Source: Hyphomicrobiales bacterium (lineage in GTDB: Bacteria; Pseudomonadota; Alphaproteobacteria; Parvibaculales; Parvibaculaceae). Taken from it: a stretch of 64,000 bases of DNA. Position 1 is the stretch's first letter; every line of letters starts with the position of its first letter. Location: assembly GCA_016124805.1 (NCBI GenBank), contig WGND01000003.1, positions 1 through 64,000 on the forward strand, in the 5' to 3' direction. The translations under genes were made by a program, and so were the position numbers. A model generated the notes under the pieces. It had not been told where the DNA came from, did no database searches, and saw only the letters and a list, made by a program, of their open reading frames with translations. Positions 1 through 64,000 of the stretch are shown here, piece by piece.

Positions 1-46
<46 letters not shown>

Positions 47-52
47 AATTAG

Positions 53-82
53 CCCGCCTCGGGAAACCGAGGTGGGTTTTTT
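53..82 (+). terminator. Rho-independent terminator after tRNA-fMet
   Basis: A perfect 10-bp stem (CCCGCCTCGG / CCGAGGTGGG, one G-T pair) closes a GAAA tetraloop and is followed by six T residues. It starts 8 nt after the tRNA CCA end. Confidence 0.9.
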
Positions 83-329
83 GTTGTTCGGGTTGTGAGC
101 CGAAAAAGTTTGAGGCAGCAAAATGGAGGCAGTCGCCTTGTGTCTCCTGTTCAAGGTTTTTGTTGGCGGCGACGGCCATTGATCTGCCACTGAAGTCTTC
201 CCTAACGGAGACTAGAGCCACGGTATGGTTATGTCTTCTCGGGCGGGTTGAGAAACCGGTTGGCGCGCGGGGTTATTCATTCGGCATCAACGTGTTGCGC
301 CTTCCTTGTTTTTTGGCGACTGACAAAGA

Positions 330-358
330 CGCGATTGGCTTCATTGAGGCCAATCGCG
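330..358 (-). terminator. Hairpin at the end of the SDR gene
   Basis: Ten-base inverted repeat CGCGATTGGC / GCCAATCGCG with a 9-nt loop, starting 8 nt beyond the stop codon of the minus-strand SDR gene. The T-run on the minus strand is poor, so this is a weak terminator or a 3'-end stabilising hairpin. The rest of 83-329 shows no gene. Confidence 0.4.
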
Positions 359-365
359 AGCGGCG

Positions 366-1160
366 TCAAAAGAGAGAGGCGTGCTGTCCGCCGTCGATCA
401 CGATGTTCTGCCCCACGATAAAGCGGGAAAGCGGGCTGCACAGCAGAGCCGCCATCGGCGCCAGATCGTCGGCTTCAGCCATGAAGCCCGCCGGTATGTG
501 ATTGTTCGCCAGAAAGTGAGGCGAAACCGCTTCCGGTGTCGGCTCGAGGCCGAAGGCATCGGCATAGTCCTTCAGGATCTCGCTTGCGCCTTCCGTCCGG
601 AACATGCCGGGCAGCAGATTGTTGATGGTGATGCCATGCTTGGCGATTTCTCGCGATACGCTCGCCGTATAATTGATCAGCGCCGAGCGGGCTGGGCCTG
701 ACATCAACCGCCAGATCATCGGGTTCTTCGCAGAGAAGGTCGCGATATTGACGATGCGCCCCCAGCCCTTGTCCTTCATCACCGGAATATAGTGACGCAT
801 GATTTCAATGGGCCCGATCAGCGCAGTTTCGATCGAGTCGCGCCACATCTCGGGCGTCACCTTCAGAAAGTCGCCGTTCGGTGCCGGCGGCTTGATCGTG
901 ATGGCGAGAATGTCCGGGTCCGGGCAGGCGGCGAAAAGCGCCTTGCGGCCTTCCTCGGTCGAGGAGTCCGCCACCACGGGCGTAACGCTCGTCCCATATT
1001 TCTCCGAGATTTCAGCGGCGGCATTTTTCAGCCGTTCCTCGCGGCGCGCAGTGATGTAGAGATCCACGCCCGCTTCGGCGAGACGTTCTGCGGTGGCGCG
1101 GCCCATGCCCGCGCTGCCGCCCGCCATGATGGCTTTCTTGCCTTTGATCTTCAGGTCCAT
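366..1160 (-). CDS. SDR family oxidoreductase, atypical (no YxxxK)
   Basis: A 264-residue NAD(P)-binding Rossmann protein of the short-chain dehydrogenase/reductase superfamily. The dinucleotide motif AGGSAGMG is at residues 13-20, and the family C-terminal segment INNLLPGMFRTE follows around 179-190. Where classical members carry the catalytic YxxxK, this one has S154-x3-R158 (SGPARSALIN), and the NNAG segment is replaced by KPPAP. Catalysis therefore cannot follow the standard Tyr/Lys mechanism; such divergent SDRs are known as a subgroup. The start was chosen for AGGAAG 8 nt upstream; in-frame codons further upstream lack a ribosome site. It lies 77 bp downstream of the GMC oxidoreductase on the same strand and is probably cotranscribed. 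Substrate unknown. Confidence 0.8.
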   Translation of the reverse strand: MDLKIKGKKAIMAGGSAGMGRATAERLAEAGVDLYITARREERLKNAAAEISEKYGTSVTPVVADSSTEEGRKALFAACPDPDILAITIKPPAPNGDFLKVTPEMWRDSIETALIGPIEIMRHYIPVMKDKGWGRIVNIATFSAKNPMIWRLMSGPARSALINYTASVSREIAKHGITINNLLPGMFRTEGASEILKDYADAFGLEPTPEAVSPHFLANNHIPAGFMAEADDLAPMAALLCSPLSRFIVGQNIVIDGGQHASLF

Positions 1161-1237
1161 GTCGTTTCTTCCTGTCTGTTTGTGCTTCTGGTTTGACTTG
1201 AGGGACACTCTGCTACGAAGGGTCGATCGTACCTTGC

Positions 1238-2719
1238 TCAGGCTTTTTGCTCTGCCATCATCTTTCGCGCGATCCGCTCGGCAACCATCACGCAGCCGAG
1301 ATAGGTGTTGCCGGACGGAATGGTCGGCATCATGGAAGCGTCTGCCACGCGCAGGCCTTCCATGCCGACCACCCGGCAGTCTGCATCGAGCACCGCGCCC
1401 ATGGGGCAGGTGCTGGTCATATGCCCATAGCTGATGGTGAAGCGTTCGCGTGCGATGGCGGGAGCGTCAGGGGCATTGAGATCCAGCGGCGCGACGGGCC
1501 TGCATCCGAGCGCCTTTGCAGCAGCCGAGGTTTCCCATGCAGCAATGCGCTTGAAGGCGTGATGCAGTCGTTCATTTGCGTCGTCGGGTAGGGGCGGCGC
1601 CGTGACGACGGGGCCATCGTTCGGGTTCTCCGCAAGCTTCACGCTGCCCATTCCCGATGAGCGCAGCAGGAAAACCGCCAGCACGAATTCCGTTGGCCCG
1701 TCGCTCAGCGGCGGCGCAATCGGGAAGGCGTGATAGTCGATATCGACGCCGTTGGATGCGCCGATGAGCAGGGACTGTGCGGGCCCGGCGGTGCCGCCGC
1801 GCGGACCGTCATGGCGATAGCGCAACCCCGGCCCGATATGATCGCTCATGGTTTCGCCGACCGGCAGATCGGCGATGACTTTGATGTCGTGGTCCGCCAG
1901 ATGGCGCGCCGGACCGATGCCCGAGCGCATCAGCAGGTTCGGCGTCCAGAGCGCGCCAGCCGTCACGACGACTTCGTCGGCTTCAATCGCCTCACCGGTC
2001 GAAAGCACGACGCCTTTGACGCGGCGACCATCCACGATCAGTGACGTCACTTCGGTTTGCGTTTGGATGGTCAGGTTCCCGCGAGCGCGAACCTCGGGCG
2101 TCAGATAGGCGCGGCTCGTCGTCACGCGTTTTACATTGGCGTCCATGGTGACGGGGAAGATGCCGAGACCCGGCAACTGGCTGCGGTCGTTGATGTCATC
2201 GACCTTGCGCGCGCCCACTTCCATCATGCCGTCATAGAAGGCGAGCTGGGCGCGTCCCATTTCATCGCGACGCCAGCGCCGGACCGGCAGCGGGCCATGG
2301 ACGCCGTGAATGGGCGACGGTCCGAAATCCCGATCCGTTTCGGCGGCGATAAATGTCTCGACGACCTCGTCCCATCCCCAACCGGAATGACCCGCCGCCG
2401 CCCAGCCGTCATAGTCTTCCGGTAGGCCGCGCAAGGTGGCCAATCCGTTGACAGCCGAGGTGCCGCCAAGCAGGCGACCCTGGATCATCGGGATCGCGCC
2501 GGACTCATATGCCATTGGGCTTATGGCGACGGGCTGCATGCCGAGCCAGGCTTCCGGTGCGCGGGCAGGATCGAGCACGCCTGCATCATAGCTGTCGTCG
2601 TCCGCACCGATTTCGAGCAGCGTAATCTTGAGATGGGCGTCTTCGCTGAGCCGTGCCGCGAGCACAGAGCCCGACGTGCCACCGCCCACAACGATGATGT
2701 GCTTCAAGGTCGATGTCAT
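1238..2719 (-). CDS. GMC family FAD-dependent oxidoreductase
   Basis: A 493-residue glucose-methanol-choline oxidoreductase. The FAD-binding GGGTSGSVLAARLSE motif is near residue 12 and the second signature region GRLLGGTSAVNGLATLRG near 82. The C-terminal active-site segments are YGHMTSTCPMG and GNTYLGCVMVAERIARKM. Members oxidise alcohols (choline, polyethylene glycol, aryl or terpene alcohols); the substrate here is open. The start has GGGGGAA just upstream. The gene is divergent from the TetR gene at 2839 with two palindromes between them, so local repression and substrate induction are likely. The SDR downstream may handle the product. Confidence 0.88.
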   Translation of the reverse strand: MTSTLKHIIVVGGGTSGSVLAARLSEDAHLKITLLEIGADDDSYDAGVLDPARAPEAWLGMQPVAISPMAYESGAIPMIQGRLLGGTSAVNGLATLRGLPEDYDGWAAAGHSGWGWDEVVETFIAAETDRDFGPSPIHGVHGPLPVRRWRRDEMGRAQLAFYDGMMEVGARKVDDINDRSQLPGLGIFPVTMDANVKRVTTSRAYLTPEVRARGNLTIQTQTEVTSLIVDGRRVKGVVLSTGEAIEADEVVVTAGALWTPNLLMRSGIGPARHLADHDIKVIADLPVGETMSDHIGPGLRYRHDGPRGGTAGPAQSLLIGASNGVDIDYHAFPIAPPLSDGPTEFVLAVFLLRSSGMGSVKLAENPNDGPVVTAPPLPDDANERLHHAFKRIAAWETSAAAKALGCRPVAPLDLNAPDAPAIARERFTISYGHMTSTCPMGAVLDADCRVVGMEGLRVADASMMPTIPSGNTYLGCVMVAERIARKMMAEQKA

Positions 2720-2758
2720 CTCGTTCCCCCGTCCGATTGGCGCCCAAGCCGGCTTGAT

Positions 2759-2797
2759 TAGGTTGCTCAACCTATAATTAGGTCGTAAAACCTAATT
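2759..2797. promoter_or_regulatory. Double-palindrome TetR operator and GMC promoter
   Basis: Two inverted repeats share the TAGGT/ACCTA half-site: TAGGTT-N4-AACCTA at 2759-2774 and AATTAGGT-N6-ACCTAATT at 2776-2797. Their centres are exactly 20 bp apart, so both face the same side of the helix. A minus-strand TTGACA at 2803-2798 abuts the second palindrome, placing it in the spacer of a promoter for the GMC gene. Binding by the adjacent TetR protein is inferred. Confidence 0.65.
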
Positions 2798-2838
2798 TGT
2801 CAATATCGATCATTTGCGATTGAACCGAAGGGGAATTC

Positions 2839-3495
2839 ATGGCCGCTGCCAAATCGACGCCGGATCGGATCGTTGAGGCCGGTCGCTGGCTTTTCAACGC
2901 CAAGGGTTATGCGGCCACATCGCTGCATGAGATCGCTGCCGAGGTCGGTATTTCTCAAGGTAATCTGACCTATCACTTCCCGACGAAGCGTGATCTTGCG
3001 ACGCGCATAGAAGCGGATGCGCGCGCACTTGCCCGCGCGCGACGCGATAATCTCTGGCCCGGCAATGTCGCGGACGATTATGTCGAGCACGTGCTCTTTG
3101 CGATGAATGCCATGTGGAGCTACCGATTCCTCTTCCGGGATCGGGCGCAATATGCCTCGGGCATCGATATTCGTAATCCGGAGTCGGAACTGATGGCCGA
3201 CTTTGAGGAGCTTCATGCGCTGCTCAAGAGGATCGAGGCCGAAGGCATGTTCCGGCGCGGCCTTCTGGATGATTTGACGGTCCTCGCCCGCTCGATCTGG
3301 ATCGTCGGCCGCTACTGGATGGACTATCTCAACGAGTTCGAAGGCCGCAAGGAAATCAGCTGGAGCGATCAGGAACGCGGCATCGAGCACCACTATTCCC
3401 TCCTGCGCCCCTATCTCACGGCAAGCGCAAACCGGGAATTCAAGGCCGCCTTCGACCGCGCGCCGAGGCTTGCGAACCGAACTGGTTCATCATGA
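2839..3495 (+). CDS. TetR/AcrR family transcriptional regulator
   Basis: A 218-residue regulator. The N-terminal helix-turn-helix domain spans about residues 8-55 (RIVEAGRWLFNAKGYAATSLHEIA, then ISQGNLTYHFPTKRDLATRI). The rest is an all-helical ligand-binding domain. The region around 80-130 (YRFLFRDRAQY, then DLTVLARSIWIVGRYWMDYL) resembles the alphaproteobacterial group that often sits beside oxidoreductases. AAGGGGAATTC precedes the ATG. It is divergent from the GMC/SDR genes and probably represses them through the palindromes at 2759-2797. Effector unknown. Confidence 0.88.
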   Translation: MAAAKSTPDRIVEAGRWLFNAKGYAATSLHEIAAEVGISQGNLTYHFPTKRDLATRIEADARALARARRDNLWPGNVADDYVEHVLFAMNAMWSYRFLFRDRAQYASGIDIRNPESELMADFEELHALLKRIEAEGMFRRGLLDDLTVLARSIWIVGRYWMDYLNEFEGRKEISWSDQERGIEHHYSLLRPYLTASANREFKAAFDRAPRLANRTGSS

Positions 3496-3499
3496 TAGA

Positions 3500-3676
3500 A
3501 ATTTGACCAGCCCGCGCCGAAAACGTCAGGCTACCAGGTGCTGCGGTAAGCCCCCAGTCGCAATAGCCAACACGCTGAACCGCCAGTTTGAAGTTGATCA
3601 CCTGGATCGGATTTGGCTGACTGACATCACTTGCATCAAAACCTGCGAGGGCTTTGCATATCTGGCCGCTGGCTGA
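3500..3676 (+). pseudogene. IS3-family transposase (orfB) remnant
   Basis: A short open stretch reads SPRRKRQATRCCGKPP, then NTLNRQFEVDHLDRIWLTDI, then TCIKTCEGFAYLAA. This matches the segment just before and at the start of the DDE catalytic core of IS3-group transposases (typical NTLNRxF...W.TDIT.I.T.EG..YLA). It retains the first core Asp (TDIT) and stops soon after. No inverted repeats, orfA or remaining DDE core are visible, so it is a decayed fragment between the TetR gene and katG. Confidence 0.75.
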
Positions 3677-3828
3677 TTAGTACGGAGTTGCCAAATAACT
3701 GATCCGGCATTCTAGGCTCTGCTCATGGCTGTCTGGCGCAGAAAACCAACGACAATGGTCCTCTTCCATTCAGTCCAGTGAGGCCGGTGTAAATAGCGCC
3801 TTGAGAAGACGGGCATCCAATTCTTACA

Positions 3829-3890
3829 TTAGAATTATTCCAAAAAATTTGACTCCACCCCTGTTCTAGTTTAGATTCATTCTCAGTTGA
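3829..3890 (+). promoter_or_regulatory. katG upstream region with iron/peroxide-type sites
   Basis: AT-rich stretch upstream of katG. TTAGAA-TTA-TTCCAA at 3829-3843 differs by one base from a perfect repeat with the spacing of Irr/Fur-family boxes of alphaproteobacteria. At 3875-3887 the 13-mer ATTCATTCTCAGT is identical to a block in the Fur-like site at 29693-29711. An interrupted repeat runs through CTCAGTTGAG. No adjacent oxyR is present. Functional assignment is tentative. Confidence 0.35.
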
Positions 3891-6101
<2,211 letters not shown>

Positions 6102-6129
6102 TCGCGTGGCGATTTATACAGACCTCTTG

Positions 6130-6160
6130 AACGCCGTCAGCTTTCTGCTGGCGGCGTTTT
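6130..6160 (+). terminator. katG terminator
   Basis: A 12-bp stem AACGCCGTCAGC / GCTGGCGGCGTT (one wobble pair) with a TTTCT loop, ending in TTTT, starts 28 nt after the katG stop. Confidence 0.88.
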
Positions 6161-6184
6161 GATTTGTTTTCATGGTCTGCGACA

Positions 6185-6210
6185 ATATTGACATGATACC
6201 ATGTCAGATA
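6185..6210 (+). promoter_or_regulatory. Shared TetR-type operator (site A), FMO-1
   Basis: The element ATATTGACATGAT-N4-TGTCAGATA contains a perfect 18-bp palindrome TGACATG-ATAC-CATGTCA at 6189-6206. The same 26-bp element recurs at 17759-17784 in reverse orientation with 22 of 26 bases identical, differing only in the central four. The TTGACA inside it (6188-6193) may be the -35 element of the FMO-1 promoter, although no clear -10 follows at 17 bp. The likely binder is the TetR encoded at 17783. Confidence 0.7.
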
Positions 6211-6255
6211 GGTGTTGACCTTAGGGAAGCTTCGCCCAAAAATGGGCATTGCATT

Positions 6256-6271
6256 TAGGGTGAATACCCTA
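6256..6271. promoter_or_regulatory. Inverted repeat upstream of FMO-1
   Basis: TAGGGT-GAAT-ACCCTA, six-base perfect arms, 54 bp upstream of the FMO-1 start codon and downstream of site A. It is probably within the 5' UTR or near the transcription start. It could be a second operator; no binder is evident. Confidence 0.35.
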
Positions 6272-6325
6272 GGCATCAGATAACAAGGCAGCAGCAAGCC
6301 GCCTGCAAGAAAAAGAGGAAATGCC

Positions 6326-7828
6326 ATGTCGGATACCGGAACGATGGAGAGGTCTGTCTCGGACCAGAAGTCAGAACATTTTGATGTGCTTATCGTCGGC
6401 GCCGGTATTTCCGGTGTCGGGGCGGCCTATCACCTCACGAAGCAATGCCCGGACAGAAGCTTTGTTGTGCTGGAAGCTTTGGAAAGCTTTGGCGGCACCT
6501 GGCAGATGCACCGCTATCCCGGTATCCGTTCCGACAGCGACCTCTATACTTTCGGCTACCGCTTCAAGCCGTGGACGGGGGCGCCGATTGCCACCGCGCA
6601 GGAAATCCTGACTTACATGGGCGAGGTCATTGATGAAAATGATCTGGGCGGTCACATCCGCTACAAGCACAAAATCCTGAATGCCAACTGGTCCAACAAG
6701 GACAATCAATGGACCATCGTTGCGCAGAAGCTTGATACCGGTGAGAAGATTGTCATCACCGCCAACTTCCTCTGGATGTGTCAGGGCTATTACCGTCATT
6801 CGGAAGGCTACACGCCTGAATGGGAAGGCATGTCGGATTACAAGGGCCAGATCGTGCATCCGCAGACATGGCCGGAAGACCTCGACTATAAAAACAAGAA
6901 GATCATTGTCATCGGCTCCGGCGCGACGGCGGCAACGGTTGCGCCTGCCATTGCGGGCGATGCCGCCCATGTCACCATCCTGCAGCGCTCGCCGACCTAT
7001 TTCATTCCCGGGCGCAATGCCAATGAACTCGCAGACCAGCTGCGTGTGCTTGATATTGACGAAAGCTGGATCCACGAGATCACGCGTCGTCAGATTCTGC
7101 ATGATCAGGCGGAGTTTACCCGCCGCGCCTTTGACGAACCGGACGCCGTGAAGGAAGAATTGCTGGCGGGCGTGTCGATGTTCCTGCCGCCGGAAGAAGT
7201 GAAGAAGAATTTCACGCCGACATATCTGCCCTGGCGCCAGCGTATTGCCTTTGTCCCTGATGGCGACATCTTTGAAGGCATCAAGGCGGGCAAGGCCTCT
7301 GTTGTCACTGATGAGATTGAACGCTTCACCGAGAAGGGCATTCTGCTCAAATCGGGCAAGACACTGGAAGCCGATATCATCATCACGGCTACAGGCTTTA
7401 ACCTCAGCGTGCTGGGTGACATTGACTTCAACATTGATGGCGCGCCGCTCGATTTCTCAAAGACGGTCACCTATCGCGGCATGATGTTTACCGGCGTGCC
7501 CAATATGGTCTGGGTGTTCGGTTATTTCCGCGCCAGCTGGACATTGCGTGTTGATCTGCTCGGTGATTTTGTCTGCCGTCTTCTCAATCACATGAAGAAG
7601 AAAGGCGCCAAGCAGGTCAGTGTCGCGTTGCGCCCTGAAGACAGGGACATGAAGCTCCTGCCCTGGATTGATACCGAGAATTTCAATCCCGGCTATATTC
7701 TGCGCGGTCTTCATCTGTTGCCCCAGCGTGGCGACAAGCCTGAGTGGCAGCACACCCAGGATTACTGGCTGGAAAAAGACGAGCTTCCGGAAATTGACCT
7801 GGACGAGGCCGCCTTCGTCTATAAGTGA
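6326..7828 (+). CDS. Flavin-containing / Baeyer-Villiger-type monooxygenase (FMO-1)
   Basis: A 500-residue class B flavoprotein monooxygenase. The N-terminal FAD motif VLIVGAGISGVGAAYHL is near residue 20, followed by FGGTWQMHRYPGIRSDSD. The fingerprint YKGQIVHPQTWP matches the type I Baeyer-Villiger signature FxGxxxHxxxWP. The NADPH-binding GSGATAATVAP follows. Such enzymes insert oxygen next to ketone carbonyls or oxygenate S/N atoms. The start has AGAGGAA 5 nt upstream. It is a single-gene unit between two terminators, with operator site A in front, so it is probably co-regulated with FMO-2 at 16.2-17.7 kb. Substrate unknown. Confidence 0.9.
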   Translation: MSDTGTMERSVSDQKSEHFDVLIVGAGISGVGAAYHLTKQCPDRSFVVLEALESFGGTWQMHRYPGIRSDSDLYTFGYRFKPWTGAPIATAQEILTYMGEVIDENDLGGHIRYKHKILNANWSNKDNQWTIVAQKLDTGEKIVITANFLWMCQGYYRHSEGYTPEWEGMSDYKGQIVHPQTWPEDLDYKNKKIIVIGSGATAATVAPAIAGDAAHVTILQRSPTYFIPGRNANELADQLRVLDIDESWIHEITRRQILHDQAEFTRRAFDEPDAVKEELLAGVSMFLPPEEVKKNFTPTYLPWRQRIAFVPDGDIFEGIKAGKASVVTDEIERFTEKGILLKSGKTLEADIIITATGFNLSVLGDIDFNIDGAPLDFSKTVTYRGMMFTGVPNMVWVFGYFRASWTLRVDLLGDFVCRLLNHMKKKGAKQVSVALRPEDRDMKLLPWIDTENFNPGYILRGLHLLPQRGDKPEWQHTQDYWLEKDELPEIDLDEAAFVYK

Positions 7829-7851
7829 TTGCTGTTGCTTGCGAACCAAGA

Positions 7852-7882
7852 AACGCCTGGTGTGCAGACACCGGGCGTTTTT
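7852..7882 (+). terminator. FMO-1 terminator
   Basis: AACGCCTGGTGT / ACACCGGGCGTT (one wobble) around a GCAG loop, followed by TTTTT, starts 24 nt after the FMO-1 stop. The remaining 250 bp to 8134 show no convincing gene or strong promoter. Confidence 0.88.
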
Positions 7883-8134
7883 GCTGCGTTTTTGACAAGT
7901 GAAAGGTCATGGCGCACAGCCGCTAAGGGCGTCGATGCGACGAGTATTTGCAATTGGTGGCCAGATGCGTAGCCTGCCATCATTCATATCCTGACCGTCC
8001 TGTTCTGCCGTTGGCCAATCATTTCTGAAGCGCTGCGGAAAAGGGCGTAGTGTGCCTCTGCTGAAGCAGCAAAAGCTGCAAGGCGTTGGGTCTGGTCGGG
8101 GGCTGATCCGTCACATCGAACAGAAAGCCATGCC

Positions 8135-8938
8135 ATGCGTTTACGACTGGGCTGCGAACTCACATATGATTTCCCTGCACAGACTCCCATGATCGTCATG
8201 CTGAATGTGCATTCGTCACGTTTCGCCGATCTTGAGCATCCCGACCATCTGATCTCGCGGCCTGCCGTGCCGATTGAGAGTTATCGTGACAGCTATGGCA
8301 ACTGGTGCTGCCGTCTCGTGGCGCCGGCGGGTCGTTTCACGATGGGGACCCAGAGTGTCATTCGGGATGACGGGACATCCGACCCTTGCATGCCCGATGC
8401 CACACAGCATCAGGTGCAGGATCTGCCCTCAGAGACATTGCTCTATCTGTTGGGCAGCCGCTATTGCGAGACGGATCGCCTTTCCGATGAGGCGTGGCGT
8501 CTGTTTGGCAACACACCATTTGGCTGGGCGCGTGTGCAGGCAATCTGTGATTTTGTGCATAACCACATTCAGTTCGGCTATCACAATTCGCGCCCGACCC
8601 GCACGGCTTATGAAGCCTATAGCGAAGGCGTTGGCGTTTGCCGTGACTTTGCCCATCTGGCGATTGCCTTTTGCCGCTGCATGAATATCCCCGCGCGTTA
8701 TTGCACGGGCTATATCAGCGACGTCGGGCAGCCGCAGCTGGCCGAGACCATGGACATGGCCGCCTGGATGGAAGTTTATCTTGGTGGGCGCTGGTATATT
8801 TTTGATCCGCGCAACAACAGCCCGCAATTTGGCCGTGTCCTGATTGCCCAGGGGCGCGACGCCGCTGACGTGCCCCTGACCCACACTTTCGGTCCCAATC
8901 AGCTGACCGGGTTCCGTGTCTGGATCGATCAGATCTAG
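8135..8938 (+). CDS. Transglutaminase-like protein lacking the catalytic His
   Basis: A 267-residue protein with an N-terminal beta-rich transglutaminase-associated domain (about 1-110) and a transglutaminase/cysteine-protease-like core. The nucleophile region GVGVCRDFAHLAIAFCR places Cys169, and GRWYIFDPRNN supplies Asp224. The usual HAW motif reads A209-A210-W211, so the catalytic His is replaced by Ala. I recall related alphaproteobacterial proteins with Ser or Ala here, so this may be subfamily-wide and the protein may be non-catalytic or use another base. It has no signal peptide. Its end overlaps the convergent MarR gene by 4 bp. Confidence 0.82.
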   Translation: MRLRLGCELTYDFPAQTPMIVMLNVHSSRFADLEHPDHLISRPAVPIESYRDSYGNWCCRLVAPAGRFTMGTQSVIRDDGTSDPCMPDATQHQVQDLPSETLLYLLGSRYCETDRLSDEAWRLFGNTPFGWARVQAICDFVHNHIQFGYHNSRPTRTAYEAYSEGVGVCRDFAHLAIAFCRCMNIPARYCTGYISDVGQPQLAETMDMAAWMEVYLGGRWYIFDPRNNSPQFGRVLIAQGRDAADVPLTHTFGPNQLTGFRVWIDQI

Positions 8939-9423
8939 CTGTCGAGTGATCGGTCAATGACGCCCATATCGATCAGGGGAGCGGCGTCGATATCCGAGAT
9001 ATTGAGCAATTCACCAACCCGCTCAAGACCGGCGAGGATCATGGCGCGTTCCCATTCGGGAAGTTTGGCAAAGCTGTCGCGAAAATCCTGTTGAAGGAGA
9101 TCCGGGGCGGCTTCCAAAGTGCTGGCGCCGCGCGGGGTGATGGAAAGCAGGATCTGCCGCTTGTCGCGATCATTGCGTTGGCGCTGCACCAGCCCGTCCG
9201 CCTCCAGCTTGTCGATGATATTGGTGACGGTGGCCTGGCCGAATTGCAGTGACTGCGCGATGGTGCCGGGCGTGATGCCCTTCACACGCTCAATCTCCTT
9301 CAGCACCAAAAGCTGTGAAGGCGTAAGACCTGTTGCAGCGGCCAGCCGCCGACCGTTCTGATCGGCTGCCCGCAGAATACGTCTGATCGCGCGCAAGGCG
9401 GCGCTCGTAATTGCTGATTCCAT
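8935..9423 (-). CDS. ectR: MarR family regulator, probable EctR
   Basis: A 162-residue MarR-type winged-helix regulator. The recognition region is IAQSLQFGQATVTNIIDKLEADGLVQR at about residues 57-84, with the wing NDRDKRQILLSITPRG just after. It is divergent from ectABC. MarR proteins at exactly this position (EctR) repress ectoine synthesis at low salinity in other proteobacteria; the same role here is inferred from context. It reads away from ectA across an AT-rich intergenic region that should hold its operators. Confidence 0.82.
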   Translation of the reverse strand: MESAITSAALRAIRRILRAADQNGRRLAAATGLTPSQLLVLKEIERVKGITPGTIAQSLQFGQATVTNIIDKLEADGLVQRQRNDRDKRQILLSITPRGASTLEAAPDLLQQDFRDSFAKLPEWERAMILAGLERVGELLNISDIDAAPLIDMGVIDRSLDS

Positions 9424-9681
9424 GACGAAATAAGAACAGAAATGAGGCGTTAATGCCTTTTTAAATTTTATTTCATTTTCTAAAATATATTTTTCGCAGA
9501 GTCCCGCGGTATTTCGAGAATGTAACCGTTAAGTGGTTGATTAAATGTAATAAACCCTTATGTTTCGCTCGTGACAACGAAGGGGTGTTTGGCCTCAAGA
9601 AGACAAATAACTTCGGGAGTCGAAGCAATTTCCTTATCCGAGTTGAAACGACCTAAGTCGGCGACACAAGAAGCCGGCGCG
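9424..9681. promoter_or_regulatory. ectR-ectA divergent control region
   Basis: About 250 bp, strikingly AT-rich at 9440-9560 compared with the neighbouring genes. It contains the imperfect repeats GGCGTTAATGCC (around 9449) and AACCGTTAAGTGGTT (9524-9538). No perfect sigma-70 hexamer pair stands out, as is common for osmotically controlled ect promoters. Translation is open from a GTG at 9571 into ectA, but codon use in 9571-9681 is unlike ectA and no ribosome site precedes that GTG. Confidence 0.45.
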
Positions 9682-10191
9682 ATGGGGCCTAAAGCTACGT
9701 CTGGCCAACTGGTTTTGCGCGAGCCGCGCCCTGAAGACGGGCCAGCCGTCACAGCCCTGATCGCCGCCTGCCCGCCGCTTGATCAAAATTCGGCCTATTG
9801 CAATCTCCTGCAATGCAGCCATTTCGCCGAGACATGCATTGTCGCTGAACGGGACGGCAAGATTGTGGGCTGGATTTCAGCCTATCAGCCACCGAATGCC
9901 CCGGATGAGATTTTCATCTGGCAGGTGGCCGTCGATCAATCCGCACGCGGTCTGGGTCTGGGCAAAAAGATGCTCAATGGGCTTCTCGCCCGCCCCGCGT
10001 TCAAGGATGCGCAGGTTCTGACGACCACTGTTACCGCAGACAATGAGGCCTCGATGGCCATGTTTACTTCATTCGCACGCAGCCACAAGGCCGTGCTTGA
10101 GCGGCACGCGCATTTCGAGCGCGATGCCCATTTTGCGGGTGCCCATGACACCGAGTTTCTGGTGTCGATTGGGCCTCTGTCCCGCAGCTAA
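9682..10191 (+). CDS. ectA: L-2,4-diaminobutyrate N-acetyltransferase EctA
   Basis: A GNAT-fold acetyltransferase that converts diaminobutyrate to N-gamma-acetyldiaminobutyrate, the second ectoine step. Family segments are LREPRPEDGPAVTALIAACPPLDQNSAYC, where PPLD.NSAY is an EctA hallmark, and FIWQVAVDQSARGLGLGKKM, the acetyl-CoA loop. The C-terminus HDTEFLVSIGPL also matches. The start at 9682 gives 169 residues. A GTG at 9571 would give 206 residues, closer in N-terminal length to some EctA proteins, so the start is uncertain. First gene of ectABC. Confidence 0.93.
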   Translation: MGPKATSGQLVLREPRPEDGPAVTALIAACPPLDQNSAYCNLLQCSHFAETCIVAERDGKIVGWISAYQPPNAPDEIFIWQVAVDQSARGLGLGKKMLNGLLARPAFKDAQVLTTTVTADNEASMAMFTSFARSHKAVLERHAHFERDAHFAGAHDTEFLVSIGPLSRS

Positions 10192-10213
10192 GCCCATCCG
10201 AAAAGGAAAACCC

Positions 10214-11518
10214 ATGACAAGCTTCCCTAAACCGACAGCGACAGTGCCTGATACAACGATCTATGAGCGAATGGAATCGAAGGTCCGCAGCTATTCGACG
10301 TCCATGCCGCGCTCATTTGATCGCGCCAAAGGCTCATGGATGTATGACGAGAATGGTGGCAGCTATCTCGACTTTCTGTCCGGCTGCGCCTCGCTGAATT
10401 ATGGCCACAACCATCCCGTCCTCAAGCAGGCGCTGCTTGATTACATTGAACGTGATGGCGTGACACACAGCCTCGATCTGCACACCAAGGCCAAGGCGGA
10501 ATTTCTGGAAACGCTTGAGGAGGTTATCCTCAAGCCGCGCCATCTTTCCTATCGTGTCATGTTTACCGGCCCGACCGGCACCAATGCCGTTGAAGCGGCT
10601 TTGAAGCTTGCCCGTAAGGTGACGGGTCGCGAGACGATCTTCTCTTTCACCAATGGCTTCCACGGCATGACGCTGGGCGCGCTTTCATGCACCGGTAATG
10701 CCGGCAAGCGCGGCGGTGCCGGTGTGCCGCTGAGCCATGTCAGCCATGAGCCTTTTGACGGCTATCACGGCAGTGATGTTGATACGGCCGAGATGCTGGA
10801 AAAGCGTCTGGCCGATCCTTCCAGCGGTCTGGATGCGCCGGCGGCCATTCTTGTTGAGACGGTGCAGGGTGAGGGTGGCCTCAATGCTGCGTCCAATGAA
10901 TGGCTGCGTTCCATCGCCACCATTGCCAAACGCTATGGCGCCCTTCTGATTGTTGATGACATTCAGGCTGGTTGCGGCCGCACAGGACGCTTCTTCAGCT
11001 TTGAAGAAGCCGGTGTTCGCCCCGATATCGTGACGATGGCAAAGTCGCTGTCGGGCATGGGGCTTCCCTTCGCGCTGACCATGTTCCGTCCGGAACTCGA
11101 CCAGTGGAGCCCGGGTGAGCATAACGGCACGTTCCGTGGCAACAATCACGCCTTTGTGACGGCGACAGCAGCGCTCAAGCACTTCTGGAGCGATGGCGCC
11201 TTTGAAGAAGAAATCCAGCGCAAGGGCGAGTATCTGAGAACCCGCCTGGATCGCATGGCGGAAGAGCATGGCCTGACGACACGTGGTCGCGGCATGATGC
11301 GCGGCATTGATCTTCAGTCGGGTGAAGCAGCTGATCGTGTCACGAGTGCGGCCTTTGATCGCGGCCTCATCATCGAGACGAGTGGTGCCCATGACGAAAT
11401 CGTGAAGGTGCTGGCGCCACTGACGATTACGGATGAAGAATTCACCTGTGGCCTCGATATTCTTGAAGATTGCGTGCGTGAAGCACTGGCGCCACAGTTT
11501 GTTGCCGCTGCCGAGTAA
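10214..11518 (+). CDS. ectB: Diaminobutyrate-2-oxoglutarate transaminase EctB
   Basis: A 434-residue class III aminotransferase that makes L-2,4-diaminobutyrate from aspartate semialdehyde and glutamate, the first ectoine step. The PLP lysine is K277 in TMAKSLSGMG. The cofactor-binding GPTGTNAVEAALKLARKVTG and LIVDDIQAGCGRTG are present, as is the EctB-specific EHNGTFRGNNHAF. Strong AAGGAAAA precedes the ATG, 22 bp after ectA. Soluble cytoplasmic enzyme. Confidence 0.97.
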   Translation: MTSFPKPTATVPDTTIYERMESKVRSYSTSMPRSFDRAKGSWMYDENGGSYLDFLSGCASLNYGHNHPVLKQALLDYIERDGVTHSLDLHTKAKAEFLETLEEVILKPRHLSYRVMFTGPTGTNAVEAALKLARKVTGRETIFSFTNGFHGMTLGALSCTGNAGKRGGAGVPLSHVSHEPFDGYHGSDVDTAEMLEKRLADPSSGLDAPAAILVETVQGEGGLNAASNEWLRSIATIAKRYGALLIVDDIQAGCGRTGRFFSFEEAGVRPDIVTMAKSLSGMGLPFALTMFRPELDQWSPGEHNGTFRGNNHAFVTATAALKHFWSDGAFEEEIQRKGEYLRTRLDRMAEEHGLTTRGRGMMRGIDLQSGEAADRVTSAAFDRGLIIETSGAHDEIVKVLAPLTITDEEFTCGLDILEDCVREALAPQFVAAAE

Positions 11519-11528
11519 GGAGTTCTGA

Positions 11529-11933
11529 ATGCTTATCCGTAAACTTGATGAAATCCGCGCATCGGACCGCAATGTTGTGAGCGATGGATGGGAAAGCGCC
11601 CGCGTCCTTCTCAAGGATGATGGCATGGGCTTTTCCTTCCACATCACCACGCTCTATGCCGGTGCTGAGCTGAATCTGCACTACACCAATCATCTGGAAG
11701 CTGTTTATGTGATTTCCGGTGAGGGAACGATTGAAGACCTTGGCACAGGCGAAACACATGAGCTCAAGCCCGGCACGCTTTACGCGCTGAACGAGCATGA
11801 TGATCATATTATCCGTCCCCGGACGGATATCATCACCGCTTGCGTCTTCAATCCGCCGGTGACGGGACGCGAGGTCCATGACGAGAATGGCGCCTATCCG
11901 GCAGATACGTCATTGGAAGCCGCATCCAGCTGA
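11529..11933 (+). CDS. ectC: L-ectoine synthase EctC
   Basis: A 134-residue cupin that cyclises N-gamma-acetyldiaminobutyrate to ectoine, the last step. It opens with the diagnostic [16 protein letters not shown]. The cupin core follows: [21 protein letters not shown], then [19 protein letters not shown]. Length is normal for the family. It lies 10 bp after ectB. No ectD hydroxylase and no dedicated aspartokinase gene follow, so the product is ectoine and the precursor comes from the housekeeping aspartate pathway. Confidence 0.97.
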
Positions 11934-11956
11934 TCGGCTAAAAAGGGGCACAACCG

Positions 11957-13381
11957 ATGATCACGGCGAGTTTTGTTTTCTTCCTTCTTATTTTTCTGGG
12001 CATCGGCCTTGCGTCAGTGCTGAGTTCTGTGAAAACAAGGGAAGACTATTATCTCGCCAGCAGTTCGGTCACGCCTGCCTTTGTCGGCCTCTCCGCGGTC
12101 GCGACCAATAATAGCGGCTATATGTTCATCGGCGTCATCGGCTATACCTATTCGGTGGGACTTGCCTCGATCTGGCTGATGGTGGGCTGGCTTGTCGGTG
12201 ATTTTGTCTCCTCCTTCCTTGTCCATCAGCAACTTCGAAAGGCGACGGAACGGACGGGTGAGGCGTCATTCGGCTCGGTGATTTCGAAATGGACCGGTGG
12301 CGACATGCCGGTCTGGCGTCGTCTGGCCGCCATCGTCACGATCATTTTTCTGGGGTCCTATGCAGCCGCGCAGATTGCTGCGGGCGGCAAGGCGCTGAAC
12401 GGGACACTTGGCTGGGACCAGACGCTCGGCGCATGGATTGTCGCCCTGATGGTGCTGGCATACAGCAGTGCCGGGGGCATTCGCGCCTCGATCTGGACGG
12501 ATGTGGCGCAAAGTGTCGTGATGCTTGCCGCCATGATCCTGCTCTTTGTCAGTGGTGTGTTCGAAATAGGTGGCATCAGCCAGGTGATCGAGGGTTGGCG
12601 TGCGGTGCCGGACTATTTTGATCTTATGCCGCCCGACATGATCATGCCCGGCATTGGCGGACTGCTGCTTTTCATTCTTGGCTGGATGTTTGCCGGCCTC
12701 AGCGTTATCGGGCAGCCTCATATCATGGTGCGTTTCATGGCGCTGGATAACCCCAAGCACATGACCTCTGCGCGTGTCTGGTATTACGCGTTCTTTGCCG
12801 TATTTTATGCTCTGGCAACCGGCGTGGGCATGCTTTCACGCCTTTATCTGCCTGAGCTCGGCTCGCTTGATCCCGAACTGGCGCTTCCGACCATGGCGAA
12901 TGAACTTCTGCCGCCTATCCTGATCGGCGCTGTTCTGGCCGGCATTTTTGCCGCGACCATGTCGACGGCGGACTCGCTGGTCCTGAGCTGCTCAGCCGCC
13001 ATTACGCATGACCTTCCCGACGGGCGCGTGGACAACCCCTGGGTTCTCAAGGCTGCGACCGGCTTTGTGACGGCGCTGGCCCTTTTCATCGCGCTGCAGG
13101 GCAGTGGAAGTGTCTTCGATCTCGTGATCCTTTCCTGGTCAACATTGGCGGTTGCCTTTGGACCATTGCTCCTGCTGCTGGCCTTTGGCTGGGTTGTGTC
13201 GCAACCGGTTGCCATGATTGTAACGATTTCAGGTGTCACCGTGAGCCTGCTGTGGCGCTATTTTGGTCTCCACAACATGATCTATGAAGGCATGCCCGGC
13301 ATCATTGTCGGTGTGCTTCTGGGCATGGCGTTGGCCAAGCGTCGTAAACCTCATGCGCGCGAATTGGCGGAAGCGACCTGA
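11957..13381 (+). CDS. Sodium:solute symporter (SSS family), ect-linked
   Basis: A 474-residue polytopic membrane protein of the PutP/SSS family with about 13 predicted membrane spans. Family segments are EDYYLASSSVTPAFVGLSAVATNNSGYMFIG near the N-terminus (TM1-TM2) and ILIGAVLAGIFAATMSTADSLVLSCSA (TM8 sodium site). AAGGGG precedes the ATG, 23 bp after ectC, so it is probably the fourth gene of the osmoadaptation operon. By position it likely takes up a compatible solute (proline, betaine or leaked ectoine); specificity cannot be read from sequence. Confidence 0.88.
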   Translation: MITASFVFFLLIFLGIGLASVLSSVKTREDYYLASSSVTPAFVGLSAVATNNSGYMFIGVIGYTYSVGLASIWLMVGWLVGDFVSSFLVHQQLRKATERTGEASFGSVISKWTGGDMPVWRRLAAIVTIIFLGSYAAAQIAAGGKALNGTLGWDQTLGAWIVALMVLAYSSAGGIRASIWTDVAQSVVMLAAMILLFVSGVFEIGGISQVIEGWRAVPDYFDLMPPDMIMPGIGGLLLFILGWMFAGLSVIGQPHIMVRFMALDNPKHMTSARVWYYAFFAVFYALATGVGMLSRLYLPELGSLDPELALPTMANELLPPILIGAVLAGIFAATMSTADSLVLSCSAAITHDLPDGRVDNPWVLKAATGFVTALALFIALQGSGSVFDLVILSWSTLAVAFGPLLLLLAFGWVVSQPVAMIVTISGVTVSLLWRYFGLHNMIYEGMPGIIVGVLLGMALAKRRKPHARELAEAT

Positions 13382-13470
13382 GCCGGCGCGCCTCTTGCGT
13401 TTCTTCTTTACCTGATCTGCGCCTGTCGGCACTCTGCGTTTGATTTTGATGGATCATATGCGGGTTTGAG

Positions 13471-14217
13471 ATGGCAGAACTGGTGACGATTGCGACGGTG
13501 ACCCGCGAGCGCGAAATTTTTTTGCCCGCCATCCTTGCCTGCGTTCTCAGTCAAACCCATGACAATTTTGAATGGCTCGTGCTGGATGACAGTCCGGCGC
13601 CCTCACCAACGCTTATGGCGGTTGATGATCCGCGCATCACCTATCTCCATATGCCCGGCCGCCACATGTCCATTGGCGAGAAACGTAATATGTTGTGTGA
13701 GCGTGCCCGGGGCGAGGTGATCATCCAGTTTGACGATGATGATTTTTATGCGCCGACATATGTCAGCACGCTGGCCGGCTTTGTTGAGAAGTCAGGCGCT
13801 GATCTGGTGAGCCTACAGGGCTGGTTTGTTTATGACATGCGCCACAAGGCCTTTGGCTATCGCATCTCGACACGCAAGACCGGGCTGCATTTTATTTACG
13901 GGCCCGGGGGCATGGCGCCGGTCAATTATACGGAGGCAAATAACCAGATTTTCGATCTTTCCCATTTCGGTTACGGCTTTTCATATGCCTACCGAAAGGC
14001 AGCCTGGGCCGAAGTGCGCTTTGATGAGGTTTCGCGACACGAAGATGTGACGCTGGCCTTGCGCTTGTCCGAGACACATCGTCTGGCGCATTTTCGCGAC
14101 ATGGGCGGGCTGTGCCTTCACATTTTCCATGAGTCGAATACCGGCGCCCAGCATGCGGTGCAGTACGTGCTGCCGCCTTTTCAGCTGAAGCAGTATTTCC
14201 CATCCCTGACCTTGTAA
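13471..14217 (+). CDS. Family 2 glycosyltransferase
   Basis: A 248-residue GT-A fold glycosyltransferase. It starts VTIATVTREREIFLPAILACVLSQTHDNFEWLVLDDSP and has the metal/nucleotide-sugar motif QFDDDDFYAP near residue 89. An acidic segment RHEDVTLALRLSE follows near 190. It has no membrane span, so it is a cytoplasmic transferase, perhaps acting on a surface glycan or lipid. No other glycan genes are nearby. The ribosome site is weak. The acceptor is unknown. Confidence 0.82.
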   Translation: MAELVTIATVTREREIFLPAILACVLSQTHDNFEWLVLDDSPAPSPTLMAVDDPRITYLHMPGRHMSIGEKRNMLCERARGEVIIQFDDDDFYAPTYVSTLAGFVEKSGADLVSLQGWFVYDMRHKAFGYRISTRKTGLHFIYGPGGMAPVNYTEANNQIFDLSHFGYGFSYAYRKAAWAEVRFDEVSRHEDVTLALRLSETHRLAHFRDMGGLCLHIFHESNTGAQHAVQYVLPPFQLKQYFPSLTL

Positions 14218-14223
14218 GCGCGC

Positions 14224-14907
14224 TCAGTATGGCGACCGCGTGGGTTGGCGACTGATGCCGATGGGCGCATAGGAGGAGAGGCGGTCATTGCCACCGCCAA
14301 TCCCGCTTGCATCCTGGCTGAAGCGCCAGCAGCGCCCCTGCATATTGGCATCCTCGCAAGCCAGAATCTCCGTCCGCGGTCCGATGCGCAGGGAGGAAAT
14401 CCTGTCATTCCAGAATCCGCCCAGATTGACAGGTGACTGCGTGAGCGTGCGACAGGTAGCTGCGCCCTGATAATTGGCGTGCTCGTAGAAGCAGACTTCC
14501 CCGCGTGCCGGATCCTGACCCCACCGCGCGTCCCCGCGGTCATCATAATAATTGTTCCGGGGATCGCGGCCCTTGGGATAATAATCATATGTTGTGATGC
14601 CGAGTTTGGGGCCATAGAAGCCCAGCGGCTCGTCGGTGAAGCGGTCGCGCGTGTCGCGAAGACGACTGGCAGATGTCCAGCCTCGCAGCGTGCGCCAGCG
14701 GACCTCGCACCAGTCATATTTCTGCAGGCAACGGATTACTTCGACCTTGCGGCCTTTGGGTACGATGCCCGTTCGTTCATATCGCCAGTCCGGGCCGACG
14801 CGCAATGCGACGTCTTCGATCGTGCGCGCTGTAACGACATCGGCAAGTGCCCCCTCGGCAAAGCTGAGGCCAAGCATCAGGCTGAGCGCGAATAGATATT
14901 TGTTCAT
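14224..14907 (-). CDS. Secreted SH3-domain and beta/gamma-crystallin-like protein
   Basis: A 227-residue exported protein. A signal peptide (about 1-22, LFALSLMLGLSFAEGALA) is followed by a bacterial SH3-type domain (about 25-80, VALRVGPDWRYERTGIVPKGRKVEVIRC). A Tyr/Asp-rich linker follows. The last part (about 137-215) has two crystallin-like Greek-key halves, GEVCFYEHANYQGAATCRT and TEILACEDANMQGRCWRF. The Cys pairs suggest disulfides in the periplasm or outside. The start with GGAGA 6 nt upstream was preferred over an in-frame ATG two codons earlier. Possibly a wall-binding or calcium-binding envelope protein. Confidence 0.75.
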   Translation of the reverse strand: MNKYLFALSLMLGLSFAEGALADVVTARTIEDVALRVGPDWRYERTGIVPKGRKVEVIRCLQKYDWCEVRWRTLRGWTSASRLRDTRDRFTDEPLGFYGPKLGITTYDYYPKGRDPRNNYYDDRGDARWGQDPARGEVCFYEHANYQGAATCRTLTQSPVNLGGFWNDRISSLRIGPRTEILACEDANMQGRCWRFSQDASGIGGGNDRLSSYAPIGISRQPTRSPY

Positions 14908-14974
14908 GATCATTCTCCGCTGCGGGCGTTGGTTCACCCTAACGTTGAATGACGGCTTTGGATATCCGCTTTTG

Positions 14975-15970
14975 TCAGCAGCCGAGATCTGTTTGGTAAG
15001 CCTGACGAACGAGTTGCATGCGCTTCAGGCCTTCTTCCGTGATGCAGACGAAGACACGACGCCCGTCACATTGATCACGCACGCGGCAGGCCAGACCACT
15101 ATCGACAAGGTCGCCAATGCGGCGAAGGGCCGTTGTTGCCGGGACGCGTGAGGCGATGCAGAGGCTTGAGACGGAAACCTGTTTGCCGGACAAATGGGCC
15201 TGTGTGAGGTCGAGCAGCATGTCCCAGGCAGGATCGGAGAGCAGTGACTCGGGAAAGAGCCGGTCCCGCCGCGATTGCAGCTTGATCATGCGACCAGCCC
15301 ATTCACAAAGGGCGGCGGCGGATTCGGTCGTTGCCGAGTCGCTCTCTTCTTTCGGGATGGCGGAGCCGATCAGCATGGCAGCCTCATTCGACATCGCGCT
15401 TGCGGCTGCCATGAGGTTTTTGTCGGCCGGCGCTTTTTCATAATGTCGCAGAACGCCCAAGACATTCTGTGTGCGGGCCAGAAGGTCTTCCGTTTCGGCC
15501 ACAAGATTCTTTGAACGCTGCTCCTGCCGGTAGCTTTCATCGGAGCGGAAGAGCGCTTCCTCAAACATGCTAAGCGCGGTGTCGGCATCGCAGGTTTGCG
15601 GGAGCGGGGACCAGGAGCGGAATTGGCGCAGGGCGGGAAGCTGCGGCAGATGGGCATCCGGTGTGAGCAGCAGGAGATGCAGCCAGGGGCGGCTGGGGTA
15701 ATCTTTCTCCTGTGACAGAAAATGCTGAAGCCGTCCGTCGGCCAGAAGAGAGGGGGGCAGAACGATCAGGCGCAAACGATTGTCTGTCAGCAGTTGTCGG
15801 CTGATTGCCTCCGTACCGGATACAACTTCGACCTGTGCCTGAGGCAATCTGGACTTATTGCCGAGGATGCCCCAGCTCCGCAAAACGGCGGCTGAATGAG
15901 GCGTGGTCAGGATGCGGTTTGCTACAACCGCTTCGTTGGGTGATGCCTTCATGCTGGAGAGTGCGTTCAT
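14975..15970 (-). CDS. Winged-helix regulator with divergent receiver-like N-domain
   Basis: A 331-residue protein. The C-terminal 90 residues form a MarR-like winged helix: AWDMLLDLTQAHLSGKQVSVSSLCIASRVPATTALRRIGDLVDSGL, then DGRRVFVCITEEG. This layout is seen in sphingomonad and related alphaproteobacterial regulators. The N-terminal 120 residues look like a CheY fold without the phospho-acceptor pattern (LRLIVLPPSLLADGRLQHFL, then RPWLHLLLLTPDAHL). A coiled linker joins the two parts. AGGTGG precedes the ATG; an in-frame GTG three codons upstream is the alternative. Target genes unknown. Confidence 0.65.
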   Translation of the reverse strand: MNALSSMKASPNEAVVANRILTTPHSAAVLRSWGILGNKSRLPQAQVEVVSGTEAISRQLLTDNRLRLIVLPPSLLADGRLQHFLSQEKDYPSRPWLHLLLLTPDAHLPQLPALRQFRSWSPLPQTCDADTALSMFEEALFRSDESYRQEQRSKNLVAETEDLLARTQNVLGVLRHYEKAPADKNLMAAASAMSNEAAMLIGSAIPKEESDSATTESAAALCEWAGRMIKLQSRRDRLFPESLLSDPAWDMLLDLTQAHLSGKQVSVSSLCIASRVPATTALRRIGDLVDSGLACRVRDQCDGRRVFVCITEEGLKRMQLVRQAYQTDLGC

Positions 15971-16121
15971 CTTTACCACCTGTGGTTGTGCTGCGCTCGA
16001 ATCAGTCGATCTAAAACCATAATGGCAGACATAAAGGTCTATTCAACTATTAATATACAACTAACGATCTATTTTCCAGAGTTGGGACCATTTTGCCCAT
16101 ATTCCCAATTGGTTGCGGGCA

Positions 16122-16150
16122 TGAAAAAGGGAGAGCAGATGCTCTCCCTT
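16122..16150 (-). terminator. FMO-2 terminator
   Basis: AAGGGAGAGC / GCTCTCCCTT, a perfect 10-bp stem with a 4-nt loop, read on the minus strand 33 nt after the FMO-2 stop and followed there by TTTTT. The 150 bp between this and the next gene (15971-16121) are AT-rich with no visible gene. Confidence 0.88.
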
Positions 16151-16182
16151 CTGGTTCGGCACCAGCGCGTGGGGCCGAAGCT

Positions 16183-17718
16183 TTAGTCTGCTGCCTGGGG
16201 CAGAGCGGCGGGTTCCTGTTTTTCGCAGATATAGTCTTCCGGATGGATGCGCAGAGTCTGTGCCCAATAAGAAAGGGTCAGGCTTGGCCAGATTGTCGGG
16301 TTCTTGCCGCTCTCGGCGATATACCAGCTGTTGCAGCCCGAACTCCAGATGGTGTTTTTGATATCGTCCTGCAGCTTTTGATTGAAACCGGCCTGCACCT
16401 CTTCGCGGATTTCAAGCGCGGCCAGATTCTCCCGCTCCATGAGCTTGAGCGCCTCCATGACGTAATGGACCTGCGCCTCAATCATGAGAATGATGGAACT
16501 TGAGCCCAGACCCGTATTGGGCCCGAGCAGCATGAAGAAATTGGGGAAGCCGCTGGCGGTGATGCCGTAATAGGCTTCCGGTCCGCCGACCTTTGCCCAG
16601 CTCTCATTGAGATCAATACCATCGCGGCCCTTGATCGATATATCGGCAAGGGGTTCGGTGGCCTTGAAACCGGTGCCATAGATGATGGCATCAATTTCGA
16701 TTTCCTCGCCTGCCGTTGTCACGATCGAATGGGCGCGCACTTCGGCAACACCATCCGTGACGACATCGACATTGGGCTGCACCAGGGCCGGATAATAGTC
16801 GTTGGAGAGCAGCACGCGTTTGCAGCCAAGGTCATATGTGGGGCGCAGTTTTTCGGCCAGCACAGGGTCCTTGACCACGGAGTCGAAATATTCCCGCCCT
16901 AGCTTCTCCGCCTTCTTCAGCATTTTGGGGAAACTGGTGAAGCCGAGCGTGAAGATTTCATTGCGCCAGAAAATGCGGTTGCGGAAAAGCCAGCGCAGGC
17001 CGGGAATGTTGCGGAAGGCCCATTTCTCGCGCGCGGTGATGGGGCGGTCTTCCTTGGGCATGACCCAGGGGGCGGTGCGCTGGAAGAGTGTGAGCCTGGA
17101 AACACGAGGCTGAATGGCCGGTACGAACTGGATGGCGCTGGCGCCTGTGCCAATGACAGCGACGCGTTTGCCTGCGAAATCGTAGTCATGGTTCCAGTGG
17201 GCGGAATGGAAAGCCTCGCCCTCAAAATTTTCAATGCCCTTGAGATGGGGAATGGACGGCAGGCAGAGCGCGCCGACACCCGAGACCAAGATGCGGGCGA
17301 TGTAGCGGCTGCCGGTGGTGCTTGTCACATGCCAGCGTTTGGCTTGCTCATCATATTCGGCATGGGCCATGGCTTCATTGAAGCGGCAATGCGGGTAGAG
17401 GTCATATTTGCGGGCGATGCGCTTTTGATAGTCCCAGATCTCGGGCTGGGGACCATACATGCGCGACCAGTCTGCCTTGGGCTCGAAGGAATAGGAATAG
17501 AGATGGGAGGCCACGTCGCAGGCACAGCCCGGATAGGTGTTGTCGCGCCAGGTACCGCCGACATCATTGCCCTTTTCCAGAAGCACAAAAGATCGCTTGC
17601 CAGCTTCCGTCAACTTGATAGCCATACACATGCCGGAAAAGCCGGCGCCGATGATGAGCGTGTCGACGACAGTTTCGCCGGTGCTCTCGGCGGTGGGGTA
17701 ACGTAAGGGCGCGTTCAT
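16183..17718 (-). CDS. Flavin-containing / Baeyer-Villiger-type monooxygenase (FMO-2)
   Basis: A 511-residue class B flavin monooxygenase. The FAD site TLIIGAGFSGMCMAIKL is near residue 21, followed by DVGGTWRDNTYPGCACDV. The fingerprint FEGEAFHSAHWNHD fits FxGxxxHxxxW. The NADPH site is VIGTGASAIQFVP. TYPGCACDV and GLGSSSIILMIEAQ are typical of cyclohexanone/phenylacetone-monooxygenase relatives, although it is slightly short of the 530-550 residues of classical Baeyer-Villiger enzymes. It is divergent from a TetR gene, with operator site B in the gap. It differs enough from FMO-1 to suggest a different substrate range. Confidence 0.9.
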   Translation of the reverse strand: MNAPLRYPTAESTGETVVDTLIIGAGFSGMCMAIKLTEAGKRSFVLLEKGNDVGGTWRDNTYPGCACDVASHLYSYSFEPKADWSRMYGPQPEIWDYQKRIARKYDLYPHCRFNEAMAHAEYDEQAKRWHVTSTTGSRYIARILVSGVGALCLPSIPHLKGIENFEGEAFHSAHWNHDYDFAGKRVAVIGTGASAIQFVPAIQPRVSRLTLFQRTAPWVMPKEDRPITAREKWAFRNIPGLRWLFRNRIFWRNEIFTLGFTSFPKMLKKAEKLGREYFDSVVKDPVLAEKLRPTYDLGCKRVLLSNDYYPALVQPNVDVVTDGVAEVRAHSIVTTAGEEIEIDAIIYGTGFKATEPLADISIKGRDGIDLNESWAKVGGPEAYYGITASGFPNFFMLLGPNTGLGSSSIILMIEAQVHYVMEALKLMERENLAALEIREEVQAGFNQKLQDDIKNTIWSSGCNSWYIAESGKNPTIWPSLTLSYWAQTLRIHPEDYICEKQEPAALPQAAD

Positions 17719-17758
17719 GTTTTGAGGCCTTTTGGGGTTCCAGATTTGGCGCATATTG

Positions 17759-17784
17759 TATCTGACAATACATCATGTCAATAT
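17759..17784 (-). promoter_or_regulatory. Shared TetR-type operator (site B), FMO-2/TetR
   Basis: On the minus strand this reads ATATTGACATGAT-GTAT-TGTCAGATA, identical to site A (6185-6210) except for the central four bases. The outer TGACA...TGTCA arms are conserved. It lies between the divergent FMO-2 and TetR genes and ends at the TetR start codon, so it probably mediates repression of both and autoregulation. Confidence 0.75.
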
Positions 17785-18439
17785 GGTCGAGATGACAAAC
17801 ATAGATGAACAGGAAAGCCCGACGCGGCGTCGATATCGGGGGGCCTCACCCGCCGAGCGCGTGGCGCAGCGGCGCGTCAGGCTGATTGAAGCGGCCCTGT
17901 CGCTTTACGGCACGGCTGGTTATGCCACGACGCCCGTGAAGGCTGTCTGCGTGGAGGCCGGGCTGACGGAGCGCTATTTCTACGAGAGCTTTGCCAATCG
18001 GGAGGAGCTCTTCGCGGCGCTATACCAGCATATCGTCGAGGAAATGGGCAATCTGATGGTGGATGCCATGGCGAAGGTGCCCGAGGAAACCGAAATTCGC
18101 GCACGTATCCTGCTGGATACCTATTTTGGCAAAATCGCCAATGATCCTGTTTTTGCGCGGGTGCTGCTGCTTGAAGTGCTGGGGGTGAGCGAGCTGGTGC
18201 ATCAGGCCTATCGCGATGCCATGCAGCGCTTTACCGATGTCGTGCAGCGCCATGTATTGCCGCCTTTTGCGGAACCTGACCATTCCCCGGAAAATATCGT
18301 GGCTGCGGGTCTCGTTGGCGCCATTGTTCACGTCGCCATGCGCTGGGTCATATCCGACTTTGCCCGCCCGCAGGCGGATGTCGTTGATGGTTTGATGACG
18401 ATTTTCCGGGCTGTCGCCGCGCAGCGGCCCGCGTTATAA
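17783..18439 (+). CDS. TetR/AcrR regulator, probable FMO regulon repressor
   Basis: A 218-residue regulator with the helix-turn-helix domain at about 28-75: RLIEAALSLYGTAGYATTPVKAVCVEAGLTERYFYESFANREELFAAL. The YFYESF core is a strong TetR signature. A helical effector domain follows. Two ATG codons (17783, 17792) are possible and neither has a good ribosome site. The transcript may be leaderless or the protein poorly expressed. Operator site B touches the start codon and its twin lies in front of FMO-1. The inducer is presumably a ketone or related substrate of the two monooxygenases (inference). Confidence 0.85.
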   Translation: MVEMTNIDEQESPTRRRYRGASPAERVAQRRVRLIEAALSLYGTAGYATTPVKAVCVEAGLTERYFYESFANREELFAALYQHIVEEMGNLMVDAMAKVPEETEIRARILLDTYFGKIANDPVFARVLLLEVLGVSELVHQAYRDAMQRFTDVVQRHVLPPFAEPDHSPENIVAAGLVGAIVHVAMRWVISDFARPQADVVDGLMTIFRAVAAQRPAL

Positions 18440-18506
18440 GGCTGCAGTGAATTATATGCGTTAAGCGAGCGCGCCATTGTCTGTGTTGGCTCGCCTGGAA
18501 CGAGAA

Positions 18507-19124
18507 ATGACTGCAACGGAACTCAGCTTTGAAGAGGCGGCTGACGGCGTCGTGATGATGGCGCGTCATGCGGGTGCGCGTGGCTGGGTGCCAGCCACAA
18601 GCGGCAATTTTTCGGTTCGCATGAATGCGGATGAAGCTGCGGTGACGGCGACCGGTGCCAACAAGGCGGAACTGACGCGCGACGAGGTAATTGCGGCAGC
18701 GATCAGGGGCCCTGCGCATCCGCGGGCTTCGGCCGAAGCGCCGCTGCATCTGGTGCGCTATGCCCATGCCCCTAGCGTCAATGCGATTTCGCATATTCAC
18801 TCATTGCCCGCGACGGTCCTGTCGCGCCGCCATGAGAAGGCCGGATTTCTGCGTCTTGAAGGCTGGGAATTGCTGAAGGCTTTTGCCGGCATCACCACGC
18901 ATGAAACCGCGCTCGACATTCCGATTGTCGCCAATGATCAAGATACAGACCGTTTGGCGGGTCTCGTCGAGGAACGCCTGAAAGACAATGCCCCTGTTCA
19001 TGGCTATCTGATCGCCGGTCATGGACTCTATGTGTGGGGTGCCACGCCAAAGGAAACGCTGCGCCATATGGATGCCTTTGACTTTCTGTTGAGCGCCCAG
19101 CTGCATGAGGAGGGAATGAAATGA
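18507..19124 (+). CDS. mtnB: Methylthioribulose-1-phosphate dehydratase MtnB
   Basis: A 205-residue class II aldolase-fold enzyme that dehydrates methylthioribulose-1-phosphate in methionine salvage. Family motifs are WVPATSGNFSVRM near residue 29, the zinc ligands in ISHIHSLPATVLS (HxH), and IAGHGLYVWG with the third His. It starts at an ATG with GGAACGAG upstream. Its stop overlaps the mtnD start (ATGA). First gene of mtnB-mtnD-mtnC; mtnA and mtnK are not in the window. Confidence 0.92.
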   Translation: MTATELSFEEAADGVVMMARHAGARGWVPATSGNFSVRMNADEAAVTATGANKAELTRDEVIAAAIRGPAHPRASAEAPLHLVRYAHAPSVNAISHIHSLPATVLSRRHEKAGFLRLEGWELLKAFAGITTHETALDIPIVANDQDTDRLAGLVEERLKDNAPVHGYLIAGHGLYVWGATPKETLRHMDAFDFLLSAQLHEEGMK

Positions 19125-19672
19125 CCCGATTGACCGTTTATCCCGACGATGATGCGACGACCATTCTGTTTGAAACGCAGAATCCCGAAGCCGTGGCCAC
19201 CATGCTCGAAGAGATCAATGTGAAATTCGAGCGCTGGCTTGCCGGTTGTGATCTTGCCGACGATGCCGGGCCTGATGAGGTTCTGGCGGCCTATCGGGAG
19301 GATGTCGACCGTTTGATGCAAGAAGGCGGCTATCAGAGCGTCGATGTGGTACGGGTCAAGCCGGATCACCCTGACCGTGTCGCCATGCGCCAGAAGTTTC
19401 TCGCCGAACACACCCATGATGATGACGAGATCCGTTTCTTCGTTGAAGGGGCAGGTGCCTTTTATCTGCGAACGGGCGGACGGGTCTATCAGGTGATCTG
19501 CGAACGCAATGACATGCTGCATGTGCCTGCGGGCATCACCCATTGGTTTGATACGGGCGTGGAGCCGCATTTTTGCGCGATCCGCATTTTCACAACGCCT
19601 GATGGCTGGGTTGGTCATTTCACGGGCGATGATATTGCGACGCGCTTTCCAGCTTTTGAGCCTGCCGCGTGA
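19121..19672 (+). CDS. mtnD: Acireductone dioxygenase MtnD
   Basis: A 183-residue cupin dioxygenase that cleaves the acireductone of the methionine salvage pathway. The metal site is HTHDDDE (HxHxxxE) around residue 93, with the fourth ligand in HVPAGITHWFD. With Fe2+ the family makes the methionine keto-acid precursor; with Ni2+ it takes an off-pathway route that releases CO. Translation is coupled to mtnB by a 4-bp overlap and to mtnC by another. Confidence 0.95.
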   Translation: MTRLTVYPDDDATTILFETQNPEAVATMLEEINVKFERWLAGCDLADDAGPDEVLAAYREDVDRLMQEGGYQSVDVVRVKPDHPDRVAMRQKFLAEHTHDDDEIRFFVEGAGAFYLRTGGRVYQVICERNDMLHVPAGITHWFDTGVEPHFCAIRIFTTPDGWVGHFTGDDIATRFPAFEPAA

Positions 19673-20379
19673 GCCGACCCGTCAAAGCCATCGTGACCGA
19701 TATTGAAGGCACGACAACGCCGATTTCCTTCGTGCATGATGTGCTGTTCCCCTATGCGCGGGAACGCCTTGCCGATTTTTGCGCGACACATGCCACGAGC
19801 CGTGAGGTCGCGGATGTCTTGATGGCGGCGCGCGCGCTTGACGGACATTCGACACTCGACCTGCCCGCAACCATTGATCTGTTGAAAATTTGGATGGCAG
19901 AAGACCGCAAGGCAGGCCCCCTCAAGACATTGCAAGGCATGATCTGGCGTCAGGGTTATGTGGATGGCGTGCTCAAAGGGCAGGTCTATGCCGATGCCGC
20001 CGAGATGCTGCGGGCATGGCATGAGCGCGGACTTAGCCTCTATGTCTATTCGTCAGGTTCGATTGCCGCCCAGAAACTGATTTACGGCTATTCGGATCAG
20101 GGCGATCTGACACCACTCTTCAAGGGCTATTTTGATACGGGGACGGGCGCGAAGCTGGAAAGCGCTTCCTATCGCAAGATAGCCGAGACGACGGGCTTTG
20201 CCCCTGGGGAGATGCTCTTCCTGTCCGATCATCGCGGCGAGATTGATGCCGCGCTTGAGGCGGGCATGCAGGCGATATGCATTGACCGGTCGATGTCGCT
20301 GGAAGACACACGCAATGACGGCGCCTGTCTGACGGCCGGTTCGCTTCTGCCCGTTGATGCAATCTTGCGAGGCGACTAG
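19669..20379 (+). CDS. mtnC: Enolase-phosphatase E1 MtnC
   Basis: A 236-residue HAD-superfamily bifunctional enolase-phosphatase producing acireductone. The first HAD motif is the MtnC-specific DIEGTTTPISFVHDVLFPYA. SSGSIAAQKLIYG (motif 2) and LFLSDHRGEIDAALEAGM (motif 4) follow. It starts with GTG overlapping the mtnD stop as GTGA. It ends convergently with RND-1, overlapping by 4 bp. Confidence 0.94.
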   Translation: MSRPVKAIVTDIEGTTTPISFVHDVLFPYARERLADFCATHATSREVADVLMAARALDGHSTLDLPATIDLLKIWMAEDRKAGPLKTLQGMIWRQGYVDGVLKGQVYADAAEMLRAWHERGLSLYVYSSGSIAAQKLIYGYSDQGDLTPLFKGYFDTGTGAKLESASYRKIAETTGFAPGEMLFLSDHRGEIDAALEAGMQAICIDRSMSLEDTRNDGACLTAGSLLPVDAILRGD

Positions 20380-23300
20380 TCGCCCGTCGCCACCGCAGCT
20401 GCAGAAGTCTTGTTGCCTTTCAGGCGCTGCTTGAGCCGATCCAGATAGATGTAGAGCACCGGCGTGATGTAGAGCGTCAGCAGCTGGGAGAGGATCAGGC
20501 CGCCGACAACGGCGAGCCCGAGCGGTTGACGCTGCAGGGCGCCCTCGCCGATGGCCAGCGCGATGGGAAGTGTGCCCATCAGGGCTGCCATGGTAGTCAT
20601 CATGATGGGACGGAAGCGGATAATGGCCGCTTCCACGATGGCGTCGCCGGGGCTGAGCCCGTGCAGGCGTTCCCGCTCCAGGGCAAAGTCGATCATCATG
20701 ATCGCGTTTTTCTTCACGATGCCGATCAGCATGATCATGCCGACAAAGGCATAGAGGCTGAGCGGTATGTCGAAGATGAGAAGTGTCATCAGCGCGCCAA
20801 CCGCCGCCGATGGGAGGCCGGACAGAATGGTGAGCGGGTGAATGAAGCTTTCATAAAGAATGCCGAGCACCAGATAGACCACCAGAATGGCAAGGGCGAG
20901 GAGCAGGCCGAGGCCGCGCGTGGATTCCTGAAAGGCCTGGGCCGTGCCCTGAAACTGGGTGAGGATCGAGGCGGGCAGGCCGATCGCGTCTTCCACATCC
21001 TTCAGTCGCGTGACCGCTTCGCTCAGGGCGACATCCGGCGAGAGATTGAAGGAGAGGGTCAGCGACGGCAGGAGCCCGAGATGATTGACGACAAGGGAGG
21101 TCGCGGTGCTGCTGTGAGAGACGACGGCTGACAAGGGCACTAGTCCGCCATTTGACGAGCGGAGCTGAATGCGGTCAAGCGCACCTGAATCGCGCTGATA
21201 GGCTTTGGCGACTTCAAGAATGACCTGATACTGGTCGGCGGCTGTGTAGATTGTCGAAACCTGACGCCCGCCGAAAGCGGAGGAGAGGCCGGTCTGAATG
21301 GCTTCAGGGGTGATGCCCATCGCGGCGGCCCGGTCGCGGTCGATCTTCAGGGCGAGCGTCGGCGTGTCACGGTCCAGATCGCTGGTGACATCCTCAAAGC
21401 CGGGTGTCCGCGCGAGGGCCGCCTCCAGCCTCGATGCATAGTCATAGAGCTCGTTGATATTCAGGCTTTGCAATGTGTATTGATAATTGGCGCGCGAGAC
21501 GAGGCCGCCAATACGGATCGCCGGGGGATTGCGCAGGACGACCTTGATGCCTGGCAGCTTGTTGAGCTGCGGGTTTAAGTCCTGAATGATCTCTTCGGGC
21601 GTGTGGCTGCGCTGGGCATAATCCTTGAGGCGGATGATCAGCGTGCCGTTATTGACCGATGGACGCGATCCCGAGGGGCCGACGCGCGAGATCACGCTGG
21701 CAACATCGGGATGCGCCATGACGATGCGGGCAGCCTCTGCCTGATAGCGCGCCATATCCTCATAGGAAATGCCATTGACGGCCTGCGTGTTGCCGCGCAT
21801 TTCGCCGGTGTCGCTCGCAGGCAGAAAATCCTTGGGCGCGGCCTGAAAGAGAATGACTGTTGCGACGAGGCTAGCAAGAAAGCACATGAAAACCAGAAAA
21901 TGATGGCGCATGGCCAGATGCAGTGATTTGGCATAGCCATCCTGCAGCGCGTCAAAGGCTTGCCCGCTCCATCGCTTCAATTGGCTCAGCCTGCCTTTGT
22001 TGGCCTCACTGTCATGAAGCTGCTGGCGCGAGATCATGCGGCTTGCAAGCATCGGCGTGAGCGTGACCGACACGATGCCGGAAACAATGATGGCGATGAC
22101 GATGGTGACGGCAAATTCATGCAGGATGCGGCCGACAAGACCGCCGAGAAAGAGGATCGGTATGAAGACGGCCGCCAGCGAGACGGTCATGGAGAGGATG
22201 GTGAAGCCGATTTCCTTTGAGCCGTTCAACGCCGCTTCAAAAGGTGTTTCCCCTTCCTCGATATGCCGCATGATGTTTTCGAGCATGACGATGGCATCAT
22301 CCACGACGAACCCCACGGACAGTGTCAGTGCCATGAGGGAGAGCGTGTCGAGGCTGTAGCCGAAAAGGGCCATGCCCGCGAAAGTGCCCATGATGGTGAT
22401 GGGCAGGGCGAGTGAGGGAATGATCGTCGCGCTGAAGGAACGCAGAAATATGAAGATCACCAGCACGACCAGTATGGCGGCGATGATGAGGGTCAGTTCG
22501 ACATCATGGACCGCTGCACGGATGGTCTGGCTGCGATCAAAATTGATGGCGAGATCAAGGCCTGCCGGAATTTGCGCCTGAAAGAGTGGCAGGACTTCCT
22601 TGATGTGATCAACAACTTCGATGGTGTTGGCACCGGGCTGGCGCTGGATGGCGAGTACCACGCCGGGGACTTCATTGATCCATGCCCCATTTTTTTCCTG
22701 CTCAACGCCATTATAGACCGTGCCGACATCACCCAGACGTACAGGTGCGCCATTGCGCCAGGTAATGATCTGCCGGGCAAAGCCTTCGGCGTCAAAAACC
22801 TGCCCGTCCGCCTTGATGATGCTCGTCTCCTTGGGCCCATCCATCTGGCCGGTCGGATTGTTGACATTGATCTGGCGAATGGCGCTGGCGACCTCATCGA
22901 CCCCGATATTGCGCGCGGCAAGGGCGGAAGGATTGACCTCCACACGCACGGCATATTTGCGCGAGCCATAGACATTGACGAGGGCCACGCCACTGATCGT
23001 CGAAATGCGGCGCGCCAGTATGGTTTCGGCATAGCGTGTCACTTCCGACAGCGCCATGGTTTTGGAGGTGAGGCTCAAATAGAAAATGGAAGAGGCTGCC
23101 GGATTGACCTTGCGGATGGTGGGCGGTGTCTGCATTTCACTTGGCAGGTCGCGCTGCGCAATGGAAATGGCCGAGAGAACATCCTGTGCGGCGGCGTCAA
23201 TATTGCGGTCGAGATCAAATTCCAGCGTGATGCGCGTTGACCCTTGCGAGCTGGATGAGTTCATGGACGCGATGCCTGCGATCGCCGAGAACTGGTTTTC

Positions 23301-23501
23301 CAGCGGTGTGGCGACAGAGGAGGCCATGGTTTCAGGATCAGCACCGCTGAGGGATGCCGAGACCTGAATGGTCGGGAAGTCAACGTCGGGCAATTCGCTG
23401 ACAGGTAGCGAGATGAACCCGTAGATACCGAAAAAAACGAGCGCTGCCATGAGCAGTGTTGTCATGACGGGGCGGCGGATGAAGGGTTCGGAAAAATTCA
23501 T
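20376..23501 (-). CDS. RND multidrug efflux permease (HAE1 type), RND-1
   Basis: A 1041-residue inner-membrane proton-driven efflux pump of the AcrB/MdtB-C/MexF class. It starts MNFSEPFIRRPVMTTLLM, has large periplasmic loops, and shows the central-helix motif LTLSVGFVVDDAIVMLENI. Another RND segment, IVKKNAIMMIDFALE, lies in the second half. Its start overlaps the adaptor gene stop (ATGA), so the two are cotranscribed. No outer-membrane factor gene is adjacent, so it presumably uses a TolC encoded elsewhere. Substrates are not deducible. Confidence 0.93.
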   Translation of the reverse strand: MNFSEPFIRRPVMTTLLMAALVFFGIYGFISLPVSELPDVDFPTIQVSASLSGADPETMASSVATPLENQFSAIAGIASMNSSSSQGSTRITLEFDLDRNIDAAAQDVLSAISIAQRDLPSEMQTPPTIRKVNPAASSIFYLSLTSKTMALSEVTRYAETILARRISTISGVALVNVYGSRKYAVRVEVNPSALAARNIGVDEVASAIRQINVNNPTGQMDGPKETSIIKADGQVFDAEGFARQIITWRNGAPVRLGDVGTVYNGVEQEKNGAWINEVPGVVLAIQRQPGANTIEVVDHIKEVLPLFQAQIPAGLDLAINFDRSQTIRAAVHDVELTLIIAAILVVLVIFIFLRSFSATIIPSLALPITIMGTFAGMALFGYSLDTLSLMALTLSVGFVVDDAIVMLENIMRHIEEGETPFEAALNGSKEIGFTILSMTVSLAAVFIPILFLGGLVGRILHEFAVTIVIAIIVSGIVSVTLTPMLASRMISRQQLHDSEANKGRLSQLKRWSGQAFDALQDGYAKSLHLAMRHHFLVFMCFLASLVATVILFQAAPKDFLPASDTGEMRGNTQAVNGISYEDMARYQAEAARIVMAHPDVASVISRVGPSGSRPSVNNGTLIIRLKDYAQRSHTPEEIIQDLNPQLNKLPGIKVVLRNPPAIRIGGLVSRANYQYTLQSLNINELYDYASRLEAALARTPGFEDVTSDLDRDTPTLALKIDRDRAAAMGITPEAIQTGLSSAFGGRQVSTIYTAADQYQVILEVAKAYQRDSGALDRIQLRSSNGGLVPLSAVVSHSSTATSLVVNHLGLLPSLTLSFNLSPDVALSEAVTRLKDVEDAIGLPASILTQFQGTAQAFQESTRGLGLLLALAILVVYLVLGILYESFIHPLTILSGLPSAAVGALMTLLIFDIPLSLYAFVGMIMLIGIVKKNAIMMIDFALERERLHGLSPGDAIVEAAIIRFRPIMMTTMAALMGTLPIALAIGEGALQRQPLGLAVVGGLILSQLLTLYITPVLYIYLDRLKQRLKGNKTSAAAVATGD

Positions 23502-24667
23502 GTTGCCGGCACCGCCTGCTCTGTCGGGGTGACCCGGGCGCCGTCGCGCAGGCGCAGCTGGCCTGTGGTGACAACATGCTCACCGTCATTGACGCCCTCG
23601 ACGGCGGCAATGTCTGCGTTTTCGTAAAGCACCTTTACGGGACGCATGGTGACGGTGCTGTCCGGGCCGTCTGTGCTGACGATGAAAACATATCTTTCGT
23701 TCTCGCCGAGATTGACCGCTTCAAGCGGGACGATGGCGACTGATTTCAATTCATCAATGGTGACGGAGAGGTCGACATATTCGCCGGGGGTGAGGCGGCG
23801 ATCCCTGTTGTCATATATGGCGCGCAGCTCGATCGCGCCCGTGTCCGGATTGACCTGATTGTCGATGAACGCCACGCGCGCGGTGACCGGCTTTTCCGCA
23901 ATGGCGACCGCGCCTTCGGCCTGATGATGGGTGAGCGCCACATGGAGATAATCTGTCGCAAGGCGGGCCTTCAACCGGGCCACATATTGCTGGGCGAGCG
24001 CGAAACGGACTTTGACAGGTTCGACGCGTCGCAGGGTGACAAGGGTCTGATCATTGCTGGCGCGGATGAAATTGCCTGCATCAATGAGGACCGGTCCTGT
24101 CTTGCCGTCGATGGGCGCGCGGATTTCCGTGTAGTCGAGATCAAGTTGGGCCAGATCACGCGCCGCCTGACTGGCTGCCATGGCGGCGCCGAAAGCCTTC
24201 ATCTCGGCTTCCGCCTGATCAAGCGTGGCCTGTGACTGGAAGCCCTTGGTGTTGAGCTTGCGTTTGCGTTCGTAATCAAGCTTCGCGTTTTTATATTGTG
24301 CGCTGTCGCGGGCGAAATCGGCGGTGGCCCGCCGCAGCGCTGCTTCATAGGGGCGGGCATCAATGCGGAAAAGCAGATCGCCCTTTTTGACGGTGTCGCC
24401 CTCACGAAAGGCGATCTCGGCGATCTCGCCATCTATCCGGGCGCGAATATTGACGGTGGCGTCTGCTTCCACGGTGCCGAGCGTGGATACCGTGATGGGC
24501 TGATCTGCGTGGCGGACCTGATAGGTGGTGACGGGGACCGCGCGGTCGGACCGTTTTTCGCCGGCATTTTCAGTTGGGCTGGCAACACCCCATTGCCACC
24601 ATGCAAGGCCGGCGAAAACCAAAACAAGCCCGATGATGAACAGGTGGCGCGGCGATGCGGGGGGCAT
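23498..24667 (-). CDS. RND periplasmic adaptor (membrane fusion protein), RND-1
   Basis: A 389-residue MFP/HlyD-type adaptor. One N-terminal anchor (about 9-27, FIIGLVLVFAGLAWWQWGV) is followed by the split biotinyl-lipoyl domain (VNIRARIDGEIAEIAFREGDTVKKGDLLFRID). A helical hairpin (about 105-170) and the beta-barrel region VTARVAFIDNQVNPDTGAIELRA come next. It couples the RND-1 permease to an outer-membrane channel. It has no obvious ribosome site at the chosen ATG. The promoter region carries an inverted repeat at 24730-24744. Confidence 0.9.
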   Translation of the reverse strand: MPPASPRHLFIIGLVLVFAGLAWWQWGVASPTENAGEKRSDRAVPVTTYQVRHADQPITVSTLGTVEADATVNIRARIDGEIAEIAFREGDTVKKGDLLFRIDARPYEAALRRATADFARDSAQYKNAKLDYERKRKLNTKGFQSQATLDQAEAEMKAFGAAMAASQAARDLAQLDLDYTEIRAPIDGKTGPVLIDAGNFIRASNDQTLVTLRRVEPVKVRFALAQQYVARLKARLATDYLHVALTHHQAEGAVAIAEKPVTARVAFIDNQVNPDTGAIELRAIYDNRDRRLTPGEYVDLSVTIDELKSVAIVPLEAVNLGENERYVFIVSTDGPDSTVTMRPVKVLYENADIAAVEGVNDGEHVVTTGQLRLRDGARVTPTEQAVPAT

Positions 24668-24729
24668 GCGACTGAAAAGACCTCATAACAGCGACAGTTA
24701 TTGGCGTAACGAGCCAAGCTATTCGACTA

Positions 24730-24744
24730 TTATGTAGGACATAA
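24730..24744. promoter_or_regulatory. Inverted repeat upstream of RND-1
   Basis: TTATGT-AGG-ACATAA, perfect six-base arms, 63 bp upstream of the RND-1 adaptor start. Size and position suit a TetR/MarR-class operator, but no regulator gene adjoins. Confidence 0.4.
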
Positions 24745-24772
24745 GACAAAAGTGGCGAGTCTTGTCGCCCGT

Positions 24773-24973
24773 TTAGAAAGCGCTGCCGCTCTTCACGCCA
24801 AGCTTTTTGAAAATCATGGCGGCCGGGCAAATGCCGGTGAAGGAGGCCTGCAGGAGGTTGAGCCCGACAAAGGCTGTAAAGAGCAGCCAATAGGGACTGT
24901 GAATTTGTGACAGCACGAGGCTGATGATGATCATCACGCCTGCGAATGCCATGACGGCGCGGTCGAGTGTCAT
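24773..24973 (-). CDS. DUF2892 / YgaP-type membrane protein
   Basis: A 66-residue protein with two membrane helices (about 5-22 and 27-46) and the family segment LLFTAFVGLNLLQASFTGICPAAMIFKKLG. It corresponds to the membrane part of E. coli YgaP, where it is fused to a rhodanese domain. Here the rhodanese is separate, 4.3 kb away at 29293-29610. An excellent GGGGAGGA lies before the ATG. It is divergent from the RND-2 genes, sharing a control region with a palindrome at 25027-25042. Confidence 0.85.
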   Translation of the reverse strand: MTLDRAVMAFAGVMIIISLVLSQIHSPYWLLFTAFVGLNLLQASFTGICPAAMIFKKLGVKSGSAF

Positions 24974-25026
24974 AAGTTATCCTCCCCTTCGGGGCGCTGT
25001 GTCATTGTTGTATTGCCAACTTGTAA

Positions 25027-25042
25027 TTTAGTATTATCTAAT
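25027..25042. promoter_or_regulatory. RND-2 cassette palindrome, left copy
   Basis: TTTAGTATTATCTAAT in the divergent gap between the DUF2892 gene and RND-2. Its reverse complement matches the palindrome at 29658-29673 in 13 of 16 positions (ATTAG..AATACTAA). It probably binds the same repressor at both ends of the cassette; ArsR-type sulfur sensors often control rhodanese/DUF2892 genes (inference). Confidence 0.55.
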
Positions 25043-25084
25043 ATATCTGTCAATCTGTTGACCAAGGCAAAGCAGGAACAGGCA

Positions 25085-26062
25085 ATGTTCAGATATTCCG
25101 CCCTTTTCGGGCTCTTTCTGGCCGTCATGATGGGCGCGGCGCGCGCTGAGGCACCGCGCGTGGTAGCCGTTCAGCGGGTGGATGTGCAGGACCGCAAGGC
25201 GGTGATCGCCACGGTTGAGCCCGTGCATGAATTGCTGGCGCGTTCGCGCATCGGCGGCACGGTTGCCAGCGTGCTGGTGAAAGAGGGCGATAGCGTGCAG
25301 GCGGGTGACCGCGTGGCGCTGATTGCGGATGAAAAACTCAGCCTGCAGATGCAGGCCATTGAATCCCGGATCGAGGCCCAGAAGGCGGCGGTCGACAAGG
25401 CCCAGCTGGATTATGACCGCGCCAGGAAACTTCGCGCCTCGGGCGCCGTGTCGCAGGCACGGCTGGATGATGCCACGACGCAGCTGAACATGGCGCGCAA
25501 GACCTATCAGGCGCTTGGCTCTGATCGCGACGTGGTGATGCAGCAGGCCAAGGAGGGCGCTGTGCTGGCCCCGGGTGCCGGGCGCGTGCTCACGGTTCCG
25601 ATTGCGGCGGGCAGTGTGGTCATGTCGGGCGAGACGCTCGCGACCATTGCCGCTGACAATTACATTCTCCGTTTGCAGCTTCCCGAACGCCATGCCCGTT
25701 TTCTGAAGGCGGGCGACAAAATCCTCGTGGGTGATCGCGGCATGCAGGTTGAAACAAACGGCATGCGCGAAGGCGAGGTGGTGCTGGTCTATCCGCATAT
25801 TGATGAAGGTCGCGTGGTGGCCGATGTGCGGGTCGACGGGCTGGGCGACTATTTTGTCGGCGAGCGCACGCGCGTCTGGATTGCGACGGGTACGCGGGAC
25901 GCGCTGGTGGTGCCGCAGGCGGCTCTGCATCAGCGCTATGGCGTGACCTATGTCACGCTCAAGAACGGCGTTGAAGTGGCTGTTCAGCCCGGCAATCTGA
26001 CGGAATCCGGCATCGAGGTGCTGGCGGGCCTGCGCGAAGGCGATGAGGTTCTCGTCCCATGA
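25085..26062 (+). CDS. RND periplasmic adaptor, RND-2
   Basis: A 325-residue MFP with a cleavable-looking signal (about 1-21, ending ARAEAP). The lipoyl halves are SRIGGTVASVLVKEGDSVQAGDRVALIADEKLSLQ and EGAVLAPGAGRVLTVPIAAGSVVMSGETLATIA. The coiled hairpin contains ARKLRASGAVSQARLDDATTQLNMARKTYQAL. It is shorter than RND-1's adaptor and lacks an N-terminal anchor, so it is either periplasmic or lipid-free. The start was chosen for AGGAACAGG upstream. Its stop overlaps the permease start. Confidence 0.9.
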   Translation: MFRYSALFGLFLAVMMGAARAEAPRVVAVQRVDVQDRKAVIATVEPVHELLARSRIGGTVASVLVKEGDSVQAGDRVALIADEKLSLQMQAIESRIEAQKAAVDKAQLDYDRARKLRASGAVSQARLDDATTQLNMARKTYQALGSDRDVVMQQAKEGAVLAPGAGRVLTVPIAAGSVVMSGETLATIAADNYILRLQLPERHARFLKAGDKILVGDRGMQVETNGMREGEVVLVYPHIDEGRVVADVRVDGLGDYFVGERTRVWIATGTRDALVVPQAALHQRYGVTYVTLKNGVEVAVQPGNLTESGIEVLAGLREGDEVLVP

Positions 26063-29000
26063 AGCTCGGCGTTTCAGGTTTTCTCACCAAGACATTCATC
26101 CGTTCACCCCTGACGCCGCTGATATTGGTGGCGGCGATGGCGATGGGCATGGTGGCGCTGATTTCGCTGCCGCGCGAAGAAGAACCGCAAATCAGTGTGC
26201 CCATGGTCGACATCATGGTCTCGACCAATGGCTATAGCGCGCAGGATGCCGTCGAACTGATCACCAAGCCGCTTGAGGATATTGTCAAGGGCATCAATGG
26301 CGTGGAGCATGTTTACTCCACCACGCAGGATGATCAGGTGCTGGTGACCGCCCGCTTTCTTGTCGGGACGGATGAAGATACCGCCCTGCTGCGGGTGCAT
26401 GAGAAAATCCGTGCGCATATCACAGCCCTTCCCTATGGCATTCCCGAACCGGTCATCGTGGGCAAGGGCATCAATGATGTCGCGATTGTGGTGGTGACGC
26501 TGACGGCCAAGCCGGCCGCGGCGACGCGCTGGGATGACAATGGTCTGCAGCAGGTGGCGCGCGAACTGCAGCATGAGCTGATGAAGGTCGAGAATGTCGG
26601 GGCCACCTATATTGTTGGCGGTAGCGCCAACCAGATCCGTGTCGAACCTGATCCGGAGCGGCTTGCCCTTTATGGCGTCACGCTCAATCAACTGGTCGAC
26701 AAGCTGCGCAATGCCAATCGCAGTCTGAATGCGGGCCGTTTCACGCAGGCCAATGAAACCGCGCAAGTGGTGGCTGGTGAAACCCTGCAGGGTGTGCCGG
26801 ATATCGGCCTGCTGCTGCTGACCTCGCGCGATGGCCGTCCGGTCTATGTGAAGGATGTGGCCAATGTACGTGTCGGCGGGGCTGAAAGCCCGGCGCGCGC
26901 CTGGAATATCGTTGTTGATGACAAGGGTACGCTTGTTGCCCAGCCTGCCGTCTCCATCGGCTTTGCCAAGCGCAAGGGGGCCAATGCGGTGACGGTTGCT
27001 GAAGATCTGCGCACGCGCCTTGAAAGTGTCAAAGGGCGGTTGATCCCGGATGATGTGGCGGTGAGCGTGACGCGCGACTATGGCGAGACGGCAACGGAAA
27101 AGGCCGACGAGTTACTGTTTCATCTCGCGCTTGCGACCATTTCCATTGTGGTGCTGATCACCCTGGCGATTGGCTGGCGTGAAGGCGCGGTGGTTTTTGT
27201 GATCATTCCCACGACGATCCTGCTGACGCTTTTTGCCTCCTGGCTGATGGGTTATACGATCAATCGCGTGAGCCTCTTTGCCCTGATTTTCTCGATCGGC
27301 ATTCTCGTCGATGATGCCATTGTGGTGGTCGAGAATATTGTCCGCCACTGGCATATGCGCGGTGAGAAAAGCCTCATTGAAAGTGCAACCGAAGCCGTGG
27401 CCGAGGTGGGTAACCCCACCATCATTGCAACAATGACGATTATCGTGGCGCTGCTGCCCATGATGTTTGTGAGTGGCATGATGGGCCCCTATATGAGCCC
27501 GATCCCGGCCAATGCCTCGATGGCGATGATTTTTTCCTTTTTTGTCGCGGTCATCATCACGCCGTGGCTTCTGCTCAAGATTGCCGGTGGTCGTTTTGAA
27601 AAGGGGCACGGGGGCAGCGCCGGTCATGGCCATGAATTTGGCGTGATGGAGCGGCTCTATCTGCGCATTGCGCGGCCGCTGCTGACCGGCCGCCGCAATG
27701 CCAAACGCTTTCTCATTATTGTCGGTGTTGCAACGGTTGCCGTGTGTCTGCTCTTCGTGACCAAGAGCGTGACAGTGAAACTGCTGCCCTTCGACAATAA
27801 ATCCGAATTGCAGGTGGTGGTCGATCTGCCGGAAGGCTCGACACGTGAAGCCACCGAGCGCTTTTTGATGGCGGCCTCAGAACGGCTGAAGGATTTGCCG
27901 GAGCTTGTGTCCATTCAGGCCTATGCGGGTACTGCGGCACCTTTCAATTTCAACGGGCTGGTGCGGCATTATTATCTGCGGGACAGGCCCGAGCAGGGTG
28001 ACCTTCAAATCAATCTGACGCAAAAGGGTGAGCGATCCCGCGAGAGCCATGACATTGCGCTGGATGTGCGCGCGCGTCTGGCCGATATGCCGAAGGCGGA
28101 AGGGACCTATGTGCGCGTGGTGGAAGTGCCGCCCGGCCCGCCGGTCATGGCGACGCTGCTTGCCGAAATCTACGGCCCCGACGAGGCCGCACGGCGCGAT
28201 GTGGCGCGCAAGGTGGAGGCGGCTTTCCGGCAGGTTGATTTTGTGACGGATGTGGACACCACCTTTCACAAGCCGGGACCCCGTCTGCGTTTTCTGATTG
28301 ATCAGGAAAGTCTCGAATATCACGGTGTGGAGGAGCAGGCTGTCTATGACACGATTGCGTCCATCGTGGGCGGCGTTGATATCGGCTTTTCGCAGAAGGG
28401 CAATGGCGCCAAGCCCTATGAAATTGTGCTGAAGCTGCCGCGTCGCGACATGTCGATGAGCGAGAAAATATTGAGCACACCGCTGCCGGCCGGCGGCACG
28501 GCGCGCGAAGGCCGCAATGTCGAACTGGGTGATGTGGTGAGCCTGCGTGAGGAGCCGGGTTCCTATCCGCTTTACCGGCATAATGGGCGCGCCGCCGAAA
28601 TGGTGATGGCCGATGTGGCGGGCAGCTATGAGTCACCCGTCTATGGCATGATGGCGGTGGGCGACAAGCTTGATGCCATGACATGGGCGGCAGGTGAAAA
28701 ACCGGAAGTGCTGCCGCATGGGCAGCCGCTGGATGAGACGAAGAACTCGCTTCTCTGGGATGGCGAGTGGGAGGTGACCTACATCACCTTCCGCGACATG
28801 GGCGCGGCCTTTGCCGTTGCCATTCTCGGCATCTATCTGCTGGTGGTGGCACAGTTCGGCTCGTTCCGTCTGCCGCTTGTCATTCTTATCCCTGTGCCTT
28901 TGACATTGATCGGCATCATTCCCGGGCACTGGCTTTTCGGGGCGGCCTTTTCGGCAACTTCGATGATCGGCTTCATCGCGCTGGCGGGCATTATCGTGCG

Positions 29001-29286
29001 CAACTCCATCCTGCTGGTGGATTTCATCGGCCATAAGCGGGCGGCGGGGGCTGAATTGCGCGAAGCCCTGCTGGAAGCAGGGGCTGTGCGTTTCCGTCCG
29101 ATTGCACTGACGGCAGGGGCGGCCATTATCGGCGCGGCCTTCATCATGACCGATCCGATTTTTCAGGGCCTTGCGATTTCAATGGTGTTTGGCCTGTTTG
29201 CCTCAACGGCACTGACCCTGCTCGTCATCCCGGCTGTCTATGTTGTGCTTCGGGATGACGGCAAGGGCTTTGGCAAGATGGGTTAG
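26059..29286 (+). CDS. RND efflux permease, RND-2
   Basis: A 1075-residue RND pump. The N-terminus LTKTFIRSPLTPLILVAAMAMGMVALISLPREEEPQISVP is typical of the group found next to DUF2892 and rhodanese genes. The central-helix motif FSIGILVDDAIVVVENIVRHW carries the two adjacent Asp residues of the proton relay. A second repeat follows with SMIGFIALAGIIVRNSILLVDFI. It is only modestly related to RND-1, so the two are not a recent duplication. The substrate is unknown; the sulfur-linked neighbours hint at a thiol, persulfide or oxidised-sulfur load (inference). Confidence 0.92.
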   Translation: MKLGVSGFLTKTFIRSPLTPLILVAAMAMGMVALISLPREEEPQISVPMVDIMVSTNGYSAQDAVELITKPLEDIVKGINGVEHVYSTTQDDQVLVTARFLVGTDEDTALLRVHEKIRAHITALPYGIPEPVIVGKGINDVAIVVVTLTAKPAAATRWDDNGLQQVARELQHELMKVENVGATYIVGGSANQIRVEPDPERLALYGVTLNQLVDKLRNANRSLNAGRFTQANETAQVVAGETLQGVPDIGLLLLTSRDGRPVYVKDVANVRVGGAESPARAWNIVVDDKGTLVAQPAVSIGFAKRKGANAVTVAEDLRTRLESVKGRLIPDDVAVSVTRDYGETATEKADELLFHLALATISIVVLITLAIGWREGAVVFVIIPTTILLTLFASWLMGYTINRVSLFALIFSIGILVDDAIVVVENIVRHWHMRGEKSLIESATEAVAEVGNPTIIATMTIIVALLPMMFVSGMMGPYMSPIPANASMAMIFSFFVAVIITPWLLLKIAGGRFEKGHGGSAGHGHEFGVMERLYLRIARPLLTGRRNAKRFLIIVGVATVAVCLLFVTKSVTVKLLPFDNKSELQVVVDLPEGSTREATERFLMAASERLKDLPELVSIQAYAGTAAPFNFNGLVRHYYLRDRPEQGDLQINLTQKGERSRESHDIALDVRARLADMPKAEGTYVRVVEVPPGPPVMATLLAEIYGPDEAARRDVARKVEAAFRQVDFVTDVDTTFHKPGPRLRFLIDQESLEYHGVEEQAVYDTIASIVGGVDIGFSQKGNGAKPYEIVLKLPRRDMSMSEKILSTPLPAGGTAREGRNVELGDVVSLREEPGSYPLYRHNGRAAEMVMADVAGSYESPVYGMMAVGDKLDAMTWAAGEKPEVLPHGQPLDETKNSLLWDGEWEVTYITFRDMGAAFAVAILGIYLLVVAQFGSFRLPLVILIPVPLTLIGIIPGHWLFGAAFSATSMIGFIALAGIIVRNSILLVDFIGHKRAAGAELREALLEAGAVRFRPIALTAGAAIIGAAFIMTDPIFQGLAISMVFGLFASTALTLLVIPAVYVVLRDDGKGFGKMG

Positions 29287-29292
29287 GTGGGG

Positions 29293-29610
29293 TCAGTGCT
29301 CGACGGCCAGGCCCGCCTTCTTCCAGGCTTCAATCCCCCCATCAAGATAGAAGGCGTCGCAGACGCCGGCGCAGTTGCTGAGCCTGTCGGCATTCTGCTG
29401 GGTGCGCATGCCGCCCTTGCAATGATAGACGACCTGCTTGCCGGTCACGTCGCTGATGTCGGCCGGCAAAATGGTCGATAGCGGGACAAGCTTGGCGCCG
29501 GCAATGCGTTCAACGGCTGTCTCATTGGGCTCGCGAATATCGACGAGCACGCAGTCGCCCTTGGCGAGCCATTCCTGCACGGTTTTTACATCAACTGGTT
29601 TCAGGGACAT
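29293..29610 (-). CDS. Single-domain rhodanese (YgaP-like)
   Basis: A 105-residue rhodanese. The catalytic loop C64-KGGMR-T (VYHCKGGMRTQQN) carries the persulfide Cys and the loop Arg69. The N-terminal DIREPNE and C-terminal DGGIEAWKKAG motifs are present. It has no signal peptide, so it is cytosolic. It belongs to the same subgroup as the rhodanese half of YgaP; the membrane half is encoded at 24773-24973. It is convergent with RND-2 (6 bp gap) and transcribed from a promoter with the palindrome at 29658-29673. Confidence 0.93.
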   Translation of the reverse strand: MSLKPVDVKTVQEWLAKGDCVLVDIREPNETAVERIAGAKLVPLSTILPADISDVTGKQVVYHCKGGMRTQQNADRLSNCAGVCDAFYLDGGIEAWKKAGLAVEH

Positions 29611-29657
29611 GGGGGACCTCTCCTGGATGTTATTGGTTCAAGGATTTTCCCCAATAT

Positions 29658-29673
29658 ATTAGTAAATACTAAT
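29658..29673. promoter_or_regulatory. RND-2 cassette palindrome, right copy
   Basis: ATTAGTA-AA-TACTAAT, perfect seven-base arms, 48 bp upstream of the rhodanese start codon. It is related 13/16 to the site at 25027-25042 read in reverse. Probable operator for the rhodanese gene. Confidence 0.6.
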
Positions 29674-29692
29674 TATACAAGATGAATCCCTT

Positions 29693-29711
29693 GATAATGC
29701 AATTCATTCTC
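29693..29711. promoter_or_regulatory. Fur-like box upstream of the porin
   Basis: GATAATGCAATTCATTCTC matches the classical 19-bp Fur consensus (GATAATGATAATCATTATC) at 15 positions. It sits between the rhodanese operator and the porin promoter. The right part, ATTCATTCTCAGT, is identical over 13 bp to 3875-3887 upstream of katG. Alphaproteobacterial Fur/Mur/Irr sites vary, so the exact regulator is uncertain. Confidence 0.45.
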
Positions 29712-29737
29712 AGTATTAATATGAAATACTGGAGTCT

Positions 29738-29767
29738 TTGGTATGTTATAATATACCAATATGGTAT
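29738..29767 (+). promoter_or_regulatory. Porin promoter embedded in nested palindromes
   Basis: TTGGTAT-N8-ATACCAA (29738-29759) overlaps ATACCA-ATA-TGGTAT (29753-29767), giving three GGTAT half-sites. A perfect TATAAT at 29747-29752 lies in the first spacer. No good -35 is found 16-18 bp upstream, suggesting an activator-dependent promoter. About 120 nt of A/T-rich leader separates it from the porin start. Confidence 0.55.
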
Positions 29768-29884
29768 CCTGATCCGGCAATGGTGCTTTTAAGTCTTAAT
29801 TGCATTATTGCCTTGCAAAAGACGTCAGGCTGTCATTTTGTATTTTTGTTACTAATAATTCAATTTATATCGAGGGGAAGACCG

Positions 29885-31030
29885 ATGCGTCTTGTGCGTA
29901 AAACGAAACGAGCCTCCACCATCAGGGTGATTGCCTTTGGCAGCGCGATGGCGGGGCTCACTATGGGGTGGGCCGGGCAGGCTCAGGCTGACGACGAGCT
30001 GACGTTTGAGGGCGGGTTGACCGGGATCTATCAGGCGGCAAGCGATGACCGTGTTGATCCCGAGGCGTCGCTATCCGGCGATCTTTTCATTCGCCAGTCA
30101 TTCGGGAGCTGGGCGATCAATGGTCATCTGGAAGGCAGCACGACGCCGCGCGTGAATGGGGTCAATGCGCTTATTCCCGGCGCGAACGCAGACAGTGGCT
30201 CGTCTGTGAACAGCCGTGACAAGGGTCGTGTGCAGCTTTCGGAGCTCTATCTCGAATATGGCATCGAAGGCTTCAGCGCTGTTGCGGGTCTGATCGACGC
30301 CTCCGGTTTTCTTGACAGCAGCCATGTGGCCAATGATGAGGCCGGTCAGTTCATCAATGGATCGCTCGTCAACAATCCTTCGATTGAATTTCCCGATTAT
30401 ACGCTGGGTGGCGTGATGTCCTTTGAGGGCGCGGGTCTGCGTCCCTCGGTGACGTTGCTTGTCGGCGGCTCGAGCGGCCTTGGTGACAATCCGAGCCGCA
30501 GCTATACGGAACTCGCGCAGCTTGGCACCTCCGGCAAGGGCGTCTTTGCTGCTGCCGAATTTGGCTGGAATGTGGATGAGCTCGGTGAAGACGGCGCCAT
30601 TCGTCTCGGTGTCTGGACCAACACGGCTGACCATACCCGCCTTGATGCCACGGCCACGGATGAGAGCAATCAGGGCATTTATGGTGTTGTTGATGGTACG
30701 GTTTCCGGCTTCGCCTGGAATCTGCGTGCGGGTGCGGCCGATGCGGATGTCTCGCCGGTTGCCTGGTTTGCCGGGGCGGCGGTGGAGCATGCGCTCATGA
30801 CGGATCTGACGGGTGGGCTTGGTGTGACACACACCGCTGCGTCCGATGACCTGGGTGTCGGCTTTTCCGACTCGACACAGGGCGAGCTCTATCTGCGCTA
30901 TAATGTGAGCGAGAATGTGCATGTGACGCCGAGCGTGCAATATGTGACCAATCCGGGCTTTGATGACACGGATACGGTGGTTGATGATTCCGTCTGGGTC
31001 TTCGGTATCCGCCTTGGCTATGATCTCTGA
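29885..31030 (+). CDS. Outer-membrane porin, carbohydrate-selective (OprB-like)
   Basis: A 381-residue protein with an Ala-rich signal peptide ending around residue 35 (GWAGQAQADDEL). It then has alternating amphipathic strands typical of a beta barrel: QLSELYLEYGIEGFSAVAGLID, EFPDYTLGGVMSFEG, and the terminal strand VWVFGIRLGYDL. The region from DLFIRQSFGSW to EGSTTPRV resembles OprB-family carbohydrate porins. GAGGGGAAGA precedes the ATG. It has its own promoter region with a Fur-like site and nested palindromes, and a strong terminator. Permeant not known. Confidence 0.78.
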   Translation: MRLVRKTKRASTIRVIAFGSAMAGLTMGWAGQAQADDELTFEGGLTGIYQAASDDRVDPEASLSGDLFIRQSFGSWAINGHLEGSTTPRVNGVNALIPGANADSGSSVNSRDKGRVQLSELYLEYGIEGFSAVAGLIDASGFLDSSHVANDEAGQFINGSLVNNPSIEFPDYTLGGVMSFEGAGLRPSVTLLVGGSSGLGDNPSRSYTELAQLGTSGKGVFAAAEFGWNVDELGEDGAIRLGVWTNTADHTRLDATATDESNQGIYGVVDGTVSGFAWNLRAGAADADVSPVAWFAGAAVEHALMTDLTGGLGVTHTAASDDLGVGFSDSTQGELYLRYNVSENVHVTPSVQYVTNPGFDDTDTVVDDSVWVFGIRLGYDL

Positions 31031-31054
31031 GCCTTCGTCTTGTTGAGATGCGAG

Positions 31055-31085
31055 AGGCCCGCCAGTTTGTCTGACGGGCCTTTTT
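31055..31085 (+). terminator. Porin terminator
   Basis: AGGCCCGCCAG / CTGACGGGCCT (one mismatch) around TTTGT, then TTTTT, starts 24 nt after the porin stop. Confidence 0.88.
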
Positions 31086-31229
31086 CATGTCTGCGCCAGC
31101 GTGACCAAAAAGGTGCAATGCGCGGGGCGTTGCATGATTTGCCCACCTAAAGGCGGTGTGTCCCTTGTGTCCGGTGCAAGGCTGCCGGATGATCAGCTTT
31201 ATGTATGGCGCTGGTGTGGGAATTTGAAA

Positions 31230-31928
31230 ATGGGACTGAAGGATGAGAGGCCTGCCGCGCGGGTCGCAATCATCATTGCGCGTATCCTGATTGTCCTTTT
31301 CCTCGCACCGGCCCTGCTCATCATGGTCTATGCGGTGGTGCCGCCGCCTGTGACGCCGCTGATGCTGATCCGGGCCGTTGAAGGCTACGGGCTGTCGAAG
31401 GACTGGGTGCCGCTGAGCGAGATTTCACCCCATCTGCAGCGTGCCGTGATTGCATCGGAAGATGCCAAGTTCTGCCAGCATAGCGGTTTTGACTGGGTGG
31501 CCGTTGATAATGCATTTGAGCGTTACCAGAAAGGCCATCGACGGGTGCTGGGGGCAAGCACGATCAGCATGCAGACCTCCAAAAACCTGATGCTGTGGCC
31601 GGGGCGCACTTTCGTGCGCAAGGGCGTGGAAGCCTTTGTGACGGTCTGGCTGGAGGGCATTCTGAGCAAGCACAGGATACTGGAACTCTATCTCAACGTG
31701 ATCGAATGGGGGCCGGGCATTTATGGCGCGGAGGCTGCCGCCCAGCATTATTTCAGGGTGCCCGCATCCGAATTGACGCGCGACCAGGCCGCCCGCCTTG
31801 CCGTGGTGCTGCCCAGCCCGCTGAGCTGGCGACCGGATGCGCCCGGTACATATATCAAGGGGCGCGCCAATGTGATTGCCGCGCGCATGAATGATGTGAC
31901 GCTGGGCGAGGGCACGCCCTGCCCGTGA
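31230..31928 (+). CDS. mtgA: Monofunctional peptidoglycan glycosyltransferase MtgA
   Basis: A 232-residue GT51 enzyme that polymerises lipid II into glycan strands at the inner membrane. One N-terminal membrane helix (about 12-34) is followed by the GT51 motifs: VIASEDAKFCQHSGFDW with the catalytic Glu, GASTISMQTSKNLMLWPGR (variant of GxSTITQQ), and ILELYLNVIEWGPGIYGAEAAAQHYF. The start at 31230 gives the usual family length; in-frame upstream sequence lacks a plausible start. It converges on the Tat-signal gene with no gap. Confidence 0.92.
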   Translation: MGLKDERPAARVAIIIARILIVLFLAPALLIMVYAVVPPPVTPLMLIRAVEGYGLSKDWVPLSEISPHLQRAVIASEDAKFCQHSGFDWVAVDNAFERYQKGHRRVLGASTISMQTSKNLMLWPGRTFVRKGVEAFVTVWLEGILSKHRILELYLNVIEWGPGIYGAEAAAQHYFRVPASELTRDQAARLAVVLPSPLSWRPDAPGTYIKGRANVIAARMNDVTLGEGTPCP

Positions 31929-32423
31929 TCAGGCCGGGTGACTTTCGGTGACTTCAGGCTCGGCGGGTGCCTCGTGTCCCTCACCATGGGGCGCAAGTGA
32001 CAGGGCGGCCAGAATGCAGAGCTCGGCCTCTGTGCGCGAGAGCTGCCAGTTTTCAATTTCCACCATGTCATTTTTGACGAAGTCTTTGCGCACATGGGCG
32101 GCGAGGATTTCATGCATCTGTGCCAAGCTCGATTCAGGCGTCAAGCCCGAGGCGCGAAGCCGCTTGGCGATTTTCTGGCTCATGCCTGCAAGCGATGGAT
32201 GCGCTTTGGTTTCTTCCAGCCAGCGATTGCCAAGGGCGGCGGCTGATTCCGGATTGTTGAGAAGGCCGACCAGCTTTTGGGTCAAGGCGTCGCTGTCGCG
32301 GTTCAGGGTGAGCAGCGATGCGGGGATGGCAGCGGCAGTGAGGCCGATGGCGCCGAGGATCAGAATCTGGCGGCGCGAAATGCCGTCGGCGTGATGGTCT
32401 TTTTCCGAGTCATGATGTTCCAT
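31929..32423 (-). CDS. Tat-signal small partner of the GMC oxidoreductases
   Basis: A 164-residue protein with a twin-arginine signal, SRRQILILGAIGLTAAAIPASLL (about 16-38), after a His/Asp-rich N-terminus. The mature part is helical (TQKLVGLLNNPESAAALGNRWLEETKAHPSL, then WQLSRTEAELCILAAL). I recognise no named family. Its position directly after two GMC genes, and its size, resemble small subunits of membrane gluconate or fructose dehydrogenases, which carry the Tat signal for the flavin subunit. It starts 2 bp after the upstream gene's stop. Function inferred only from context. Confidence 0.65.
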   Translation of the reverse strand: MEHHDSEKDHHADGISRRQILILGAIGLTAAAIPASLLTLNRDSDALTQKLVGLLNNPESAAALGNRWLEETKAHPSLAGMSQKIAKRLRASGLTPESSLAQMHEILAAHVRKDFVKNDMVEIENWQLSRTEAELCILAALSLAPHGEGHEAPAEPEVTESHPA

Positions 32424-32425
32424 GA

Positions 32426-33955
32426 TCAGGCACCTTCTTCGTAAATTGTCTTGATGTGGTCGGCGAGGCGCAGCGCCAGCGCGACGACGGTCAATGTGGG
32501 GTTGATCGTTCCCGAGGTCGTGAAGACGGAGCTGCCCGCGACATAGAGATTGCTCATGCCATGGACCTTGCAGTCCGCATCGACAACGCCGGTGCGCGGG
32601 TCGCTGGTCATGCGCGTCGTGCCCATATGATGGTTGCCCCAGCCTTCGGCTTCTTCCCAGACAGGTTTGGAGGCAAAGAGGATTTTGACGCGCCCTTCAC
32701 CCCAGCGGCCAAAGGCGCGGGCGAGCGTTTCAAAATTGAGGCGCAGATTCTCGCGATCCTCAAAGGTCAGGCGCCAGTCCATGCGGCTGCGCGGCAGACC
32801 AAGCGCATCTTTTTCATCAGACAACGTGACGCGGCTCAGCGGATTGGGCGCCTGTTCGGTGGCGCAGCCTGTGCCGAAGAGGAGGCCGAGATTTTCATCT
32901 GCGCCGCGCGTTGATGTGGTGCTGCGCGTGACATTGAGCATGGCGCGCTCAAGCGGTTCGGTGCCATCGTCGAGCATCGGGTCGCCTGCAGCAATGACGC
33001 GCTTGCGATGGATGGTCATGATGGTGCCCACGCGTTTTTCGCGACGCATATAATCCGGCCCATACATGAAGACACCGCGCACATGGATGTTGCCATAGTC
33101 GACGCGGGCCGGATACCAGGCGGCCATGCTTGATGTGTCGGTGAAAACCATCTGGGCGGGGCCATCAACATGGGGATGTTCCATGAAGAAGCGACCGACA
33201 TTGTCATGGCCATTGCCGAGACCGGCTTTGGCGACAGTGTTGGAGAGCAGCAGCATGCGGGCATTCTCGATGCCGCCTGTTGCCAGAATGCAGGTTTTGG
33301 GGCGGATCTCGAATTTATGCCCCGTCAGCGTCGCCAGCGTCAGGCGTTCAACCGTCCGACCTGTTTCGTCTGGCACGATCTCTGTGACGTTTGAATTCAG
33401 ATAGGTCGTGATGTTGGGCGCGGTGCCGATGTCGTTGCGGTATTTCTGTCCGAAGCGGGTGGGCGGGCTGTAGAGAAAGAAGCGCGTGACGACATCGCCG
33501 CCCGGAAAGGCCATGACCCTGTTCTTGCCGTCATTGGACCAGGCCTCGGCATTGTCGAAGTCATTGGAGCCGAGCTGGCAGACCTCGGTGGCGCGGGCGT
33601 AGAAGGGATCAAGCTGTTTGCGCGTGATGGGCCAGCCGGAATGGGGCACCCAGTCGCGGGCTTCAAAATCGATTTCATCGAGTGGACGGCACCAGCCCCC
33701 CCAGTGATTGGTGCTGCCGCCGAAATAGCGCAGGCGCGATGTATCGATGGGATAGGGCACACCAACAGATTCGCCGTCATAGAGGTTCTGCACTTCGGCA
33801 TCAAAATCAAAGCCGCCGGATTCAATCAGCGTGACGCTGATGCCGCTGCCTGAGAGTTCACGCGCAATGGTAATGCCGGCCGCGCCTGCGCCGATAATGG
33901 CGAGGTCGGTCTCGATGAAGGTGCCGTCAGGCACATTGCGCCCGTCAATGAACAT
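32426..33955 (-). CDS. GMC oxidoreductase, tandem copy 1
   Basis: A 509-residue flavin oxidoreductase. The FAD site is DLAIIGAGAAGITIARELSG near residue 18, followed by RLRYFGGSTNHWGGWCRPLD. Near the C-terminus are GWGNHHMGTTRM, with the active-site His pair, and TINPTLTVVALALRLADHI. It has no signal peptide. It is closely similar along its whole length to the next gene upstream, and shares runs such as HWGGWCRPLD and GLGNGHDNVGR; the pair is a tandem duplication. Probably exported with, or tethered by, the Tat partner. Substrate unknown (alcohol or sugar alcohol). Confidence 0.87.
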   Translation of the reverse strand: MFIDGRNVPDGTFIETDLAIIGAGAAGITIARELSGSGISVTLIESGGFDFDAEVQNLYDGESVGVPYPIDTSRLRYFGGSTNHWGGWCRPLDEIDFEARDWVPHSGWPITRKQLDPFYARATEVCQLGSNDFDNAEAWSNDGKNRVMAFPGGDVVTRFFLYSPPTRFGQKYRNDIGTAPNITTYLNSNVTEIVPDETGRTVERLTLATLTGHKFEIRPKTCILATGGIENARMLLLSNTVAKAGLGNGHDNVGRFFMEHPHVDGPAQMVFTDTSSMAAWYPARVDYGNIHVRGVFMYGPDYMRREKRVGTIMTIHRKRVIAAGDPMLDDGTEPLERAMLNVTRSTTSTRGADENLGLLFGTGCATEQAPNPLSRVTLSDEKDALGLPRSRMDWRLTFEDRENLRLNFETLARAFGRWGEGRVKILFASKPVWEEAEGWGNHHMGTTRMTSDPRTGVVDADCKVHGMSNLYVAGSSVFTTSGTINPTLTVVALALRLADHIKTIYEEGA

Positions 33956-33987
33956 AGATGATTTCCGTCCGTCGAATTTTCTGCCGT

Positions 33988-35514
33988 TTACGATTCAGTA
34001 GCATAGCGATTTGCCAGATGGTCGGATAGGCGAAGGGCCATGGCGAGAAGGGTGAGTGTGGGATTGACGGCGCCGCCCGTCGGGAAAACGGAGCTGCCCG
34101 CGACGTAGAGATTGGCAAGGCCGTGAACCTTGCAATTTTCATCGACCACGCCGTTGCGCGGATTGGTCGAGATGCGGGTGGTGCCCATGTGATGATTGCC
34201 CCAGCCCTGATCTTCACTTTCCCATGTGTCGCGGCGGGCAAAGCCGACACGCACGCGGCCTTCGCCCCACATGCCGATTGCGCGGGCGAGCGCATCAATA
34301 TTCATGCTGAGCGCGTTGTGATCGAAAGCCGACAGCCGCCAGTCGATCACGCTCTGGCGCATGCCGAGCGCGTCGCGCGTCTCGCCCAGCGTGATGCGGC
34401 TGGCCGGATCAGGCGCCTGCTCGGTGGCGCAACTCACGCCAAAGATGCGGGCATCCTCATTCTTCTCTTGCGGCAGCAGATCGATGATCGAGGGTTCAAT
34501 ATCGCGCCAGGGCTGGCCCTCTATATCCATGCCCGGCAGGAAGAGGGGATAGATCGCCATATTGGTGCCGAGTGTTTTCTGGCGGCGCTGATAGTCGGCG
34601 CTGAACATGAAGATGGCGCGCATGGTGGTGTCGCCAATAGGTGTATAGCCGCGATAATAGGGCGGGATGAGATTGGTATCGCGCAGGCCGATGAAAGCGA
34701 TCTGACCGGGCACATGGGGATGTTCCATGAAATAGCGGCCGACATTGTCATGGCCGTTGCCTAGGCCTGCTTTCATGACGCTGTTGGAGGCAAGCAGGAG
34801 GCGGGCATTTTCGATGCCGCCGGTTGCAAGAATTGTCGTGCCCGGTTTGACGATGATGTGGCGTCCGCTCAGCGTGGCAATTTTCAGGGAGCTGACGGCG
34901 CTTGCCTCGGGATTGGCGACGATCCCGGTGACATTGGCATGGAGCAATGTGGTGATATTGGCCGCGTTTTTGATTTCCTGCCGATAGGTCACGCCGAAAC
35001 GGGTGGGCGGGCTGTAGAGAAAATAGCGTGTCAGGACATCGCCGCCGGGCAAAGGCAGAATTTCATTCTTGCCGTCCTCGTGCCAGGTCGCATGATCATC
35101 GAATCGCGGTGTCGGGATCTGGCAGAGCGCGGCGGCGCGATCATAAAAGGGATCGAGCTCAGCCCGCGTGACGGGCCAGCCTGAATGGGGCACCCAGTCG
35201 CGTTTCTGGAAGTCGATGGCATCCAGTGGACGGCACCAGCCGCCCCAATGATTGGTGCTGCCACCAAAATAGCGCAGGCGCGATGTGTCGAGCGGATAGG
35301 GAATGCCGACGCTCTCGCCGTCATAGAGACCCTGCGTTTCGGCATCGAATTCAAGGCCGCCGGATTCAATCAGCAGGACCCTGATCGGCGCGCCATTGAT
35401 CTGGCGGTCGGCAAATTCACGCGCAATCGCGATCCCTGCGGCGCCGGCCCCGATAATGGCGAGGTCGGTTTCAAGGGTTTCACCTTCGGGGAGGGTGCGG
35501 GCGTCAACGAACAT
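33988..35514 (-). CDS. GMC oxidoreductase, tandem copy 2
   Basis: A 508-residue paralogue of the downstream gene, 32 bp away. The FAD site is DLAIIGAGAAGIAIAREFAD, followed by RLRYFGGSTNHWGGWCRPLD. The C-terminal active site is GWGNHHMGTTRI, followed by GAVNPTLTLLAMALRLSDHL. The copies differ most in the middle (about 270-360: RDTNLIPPYYRGYTPIGDTT here), which in this family shapes the substrate pocket, so the two may divide a substrate range. First gene of a three-gene unit (GMC, GMC, Tat partner). The ribosome site is weak. Confidence 0.87.
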   Translation of the reverse strand: MFVDARTLPEGETLETDLAIIGAGAAGIAIAREFADRQINGAPIRVLLIESGGLEFDAETQGLYDGESVGIPYPLDTSRLRYFGGSTNHWGGWCRPLDAIDFQKRDWVPHSGWPVTRAELDPFYDRAAALCQIPTPRFDDHATWHEDGKNEILPLPGGDVLTRYFLYSPPTRFGVTYRQEIKNAANITTLLHANVTGIVANPEASAVSSLKIATLSGRHIIVKPGTTILATGGIENARLLLASNSVMKAGLGNGHDNVGRYFMEHPHVPGQIAFIGLRDTNLIPPYYRGYTPIGDTTMRAIFMFSADYQRRQKTLGTNMAIYPLFLPGMDIEGQPWRDIEPSIIDLLPQEKNEDARIFGVSCATEQAPDPASRITLGETRDALGMRQSVIDWRLSAFDHNALSMNIDALARAIGMWGEGRVRVGFARRDTWESEDQGWGNHHMGTTRISTNPRNGVVDENCKVHGLANLYVAGSSVFPTGGAVNPTLTLLAMALRLSDHLANRYATES

Positions 35515-35775
35515 TCACAGTTTCATTTTGTTGTATGGCCTAGGCTCAAGGCAGTTTGGCAGTATTTGCAGGGAATGAGGGTAATTTAGGGCAGGTTTGT
35601 TTTGCCTGGCCGTGTTTTGGACTGGACCCGGAACGAGGCTCTATGCGAGGTTCTAGCCAATAAAAATTCCCCCCGGCAAAGGGGTGGGTCCCTCGTTTTG
35701 GGGGTCACTCCGGTTTGGGCCGTTTTGCGGCACCAGCCTCCTGTCGGTTGAGGGGACCCCATCGCAAGGAGGATT
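35515..35775 (+). promoter_or_regulatory. Intergenic region and GC-rich leader before the aldehyde dehydrogenase
   Basis: About 260 bp with no gene. It contains GGCAGG..TTTTGCC near 35591 and a GC-rich block at 35668-35765. In that block GGGTCCCTC (35687-35695) can pair with GAGGGGACCC (35750-35759), one bulge, just upstream of the strong AAGGAGG. The shape suggests a structured 5' leader, but it matches no riboswitch class I recognise. Confidence 0.3.
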
Positions 35776-37209
35776 ATGATGAAAACCTATCTTCAATTCT
35801 ATATCAATGGCCAGTGGGTTGACCCTGCCGAGCCGCGCACCATCGACGTGATCAACCCGGCAACGGAAGAGCCCATCGGCAAGATCAGCCTGGGTTCGTC
35901 GAAGGATGTGGACAAGGCCGTCGCGGCTGCCCGTGCCGCCTTCCCGGCCTATTCGCGCACAACTCGCGAAGAACGTCTCGCCCTGCTTTCCAAGATCGTT
36001 GAAGTCTATCAGCGTCGCTATCCTGAATTTGCCGAGACGATCTCGCTGGAAATGGGCGCGCCGATCAAGCTGTCGCAGGCTGCACAGGCGGCGACAGGTC
36101 TGGCTCACCTCATGACCACGATTGAAATCCTCAAGAACTACAAGTTCGAGGAACTGCGCGGCACGACAAGCATCGTTCGCGAGCCTGTGGGCGTTTGCGG
36201 GCTGATCACGCCATGGAACTGGCCGATCAACCAGATCATCTGCAAGGTGGCTCCGGCGCTTGCGGCGGGCTGCACCGTTGTGCTGAAGCCGTCGGAAGTG
36301 GCACCGCTCAATGCCTGCCTGCTGGCTGAAGTGATGGACGAAGCTGGCGTGCCGGCTGGCGTCTTCAACATGGTCAATGGCGACGGCCCCGGCGTGGGTG
36401 CTCCGCTGTCGGCGCACCCCGATGTGGACATGATGTCCTTCACCGGTTCCACACGCGCCGGCGTGCTGGTGGCAAAAGCCGCCGCCGACACCGTGAAGCG
36501 CGTGGCCCAGGAACTGGGTGGCAAGTCCGCCAATATCGTTCTGGAAGATGCCGACCTCAAAAAGGCCGTGGTTGGCGGCGTCATGAACATGATGAGCAAT
36601 TCAGGCCAGTCCTGTAACGCGCCGTCACGCATGCTCGTGCCTGCCAGCAAGCAGGATGAAGCCATCGAGATCGCCAAGGCGACCGTTGCCGGTGTGAAGG
36701 TGGGTGATCCCTTTGCCGAAGGCACCACGATGGGTCCTGTTGTCAGCGAAGTGCAGTATGAAAAGATCCAGGGTCTCATCCAGAAGGGCATCGAAGAAGG
36801 CGCCACGCTGGTTGCCGGTGGTCTGGGGCGTCCCGATGGTCTCAACAAGGGCTATTTCGTGCGCCCCACCATCTTCGCCAATGTCACCAATGACATGACG
36901 ATTGCGCGCGAAGAAATCTTCGGCCCCGTGCTGACGATCCTTCCCTACAAGACCGAAGCGGAAGCCATCGAGATTGCCAATGACACGGTTTATGGCCTGT
37001 CGGGCTATGTGCAGTCGGGCACGGTTGAACATGCCCGCGAAGTTGCCTCGCAGCTGCGCACCGGCAATGTGCATCTCAATGGGGCCGGTCCCGACTTCGG
37101 CGCGCCGTTCGGCGGCTACAAGCAGTCGGGCAACGGCCGCGAATGGGGTGAGTTCGGTTTCGAAGACTTCCTCGAAACCAAAGCCGTCATTGGCTACAAC
37201 GCCGCCTGA
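35776..37209 (+). CDS. NAD(P)-dependent aldehyde dehydrogenase
   Basis: A 477-residue ALDH-superfamily enzyme that oxidises an aldehyde to the acid. The catalytic Cys280 lies in SNSGQSCNAPSR and the general base Glu246 in AQELGGKSANIV. The cofactor-binding segments are TPWNWPINQIICKVAPALAAGCTVVLKPSE and SFTGSTRAG, and the C-terminal motif is FGGYKQSGNGREWG. Strong AAGGAGG precedes ATGATG; either Met may be the start. It may take the aldehydes produced by the GMC enzymes next door (inference). It is terminated by a bidirectional hairpin. Confidence 0.93.
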   Translation: MMKTYLQFYINGQWVDPAEPRTIDVINPATEEPIGKISLGSSKDVDKAVAAARAAFPAYSRTTREERLALLSKIVEVYQRRYPEFAETISLEMGAPIKLSQAAQAATGLAHLMTTIEILKNYKFEELRGTTSIVREPVGVCGLITPWNWPINQIICKVAPALAAGCTVVLKPSEVAPLNACLLAEVMDEAGVPAGVFNMVNGDGPGVGAPLSAHPDVDMMSFTGSTRAGVLVAKAAADTVKRVAQELGGKSANIVLEDADLKKAVVGGVMNMMSNSGQSCNAPSRMLVPASKQDEAIEIAKATVAGVKVGDPFAEGTTMGPVVSEVQYEKIQGLIQKGIEEGATLVAGGLGRPDGLNKGYFVRPTIFANVTNDMTIAREEIFGPVLTILPYKTEAEAIEIANDTVYGLSGYVQSGTVEHAREVASQLRTGNVHLNGAGPDFGAPFGGYKQSGNGREWGEFGFEDFLETKAVIGYNAA

Positions 37210-37233
37210 GTTTTCGGGTCCATCCGAACACGG

Positions 37234-37267
37234 AAAAGCCGGAGCGAGAAATCGCCCCGGCTTTTTT
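37234..37267. terminator. Bidirectional terminator
   Basis: AAAAGCCGG..GCGA / TCGC..CCGGCTTTT hairpin with a GAAA loop and T-runs on both strands, between the convergent aldehyde dehydrogenase and MFS genes. Its right edge touches the MFS stop codon. Confidence 0.85.
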
Positions 37268-38622
37268 CATGCCACGCGTTTTGTTCGATGCCGAGGTTCA
37301 TCGACCTTCCAGACAATCATGGCGATGGCGGCCATGAGGCAGGCGACAGAGAAGCTGAAGACCCATTCATAGGACGCGCCATTGGCGATGAGGCCGCCGA
37401 CCAGCGGGCCAAGGCCCATCATGAAGGCAATGGCCGTGTTGAGCATGCCGATGCGCATGGGCAGGTCGTCGCGGGAGCCGAATTCGAGCGTGATGTTCTG
37501 CGTGCAGTTCTGAAAGCCGCCCTGGCCTGCGCCAAGGCCTGCAAAGACAGCAGAGAGCAGCAGGAGCGAACTCACATTCATCAGGGCGATGGTGGCAAGC
37601 GCCCAGAGGCTTGTGGCCATGAGAAAGACGATGCGATTGCCGAAGCGGTCGGCGATCCAGCCCCAGAAAAGATTCATCGCCGTTTGCGACAGCAGGAAGG
37701 CTGTGGACAGGACACCGAGCGTGGTGCCTGACAGGCCGATCTCGTGGCCTGCATAGATCACATAAAATGGCACGGCCATGGTGCTGAAGGCGGCGAGCGC
37801 GGCGGCGACAAAGAAAAAGCCGAGCGCATGATCCTGCCGGATCATCGTGGGCACTTCGCGCATGCGGCTCAAATAGCTTGACCTGGCGCGGATGCTGGGC
37901 GGTTCGGGCTCGCGAACCAGCATCAGCAGGGTGAGGCCGATGGAGGTGAGAATGAAAGCGGTCAGAAAGGTTGTGGCATAGCCATTGCCGAGCGCTTTGC
38001 CCTCGACAAAATAATGACCGCCGACATAGGCAACGCCTGACGCGGTGAGACCGGCGGCAAAATTCCTGAAGCCCGTGAGGCGACCGCGCAGGCGCAGCGG
38101 AATGACCTTGGACATGAGATAGTTGAAGATGACGCCCTGAATGCCGTTGAAAAAACCGAACATGGCGAGGAAGCCGACGGCAAACCAAAGCGCAAGGGTG
38201 GGCGGCATGAAGAAGGCGGAAAGGGCAAGGCCCAGGACGCCGGCGCGCATGCCCCAGCCGATCATCAGCCCCATGGGCAGGACGCGCTTGCGATGCTCGA
38301 TCAGTGTCGCGCCGAAGGTGGAGGAGGCGGCATTGCCGAACCATTGGGCGGCGAGTGCCAGACCCACGGCAAATTCCGAGCCCGAGAGCAGATAGATGTA
38401 GGCCGGTACGAAAGTGGGCGCGGTGATGAGACGGAAGCCTGTCTGCCCTAGCAGCCCATGGCCGAGATTGGCGATGTAGTTGCGCGGCAGGTTGGTTTCG
38501 ATTTCCGCCTCATAAGCGGCTTCCGCGCTGGCGCGCGTTTCATCTGGCGTCTGGGATAGCTGATCCAAGGCATTCTCCGGCGGCGCGGTGTTCTTATTCT
38601 TGTCTGACGCCTGCCCCATCAT
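37267..38622 (-). CDS. MFS transporter
   Basis: A 451-residue major facilitator with 12 predicted helices after a 50-residue hydrophilic N-terminus. Typical cytoplasmic-loop features are WGWIADRFGNRIVFLMA (motif A in the second half) and PLRLRGRLTGFRNFAAG. The family resembles uncharacterised alphaproteobacterial MFS proteins. It lies 40 bp after rlmJ on the same strand and may be the last gene of the ppk2 operon. The start is MM at 38622/38619 with a weak ribosome site. Substrate unknown. Confidence 0.85.
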   Translation of the reverse strand: MMGQASDKNKNTAPPENALDQLSQTPDETRASAEAAYEAEIETNLPRNYIANLGHGLLGQTGFRLITAPTFVPAYIYLLSGSEFAVGLALAAQWFGNAASSTFGATLIEHRKRVLPMGLMIGWGMRAGVLGLALSAFFMPPTLALWFAVGFLAMFGFFNGIQGVIFNYLMSKVIPLRLRGRLTGFRNFAAGLTASGVAYVGGHYFVEGKALGNGYATTFLTAFILTSIGLTLLMLVREPEPPSIRARSSYLSRMREVPTMIRQDHALGFFFVAAALAAFSTMAVPFYVIYAGHEIGLSGTTLGVLSTAFLLSQTAMNLFWGWIADRFGNRIVFLMATSLWALATIALMNVSSLLLLSAVFAGLGAGQGGFQNCTQNITLEFGSRDDLPMRIGMLNTAIAFMMGLGPLVGGLIANGASYEWVFSFSVACLMAAIAMIVWKVDEPRHRTKRVA

Positions 38623-38662
38623 GATAGACGCTATGATCGGCCCGGTCAGTCATGTTTTGCAC

Positions 38663-39493
38663 TCAGCTTGTGAGTTGTTCGACATGGCCCATGGCGCCTT
38701 CGCCTGTGGCCATGAGATCGGCGAGCCAGTTGAAGAGATCACGGGCCTCGCCCGCCAGCGTCCAGGGCGGGTTGATGATGACCATGCCGCAGCCGGTCAT
38801 GCGGGTCGGGTCGGCCGTTTCGAGGCGCAATTCGCAGAGCAGGGTCTTGGGCGGCCCGTCATTCATCATTTTTTCGAGAAAATCACCGGACACGCTCGGG
38901 TCTTTCATCGGATACCAGATCATATAGGTGGCTGTGGGCCAGCGCGTCAGCGCATCGTCGAGAGCTGTTCGGATGTCCTGAAATTCGCTGCGCTGCTCAA
39001 AAGGCGGGTCGATCAGCACGACGCCGCGGCGCTCCTTTGGCGGCAGCATGGATTTGAGCGCCTGATAGCCGTTCATCTCATGGACGCTGACCTGATCATC
39101 ACGCCGGAAGAGTCTTTTCAGGCTGGCGGCATCTTCGGGATGAAGCTCGCAAAGCGCCAGCCTGTCGCCCTCGCGCAGCATCTCGCGCGCGATGAGCGGC
39201 GAGCCGGGATATTGCGAGAGATCGCCGCCGCCCAGTTTGCGGATCATGGCGACATAGGATTCAAGCGCGGGATGCAGGGGCTCGGCCTCGAGCACGCGCT
39301 CAATGCCGCGATGAAACTCGCCGGTTTTTTGTGCCTCGATGCCGGAAAGATCCGTCAGGCCGGTGCCGGCATGGGTATCGAGAATGAAGAAGGGTTTTTC
39401 CTTGAGCTTCAGATAGTCGATCACGGCCATGAACAGGGCATGCTTCATCACATCGGCAAAATTGCCTGCATGATAGGCGTGGCGATAGTTCAC
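38663..39493 (-). CDS. rlmJ: 23S rRNA (adenine-N6)-methyltransferase RlmJ
   Basis: A 276-residue SAM-dependent enzyme that methylates A2030 of 23S rRNA in E. coli. It begins at a GTG with the diagnostic MNYRHAYHAGNFADVMKHALF. The SAM site is DTHAGTG near residue 39 and the amino-methylase motif is VLIDPPFEQ near 163. WYPMKDP near 203 is also typical. The GTG overlaps the stop of the upstream MFS gene (GTGA), so translation is coupled. The C-terminus is complete. Confidence 0.93.
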   Translation of the reverse strand: MNYRHAYHAGNFADVMKHALFMAVIDYLKLKEKPFFILDTHAGTGLTDLSGIEAQKTGEFHRGIERVLEAEPLHPALESYVAMIRKLGGGDLSQYPGSPLIAREMLREGDRLALCELHPEDAASLKRLFRRDDQVSVHEMNGYQALKSMLPPKERRGVVLIDPPFEQRSEFQDIRTALDDALTRWPTATYMIWYPMKDPSVSGDFLEKMMNDGPPKTLLCELRLETADPTRMTGCGMVIINPPWTLAGEARDLFNWLADLMATGEGAMGHVEQLTS

Positions 39494-40701
39494 GAGGCTG
39501 TCTCCGTGGCGCGGGGGGCAAAGAGAAGAAGGGCGATGAGGCCCATCAGCGTGATGGCGGCGCCTGCGAGGAAGGTTGCCGCAGGCCCTGACATGTCCCA
39601 GAGCGCGCCGGCCAGGACGCTGGCTGCCAGCAAGACAATGCCGCAGATGAAATTGAACACTCCGAAGGCGCTGCCGCGCAAGGTGGCGGGGGCGGCATCG
39701 GCTATCAGCGTGGAGAGAAGGCCCTGGGTGAGCCCCATATGCAGGCCCCAAAGCGCGACGCCTGCAAAAAGGATCAGGGGTGTTGAAGAAACCGCGAGGA
39801 CAAGATCGGCGAGGATGAGGACGGCAAAGCCTGCGACCATGAGGGATTTGCGGTCCATCACATCGGCCATGAGCCCGGCGGGATAGGCCGAAAGCGCGTA
39901 AGCCGCGCTCATCACCACCATGACGAGCGGCACAAAGGCGATGGTCAGCCCGGTTGATTGGGCGCGCAGGATGAGAAAGGCTTCCGAGAAACGCGCCAGT
40001 GTGAGGATGGCGCCGATGGCAACCACGCGCCAATAGGGCGCGCCAAGCGCCATGATCTCGCTTTTGCGGAAGGGCATGGCGCGTCTGGCCGATTTGTCCC
40101 GCGCGACATGATCGGGTTCGCGCACCCAGATGACGAGAATGGCGAGCGCGAGGAAGGCCGGGATGACCGCAAACCAGAGCACGAGGCGGATATTGTCGCT
40201 AAGCCAGAGCATGAGCAGGATGGCAAGCAGGGGACCGGCGACAGCGCCAGCGGTATCGAGTGACTGGCGCAATCCATAGGCGGCACCGCGCTGGGCGACA
40301 GGCACGATGTCGGCAATCAATGCGTCGCGCGGGGCACCGCGAATGCCCTTGCCGACACGGTCGGTGAAGCGGGCGGTAAAGACCGTCACGATGGAGTCGG
40401 CCATCGGGAAGAAGGGTTTGGTGAAAGCGGCCATGCCATAGCCGATGACGGTGAGCAGCTTGCGCTTGCCGAGCCAGTCGCTCAAGACGCCGGAAAAGAC
40501 CTTGGTGATGGAAGCAATGGCCTCCGCGATGCCTTCCAATATGCCAAGCGTCAGAACGCTGGCGCCCAATGTGGTGACGAGGAAGACGGGCAACAGGGCG
40601 TGAATGAGTTCGGACGACATGTCCATGAAGAAGCTGGTCATGCCGAGCGCCCAGATGCCGGCGGGCAGGGCGGCGGATGTGCGGACGGTCTTGTCACTCA
40701 T
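39490..40701 (-). CDS. MFS transporter
   Basis: A 403-residue 12-helix facilitator. It begins MTSFFMDMSSELIHALLPVFLVTTLGAS and has motif A-like SGVLSDWLGKRKLLTVIGYGM, followed by DRVGKGIRGAPRDALIAD. The last is characteristic of a widespread MFS group often found near stress or metal genes. It is inside an operon with 4-bp overlaps on both sides (DUF4010 gene upstream, rlmJ downstream). Substrate unknown. Confidence 0.87.
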   Translation of the reverse strand: MSDKTVRTSAALPAGIWALGMTSFFMDMSSELIHALLPVFLVTTLGASVLTLGILEGIAEAIASITKVFSGVLSDWLGKRKLLTVIGYGMAAFTKPFFPMADSIVTVFTARFTDRVGKGIRGAPRDALIADIVPVAQRGAAYGLRQSLDTAGAVAGPLLAILLMLWLSDNIRLVLWFAVIPAFLALAILVIWVREPDHVARDKSARRAMPFRKSEIMALGAPYWRVVAIGAILTLARFSEAFLILRAQSTGLTIAFVPLVMVVMSAAYALSAYPAGLMADVMDRKSLMVAGFAVLILADLVLAVSSTPLILFAGVALWGLHMGLTQGLLSTLIADAAPATLRGSAFGVFNFICGIVLLAASVLAGALWDMSGPAATFLAGAAITLMGLIALLLFAPRATETAS

Positions 40702-42038
40702 GGAAATTGTGCAACATAAAAGGCGGCGGCAAAGCCAAGGATCGCGAGAAAGACAAGGCCAAGGCCGGGTCGCGCGCCTGCATTGCGTCCGGCAAAGACA
40801 AAAGTGTAGCAGCCCTTGAGCAGATTGTTCGAGGAGGCGGCGATGAGGATGCTGATTGTTCCCAGATGCAGCGGCACGCTCTTGCCGGTGCCCTGCGCCA
40901 TGCTGAGCACAAAGGGGTCGACATCGGTAAAGCCCGCCAGACCGGCAATGGCAAAGAGGCCGGATTCGCCAAAACGCTGGCGGGCAAATTCGACACCGAT
41001 GGTCAGGACAATGAAGAGGCTGGCAAAGATGAGGGCGGTCGAAATTTCCAGCGGGTTGTTCACTTCATGGGGACCTTTTTTCTTGAGGGTCGCGTGGCGT
41101 CTGCTGATTGCATAAAGGATGCCCGCCATGGTCAGTCCCACCGCGCAGAGCAGAAGTATGTAAGGCGCCAGATGGAGGGCAAGTGTCTGGCTGAAAATCG
41201 CGACCACAACCAGAATGCGCAGGAACATGATGGAGGTTGCCAGCATGAGGGCGGACTGGATGCGATAGATCTGCATGGCGTCGTGGCGCGCCTGCCGGGC
41301 AAGCACGACTGTTGTGGCCGTTGAGGAATAGAGCCCGCCAAGGGCAGCCGAGATCAGCACGCCACTGTCGGGTGCCAGAAAGCGCTGCACGAGATAGCTG
41401 ACATAGGAAAGCGTGCTTACCGCGACAACGGCCAGCCAGACCTCATAGGGTGTGAGCGCTGTCCATTCGGTGACGGGCACATTGGGCACCAGCGGCAGGA
41501 TGATGCCGATGATGATGAGAAATTTGGCAAGCGTGACGAACTCGCCGCCCAGACTGGCCGAGAGGTTGTGCAGTTTTTCACGCGCACCGGCAAAGAGCAC
41601 GGCGGCGACGGTGACGGCGACGGGAACCCAGATGGGCGCCACAAGGGCCATGGGCCCGATGAGATAGGCAAGCAAATTGCAGACCGGTGCCATGATGCCG
41701 GCGTCAATGCGGTCATCATCGCCAGGTGCGCGTGAGGGCATTTCGCCATGACGCTGGGCATCAAGCCGATGCCAGTAATAAACGGCCAGAAGAAACCCCA
41801 GCACGATCAGGCCGCCCAGCAACAGAAGGCCTGTCACAGGCTCAATGGCATAGAGCAGGGCGCCTGTCAGTGCGAGCAGGGGAAAGGTGCGCACGCCGCC
41901 GGGTGGCTTGGCCCGGGTGCGGGCGAAATATTCTTCAAAGGCCAGGCCGAAAAACAGGCCGAGGGCAATGACCAGCAGCAATCGCTCAGGCTTGAGCAAT
42001 GTGGAGGCTGCGGCCAGAAGCTCGACGCTGCTGTTCAA
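40698..42038 (-). CDS. MgtC/SapB-like membrane protein with DUF4010
   Basis: A 446-residue integral membrane protein. The first 140 residues are MgtC/SapB-like (LLLVIALGLFFGLAFEEYFARTR, then GVRTFPLLALTGALLYAIEP). The remainder is a DUF4010 domain with about eight helices (ALTPYEVWLAVVAVSTLSYVSYLVQRF, GGLYSSTATTVVLARQ, AGLAGFTDVDPFVLSMAQG). MgtC relatives affect magnesium and phosphate homeostasis. It overlaps ppk2 by 4 bp, which suggests a link with polyphosphate or divalent cations (inference). Confidence 0.87.
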   Translation of the reverse strand: MNSSVELLAAASTLLKPERLLLVIALGLFFGLAFEEYFARTRAKPPGGVRTFPLLALTGALLYAIEPVTGLLLLGGLIVLGFLLAVYYWHRLDAQRHGEMPSRAPGDDDRIDAGIMAPVCNLLAYLIGPMALVAPIWVPVAVTVAAVLFAGAREKLHNLSASLGGEFVTLAKFLIIIGIILPLVPNVPVTEWTALTPYEVWLAVVAVSTLSYVSYLVQRFLAPDSGVLISAALGGLYSSTATTVVLARQARHDAMQIYRIQSALMLATSIMFLRILVVVAIFSQTLALHLAPYILLLCAVGLTMAGILYAISRRHATLKKKGPHEVNNPLEISTALIFASLFIVLTIGVEFARQRFGESGLFAIAGLAGFTDVDPFVLSMAQGTGKSVPLHLGTISILIAASSNNLLKGCYTFVFAGRNAGARPGLGLVFLAILGFAAAFYVAQFP

Positions 42039-42835
42039 GATTCGATCTTCCCGCTTTGCAGGTGGATCGGATCGAAATTGAAGACGATCTCGCGATCCGG
42101 CACGGTGAGCTTTGTTTTCTTGCCCTCATATTCCGTGCGATTGAGGATGTCGCGAATGACATTGAGGCGCGTGACCTTCTTGTTATTGGCACAGGCGATT
42201 GTCCATGGGGCAGCGAGACTGTGTGTCCGCGACAGCATGGCATCGCGCGCTTCGCTGTAGTCGTGCCAGTGTTTCTGGGCGACCGCGTCAATCGGGGAAA
42301 TTTTCCATTGCTTCAGCGGGTCCTTGCGACGATCCGCCAGACGCTTTTTCTGCTCGTCGCGCGAGATGTCGAGGAAATATTTGATGATGGTGATGCCGGA
42401 ATTGATGAGCATGGCTTCAAACATGGGCACGGTGTCCAGGAAGCGCTCATATTGATCATCGGTACAGAAACCCATGACGCGTTCTACACCGGCGCGGTTG
42501 TACCAGCTCCGGTTGAAGAGCACGATTTCCCCCGCCGCCGGCAGATGCGGCACATAGCGCTGGAAATACCATTGGGTGGTTTCGCGGTCAGACGGTTTGT
42601 TGAGGGCAACGACACGGGTTTCGCGCGGGCTGAGATGCTCGGTAATGCGTTTGATTGTGCCGTCCTTGCCCGCGCCGTCACGGCCCTCGACAATGATGAG
42701 GAGCTTTTGCCCGTTGGCAATGATGTCGCGCTGGAGTTTCACCAGCTCGACCTGAAGCTTGTAGAGTTCCTCGTCGTAATTGTCCTTGTCGAGTTCGAGA
42801 CGGGAGTCGTCTGATTTCTTCTTTTTGCCTGACAT
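42035..42835 (-). CDS. ppk2: Polyphosphate kinase 2 (PPK2)
   Basis: A 266-residue PPK2-family nucleotide kinase using polyphosphate. Walker A is EGRDGAGKDG with Lys57, Walker B is FNRSWYNRAGVERVMGFC, and the lid is ADRRKDPLKQWKISP. The single domain of this length fits class I PPK2 (NDP phosphorylation), although class cannot be proven here. The start at MSGKKKK is preceded by AAAGG. First gene of an overlapping operon running through DUF4010, MFS and rlmJ. Confidence 0.93.
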   Translation of the reverse strand: MSGKKKKSDDSRLELDKDNYDEELYKLQVELVKLQRDIIANGQKLLIIVEGRDGAGKDGTIKRITEHLSPRETRVVALNKPSDRETTQWYFQRYVPHLPAAGEIVLFNRSWYNRAGVERVMGFCTDDQYERFLDTVPMFEAMLINSGITIIKYFLDISRDEQKKRLADRRKDPLKQWKISPIDAVAQKHWHDYSEARDAMLSRTHSLAAPWTIACANNKKVTRLNVIRDILNRTEYEGKKTKLTVPDREIVFNFDPIHLQSGKIES

Positions 42836-42929
42836 GGCCAGCCTTTCCCCGCGACTCATGATTTGTCGCGGAAGCTGCCAGACTAACGCCATGGCGTTGT
42901 CAGGTCACGGGGGCAAGTGACAGCGAAGC

Positions 42930-43601
42930 TTACAGCCCGATAAAGGGCTGAAGCAGACGCGCGGCCATGCTTTCGAAGCGGATGGGACCATTTGTCAATG
43001 CGAGGCAGATGCATTCCTCGTCCGTGCCGATCGTCAGGCCATGACTGTCGGATGTATCCGTTTCCTCGATGTCACCACGCGCATAGGTGCCATGCGGGTC
43101 GGTGAAGCTGCCCTTGAGGACGAGTGTGAGCTCGGTTCCGTTATGGCCATGGCGGGGAATTTTGACGCCGGGTTGCGCCCGCAGCATCCAGAGCCGCTCA
43201 TCATTCTCGCCGCGCCACAGCTTGACCTTCTTCATGCCCGGCCCGAGAAAGCTCCATTTCAGGTCGTCGACATCGCATCCCAGCCACTCCCGCAGGGGCT
43301 GCGGCAGGGTGTGGGAGGGTGCGGCTGACGCATGTGCCTCAGGCTGTTCGGCGGGGGCTGTGTCCAGGCGTGACAATGTCCGGGCGAGCGCATCATCATC
43401 CATACCGATGGGCGACAGGGTGTCGAGCAGGGCGCCACCGACGGCTTCGGCAGCTGCTACCTTGGTGACAGCGTCAGGCAGGAAACTCAGATGCGATGCG
43501 ACCATCAGCGAAGCGCCCTCCGAGAGGGTGCCAGCCGCATAGGCCATGATCCATTCATCACCCAGTTGATGGACAGGTGTCGTTTTTGTCATTGCACTCA
43601 T
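42930..43601 (-). CDS. chrR: ChrR-type cupin anti-sigma factor, zinc-site variant
   Basis: A 223-residue ECF anti-sigma factor. The N-terminal domain (about 10-85) keeps the ChrR pattern HQLGDEWIMAYAAGTLSEG and H37. The two Cys that normally follow as HLxxCPxC are L41 and A44 (HLSFLPDAV), so the canonical His2Cys2 zinc site of the anti-sigma domain is broken. The C-terminal cupin keeps a full metal site, H151, H153, E157 and H187. In Rhodobacter, ChrR holds RpoE until singlet oxygen appears. Start overlaps the sigma gene stop. Confidence 0.88.
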   Translation of the reverse strand: MSAMTKTTPVHQLGDEWIMAYAAGTLSEGASLMVASHLSFLPDAVTKVAAAEAVGGALLDTLSPIGMDDDALARTLSRLDTAPAEQPEAHASAAPSHTLPQPLREWLGCDVDDLKWSFLGPGMKKVKLWRGENDERLWMLRAQPGVKIPRHGHNGTELTLVLKGSFTDPHGTYARGDIEETDTSDSHGLTIGTDEECICLALTNGPIRFESMAARLLQPFIGL

Positions 43602-44182
43602 TGCAGGTCCTCCAGCATTGGCCGCAGTCGGCCAAAGGCCAGTCTCAGTCTTGATTTAACGGTTCCCAGCGGGATGCCCAGCTGCTCGGCGATGGCTGAA
43701 TGGGCCAGTCCCTCCAGAAAGGACAGGTTAACCACTTCAGCCTGCTCTGGCGAAAGCGTTACCAGAGCGTCGCGCACCCGGTCCGCGATCTGGCGGCTTT
43801 CCAGTTCGCGGTCTGCCTGAACCGGTTCTTCCGGCATGAGCATAGGATCACTTGCGTCCAGCTCAGGCCTTTTTTCGCGCCGCACGGAATCGATAAAGCG
43901 GTTCCGCGCGATGGTAAAAATCCACGTGCCCACTGATGCCTTTTCGGGATCAAACTGGGCGGCTTTGCGCCAGACGGTGAGCATCACCTCCTGGGCAAGG
44001 TCTTCGGCCATGCGTTCATCCATGCGCATGCGGCGCAAATAGGATTTGACGCGCGGCGCATAGTGACTGAACAGGGCTGCGAAGGCGGTCCGGTCACTCT
44101 CACGGGCAATTGCGGCCATGTGAGAGGCCATTTCATTGGCCATTTCCGCCGACATCGTTGCTGGCGGTGCCTTTTGTTCCAT
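43598..44182 (-). CDS. rpoE: ECF sigma factor RpoE (ChrR-associated, ECF11-like)
   Basis: A 194-residue group IV sigma factor. Region 2 is FAALFSHYAPRVKSYLRRMRMDERMAEDLAQEVMLTVWRKAAQFDP, continuing to TWIFTIARNRFID. Region 4 is LSPEQAEVVNLSFLEGLAHSAIAEQLGIPLGTVKSRLRLAFGRLR. Pairing with ChrR assigns it to the photo-oxidative stress class. The start at 44182 (MEQKAPP) was chosen for AAGGA upstream and normal length. It is preceded by its own TGATCC-N18-TAAAGC promoter, implying positive autoregulation. Confidence 0.93.
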   Translation of the reverse strand: MEQKAPPATMSAEMANEMASHMAAIARESDRTAFAALFSHYAPRVKSYLRRMRMDERMAEDLAQEVMLTVWRKAAQFDPEKASVGTWIFTIARNRFIDSVRREKRPELDASDPMLMPEEPVQADRELESRQIADRVRDALVTLSPEQAEVVNLSFLEGLAHSAIAEQLGIPLGTVKSRLRLAFGRLRPMLEDLQ

Positions 44183-44271
44183 GAAGACCAGTTTCCTTAC
44201 AGGCGCCCGGCGCGGAGCGCGCGAGAGCAGGGTCGGGCGGGTCATCAGCGCAGAACCTGTTTGCATAGACA

Positions 44272-44301
44272 GCTTTACGAGGCTGATGCGGGATCGGATC
44301 A
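44272..44301 (-). promoter_or_regulatory. RpoE-dependent promoter of rpoE-chrR
   Basis: Minus strand: TGATCC (44301-44296), an 18-bp spacer, then TAAAGC (44277-44272). It matches the RpoE/ChrR-class promoter pattern TGATCC-N18-TAA. The first 13 bases, TGATCCGATCCCG, are identical to the divergent promoter at 44412. About 90 nt precede the rpoE start codon. Confidence 0.75.
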
Positions 44302-44411
44302 CGCCGAGACCATAATTCAGCCGATCCTTATGCAGAAACAGGCTTGATACAAGCGAAACAGCCCCCCGAGACATTCTGGCGCTGTCAGGACGGCATCAGG
44401 GCCCCATCCTG

Positions 44412-44441
44412 TGATCCGATCCCGGGTGGCAGGCGTAGGCA
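44412..44441 (+). promoter_or_regulatory. RpoE-dependent promoter of the COG2907 operon
   Basis: TGATCC (44412-44417), an 18-bp spacer, then TAGGCA (44436-44441), 32 bp before the start codon at 44473. It shares TGATCCGATCCCG with the rpoE promoter. The -10 is weaker (TAGGCA rather than TAA). Confidence 0.65.
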
Positions 44442-44472
44442 ATGAAATAACCCCAACCGGCATGAGGCATTT

Positions 44473-45867
44473 ATGGCTCCGTTTGATGATCGCGCGACTA
44501 TGTTGAATGAGGGCCGTGACGGGCAACCTGTGCGGCGGCAGCGTATTGCCGTCATCGGCACCGGCATATCGGGGCTGTCGGCGGCCTGGCTGCTCGACAA
44601 GGCGCACGATGTGACGGTCTACGAGATGAATGACCGGTTGGGCGGGCATTCCAATACGTTGAGCGTTGACTGCGATGAGGGCCCGGTGCCAGTGGACACA
44701 GGCTTCATCGTCTATAATGAAAAAAACTATCCCAATCTGACGGCGATGTTTGAGATACTGGGCGTCAAGACCGACGCCAGTGACATGTCTTTTGCCGCCT
44801 CGCTCGATATGGGGCAGGGAAAGCGCTTTGAATATTCAGGGTCGGGGCTGCAGGGCATTTTTGCCGATCGCCGCAATATTTTCCGCCCGCGTATGTGGCG
44901 CATGATTGCCGATGTGGTGAAGCTCTATCGGCGCGCGCCGGAACTGATGGGCCTCAAGGGGCTTGATGAAATGCCGCTGGGGCAGTTTTTACGCGAGCAG
45001 GGTTATTCAGACGCGCTGCGGGACGATCATCTTCTGCCCATGTGCGCGGCTATCTGGTCGCTACCGATTGAACGGATCGAGGAATTTCCCGCCCTTGCCT
45101 TCCTCCGTTTTTTCGACAATCACGGGCTGATGCGGCTCAAGGACCGTCCGTCATGGCGCACCGTTGCAGGCGGGTCGCGCGAATATGTCAACCGGATGAT
45201 GCGGGAATTTACCGGTGATATCCGTCTGAAAGCCAAAGTGGTTGAGGTGCTGCGGGATGCGCTGGGGGCGACCGTTCGCGATGCGACGGGCCATGTTGAG
45301 AATTTTGACCAGGTGGTAATTGCCACTCACAGCAATGAAGCGCTTGATCTGCTCGGTGATCCTGATGCACGCGAAAGCGCCCTTCTTGGTGATCTGCCCT
45401 ATCAGCGCAATATCGCCTGGCTCCATTCCGATCCGAGCTTCATGCCGATTGAGAAGCGTGCCTGGTCGAGCTGGAACTATATGGGCGGCGGGGTCGGGAC
45501 CCCTGTCTGCGTGACTTACTGGATGAACCGCCTGCAGAAGCTTGATACGCAGCGCCAGCTCTTTGTCACCCTCAACCCGTCTCATGAACCGGATGCGGCG
45601 CAGGTTGTGTCACGGATCGAATATGATCATCCGATTTTCGACGGGCGCGCGATCTCGGCGCAGCGACAGCTCTGGCAGTTGCAGGGCGAGCGGAACACCT
45701 GGTTCTGCGGGGCCTATTTCGGGTCCGGCTTCCATGAGGACGGGCTGCAGGCCGGTCTGGCCGTTGCCGAGCAACTGGGCGGCCTCAGCCGTCCCTGGCA
45801 GGTCGAAGGCCAGTCTGACCGCATTCATGTTGCGACCAAAACGGCACTGGATATGGTGGCCGGATGA
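44473..45867 (+). CDS. FAD/NAD-binding amine-oxidase-like protein (COG2907)
   Basis: A 464-residue flavoprotein with the dinucleotide motif RIAVIGTGISGLSAAWLLDKAHDVTVYEMNDRLGGHSNT near residue 24. GFIVYNEKNYPNL and a C-terminal FAD segment, WFCGAYFGSGFHEDGLQAGLAVAEQL, are also present. The family is regularly encoded with DUF1365 proteins and cyclopropane-fatty-acid-synthase-like genes in RpoE/ChrR regulons and may act in fatty-acid modification. GAGG precedes the ATG. It is cotranscribed with the DUF1365 gene (ATGA overlap). No cfa-like gene follows here. Confidence 0.9.
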   Translation: MAPFDDRATMLNEGRDGQPVRRQRIAVIGTGISGLSAAWLLDKAHDVTVYEMNDRLGGHSNTLSVDCDEGPVPVDTGFIVYNEKNYPNLTAMFEILGVKTDASDMSFAASLDMGQGKRFEYSGSGLQGIFADRRNIFRPRMWRMIADVVKLYRRAPELMGLKGLDEMPLGQFLREQGYSDALRDDHLLPMCAAIWSLPIERIEEFPALAFLRFFDNHGLMRLKDRPSWRTVAGGSREYVNRMMREFTGDIRLKAKVVEVLRDALGATVRDATGHVENFDQVVIATHSNEALDLLGDPDARESALLGDLPYQRNIAWLHSDPSFMPIEKRAWSSWNYMGGGVGTPVCVTYWMNRLQKLDTQRQLFVTLNPSHEPDAAQVVSRIEYDHPIFDGRAISAQRQLWQLQGERNTWFCGAYFGSGFHEDGLQAGLAVAEQLGGLSRPWQVEGQSDRIHVATKTALDMVAG

Positions 45868-46661
45868 CGGACAATGCAAGCCTCTATTTCGGCCATGTGT
45901 TTCACCGTCGGCTTCGTCCGCGCAAACACGAGCTTGCCTATCGGGTTTTCTACATGCTGCTCGATCTTGACCGGCTTGACGAGACAGCAAGGGCGAGCAG
46001 GCTTTTCGGCTATAATCAGGCCCGCCTTTTCAGCTTCTATGACCGGGATCACGGGCCCGGCAGCGACAAGCCTCTGCGACCCTGGGTCGTGGCCCAGCTG
46101 GCGCGCGGTGGCATTGAGATCGGCAACGGCAAGATCAGTCTGCTGACTTTTCCGCGAATCCTCGGCTATGTCTTCGTACCGCTCAGCATTTACTACTGCC
46201 ATGATGAGGCCGGTGACCTTGTGGCCATTCTCTATGAGGTGAACAACACCTTCGGCGACCGGCACAGCTATCTCATTCCCGTTGCGGCCGGGGCCGGGTC
46301 GCGCATTGCGCATGGCTGCGACAAGGCGCTTTATGTTTCACCATTTGTTGAGGTTAAGGGACGTTATCATTTCAAGATGGTGCGACCTGGTGATCATCTC
46401 TCGGTGGTGATTCGCGAGAGTGACGCCGAGGGTGCCCTGATCACGGCGGCTTTCACGGGGGACGCAAAACCTTTCAACGATGCGCAACTTGCGCGCGCAT
46501 TTGTTTCCTATCCTCTGATGACGCTCAAAGTGACGGCGGCCATTCACTGGCAGGCCTTAAAGCTGTTCATCAAGGGTGTGAAAATGGTTGTCCGGCCTGC
46601 TGCGCCTGCAAGCCCCGTCAGTACCGTGCCCCTTGACCGGGCATCGTCTGTTTCTGATTGA
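45864..46661 (+). CDS. DUF1365 family protein
   Basis: A 265-residue protein. Family features are LYFGHVFHRRLRPRKHELAYRVFYMLLDLDRL at the start, LLTFPRILGYVFVPLSIYYCHD in the middle, and EVNNTFGDRHSYLIP. It is the standard partner of COG2907 flavoproteins. The biochemical role is not established; genetic context in other proteobacteria points to membrane lipid modification under photo-oxidative stress. Second gene of the RpoE-controlled operon. Confidence 0.9.
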   Translation: MTDNASLYFGHVFHRRLRPRKHELAYRVFYMLLDLDRLDETARASRLFGYNQARLFSFYDRDHGPGSDKPLRPWVVAQLARGGIEIGNGKISLLTFPRILGYVFVPLSIYYCHDEAGDLVAILYEVNNTFGDRHSYLIPVAAGAGSRIAHGCDKALYVSPFVEVKGRYHFKMVRPGDHLSVVIRESDAEGALITAAFTGDAKPFNDAQLARAFVSYPLMTLKVTAAIHWQALKLFIKGVKMVVRPAAPASPVSTVPLDRASSVSD

Positions 46662-46783
46662 GACATCGCTCCGGATAAAACCTGTAAATAGAAAATTAGC
46701 ACCCATCTGCCAAAACTAGGTCATGAGTTCCCGGTTCAAGGTTATTTTTGTCTTGGGCTTCCTCACCAAGGATGTAGGTGGAT

Positions 46784-48979
46784 ATGGAGCGTTTGGCCCC
46801 AGGGTATGACACAGAAGGTGTCGGACCGAGCCTGAATAAGGTTGTATCGTCGCCGTCGCAGAACAATGCGACCGCGAAAGAGCAGCCGCGTGGCCCTCAT
46901 TCCTATTTCCGGAAATATCTTCCCGGTGCGATGCTTCTGCGTACGAAGCTGGTGCTTGCGCTGACAGTTGTTGGCGCGATCCTGGTTGCGATCAGCGGCG
47001 CGTTTACCTTTTATGATTTTGAAAGTGATCTGGCGCAGCGCTGTCTCACGCGCGCTGAGATGGCATCCAGCATGGTGAAGCGTGCGCTTGCCGGCAAAAG
47101 CCCCCGGGATAATATGATCTCCGTTCTTGATGCGCTAACCGGGGCACCGGGTATTGACCTGATCGCGCTGGAAGATACCGAGGGGCGCGTGATCGCCGCC
47201 TCCGACCCCCAATGGCTCGACAAAAGCCTGGCTGAAAATCTCGACGGATATAAACCCGTCGACATCACGTCGCACAAGCATATGTCGCTCCTGAGTGGCA
47301 GCTTGCGCAGTCCGGCGCTTTACAGCGAGCAGATCACGGATGCGAATGACCGTTTCGTCGGACATGTCCTTGTACAGATCAATGTTGCAGACGAGGCCGC
47401 TGCCCTTCGTGCCGCGGCGTGGAACCTCATCGTGTGGATGGTGGTCGGCGTCATTGTCAGCATTTTGATTGTTTCGCTTATTCTGCACCGTGTTGTTGTT
47501 GCGCCCATTGAATCGCTCTGGCGTTTTGCAGGCAACAATGCCAAGGGGCATCGAACGAGTGAAGCAAAAGACGAAATTGCGTCCATCGCCGAGGTCCTTG
47601 CCCTCTCTTTTGAGGCAACGGCGACGCGCGAAATTCAGCTTGCCGATCTGGCACGGCATGACGGCCTGACCGGTCTGGGTAACCGGAGCTATTTCAAGTC
47701 ACGCTTGAGTCAGAGTATCCAGTATGCCGAAGCGCATGACGAGATGCTCGCCGTGATGATTCTGAATCTGCATAAGTTCAAGGCGGTCAATGACACGCTG
47801 GGCCATGACTCAGGTGACATTGTGCTGCAGCGGACAGCCGAGATCCTTCACAATTGCAGCCTGGGGAACGGCTTTGTGGCCCGTCTTGGCGGGGATGAGT
47901 TTGCGATTGTCATCAATGACGTTGCCGGGGCCGATGAAGCACTAGAAGCGGCCAATCGCCTGATCCGCGCGGTTGGTGCGCCCTTGCGCGTGGGACCCCA
48001 TGAAATCAGTCTCAACAGCTGCATGGGCGTGACCCTGTTTCCGCAGGATGGCCGCGACAAGGACATGCTGCTCAAAAATGCCGATCTGGCGCTCAGCCGG
48101 GCCAAGCATGAGGGCGCAGGGGCCTGTACGCTCTACCGCCATGAACTGCATCTGCGCTCCATTGAACGCAATACAATCGAGCGTGATTTGCGTCAGGCCA
48201 TGATCAACAAGGAGCTGGAGCTCTATTATCAGCCCAAGCTGAATATTGTCGATGGCACGGTGACGGGTGCCGAAGCGCTTATCCGCTGGCGCCATCCCGA
48301 ACGCGGCTATATCTCGCCAACCGTATTCATTCCTGTGGCAGAAAATTGTGGCCTGATTGCCGACCTGACGCGCTGGGTACTGGATGAAGCCTGCCGCCAG
48401 AACCGTGAATGGCAGATCAAGGGCCTGCCCAAGATCAGCGTGGCGGTCAATGTGTCCGCGGTTGACCTGCGCCGTCCGGACCTGACAGACGCCATCGCCA
48501 ATCTTCTCGTGCATCGCGGCTTGTCGCCGCAATATCTGGAAATTGAAGTGACCGAAAGCATGGTGATGCGTGATGTCGATGTGGTCATCGGTACGCTGCG
48601 CCGCCTGCGCGGTCTGGGCATCGGCATCAGCATTGACGATTTCGGCACGGGCTATTCATCGCTTGCCTATCTCAAGCGCTTCCCCGTGAAGCGGCTCAAG
48701 ATCGATCAGAGTTTTGTCAGTGACATTACGGACAAGCGGGGCGGACAGGTTATCCCCAAGGTGATCATTGATCTGGCGCATGCGCTGGGTGTCTATGTGG
48801 TCGCGGAGGGTGTTGAAACCGCCTATCAGCTGGATGTCCTTCGCGAACTTGGCTGCGACGAAGCGCAGGGCTTCCTTCTGGGGCGCCCGATGATGGCCAA
48901 TGAGTTCGAGATGTTTCTGCAGCATTCGCGCACCAAGCAACCCACGCTTGAGGACAAGAGCCGGGAATCAGCGGCCTGA
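46784..48979 (+). CDS. Membrane GGDEF-EAL protein (cyclic-di-GMP turnover)
   Basis: A 731-residue sensor. A short cytoplasmic N-terminus is followed by TM1 (about 50-75, LVLALTVVGAILVAISGAFTF), a periplasmic sensing loop of about 130 residues, and TM2 (about 210-233). A GGDEF domain with intact RLGGDEFAIVI and an EAL domain with AEALIRW, EVTESMV, DDFGTGYSSL and VAEGVE come next. Both active sites look intact, so it could synthesise and degrade cyclic-di-GMP. AGGTGG precedes the ATG at 46784; a GTG two codons earlier is possible. Monocistronic. Confidence 0.92.
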   Translation: MERLAPGYDTEGVGPSLNKVVSSPSQNNATAKEQPRGPHSYFRKYLPGAMLLRTKLVLALTVVGAILVAISGAFTFYDFESDLAQRCLTRAEMASSMVKRALAGKSPRDNMISVLDALTGAPGIDLIALEDTEGRVIAASDPQWLDKSLAENLDGYKPVDITSHKHMSLLSGSLRSPALYSEQITDANDRFVGHVLVQINVADEAAALRAAAWNLIVWMVVGVIVSILIVSLILHRVVVAPIESLWRFAGNNAKGHRTSEAKDEIASIAEVLALSFEATATREIQLADLARHDGLTGLGNRSYFKSRLSQSIQYAEAHDEMLAVMILNLHKFKAVNDTLGHDSGDIVLQRTAEILHNCSLGNGFVARLGGDEFAIVINDVAGADEALEAANRLIRAVGAPLRVGPHEISLNSCMGVTLFPQDGRDKDMLLKNADLALSRAKHEGAGACTLYRHELHLRSIERNTIERDLRQAMINKELELYYQPKLNIVDGTVTGAEALIRWRHPERGYISPTVFIPVAENCGLIADLTRWVLDEACRQNREWQIKGLPKISVAVNVSAVDLRRPDLTDAIANLLVHRGLSPQYLEIEVTESMVMRDVDVVIGTLRRLRGLGIGISIDDFGTGYSSLAYLKRFPVKRLKIDQSFVSDITDKRGGQVIPKVIIDLAHALGVYVVAEGVETAYQLDVLRELGCDEAQGFLLGRPMMANEFEMFLQHSRTKQPTLEDKSRESAA

Positions 48980-48987
48980 TCCCGGCT
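48959..48987 (+). terminator. Hairpin at the end of the GGDEF-EAL gene
   Basis: AGCCGGGAATCAG / CTGATCCCGGCT with a CGGC loop and one bulged base, overlapping the stop codon. No T-run follows, so it is a weak terminator candidate. Confidence 0.3.
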
Positions 48988-49122
48988 TGAGCTTGATTGA
49001 CGCAAGGGCGCGGCTGGCTTGTTCAGTGCGCTTTACCTGCTGTTGCTTCACGCTACACTCCCTGCCAGACAAGAGAGACCTGCCGGACATTGTTCAAGCA
49101 GGTCCATGCAGGGAGTTTGAGA

Positions 49123-50316
49123 ATGGATCTGGCTTACGGTCCCGAATATGAGGCGTTTCGCGAAGAGGTGCGCGGCTTCATATCCACGCATGGCGACAAG
49201 GCCCCCCAGCGTTTTGGTGTGGCGCGGCCCAGCGACGAGCTGATCGCCTGGCAGAAACTGCTGATTGAGCACGGGCTGACCGCGCGGACCATCCCCAAGC
49301 AATATGGCGGCTATGGCGCCGAGCCCGACATTCTGAAATCCCGCATCATTGCCGAAGAGTTCACGAAAGCCGGGCTGCCATCGGGTATCGCCAATCAGGG
49401 TATTTCGATGTTTGTTCCGACGCTTCTGGAACTTGGTACCGAAGCCCAGAAGCAGGAATGGATTTCGCGCACGCTGCATGGCGAGGTGATCTGGTGTCAG
49501 GGCTATTCGGAGCCCGGCTCCGGCTCCGATCTGGCATCTTTGCAGACCAAGGCCACCGAGGATGGTGATGACTTCATCATCAACGGCCAGAAGATATGGA
49601 CATCGACGGCGGCAAGCGCCGACTGGATTTTCTGTCTGGTGCGGACCGAACCCGACAAGCCCAAGCATGCGGGCATCTCCTATCTGATCTTTTCGATGAA
49701 GACACCGGGCATTGAAGTGCGCCCGCTCAAGACCATGACCGGCCATGCCGAATTCAATGAGGTCTTCTTCACCGATGTGCGCGTGCCAAAGTCGCAGATC
49801 GTGGCGGGGCGCGGGCAGGGCTGGTTTGTGGCCAATGCAACCCTCAAGCATGAACGCGGCATGCTGGGCGATCCCAATCAGGCCGGCACCCGCCTGAAAC
49901 AGATCATTGATCTCATGCATGAGGAAATGCTCGACGGGGAGCGGCTGATCGACAATCCGCTGTTTCGTGATCGCCTGACGCAATTGCAGAGCCGGGTGCT
50001 GGCCATGCAGTTTCACGGGCTTCGGCTGCTCACCGCCTCCCTCAAGGGCGAGGATCCGGGTATTGCACGGTTGATCGTCAAGCTGCAGGGCTGCGAGATC
50101 AATCATCAGCTCGCCGCGCTTGCCATTGATGCGCTGGGTGAAATCGGGGTGCTTTATGGCGACAGTCCGCATTTGCGGGCGCATGGCAGCTGGCAGCATC
50201 GTTACATGTTCGACCTTGGGCTGATCATTGGCGGCGGCACGGCCCAGATTCAGAAAAACATCATTGCCGAACGTGGCCTTGGCATGCCGCGCGAGCCCAA
50301 AGTGGCCAAGGCCTAG
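49123..50316 (+). CDS. Acyl-CoA dehydrogenase, subunit 1
   Basis: A 397-residue flavin acyl-CoA dehydrogenase. Family signatures are WCQGYSEPGSGSDLASLQTKA (FAD/substrate region), NGQKIWTSTAA, and the C-terminal IIGGGTAQIQKNIIAERGLG. At the place where medium-chain enzymes have the catalytic Glu (YEGT), this one has Gly (GGGT), as in the large chains of heteromeric dehydrogenases such as PimC or the mycobacterial FadE pairs. It is paired with the next gene (9 bp gap). Start chosen for GGGAG upstream. Confidence 0.9.
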   Translation: MDLAYGPEYEAFREEVRGFISTHGDKAPQRFGVARPSDELIAWQKLLIEHGLTARTIPKQYGGYGAEPDILKSRIIAEEFTKAGLPSGIANQGISMFVPTLLELGTEAQKQEWISRTLHGEVIWCQGYSEPGSGSDLASLQTKATEDGDDFIINGQKIWTSTAASADWIFCLVRTEPDKPKHAGISYLIFSMKTPGIEVRPLKTMTGHAEFNEVFFTDVRVPKSQIVAGRGQGWFVANATLKHERGMLGDPNQAGTRLKQIIDLMHEEMLDGERLIDNPLFRDRLTQLQSRVLAMQFHGLRLLTASLKGEDPGIARLIVKLQGCEINHQLAALAIDALGEIGVLYGDSPHLRAHGSWQHRYMFDLGLIIGGGTAQIQKNIIAERGLGMPREPKVAKA

Positions 50317-50325
50317 GAGAGCGAC

Positions 50326-51420
50326 ATGGAATTCGGACTTTCAGAAGACCAGCGGATGCTGCAGGACAGCTTGGGAAAGCTGCTGGAGAAATGCGCGCCG
50401 CTCGATCATGTGCGCGAGATTGCCGATCAGTCGAAGGCCTATTCGGCAACCGTCTGGCAGGCGCTTGGCGAGCTCGGGGTGGCGGGCATTCTGGTGCCTG
50501 AAGAACATGGCGGCATGGGCCAGACATTGCTTGATGCTGCGCTCATTGCCGAAGCCCTGGGCCATCATGTTGCGCCGAGCCCCTTTGTGGCCAGCTGTGT
50601 CATGGCGCCGATCGCGCTGGTGGAGGCGGGCTCACCATCCCAGCAGGCAAAATATCTGCCTCCTCTGGCGGCTGGTGAAATCATCGCAGGCGTTGCCCTC
50701 TCGGAGGCTGCCAGCGGGGTGCGGGACAAGGCAGGCGTGACAGCCAGCAATGGGCGCCTCAACGGCAAGGCGCTTTTTGTCATTGACTATGGTGACGCGG
50801 ATATTTTCATCATTGGCGACACAGGCGGTGGCCTGCATCTTGTGGCAGGTGATGCGCCCGGGCTTACAAAGATTGCGCTGACCAGCATTGACGCGACGCG
50901 CTCGCTGGGGGAGTTGCAGTTTGAAAATGTCGAGGCCGAGACGCTGACCGGTGGGGACGCCGCCAAGGCGCGTCGGCGGATGATTGATGCCGCCCGCATC
51001 ATGCTGGCAGCCGACACGCTGGGCGCCGGTTCCCGCATGATTGCCAAGGCGGTGGATTATGCCGGGGAGCGCAAGCAGTTTGGCCGGGTCATTGGCTCTT
51101 TTCAGGCGGTCAAACATATGTGCGCGGAAATGGCCTCGGAACTGGAGCCCTGCCGCTCGCTCATCTGGTATGCCGCCCATAGCCATGATGCCATGCCGGA
51201 AGAAACCAGCCTGATGGCGGCCCATGCCAAATCCCTGACCACGGATGTCGGGCGCTTCGTGGCCCGGACGGCGACGGAAGTACATGGCGGTATGGGCTTT
51301 ACCGATCTTCTGGGGCTTCATTTCTGGTTCAAGCGGATTGGCCTCAACCGGCAATTGCTGGGCTCGCCCGAGCGGCTTCGGCAGGAGGCCGCACAGATGC
51401 AGGGCTGGGTCGCGGCGTAA
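50326..51420 (+). CDS. Acyl-CoA dehydrogenase, subunit 2
   Basis: A 364-residue partner dehydrogenase, more diverged. The N-terminal helix domain starts MEFGLSEDQRMLQDSLGKLLEKC. VAGILVPEEHGGMGQTLLDAALIAEALG and DYAGERKQFGRVIGSFQAVKHMCAEMA follow. The C-terminal TATEVHGGMGFTDLLGLHFWFKR keeps the family fold. The central FAD loop is degenerate compared with subunit 1. The pair probably forms an alpha2-beta2 enzyme for a bulky or dicarboxylic acyl-CoA (inference from PimCD/FadE precedents). Confidence 0.88.
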   Translation: MEFGLSEDQRMLQDSLGKLLEKCAPLDHVREIADQSKAYSATVWQALGELGVAGILVPEEHGGMGQTLLDAALIAEALGHHVAPSPFVASCVMAPIALVEAGSPSQQAKYLPPLAAGEIIAGVALSEAASGVRDKAGVTASNGRLNGKALFVIDYGDADIFIIGDTGGGLHLVAGDAPGLTKIALTSIDATRSLGELQFENVEAETLTGGDAAKARRRMIDAARIMLAADTLGAGSRMIAKAVDYAGERKQFGRVIGSFQAVKHMCAEMASELEPCRSLIWYAAHSHDAMPEETSLMAAHAKSLTTDVGRFVARTATEVHGGMGFTDLLGLHFWFKRIGLNRQLLGSPERLRQEAAQMQGWVAA

Positions 51421-51527
51421 GGAGCCAGGCGGGACCGGGCGGCCGCCCGGGTTGCCTGATTCACATTGCTTTTTGGCTTTCTCGCGCTTCATATGTGGGC
51501 GTTTGCTCCCTCAAGGACACGAGAACC

Positions 51528-51806
51528 ATGGTGACGCTCTATATCGGCTATATGGCTGCCATTCTGACGACTTTTGCCTTCCTTCCACAGGCCATCAAGA
51601 CCATTCAGACGCGTGACACATCGGGTCTGTCAGGTCTCATGTATGCCTGCTTTACGGTCGGTCTTGCCCTGTGGTTTTCCTATGGTCTGCTGATCGGGGA
51701 TATTGCGCTGATTTGCGCCAATGGCCTGACGCTTCTTTTGGCGCTGCCTGTCCTGCTGATCACCGTCCAGAATAATCTGCGGCGCCGCCGCAGTCCGGTC
51801 GATTAG
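51528..51806 (+). CDS. SemiSWEET sugar transporter
   Basis: A 92-residue three-helix membrane protein of the SemiSWEET (MtN3/PQ-loop) family, which works as a homodimeric sugar carrier. The PQ-loop motif is FLPQAIKTIQTRDTSGLSGLMY, with the dimer-facing Pro-Gln pair. The third helix is CANGLTLLLALPVLLITVQNN. AAGGA lies 10 nt upstream of the ATG. The gene stands alone between terminus-free neighbours. The sugar is unknown. Confidence 0.9.
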   Translation: MVTLYIGYMAAILTTFAFLPQAIKTIQTRDTSGLSGLMYACFTVGLALWFSYGLLIGDIALICANGLTLLLALPVLLITVQNNLRRRRSPVD

Positions 51807-51877
51807 CTGCATTCCTGCTTGCACCCGCGCGGCGCGCCTGATTGCATGTCCTCAAAACAATAAGATTGGAGAGAGAC

Positions 51878-52972
51878 ATGCGCGCTGCAATATTCCGGAA
51901 GGGCGATCTGGTTGTTGATCAGGTCAGCGACCCGAGGCCTGCCGAGGGGCAGGTGATCGTCAAGACTTTGGCCTGTGGCATTTGCGGATCGGATTTACAT
52001 GCCTTCCATCATGCCGGTCACATGGCGGATGCCATGAAGCGGACCGGCGCGCGCGAGGTCATGGATCCCGGTCGCGACATTATTTTCGGACATGAGTTTT
52101 CTGCCGAGATTGTCGAGCATGGCGCCGGGACGGCGGGCACGCTGAAAGTGGGCACACGTGTCTGCTCGGTGCCGATGTCGATCACACTGCAGGGCGAACA
52201 GGCCAATATTCAATCAGTTGGCTATTCCAATGAAGTGCCGGGCGGATTTGCTGAATATATGGCGCTGAATGAAATGCTGCTGCTCGAAATTCCAAATGGC
52301 TTGTCGAGTGAACATGCGGCCCTGACCGAACCCATGGCCGTTGGCTGGCATGCCGTGGAAAAGGCCCATATGACGCCTGAGGATGTGAGCCTCGTGATCG
52401 GTTGCGGGCCTGTGGGCCTTGCCGTCATTGCCGGCCTCAAGATCAAGGGGGCAAGCCCCATCATTGCGGCCGATTTCAGTCCGGCCCGGCGCGCCCTTGC
52501 CAAGGCGATGGGAGCCGATGTGGTGATTGATCCGGCCAAGGTGTCGCCCTATGCGAGCTGGCAGGAGATGGCGCTGCCTGAGGGATTTGATCCCTATAAT
52601 ATCGCCACGCTTTTGGGCATGGGCCCGATGCCGCGTCCGGGTGTGATCTTTGAATGTGTGGGCGTGCCCGGCATCATCCAGCAGATCGCTGAAGGGGCGA
52701 TGAAGGGGACGCGGGTTGTCGTTGTCGGCGTGTGCATGGAGCGTGACAGCTTTGAACCGCTTTTTGCCATTACGCGCGAACTGAACCTGCAATTCGTCTT
52801 TGCCTATACGCCTGAAGAATTCGCGCTGACCCTGCATCATCTGGCCGAGGGCAAGATTGATGTGGCGCCGCTTATTACCGGGCGCGTGGGACTGGATGAT
52901 GTGAAGTCGTCATTTGCAGCGCTTGCCAATCCGGAAGCCCACGCCAAGATTCTTGTCGAACCCTGGCGCTAG
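51878..52972 (+). CDS. Zinc-binding medium-chain alcohol dehydrogenase
   Basis: A 364-residue MDR-superfamily dehydrogenase. The catalytic zinc residues are in ACGICGSDLHAFHH and IFGHEFSAEI, and the NAD(P) Rossmann motif is VIGCGPVGLAVIAGLKIKG. The four-Cys structural zinc lobe is absent: GTRVCSVPMSITL lacks the Cys cluster. GGAGAGAG precedes the ATG. Its position beside acyl-CoA dehydrogenases and a GST suggests catabolism of an alcohol or secondary alcohol (inference). Confidence 0.9.
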   Translation: MRAAIFRKGDLVVDQVSDPRPAEGQVIVKTLACGICGSDLHAFHHAGHMADAMKRTGAREVMDPGRDIIFGHEFSAEIVEHGAGTAGTLKVGTRVCSVPMSITLQGEQANIQSVGYSNEVPGGFAEYMALNEMLLLEIPNGLSSEHAALTEPMAVGWHAVEKAHMTPEDVSLVIGCGPVGLAVIAGLKIKGASPIIAADFSPARRALAKAMGADVVIDPAKVSPYASWQEMALPEGFDPYNIATLLGMGPMPRPGVIFECVGVPGIIQQIAEGAMKGTRVVVVGVCMERDSFEPLFAITRELNLQFVFAYTPEEFALTLHHLAEGKIDVAPLITGRVGLDDVKSSFAALANPEAHAKILVEPWR

Positions 52973-52987
52973 GCTGTGACCGCTTTC

Positions 52988-53584
52988 TCAGGCAGCGGTT
53001 TCGACAAATGAAGGACGTGCACTGATCTCGTCATAGCGGGCGGCAAGTTTGGGCCGCCCGTTGCGCCACGCCATGTCAGGATGGCGCAGGTCGAGATAGG
53101 CGAGTGCGCAGGTCACCGCGATGCTGCCAATATCGAGCGGGCTTTCGAGCGTGGCCTCTTCCTTTTCAAGCAGATCAAGTGTGCGGGTGATCGCGCGCTG
53201 CCAGCGTCCGAGCCAGACAGGGGACTGTTGCTCGACGGGACGGTTCTTTTCAAAGACACTCGACACGGCGGCATCGCAGATGCCATCGCCCATCGCCTCA
53301 AGCCGTTTGGCCCGGAACCGCTCATGATGCGCATCCGGTATAAGCGAGGGGCCTTCCAGCGTGATGTTGAGATAGTCACAGATCACGGGGCTGTCAAAAA
53401 TGAAGCTGCCATCCGACAGGATGAGGGCGGGAATTTTGCCCAGCGGATTGGCCTTGATCAGATCATCCGGATCCTGAAGGGCATTGGCGAGTTCTTCCTT
53501 GACCAGAGCAGTTGCGCCTTTCTCACGGATCAGCACCCGGCATTTGCGGGCAAAAGGCGAGGCAGGGGAAATGAACAGTTTCAT
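52988..53584 (-). CDS. Glutathione S-transferase
   Basis: A 198-residue soluble GST. The N-terminal thioredoxin-like domain starts MKLFISPASPFARKCRVLIREKG with the candidate active Ser in SPFARK. NPLGKIPALILSDGSFIFDSPVICDYLN carries the cis-Pro and glutathione gamma-glutamyl site. The C-terminal helical domain contains LDIGSIAVTCALAYLDLRHPD with the conserved Asp. It is convergent with the MDR gene (15 bp apart). Role probably detoxification. Confidence 0.92.
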   Translation of the reverse strand: MKLFISPASPFARKCRVLIREKGATALVKEELANALQDPDDLIKANPLGKIPALILSDGSFIFDSPVICDYLNITLEGPSLIPDAHHERFRAKRLEAMGDGICDAAVSSVFEKNRPVEQQSPVWLGRWQRAITRTLDLLEKEEATLESPLDIGSIAVTCALAYLDLRHPDMAWRNGRPKLAARYDEISARPSFVETAA

Positions 53585-53787
53585 GACAGGCTCCGGTCGG
53601 ATTTCAGCATTTATGTCGTTGCAGACTAGCGCAGTGCGCTACGCGCGCTAAGGCGCATATGGGCATGGCGTGGCTTATTTTGATGGGGGGATGAGAAAAA
53701 AATGGTCTAAACTGCGTTCGGGATTTCATCCGGGCGATTTTTGCACCCCCATGCAATGAAGAAGAACCCGTGCAGAAGGAATATGTC

Positions 53788-54762
53788 ATGTTTGAAGGCA
53801 GTGGTGTCTTTGTCTATGTCCTGCTGGCGCTGGCCATTATCTTCATCATACGCGCCGTCAAGGTTGTGCCGCAGGGCTATGTCTACACGGTTGAGCGCTT
53901 TGGCCGCTACACCCACAGCCTGACGCCAGGGCTTGGCATCATCGTCCCCTTTATTGACGGCATCGGTTCCAAGATGAACATGATGGAGACGGTGCTGGAT
54001 GTGCCGAGCCAGGAAATCATCACGCGCGACAATGCGATGGTGATGGTGGATGGCGTTGTCTTCTATCAGGTGCTGGATGCGGCCAAGGCTTCCTATGAAG
54101 TCAATCAACTGACCATTGCCATTCTGAATCTGACGATGACGAATGTGCGTACCGTGATGGGCGGCATGGATCTGGATGAATTGCTCTCGCAGCGCGATCA
54201 GATCAATGCGCGATTGCTCTCGGTCGTGGATGAGGCGACCCATCCCTGGGGTGTGAAAGTCACCCGCATTGAAATCAAGGACATTGCGCCGCCTCGTGAT
54301 ATCGTCGACAGCATGGCGCGGCAGATGAAGGCGGAGCGTGAGAAGCGTGCCTCCATTCTCGAAGCGGAAGGACGTCGTCAGGCCGCCATTCTTGCCGCTG
54401 AAGGCCAGAAGCAGGCGGCCATTCTTGAAGCGGAAGGCCGTCGCGAAGCCGCCTATCGTGATGCCGAAGCGCGTGAGCGTGAAGCCGAGGCTGAAGCCAA
54501 GGCCACAACCGTTGTAAGTGATGCGATCGCCAACGGGAATGTGCAGGCCATCAATTATTTCGTGGCGGGCAAATATGTTGAAGCGCTGAAAGAGATCGCA
54601 AGCGCGCCGAACCAGCGTGTCATTCTGATGCCGCTGGAGGCCTCAAGCGTTATCGGGGCGCTGGGCGGCATTGGCGAACTTGCCCGCGAAGCCTTTGGTG
54701 GCAGTGATGGCGGGCGTCCCGCGCCGCGTGGTGGCTCCGTTCCCCGCGCTGGTGGAGAATAG
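53788..54762 (+). CDS. qmcA: SPFH/stomatin-family protein (QmcA-like)
   Basis: A 324-residue membrane-anchored SPFH protein. One N-terminal helix (about 6-22) is followed by the PHB domain, [37 protein letters not shown], and [16 protein letters not shown] coiled coil of heptad-like Ala/Glu repeats spans about 190-240 ([20 protein letters not shown] and similar). It is paired with an NfeD protein 2 bp downstream, the usual arrangement for membrane microdomain proteins that interact with FtsH or other membrane proteases. AGAAGGAA precedes the ATG. Confidence 0.92.
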
Positions 54763-54764
54763 GC

Positions 54765-55220
54765 ATGGAGGATGGCTTTTCGCTGATGGATTTTCTGGGG
54801 GCCTGGTCCTGGTGGATATTTGCAGCCGTGCTGGCCATTCTTGAGCTTCTCGCACCCGGTGTCTTTTTCATCTGGCTGGCGGGGGCTGCCGTTGTGGTGG
54901 CGCTTGTTTCTCTCGTCTTGCCGCTGAGCTTCACGCTGCAGCTTGCCATATTTGCCGTTTTCTCGGTGTTGTTCGTCTGGGCAGGTCGTCGCTATCTCGC
55001 ACGCCATCCCATTGAGAGTGATCACCCCTTTCTGAACAAGCGGGGCCAGGAATATGTGGGCGAGGTCTTCACACTTGACCAGCCCATCGAGGATGGGCGC
55101 GGCAAGCTGAAGATCGGGGACGGCTATTGGCTGGCGCGCGGCCCTGACCTCGCGACGGGTACAAAGGTGCGCGTGGTCAGGCTGGACGGGGCAACGCTGA
55201 TTGTGGAGCCTGCTGCCTAG
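54765..55220 (+). CDS. NfeD-like membrane protein
   Basis: A 151-residue NfeD short form. Helices lie at about 15-35 (WWIFAAVLAILELLAPGVFFIWLAGAA) and 38-70. A C-terminal OB-fold of about 60 residues contains NKRGQEYVGEVFTLDQPIEDGRGKLKIGDGYWLARGPDLATGTKVRVV. It follows qmcA by 2 bp and converges on the holin-like gene with a 4-bp overlap. The pair probably works in membrane organisation. Confidence 0.9.
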   Translation: MEDGFSLMDFLGAWSWWIFAAVLAILELLAPGVFFIWLAGAAVVVALVSLVLPLSFTLQLAIFAVFSVLFVWAGRRYLARHPIESDHPFLNKRGQEYVGEVFTLDQPIEDGRGKLKIGDGYWLARGPDLATGTKVRVVRLDGATLIVEPAA

Positions 55221-55723
55221 TCGCCGCCTTTGAGGAATGGTGCCAGATAACGGCGCAGGACCGGGCTCAAGGCGGCCAGAATTCCCAGAAGAAGCGTGAG
55301 CGCAGGCATGCCGCCTGATGTGCCGCCCTTCACCAGACCCAGAAGACCCATGCTCAGCTTGTCGATTTCGCGCTCGATGCGGGTCACGTCATTCTTCACA
55401 TGGTCGCGGGCGGTGCTGATATTCTGCTCAACGAGTTGCATTTCCAGCTGCCTCTCACGGCTTGGGCCCTTGAGGGCAACATAGAGCGCAAGCAGGCACA
55501 AGATGCCAAGCACAGCCGCCATGATGAAGGCGGCGATGTCGGGGCCGAATTCCTTGGAAAGGGCAAAGAAGCCGCCCAGGCTCAGCATCACCAGTGTGAT
55601 GGCGCCGATCAGCAGCGCGATGCCGATGAAAAGCGTTCGGCGCATGAGGCTGCGCGCTTCCAGTTCCACGCGCATCAGTTCAGCGTCGGCGAGCTTGCGG
55701 AGATTGGGTGTGGGATCCAGCAT
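55217..55723 (-). CDS. YqjE / phage-holin-III-like membrane protein
   Basis: A 168-residue protein with two central membrane helices (about 32-55 and 62-84, LFIGIALLIGAITLVMLSLGG and IAAFIMAAVLGILCLLALYVAL). A C-terminal coiled segment (RERQLEMQLVEQNISTARDHVKNDVTRIEREIDKL) and a final hydrophobic stretch follow. It resembles the PF07332/YqjE group, cellular proteins named for similarity to holins. It lies 11 bp after the DUF883-like gene, as yqjE follows yqjD in E. coli. GAAGGGAGAA precedes the ATG. Function unknown. Confidence 0.72.
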   Translation of the reverse strand: MLDPTPNLRKLADAELMRVELEARSLMRRTLFIGIALLIGAITLVMLSLGGFFALSKEFGPDIAAFIMAAVLGILCLLALYVALKGPSRERQLEMQLVEQNISTARDHVKNDVTRIEREIDKLSMGLLGLVKGGTSGGMPALTLLLGILAALSPVLRRYLAPFLKGGD

Positions 55724-55734
55724 GTCTTCTCCCT

Positions 55735-56001
55735 TCAGCGCGAGACGATACGGGCAATGAGAAAGCCCAGGACAAAGGCGATTACGGCGCTGGGCACCGG
55801 ATTGGAATCAATCTGGCGATGCAACTCCTGCGCGCCTTCGGAAAGTTTCTCGCCAAATTCTTCTACATCCTCGCGGGTGAAAGGACTGTGCAGCCCGGGT
55901 TCCTCTTTTGCCTGCTGGGCTTCTTCAAGGGCCAGCTGCAGACGTTCGATTTCGGCCTTCATCGCCTCGAGATCAATTTCGTCCTTGGTTGGTTTCGTCA
56001 T
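55735..56001 (-). CDS. DUF883/YqjD-like tail-anchored protein
   Basis: An 88-residue protein. An N-terminal coiled coil (DLEAMKAEIERLQLALEEAQQAKEE) and a helical segment (REDVEEFGEKLSEGAQELHRQIDSNP) are followed by a C-terminal anchor (SAVIAFVLGFLIARIVSR). E. coli YqjD/ElaB relatives attach to the membrane and associate with ribosomes in stationary phase. First gene of a two-gene unit. AGAAGGAA precedes the ATG. Confidence 0.72.
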   Translation of the reverse strand: MTKPTKDEIDLEAMKAEIERLQLALEEAQQAKEEPGLHSPFTREDVEEFGEKLSEGAQELHRQIDSNPVPSAVIAFVLGFLIARIVSR

Positions 56002-56205
56002 GGTTGTTCCTTCTCATGGCTGATCAGGATGTTAGCCTCCCGAAGTATAAGAACCTATGCATGGGAATCTAAAAAGGAAACTGCATCAATTTGCGAATAA
56101 CGGATTTCAACTTCATTCATATGCAGTTGTATGATATTTCCAAGTGCATAAGTTATTGTTATTGGAAACTAATTATTTGATCGAAATTCTCACGCTCAGG
56201 GCCTG

Positions 56206-57969
56206 ATGTTTCAACGCATTCTCACTTTTTTTGGCCTTTCGGATGCGCCTGCCGGCGACGATGAGGAAGAGCTTGAGTCTGCTTTTGTCATTGAGCGCAA
56301 TGTTGAAAGCCAGCTTGACCGCATAAGGCGCGCCCATGCACAGGGCAAGACGGCGGCCGTCGGGCAGGTCATGATCCTCAATCTCGATGCCGCCCGAGAG
56401 CGGATTGGTGAAAAATGGCCGCTCGTGTCGCGCCATGTCCACATGCTTGTCGACAATCTCTTGTCGCGACGGCTGGGACGGGAAAGTGTCTATTTTCAGT
56501 GCGAGGAAGGGCTTTATGCCATCGTCTTTGCTGACCGCACGAAAGAAGAAGCTGAGGCGCATTGCCGGTCGTTGTCTGTCGAGATCATGGAGCGCCTGTT
56601 TGGCAATGTGCCCGACAGCGAGGCGGCCAATGAGGGCGGCGCTGAAATCAGCATTCATGGCGCGGCGACAGATCTCGACTTGATGAATTTGCCTTCGGGG
56701 ACCGCGCTGACCGACAGCCTGAAGAAGATGGTCATCGCAAAGGCGGCGGAAGTGCGCAACAGCGATGTGCTGCCGTCCTCGCTTGAGAAAGTCGTTGAAC
56801 GATCAGAAGAAAAGCTTGCCCGCCTCATACCCGAGGCGCGACGGACAAAGTCGCGCGTTTTGCTGGAGCGGATGAAGACGCTTGTTCAGCAGTTGCGCGA
56901 ACTGGAAAATGGATTGTCGCAACGGCAACGGCCCATTGTTACCGCAGAGCGGGGCGCGTCGCATGCCAGTTCTATCGATCCCAAATGGCGCAGCGACTCG
57001 CAAGGGGGGGAGGCGGCATGGACGCCGATCATGAAAGAGGCCGATCCGCTTACACGGCTGATGATGATGCTGGAGAAGGCGGAGGAAGAAATCGCCTCGC
57101 TTGAGGCGGAGCTGCCCCAGCCGGACGAAGCTGGTGCCTTGCCAAGTGAGGTGCCAGCCTTCAGTGCGCCTGATCATCCGACGGTGAAAGTTGAAGATCT
57201 CGTGTGGCAGTCATTGCCGGATCAGGAAATTCAGTACACGACGGATTATTGTCCCTTCGTTGATCTGGAGACGGGCGTTAAGGGTATCTATCTTGCGCGT
57301 ATGCGGTTTCTTCTTCGGGGTCGTGTCTATGACCCCGAGACGCTGGTGAAAGAAGAAGGCGAGTCCGAGGTTCGCTTCATCGCAGATCGGCTTCTGCTGC
57401 GCAGCGTCGCGGAAGAAGCCTTTGCGGCAGAAGGGGTGCGGGCGCTTGTCATGCTGCCAGTCGACCAGTCAACGCTTGATAACATCACCTCCATGCGCAG
57501 CTATCTGCAGCTTGCCTCGCAGTTTTCCGAGGCGCGTCGGCGGCAGGTGGTTTTTGAGGTCACGCTGGCGGCTGGCTGGCAGGCGCCCAAAGTCAGCCTC
57601 TGGCTTTCCCAGCTGCAGCCTTATTGCCGGGCTGTCTTTGTCCGTTTTCCGCTGGATAACCTGCCCACGGCCAATGAGGTCAGCATGCTTGGCGCCTGGT
57701 CCGTTCGCCAGACAAGTGTGATGGGCGTTGCCTTGCCTTATGGGGCCACCCTCTCGGCGGCTTCTCAGGCCAGTCTGCAGAGCTTCCGCAGGCTCAGCGA
57801 CACGCTGAAACTCCGCAGCTATGTGCTTGGTCTCAACAGGCCGCAGGATGTGGCCTTCTGTCAGCGTCTGGGGGTTCGCTATGTGACCTCCGAAGCGCTT
57901 TTCCCGGCAGAAAAACTGCCCAATCTGCTGGAGCGGCTGGATATTGAAAATCTGATTCCTGCAGGGTGA
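56206..57969 (+). CDS. Large protein with degenerate GGDEF-like and EAL-like regions
   Basis: A 587-residue cytoplasmic protein, not confidently assigned to a family. Residues about 45-135 (VMILNLDAARERIGEKWPLVSRHVHMLV, then QCEEGLYAIVFADRTKEEAEAHCRSL) have the hydrophobic pattern of a GGDEF domain without the GGDEF signature. Residues about 355-585 (LETGVKGIYLARMRFLLRG, VVFEVTLAAGWQAPKVSLWLSQLQPYCRAVFVRFPLD, FCQRLGVRYVTSEALFP) recall an EAL barrel without catalytic E-A-L. The middle is charged and coiled. Probably a cyclic-nucleotide binding or scaffolding protein; this is inference from fold-like patterns only. An AT-rich 200-bp promoter region precedes it. Confidence 0.55.
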   Translation: MFQRILTFFGLSDAPAGDDEEELESAFVIERNVESQLDRIRRAHAQGKTAAVGQVMILNLDAARERIGEKWPLVSRHVHMLVDNLLSRRLGRESVYFQCEEGLYAIVFADRTKEEAEAHCRSLSVEIMERLFGNVPDSEAANEGGAEISIHGAATDLDLMNLPSGTALTDSLKKMVIAKAAEVRNSDVLPSSLEKVVERSEEKLARLIPEARRTKSRVLLERMKTLVQQLRELENGLSQRQRPIVTAERGASHASSIDPKWRSDSQGGEAAWTPIMKEADPLTRLMMMLEKAEEEIASLEAELPQPDEAGALPSEVPAFSAPDHPTVKVEDLVWQSLPDQEIQYTTDYCPFVDLETGVKGIYLARMRFLLRGRVYDPETLVKEEGESEVRFIADRLLLRSVAEEAFAAEGVRALVMLPVDQSTLDNITSMRSYLQLASQFSEARRRQVVFEVTLAAGWQAPKVSLWLSQLQPYCRAVFVRFPLDNLPTANEVSMLGAWSVRQTSVMGVALPYGATLSAASQASLQSFRRLSDTLKLRSYVLGLNRPQDVAFCQRLGVRYVTSEALFPAEKLPNLLERLDIENLIPAG

Positions 57970-57985
57970 TTTGCCCTGATACGCC

Positions 57986-59434
57986 TTACAGATAGGGCGA
58001 GGCCAGTCGCATGGCCGCATTTCGCAGGCGCGTGTGAAAGGGCAGATCGGCCAGCTCTTTCATGGTGACATGCATGGCGGTCCGAATTTTTTCATCAATG
58101 ATCAAATTGATCTCGGCGGCCAGGTCAGCGTCAAAGCATTCCAGATTAAACTCGAAGTTAAGGCGAAGGCTTCGGTCGTCCCAGTTGGCCGACCCGACCA
58201 TGGCCCACGCATCGTCAATCGTCATGAGCTTGGAATGGACGAAAGGACCCGGCGTTTTCCAGATATGGCAACCGGCCCGTGCAATCCATTCCAGCTGCGG
58301 CGTGGCGGCCCAATCGATATAGGGCAGATTGTTTGTCTGTGGCAGCACGATATCGACATGGACACCGCGCATGGCAGCCACGCTGAGGGCTGTGCGCAGG
58401 GCGGAGTCCGGCACGAAATAGGGCGTCACGATGCGGATGTGATTCTTGGCCTGTGCGATTGCGCCCAGCAAGGTCCAGCGTATCGGGTTTTGTCCCATGT
58501 CCGGGCCTGCGGGCAGGCCGCGCGCCAGCACCTGACCGACAGGGGTGAGATCGGGAAACCAGTCAGCGCCGCCCAGCAGTTCGCCGGTGGAGAAATTCCA
58601 TTCATTGGCAAAGACCTGCATCAGATGCTCGACGACAGGGCCCTCAACCTCGAAATGATGATCGAGAATGGGCCGGTCGGGATTGTCTGCAATGATATTT
58701 CCCTTGGAAATATTGATGCCGCCGGTAAAGCCGATCCGGCCGTCAAGCACCAGAATTTTCTGATGATTGCGCATATTGAGATAGGGCATCTGCCAGGGCA
58801 TGAATGAATGCAGGAAGCGGGTGTAGTTGAGCCCGCTCTTTTCCAGAAGCGGGATCAGGGACGGGAAGGAATACCAGGAGCCCACGCCATCAATGAGAAT
58901 GCGCACACGCACGCCACGCTTGTCAGCTGCGATCAAGGCATCAAGGAAAAGATGACCTGCGCGATCATTGTTGAAAATATAGGTTGAGAGGGCAATTGAC
59001 CGTTTGGCGTTGCGGATCGCCTTGAGCATGGCGGGATAGGCTTCGTCGCCATTTGTCAGTATGCGCACGGTGTTGCCGGGCTCAAGCGTTTCGGGAAATA
59101 TCTGCTGCCCATAAAGCGCAAGGCTTTCCAGCTCGCTGGACAAGGCCTTCTGTGGCAAATGACCGGCGGTTTCGAGCGTCGGCACAGGCACCGGAAAATA
59201 GGCTTTGTGCTTTTTGCCGCGCAGCTCAAGGGCGCGGCGTTCGATGCGGTTGACACCGATCAGCAGATAGACGAGCCAGCCGATAAAAGGCACGAGCAGG
59301 ATGAGCCCGACCCAACCGGCTGCGGCGCGCTCGTCGGATTTGGTCAGAACAGCGTGGATTGCGGCGCCAGCCATGGCGGCAATCTGGATCAGCGCTAGCA
59401 GTAGGGGCCAGAAGTCGTTGAAAAATCCCTGCAT
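57986..59434 (-). CDS. cls: Cardiolipin synthase
   Basis: A 482-residue phospholipase-D-fold enzyme that makes cardiolipin from two phosphatidylglycerol molecules. Two N-terminal membrane helices (about 9-30 and 38-60) are followed by two HKD-type motifs, MRNHQKILVLDGRIGFTGGINI and FVHSKLMTIDDAWAMVGSANWDDRSL. Length and layout match bacterial ClsA. GAGGCAT precedes the ATG. It converges on the degenerate GGDEF/EAL gene with a 16-bp gap. Confidence 0.94.
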   Translation of the reverse strand: MQGFFNDFWPLLLALIQIAAMAGAAIHAVLTKSDERAAAGWVGLILLVPFIGWLVYLLIGVNRIERRALELRGKKHKAYFPVPVPTLETAGHLPQKALSSELESLALYGQQIFPETLEPGNTVRILTNGDEAYPAMLKAIRNAKRSIALSTYIFNNDRAGHLFLDALIAADKRGVRVRILIDGVGSWYSFPSLIPLLEKSGLNYTRFLHSFMPWQMPYLNMRNHQKILVLDGRIGFTGGINISKGNIIADNPDRPILDHHFEVEGPVVEHLMQVFANEWNFSTGELLGGADWFPDLTPVGQVLARGLPAGPDMGQNPIRWTLLGAIAQAKNHIRIVTPYFVPDSALRTALSVAAMRGVHVDIVLPQTNNLPYIDWAATPQLEWIARAGCHIWKTPGPFVHSKLMTIDDAWAMVGSANWDDRSLRLNFEFNLECFDADLAAEINLIIDEKIRTAMHVTMKELADLPFHTRLRNAAMRLASPYL

Positions 59435-59485
59435 ATGCCTCGCAGATTAATGCATGCGAGCCGGATCGCCCATTGTTCTTTCCGG

Positions 59486-61573
59486 TCAGAACGTAAATGT
59501 CAGACCGGCCTCAAAGCCGCGCCCGTCGCCGGGAAAATAGCGCTCGCTGCCAAAGGCATAGTCCGCCCGATCAGCATAGCGCTTGTCCAGCAGATTGGTT
59601 GCCTTGCCAAAAAGGCTGAGATTGTCGTTGAGATTGACGTCCAATCGCAGATTGAAGAGGTTGTGGCCGGGATATTTGACGCTGTTGGAGGCATCCATCC
59701 AATAGGACCCCATATGCACCCATTCCAGTTCGGCGCGTCCCAGACCCTGGGCGAAATTATAACCCAGGCGCATATTGGCGATGGTGCGCGGGGCGGTGTC
59801 CACATCATCGCCCTTGTGAATGGCTTCGGTGGAGTTGCTGAGCGTCGTCACAAGATTGTTGAAATCGTAAGTATGGCGGGCATAGGTGGCGGAACCGGCA
59901 ATGTCGAAGTCGGCAAAGAGAGGGGCTGTCATTTCCACTTCGATGCCGAGATGGTTGGTCTTGCCATTAGCCACGTTGAAGCCGTCTGCATCGCGGAAAT
60001 AGAAATTCCGCTTCTTCATGGCAAAAACGGATGTCTCGTAGAAAAGATTGCCGACGGTGCCGCGGGCACCCACTTCCAGGCTGTCAATGATTTCCGATTT
60101 GGCTTCGCCCAGCACCTGCTTTGACTGCAGGCGATACATGTCGGTTGTCTGTGGGGCGCGGCTGCCACGGGCAAGATTGACGAAGCCCGTGACCTCGTTA
60201 TTGAAAATATGTGTCAGACCGAGCTTGGGCGTGAAGTCGGCAAAGGTATCGATTGAATCGGCAGGCCGGAGGAAGCGGCCCGTGATGCCTGTGGCTGTGT
60301 TGTTTTCGTAGTCATAGCGCGTGAATTCGAAACGCGCCCCGGCTGTAAGTTGTGTTGCCGGTGTGAGCTGCCAGACACTATGGAGATAGGGTGCAATGAC
60401 GATGGCCTTGACGTCATAGTCGTAATGCACGCCCTGTGTGAAGCTGCCAATGGTCGGGTTGCTCTGGATCTCACTCAGCGAGCCATCGGTATATTCGCTG
60501 TCGAGCCCCATGATGAGGGAATTATTGTCGCCCAGCGGCATGTGATAGCTCGCCTGCAGCCCGAGGCTCTGATGCCCGTTTTCCTCTGTCGGGGTGCCGG
60601 TGAGGAAATGCATCAGGAATTTCATCTTGTTGGAACGCGCATAGGGCGTCAGGACGAGTTTGGCACCATCGGCATAGCGCTGCTCAAATCGAATGGCCGA
60701 CCGCAGCGCCCAGGCGTCTCGATAGGCTTCCGGATTGGGGTTGGATTTGCGGATGCCGTTGTCGGTATAGGACGAGACATAGCCCGCCGTTTCCTGATTG
60801 AGGTTCATGCCGAAGAAAGTGGCGGTGACGGAGTGATCGATGCCTGAGTAGTCATAACGCAAGAGGACTTTTTGCTGGTCATAGCCGGAGGCGGCCTGTG
60901 CGCCGCCATCATGGTGCAGGACAAAGCTGCCGCGCAGCCCATGCGTTGCATCGCCGATTTCGATGCCGGAGGATGCGGTGCCCTGAAGATGGGTGATGTC
61001 ATGCGGGCCGTACCAGGTGGTGATTTCGCCCTCGGGGCCATCGGCACTCGGCATGGTCAACACATTGATGAGCCCGTGAACGGCATTGGAGCCGTAGCGG
61101 GCGCTTGCCGGTCCCCGCACAACCTCAATGCCGGCGGCTTCTTCGATCATCGCATCCATCAGCGCGTTCACATTGCCAAAGCCGGCCGCGCGCAAGGGAA
61201 CACCATCTTCGAGATACAGAAAGGAGCCTGCACCCGCCCCGCCTGTGAGCACCGGGGAGCGAATGGCTGTCAGATGCTCGACACCGCTGCCCTGTTCGAT
61301 ATTGAGGCCGGGCACACGATTGAGGAGTTCGGCGGGCTGCTCGGGATGGGCAAGGGCAATGTCGGCGCTGTTGAGTTTGCTGATATTGCCCGCATGGGTT
61401 TTGCGCGATGTGCCAAAGCCCGTCGCCGTGACGATCATTTCCGATTCAATCTGGATGGCGGTTTCGGGTGTCTTTGCTGCCGGTTCTGCAGCGTGACCCG
61501 AGGGCATGCTCGCGAGAATGACGGATATTGTCAGGGCTGATGCCCCGCAGGTCGACCGGATTTTACGGGACAA
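59486..61573 (-). CDS. TonB-dependent outer-membrane receptor
   Basis: A 695-residue receptor. The signal peptide (about 1-28, ending PSGHAAEPA) is followed by the TonB box region EMIVTATG and the plug domain (about 50-170: QPAELLNRVPGLNIEQGSGVEHLTAIRSP, IEVVRGPASARYGSNAVHGLINVLT). The 22-strand barrel ends with YFPGDGRGFEAGLTFTF, a proper C-terminal Phe. The start is a TTG with GGGGGGAG upstream. It is divergent from cox11. The ligand is unknown; a copper chelate is possible given the neighbour, and no Fur-like box was found in the gap. Confidence 0.93.
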   Translation of the reverse strand: MSRKIRSTCGASALTISVILASMPSGHAAEPAAKTPETAIQIESEMIVTATGFGTSRKTHAGNISKLNSADIALAHPEQPAELLNRVPGLNIEQGSGVEHLTAIRSPVLTGGAGAGSFLYLEDGVPLRAAGFGNVNALMDAMIEEAAGIEVVRGPASARYGSNAVHGLINVLTMPSADGPEGEITTWYGPHDITHLQGTASSGIEIGDATHGLRGSFVLHHDGGAQAASGYDQQKVLLRYDYSGIDHSVTATFFGMNLNQETAGYVSSYTDNGIRKSNPNPEAYRDAWALRSAIRFEQRYADGAKLVLTPYARSNKMKFLMHFLTGTPTEENGHQSLGLQASYHMPLGDNNSLIMGLDSEYTDGSLSEIQSNPTIGSFTQGVHYDYDVKAIVIAPYLHSVWQLTPATQLTAGARFEFTRYDYENNTATGITGRFLRPADSIDTFADFTPKLGLTHIFNNEVTGFVNLARGSRAPQTTDMYRLQSKQVLGEAKSEIIDSLEVGARGTVGNLFYETSVFAMKKRNFYFRDADGFNVANGKTNHLGIEVEMTAPLFADFDIAGSATYARHTYDFNNLVTTLSNSTEAIHKGDDVDTAPRTIANMRLGYNFAQGLGRAELEWVHMGSYWMDASNSVKYPGHNLFNLRLDVNLNDNLSLFGKATNLLDKRYADRADYAFGSERYFPGDGRGFEAGLTFTF

Positions 61574-61710
61574 AACGCTCCCCCCTTGTTTTTCCCACCG
61601 CCTCTTACGGGCGTTTGTCTCCTATACCTAGCATAGGGAAGGGCTCACGTGGCAATCCGCCACGCCATCAGAGGTTGCCGGGCGGGAGCCATCCGCCTAA
61701 TTTTCTGGCC

Positions 61711-62361
61711 ATGAAGACGAGCCGCAAAAGCAATTTACCCTCCCTCATCCTATCGATTGCCATCCTTTCGGTGATGACGACCGCGGTGATCTATTCGCCG
61801 ACGCTTTACCGGATGTTTTGTGCGGCGACGGGCTATGGCGGCGCTGTCACGATCAACCGCAAGCTCGCAGCCGATCCTGATGAGATCGGGCCGTTGATCA
61901 CCGTGCGGTTCGACACCAATGTCGCCCCCGGTCTCAACTGGGATTTTCAGCCTGAGGTGCGGCAGGTCGAGACCAATATCGGTCTTCCGACAACGGTCTT
62001 TTTTCTGGCCAAAAACCTTTCAGATCACACTATTGTCGGGCGCGCGACTTTCAATGTGACGCCGGATGCGGCGGGGTATTATTTCAACAAGACGCAGTGT
62101 TTCTGCTTTGAGCAGGAGAAGCTGGCACCCGGGGAAACCGCCCGCATGCCGGTGGTTTTCTATGTTGATCCGGAATTCATGCATGACATTGATTCCAAGG
62201 GAATCACGGCGATTACGCTGTCCTATACCTTCTTTGAGCAGGATTCAGGGCAGGAGGCGGTTGAGGCCGCCCGTCCGCTGAAGAGTGCCTCGGCGGAGCA
62301 GGAAGAAAAGCTCAAGACGGCTACCTCGGCTGAATTCAGCAATGAAGTGCACCGCAAATAG
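61711..62361 (+). CDS. ctaG: Cytochrome c oxidase assembly protein Cox11/CtaG
   Basis: A 216-residue copper chaperone that inserts CuB into cytochrome oxidase subunit I. One N-terminal helix (about 8-28) ends in YRMFCAATGYGG, followed by a periplasmic immunoglobulin-like domain. The copper-binding CFCF motif lies in FNKTQCFCFEQEKLAPGE, with the family segments ITVRFDTNVAPGLNW and ITLSYTFF. The start is MKTSRKSN. It stands alone, with no ctaC/D/E or other oxidase genes in the window, next to a TonB receptor. Confidence 0.93.
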   Translation: MKTSRKSNLPSLILSIAILSVMTTAVIYSPTLYRMFCAATGYGGAVTINRKLAADPDEIGPLITVRFDTNVAPGLNWDFQPEVRQVETNIGLPTTVFFLAKNLSDHTIVGRATFNVTPDAAGYYFNKTQCFCFEQEKLAPGETARMPVVFYVDPEFMHDIDSKGITAITLSYTFFEQDSGQEAVEAARPLKSASAEQEEKLKTATSAEFSNEVHRK

Positions 62362-62403
62362 ATTTCCGGGTGTCTGCCTGATTTCGATGCTTTTTGTGAA
62401 GTT

Positions 62404-62418
62404 GCCTAAATTTTAGGC
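62404..62418. promoter_or_regulatory. Palindrome upstream of the guanidine operon
   Basis: GCCTAAA-T-TTTAGGC, perfect seven-base arms, centred about 118 bp upstream of the predicted sigma-54 start site. The distance is typical for an enhancer-binding activator site. A further repeat, AAGCGC-N8-GCGCTT, lies at 62476-62495 just upstream of the -24 element. Confidence 0.4.
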
Positions 62419-62501
62419 GCTGAAAATACCCCTGCTGCCCCCTTTGGATGCCAACTGACAGGTTTTTCTTCGGAAAAGCGCGGAATAAAGCGCTTGCCTT
62501 G

Positions 62502-62518
62502 TTGGCACAGCCTTTGCG
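62502..62518 (+). promoter_or_regulatory. Sigma-54 promoter (-24/-12) of the guanidine operon
   Basis: TTGGCACAGCCTTTGCG fits the sigma-54 consensus TTGGCAC-N4-TTTGC with the required spacing between the GG (62504-62505) and GC (62516-62517). The expected start site, about 12 nt downstream of the GC, coincides with the 5' edge of the riboswitch. Nitrogen regulation through NtrC or a dedicated activator is implied. Confidence 0.75.
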
Positions 62519-62530
62519 ATTACTCAGTCA

Positions 62531-62642
62531 GGCAGCGGCTAGGGTTCCGGCTCCGTGATCACGGGGTGCTGGTCCGAGAGCCGCAACCCGGTCGGTGAAC
62601 AGCGGCCAGGGTACACGGCGGGACAAAAGCCCGGGAGAGCGA
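62531..62642 (+). ncRNA. Guanidine-I riboswitch (ykkC RNA)
   Basis: The conserved core elements occur in order: CTAGGGTTCCGG (62539-62550), TGGTCCGAGAGCCG (62570-62583), and ACACGGCGGGA-CAAAAGCCCGGGAG (62613-62637). This is the ykkC / guanidine-I aptamer. It lies directly 5' of guanidine-degradation genes. No T-run terminator follows; small hairpins at 62774-62789 and 62794-62809 (CATGGC-GCAT-GCCATG) lie before the ribosome site and may be part of a translational or anti-termination platform. Confidence 0.93.
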
Positions 62643-62832
62643 CGTAATGCGAGGATTGGCATTACCACCGCCTTGTCACGCCGATCCTCCACCTTGGATG
62701 CCGCCATGTCGGGACGACCCGATATGGCTTCACAACCCCTCAGGGGCATTGCCTGGACGGCCAGGTCTCTCCCAATGCATTCGCGCATTGGCGCATGGCG
62801 CATGCCATGTGATCGACGACAGGAGGCATGAG

Positions 62833-63657
62833 ATGACAGCGGCATCTCGACCCGATCCATACGCAGCCGAAAAGGCGCGCTATCAGGAACTTTATCAAAA
62901 GGGAAAAGCAGCACGGCGTGACTTCAGTGAAGTGAAGCGCAATCCGGCTCAGATTGACGAGGCACTTATCGTCTCGCGTGAAACCGTGCCGGGCGGCTGG
63001 GGTCATTCGGTGCATCTCTCGCCCGGACAGACCCTGCGGCTGATCAACAAGACAAAAACCAAGGGCGTGAGCCTGCAGATTTTCAATGCGCATGACCGCA
63101 GTGAGCGTTTCAACGCGGGCGATACGGTGAAGCTGCAATGGAGCGCGCGCCTGCATCATGGCAAGCTTCTCTATTCAGACATGGGCCGCGTATTGGCGTC
63201 GATCAGCGATGATCGCTTCGGGCGCCATGATGCGCTGACCGGCGGCTCCACGGCGCAAACCAACGAAACCAAATATGGCGACAAGGCGCTTCGCAGCACG
63301 CGCGGCAATTTCATTCTTCTGGCCAGCAAGCACGGGCTGTCGCGGGCCGATATTGCTCCCTGCCTGACATTGTTTGCGCCGGTCATTGTCGATGACAAGG
63401 GCGTGCTCGTCTGGGAAGGGCCTGAGGCGGCGGCAGGTGACTATGTCGATCTGCGCGCCGAAATGGACATTCTCGTCTTTGTCTCCAACTGCCCCCATCC
63501 CCTGTCACCCGGCGGCTTTGATCCGGAGCCGATTGAGGCGCTGGTCTGGCGCTCAGGCGATGTACCGGCAGATGATTTCTGCCGCACCTCATGTGAGGAG
63601 GCGCGTCGCGGCTTTGACAATAATGAGGCCCTTCTGGCGACGGGAGGTGTGAAATGA
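62833..63657 (+). CDS. DUF1989 (urea carboxylase-associated) protein 1, carboxyguanidine deiminase subunit
   Basis: A 274-residue DUF1989-family protein. It contains VPGGWGHSVHLSPGQTLRLINKTKTKGVSLQIFNAHDRSERFNAGDTVKLQW, the candidate metal ligands in HHGKLLYSDMGRVLASISDDRFGRHDALTGGS, and a C-terminal NCPHPLSPGGFDP. It was formerly called urea amidolyase-associated protein 1. In guanidine-riboswitch operons this protein and its partner convert carboxyguanidine for the guanidine carboxylase route. AGGAGG precedes the ATG. It overlaps the next gene by 4 bp. Confidence 0.9.
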   Translation: MTAASRPDPYAAEKARYQELYQKGKAARRDFSEVKRNPAQIDEALIVSRETVPGGWGHSVHLSPGQTLRLINKTKTKGVSLQIFNAHDRSERFNAGDTVKLQWSARLHHGKLLYSDMGRVLASISDDRFGRHDALTGGSTAQTNETKYGDKALRSTRGNFILLASKHGLSRADIAPCLTLFAPVIVDDKGVLVWEGPEAAAGDYVDLRAEMDILVFVSNCPHPLSPGGFDPEPIEALVWRSGDVPADDFCRTSCEEARRGFDNNEALLATGGVK

Positions 63658-64000
63658 GTGTCCGCAACCCGTCTGACGCTTTTTATGATTTCATTGTGCC
63701 TGCCAGGCAGCCCTGGTCCCATGTGCTGAAGGCCGGTCAGGTGCTGCGCATTGTCGATCTTGAGGGGCAGCAGGCCGTCGATACGCTGTTTTATGCCGCC
63801 GATGATCACGAGGAACGCTATAGCGCACAGGATACGATCCGCGCGCAGGGCACGCCCTATATCATTGCTGGAACGAAGCTCCTGTCGAGCGAGGGCCGCC
63901 TGATGGCGACCATGCTGGCGGACACGGCCGGCGGTCATGATACATCTGCCGGTGCCTGCAGTGCGGAAAGCAACACGGTGCGCTTCGGGCATGATAAGAA
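63654..64000 (+). CDS. DUF1989 protein 2, carboxyguanidine deiminase subunit (partial)
   Basis: The first 115 codons of the partner protein, cut by the window end. It reads SDAFYDFIVPARQPWSHVLKAGQVLRIVDLEGQQAVDTLFYAADDHEERYSAQDTIRAQG and continues into GTKLLSSEGRLMATMLADTAGGHDTSAGACSAESNTVRF. It belongs to the same DUF1989 family as the gene before it and starts at ATGA. A guanidine/urea carboxylase and allophanate hydrolase are expected downstream, outside the window. Confidence 0.9.
   Translation, partial: MSVRNPSDAFYDFIVPARQPWSHVLKAGQVLRIVDLEGQQAVDTLFYAADDHEERYSAQDTIRAQGTPYIIAGTKLLSSEGRLMATMLADTAGGHDTSAGACSAESNTVRFGHDK

Follow-up and report, generated by a model that had tools for sequence, protein, structure and literature searches.

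The window, that is, the whole stretch of 64,000 nucleotides analyzed here (positions 1 to 64000 of contig C7 in the 3.2-Mb genome G000), ends inside an operon whose leader follows cox11/ctaG, a gene ending at 62361. The family to which the genome belongs is represented by 40 genomes in the collection. Two DUF1989 genes had been proposed downstream of the leader in a preliminary description of this DNA, and both are present, the second running past the end of the window (Table 1). We take DUF1989 to be the same family as COG3665, and the pair is presumably carboxyguanidine deiminase. For this enzyme, the review PMC12186494 cites Schneider et al. The carboxylase sought further downstream was also found, together with allophanate hydrolase, so that the guanidine carboxylase pathway set (cgdA, cgdB, carboxylase and allophanate hydrolase) lies in one operon, with gene overlaps between cgdA and cgdB and between carboxylase and hydrolase; the family models behind these names are still urea-named. 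A start of cgdA at the ATG at 62647, whose frame runs into the gene, was ruled out because this frame is closed that far upstream in loci L014 and L015, where it does not open until about 167 nt past the aptamer, and because the relatives align from near 62833.

Table 1. Features of the guanidine operon leader and the genes that follow it (contig coordinates)
Feature	Position	Strand	Basis or remark
NtrC-type palindrome TGCCTAAATTTTAGGCG	62403..62419	+	TGC-N11-GCA with one mismatch; lies 100 bp before the sigma-54 element
sigma-54 -24/-12 element TGGCACAGCCTTTGC	62503..62517	+	consensus score, conserved place in the family
Predicted transcription start	62529	+	12 nt past the -12 C; promoter geometry
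Guanidine-I riboswitch aptamer (RF00442)	62528..62639	+	80.5 bits, covariance-model alignment
Shine-Dalgarno mimic GAGGATTGGC, putative guanidine-I platform	62651..62660	+	pairing analysis
Anti-Shine-Dalgarno GCCGATCCTC	62680..62689	+	10-bp helix with the mimic
Probable guanidine-II hairpin P1 (ATGTCGGGACGACCCGATAT)	62706..62725	+	sub-gathering Rfam match
Probable guanidine-II hairpin P2 (GCCTGGACGGCCAGGT)	62751..62766	+	same 16 letters in P. sedimenti G006
Shine-Dalgarno AGGAGG of cgdA	62821..62826	+	sequence
cgdA-type gene (DUF1989, UAAP1), carboxyguanidine deiminase subunit by family	62833..63657	+	family match
cgdB-type gene (DUF1989, UAAP2)	63654..64277 (window part to 64000)	+	family match
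Urea/guanidine carboxylase	ends 67911, outside the window		
Allophanate hydrolase	67908-69710, outside the window		

A close copy of the usual guanidine-binding protein is absent from the genome, and the one binding-protein match there, at 34% identity, is at the head of a different transporter cluster that has a sigma-54 element to itself. Besides the element in the window, a sigma-54-like element, TGGCACGTGACTTGC, was seen at C6:38237-38251 (locus L215, G000:C6:32000-40500), 57 nt ahead of an ABC-transporter-like cluster, a gap too short for a guanidine-I riboswitch; a glutamine-synthetase-like gene, labeled by eye, follows. A cluster similar to that of L215 is located directly upstream of the guanidine operon in P. 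indicum (L095). Upstream of cox11 in the window, a long open reading frame on the minus strand (59486-61573) looks like a TonB-dependent receptor by eye.

The guanidine-I (ykkC) aptamer proposed at the start of the leader was recovered by Rfam model RF00442 well over its gathering score of 63. The sequence fits the covariance model with its core letters intact, and the copy is the sole one found in the genome. By its sequence, the aptamer would be expected to bind guanidine and to act as an ON switch. The sigma-54 promoter claimed immediately upstream, at 62502-62518, is borne out with a small shift in coordinates: the element agrees with the consensus at 10 of 11 positions, has GG at -24 and GC at -12 with the fixed spacing, and keeps its position in the family, where 22 of 23 loci (window included) carry an element 24-25 nt ahead of the aptamer. 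The predicted start coincides with the second base of the aptamer, nearer than the "about 10 nt" first suggested. Moreover, simple scans of 62300-62900 gave no sigma-70-like site and no intrinsic terminator, and rpoN is encoded in the genome (238.8 bits to Sigma54_DBD, above the cut-off of that model). Considered exactly, the pattern TGGCACN5TTGC occurs 14 times on both strands of the 3.2-Mb genome, compared with 6 times for a reversed control pattern; finding it in one given 100-nt stretch is thus rare by chance, yet the pattern alone is no proof. The family locus that keeps the riboswitch and lacks the element (L024, genome G009, same genus) was compared by eye with L033; a few tens of base pairs are missing, by natural promoter deletion or by an assembly fault.

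Stronger evidence comes from the recurrence of this arrangement. We collected 107 guanidine-I loci, consisting of 23 from 61 relatives (window included), 29 new ones from 385 genomes of the class, and 55 new ones from 398 genomes of the phylum; seven of these matches score under the Rfam gathering threshold, and a match at a contig edge (G279:C347:1-102) was excluded. Using a rule that was set after sites had been seen (9 or more of the 11 consensus letters, in the 100 nt preceding the aptamer), a sigma-54 element precedes the aptamer in 88/107 loci, scoring 11/11 in 21, 10/11 in 51, and 9/11 in 16. Two later loci outside this set (L218 and L219) have the element too. Dinucleotide shuffles of the same 107 upstream stretches yielded on average 2.7 and at most 6 with an element (100 rounds), the stretch 300-400 nt upstream gave 0/107, and the reverse strand gave 1/107. 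A promoter arising by chance is ruled out by these controls. Of 48 genera, 40 have at least one element-bearing locus, as do 26 of 31 families. These results support the pairing of a sigma-54 element with guanidine-I as a rule, both for the window's class and for the remainder of the phylum sample, the latter probably being Gammaproteobacteria in the GTDB sense.

The geometry of the pairing differs between both groups. Predicted starts in the window's class range from 7 nt upstream to 6 nt downstream of the aptamer's first base, with 24/52 loci starting at the second base and 9/52 at the third, so the aptamer would begin with the 5' end of the RNA or immediately beside it. Elsewhere in the phylum sample, the predicted start precedes the aptamer by 23-73 nt. 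In the open-licence PubMed Central papers searched, we found no account of a sigma-54 start at a fixed distance from a guanidine-I aptamer. A crude terminator scan of the 107 leaders gave hits in 5/67 of the window's class and 4/40 of the rest; its use is confined to the class because it demands perfect stems and passed over a terminator visible by eye in L063.

According to downstream genes, labeled from motifs, BLAST clusters, and in some cases by eye, the element is present in 79/92 assimilation-type loci and missing by the 9/11 rule from the other 13. It precedes only one of five loci with an EamA transporter (an exporter), a contrast that is weak since all five riboswitch matches there score below gathering. 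Among the 19 element-free loci are L024, three from genus f42 g46, three from family f22, ureohydrolase/APC-permease loci, and four of the five EamA loci. The f42 g46 loci (L044, L049, and L053) share a stretch ending in CTTTGCTGTAATTG[TC]ATACA directly before the aptamer, perhaps another promoter with an operator.

Other arrangements were also observed among these loci. In L041 and L045, guanidine-I with an 11/11 sigma-54 element lies ahead of a TonB-dependent receptor (with a Plug domain in L041), which suggests that guanidine or a guanidino compound is taken up across the outer membrane. Outside the window's class, L115, L116, L122, and L128 have a guanidine-I operon with an NMT1-type binding protein (L115) and then a fatty-acid-desaturase-like protein (L116, with the other two similar by eye), which is possibly an oxygenase for guanidino compounds. 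Finally, L127 and L131 (G709:C3:20710-21394) form a divergent guanidine-I pair about 430 bp apart, with their own sigma-54-like elements at -49 and -54.

A sigma-54 promoter requires an activator, and NtrC is the one we infer here. The NtrC-class gene that had been sought is encoded elsewhere in the genome (705.5 bits to TIGR01818, cut-off 558.6), beside a kinase nearest to NtrB that falls just under its model cut-off (230.2 versus 240). Nine sigma-54 activator-domain matches were found in total, of which four are strong: NtrC, NtrX (above its model cut-off), FlbD, and one more at C7:209657. The palindrome described at 62404-62418, at enhancer distance, is real, with arms of seven perfect base pairs, and it resembles TGCTCAAACTTGAGGCA, TGCACAAACAAAAGGCA, and like sites 78-110 bp ahead of the element in relatives. 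Upstream of the window's promoter there are three sites one mismatch from TGC-N11-GCA, the NtrC motif according to PMC10746234, and zero exact ones; by itself, TGCCTAAATTTTAGGCG proves little because one-mismatch sites occur in 15.2 of 22 shuffled loci.

The exact motif is more informative across loci. It was found at 14/22 promoter-bearing family loci (shuffle mean 1.7, maximum 5), 13/30 other loci of the class (mean 2.9, maximum 9), and 9/36 loci in the rest of the phylum sample (mean 3.5, maximum 8), and the spacer of 11 was the best of nine spacer lengths in each of these groups. Published data point in the same direction. In the gene table for an ntrC mutant of Burkholderia cenocepacia (PMC5491218), urea carboxylase stands at -6.0, while two neighboring urea-carboxylase-related genes show "na(m)" and no number. 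Furthermore, NtrC control has been predicted for atzF in Rhizobiales and for uctABC in several taxa (PMC5343134), and sigma-54 control for COG3665 (PMC12316311 and PMC5343134). The promoter might instead answer to another enhancer-binding protein (NtrX, FlbD, or the one at C7:209657) and sense something besides nitrogen limitation, as four strong activators in the genome and an inexact motif in the window would allow; we regard this as unlikely given the enrichment of the exact motif with the right spacer in all three groups, the ammonium that the guanidine operon yields, and the ntrC dependence published for the B. cenocepacia gene along with the predictions for atzF and uctABC. NtrC is kept as the putative activator in what follows.

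The proposal of a nitrogen-type promoter stacked on a guanidine-I riboswitch is supported as far as it goes. It does not cover what appears to be a riboswitch of a second guanidine class in the same leader. Two hairpins at 62706-62766 (GGACGACC and GGACGGCC), with ACGR loops and GC closing pairs, had been missed and are a probable guanidine-II aptamer on sequence grounds. A permissive Rfam search of the leader matched RF01068 at 62706-62765 with 22.1 bits, under the gathering score of 32. Among the 40 family genomes searched, guanidine-II exceeded gathering in eight, four times just upstream of cgdA (G022, G001, G016, and the P. sedimenti genome G006, 33.0-37.9 bits with P. sedimenti at 33.0) and four times elsewhere. 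A cgdA match occurs in 28 family genomes, and with G002 omitted (a 27% identical paralogue only), 27 loci remained. Two ACGR hairpins were found just 5' of cgdA in 27/27, and 11/27 have an Rfam match of at least 22 bits there. The linker between the hairpins measures 26 nt in the window and 12-34 nt over the 27 loci; its length would explain the low Rfam scores of long-linker members.

The stems also show covariation. In the 21 distinct hairpin sequences, 95.2% of cells pair, compared with 19-54% in slid versions; 7/13 pairs change on both sides (6/500 shuffles as high), and the 35 cells with both-side changes and the covariation score of 0.410 were reached by 0/500 shuffles each, independent support coming only from the outer pairs because the extraction rule required the inner four pairs of each hairpin. 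One such outer pair, 3-16, appears as C-G, G-C, A-U, and U-A. That these are ordinary leader hairpins, as the score of the window's pair below gathering and the above-gathering matches just upstream of cgdA in only 4/27 loci might suggest, is very improbable considering the same place and ACGR loops in every locus, the matches of at least 22 bits (four at 33.0-37.9), and the covarying stems. Guanidine-II therefore remains the probable identity of the pair.

In the window, both candidate riboswitches share one leader, with 66 nt between 62639 and 62706 and no intervening gene, and this tandem was found in three genomes, G000 (window), G015, and G019 (P. indicum), where guanidine-I ends 183-194 nt before the cgdA match. 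Their guanidine-II matches are poor: 22.1 bits in the window and 23.4 in a second, with none listed for the third and none reaching gathering. Over the full collection, the hairpin pair was detected in the leader of 3/107 guanidine-I loci, in 0/107 upstream controls, and in 1/2140 shuffled-letter leaders. In the relatives, both elements are usually apart. Guanidine-I lies 1.3-3.3 kb before cgdA in 19 of the 22 family genomes measured at first, and two of the other five loci (of 27) have it about 3 kb upstream. The intervening genes encode a permease and an ATPase in P. sedimenti (L092) and L091, and a binding protein, a permease, and an ATPase in L094, with guanidine-II and cgdA following. There is little support for a separate promoter of guanidine-II in the 24 nontandem loci: a sigma-54 search gave 4/24 weak hits at 9/11, three of which are alike and come from one genus (g3).

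The tandem probably arose where the ABC transporter genes that separate both riboswitches in relatives are absent. In the CgdA tree, 0/200 bootstrap trees unite the three tandem genomes; as the backbone is poorly supported, a single and a double origin are both possible. CgdA from G000 shares 61-62% identity with CgdA from the other two tandem genomes.

It is important to consider what each riboswitch would do before and after this fusion. In 20/22 family leaders, guanidine-I is followed by a Shine-Dalgarno mimic (GAGGATTGGC or one letter off) that pairs over 10 bp with the anti-Shine-Dalgarno GCCRATCCTC. In nontandem leaders of g1 and g2, the latter alternatively pairs over 7-8 bp with the Shine-Dalgarno of the first gene, 24-37 nt off; genera g3 and g5 have other letters here and shorter matches, of 7 bp and 5-6 bp. 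For the transporter-first relatives, the platform is best read from these sequences as a translational ON switch built of mimic, anti-Shine-Dalgarno, and Shine-Dalgarno: when guanidine holds the aptamer, the mimic would take the anti-Shine-Dalgarno, and the Shine-Dalgarno would be freed. All three tandem leaders retain an intact mimic helix, and their best match to a Shine-Dalgarno is 5 bp, 115-131 nt away. Since guanidine-II adjoins the cgdA Shine-Dalgarno and guanidine-I is without a nearby target, guanidine-II is the likelier translational switch there and most likely controls cgdA translation. In a free fold of the window's leader, the most frequent pairing partner of this Shine-Dalgarno is 62765-62770 (probability about 0.35), on the 3' border of P2; folding with forced aptamers gave no clear change in Shine-Dalgarno exposure (mean unpaired probability 0.33-0.43).

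The missing partner of the guanidine-I anti-Shine-Dalgarno in the three tandem leaders, set against the close 7-8 bp partner in g1 and g2, raises the possibility that one riboswitch is a relic. Here, the sigma-54 promoter and guanidine-I would be functional elements in general, but the loss of the transporter would have left guanidine-II in control of cgdA and guanidine-I decaying. We consider this conceivable although rather doubtful, because the tandem guanidine-I copies score as high as those of relatives (80.5, 84.7, and 84.1 bits) and the 10-bp mimic helix persists in all three despite the divergence of their CgdA proteins. Guanidine-I has also been kept even though 0/200 bootstrap trees unite these genomes, and the fact that it is well preserved in two diverged lineages suggests that it still works in the fusion.

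Taken together, we propose with good confidence that this guanidine-assimilation operon is controlled by an NtrC/sigma-54 promoter that starts transcription at guanidine-I, followed by a guanidine-II check before cgdA. When nitrogen is limiting, NtrC would bind the upstream palindromes and activate sigma-54 RNA polymerase at 62503-62517. Transcription would begin on the first base of guanidine-I or a few bases away from it, and the RNA would then meet two guanidine checks in series, guanidine-I at its 5' end and guanidine-II before cgdA. More tentatively, and with belief and doubt nearly balanced, we suggest a leader with three inputs, in which the nitrogen gate is joined by two riboswitches that possibly work by different mechanisms and with different specificities (guanidine or methylguanidine). 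Such a leader would be the first to combine guanidine classes in tandem, a fusion that would have come about on at least one occasion, and perhaps on two, when the transporter genes were lost.

The occurrence of the sigma-54 element in most assimilation-type loci implies that these bacteria probably sense guanidine jointly with nitrogen status. Induction tests with guanidine as the sole nitrogen source would then mix two signals. These observations also bear on why several guanidine riboswitch classes exist and on guanidine as a toxin versus a nitrogen source, and the fused leader is a naturally occurring construct with which to study what is gained by having two classes for the same ligand.

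Several components of this system are already known, namely, both riboswitch classes, the pathway, and operons with both classes apart (PMC12186494 and PMC12508155). The searched open-licence PubMed Central papers contained no account of a tandem of guanidine classes and no paper joining sigma-54 or NtrC control to a guanidine riboswitch. A 2022 survey (PMC9481103) reports no tandem involving any of the four guanidine classes and counts guanidine-I among those not found in tandem. Likewise, the passages on predicted sigma-54/NtrC regulons (PMC12316311 and PMC5343134) make no link to guanidine riboswitches, and "guanidin" has 0 occurrences in PMC12316311. A close parallel for the leader itself is the SAM-II/SAM-V tandem described in PMC9481103, where, as here, two aptamer classes for one ligand occupy one leader.

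For the operon, a guanidine carboxylase operon of Vreelandella boliviensis (PMC12508155) similarly has guanidine-I at its start and guanidine-II within it, with guanidine as a nitrogen source. Guanidine-I is guanidine-specific in this bacterium, whereas guanidine-II also takes methylguanidine. In contrast to the window, guanidine-II there precedes the carboxylase gene inside the operon and guanidine-I is presumed to act through a terminator; the text of this paper has 0 occurrences of "NtrC" and one of "sigma." Finally, the pRL9 operon of Rhizobium johnstonii 3841 (L217) is alike in promoter and gene content, with TGGCACGCACTTTGC beginning 27 nt before guanidine-I (84.9 bits), followed by the ABC transporter, guanidine-II (40.2 bits), cgdA, cgdB, uca, and atzF. 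It differs in that the transporter genes separate the riboswitches and guanidine-II (6923-6972) is contained in the annotated ATPase gene (6171-7001), at its 3' end, which makes this RNA coding too.
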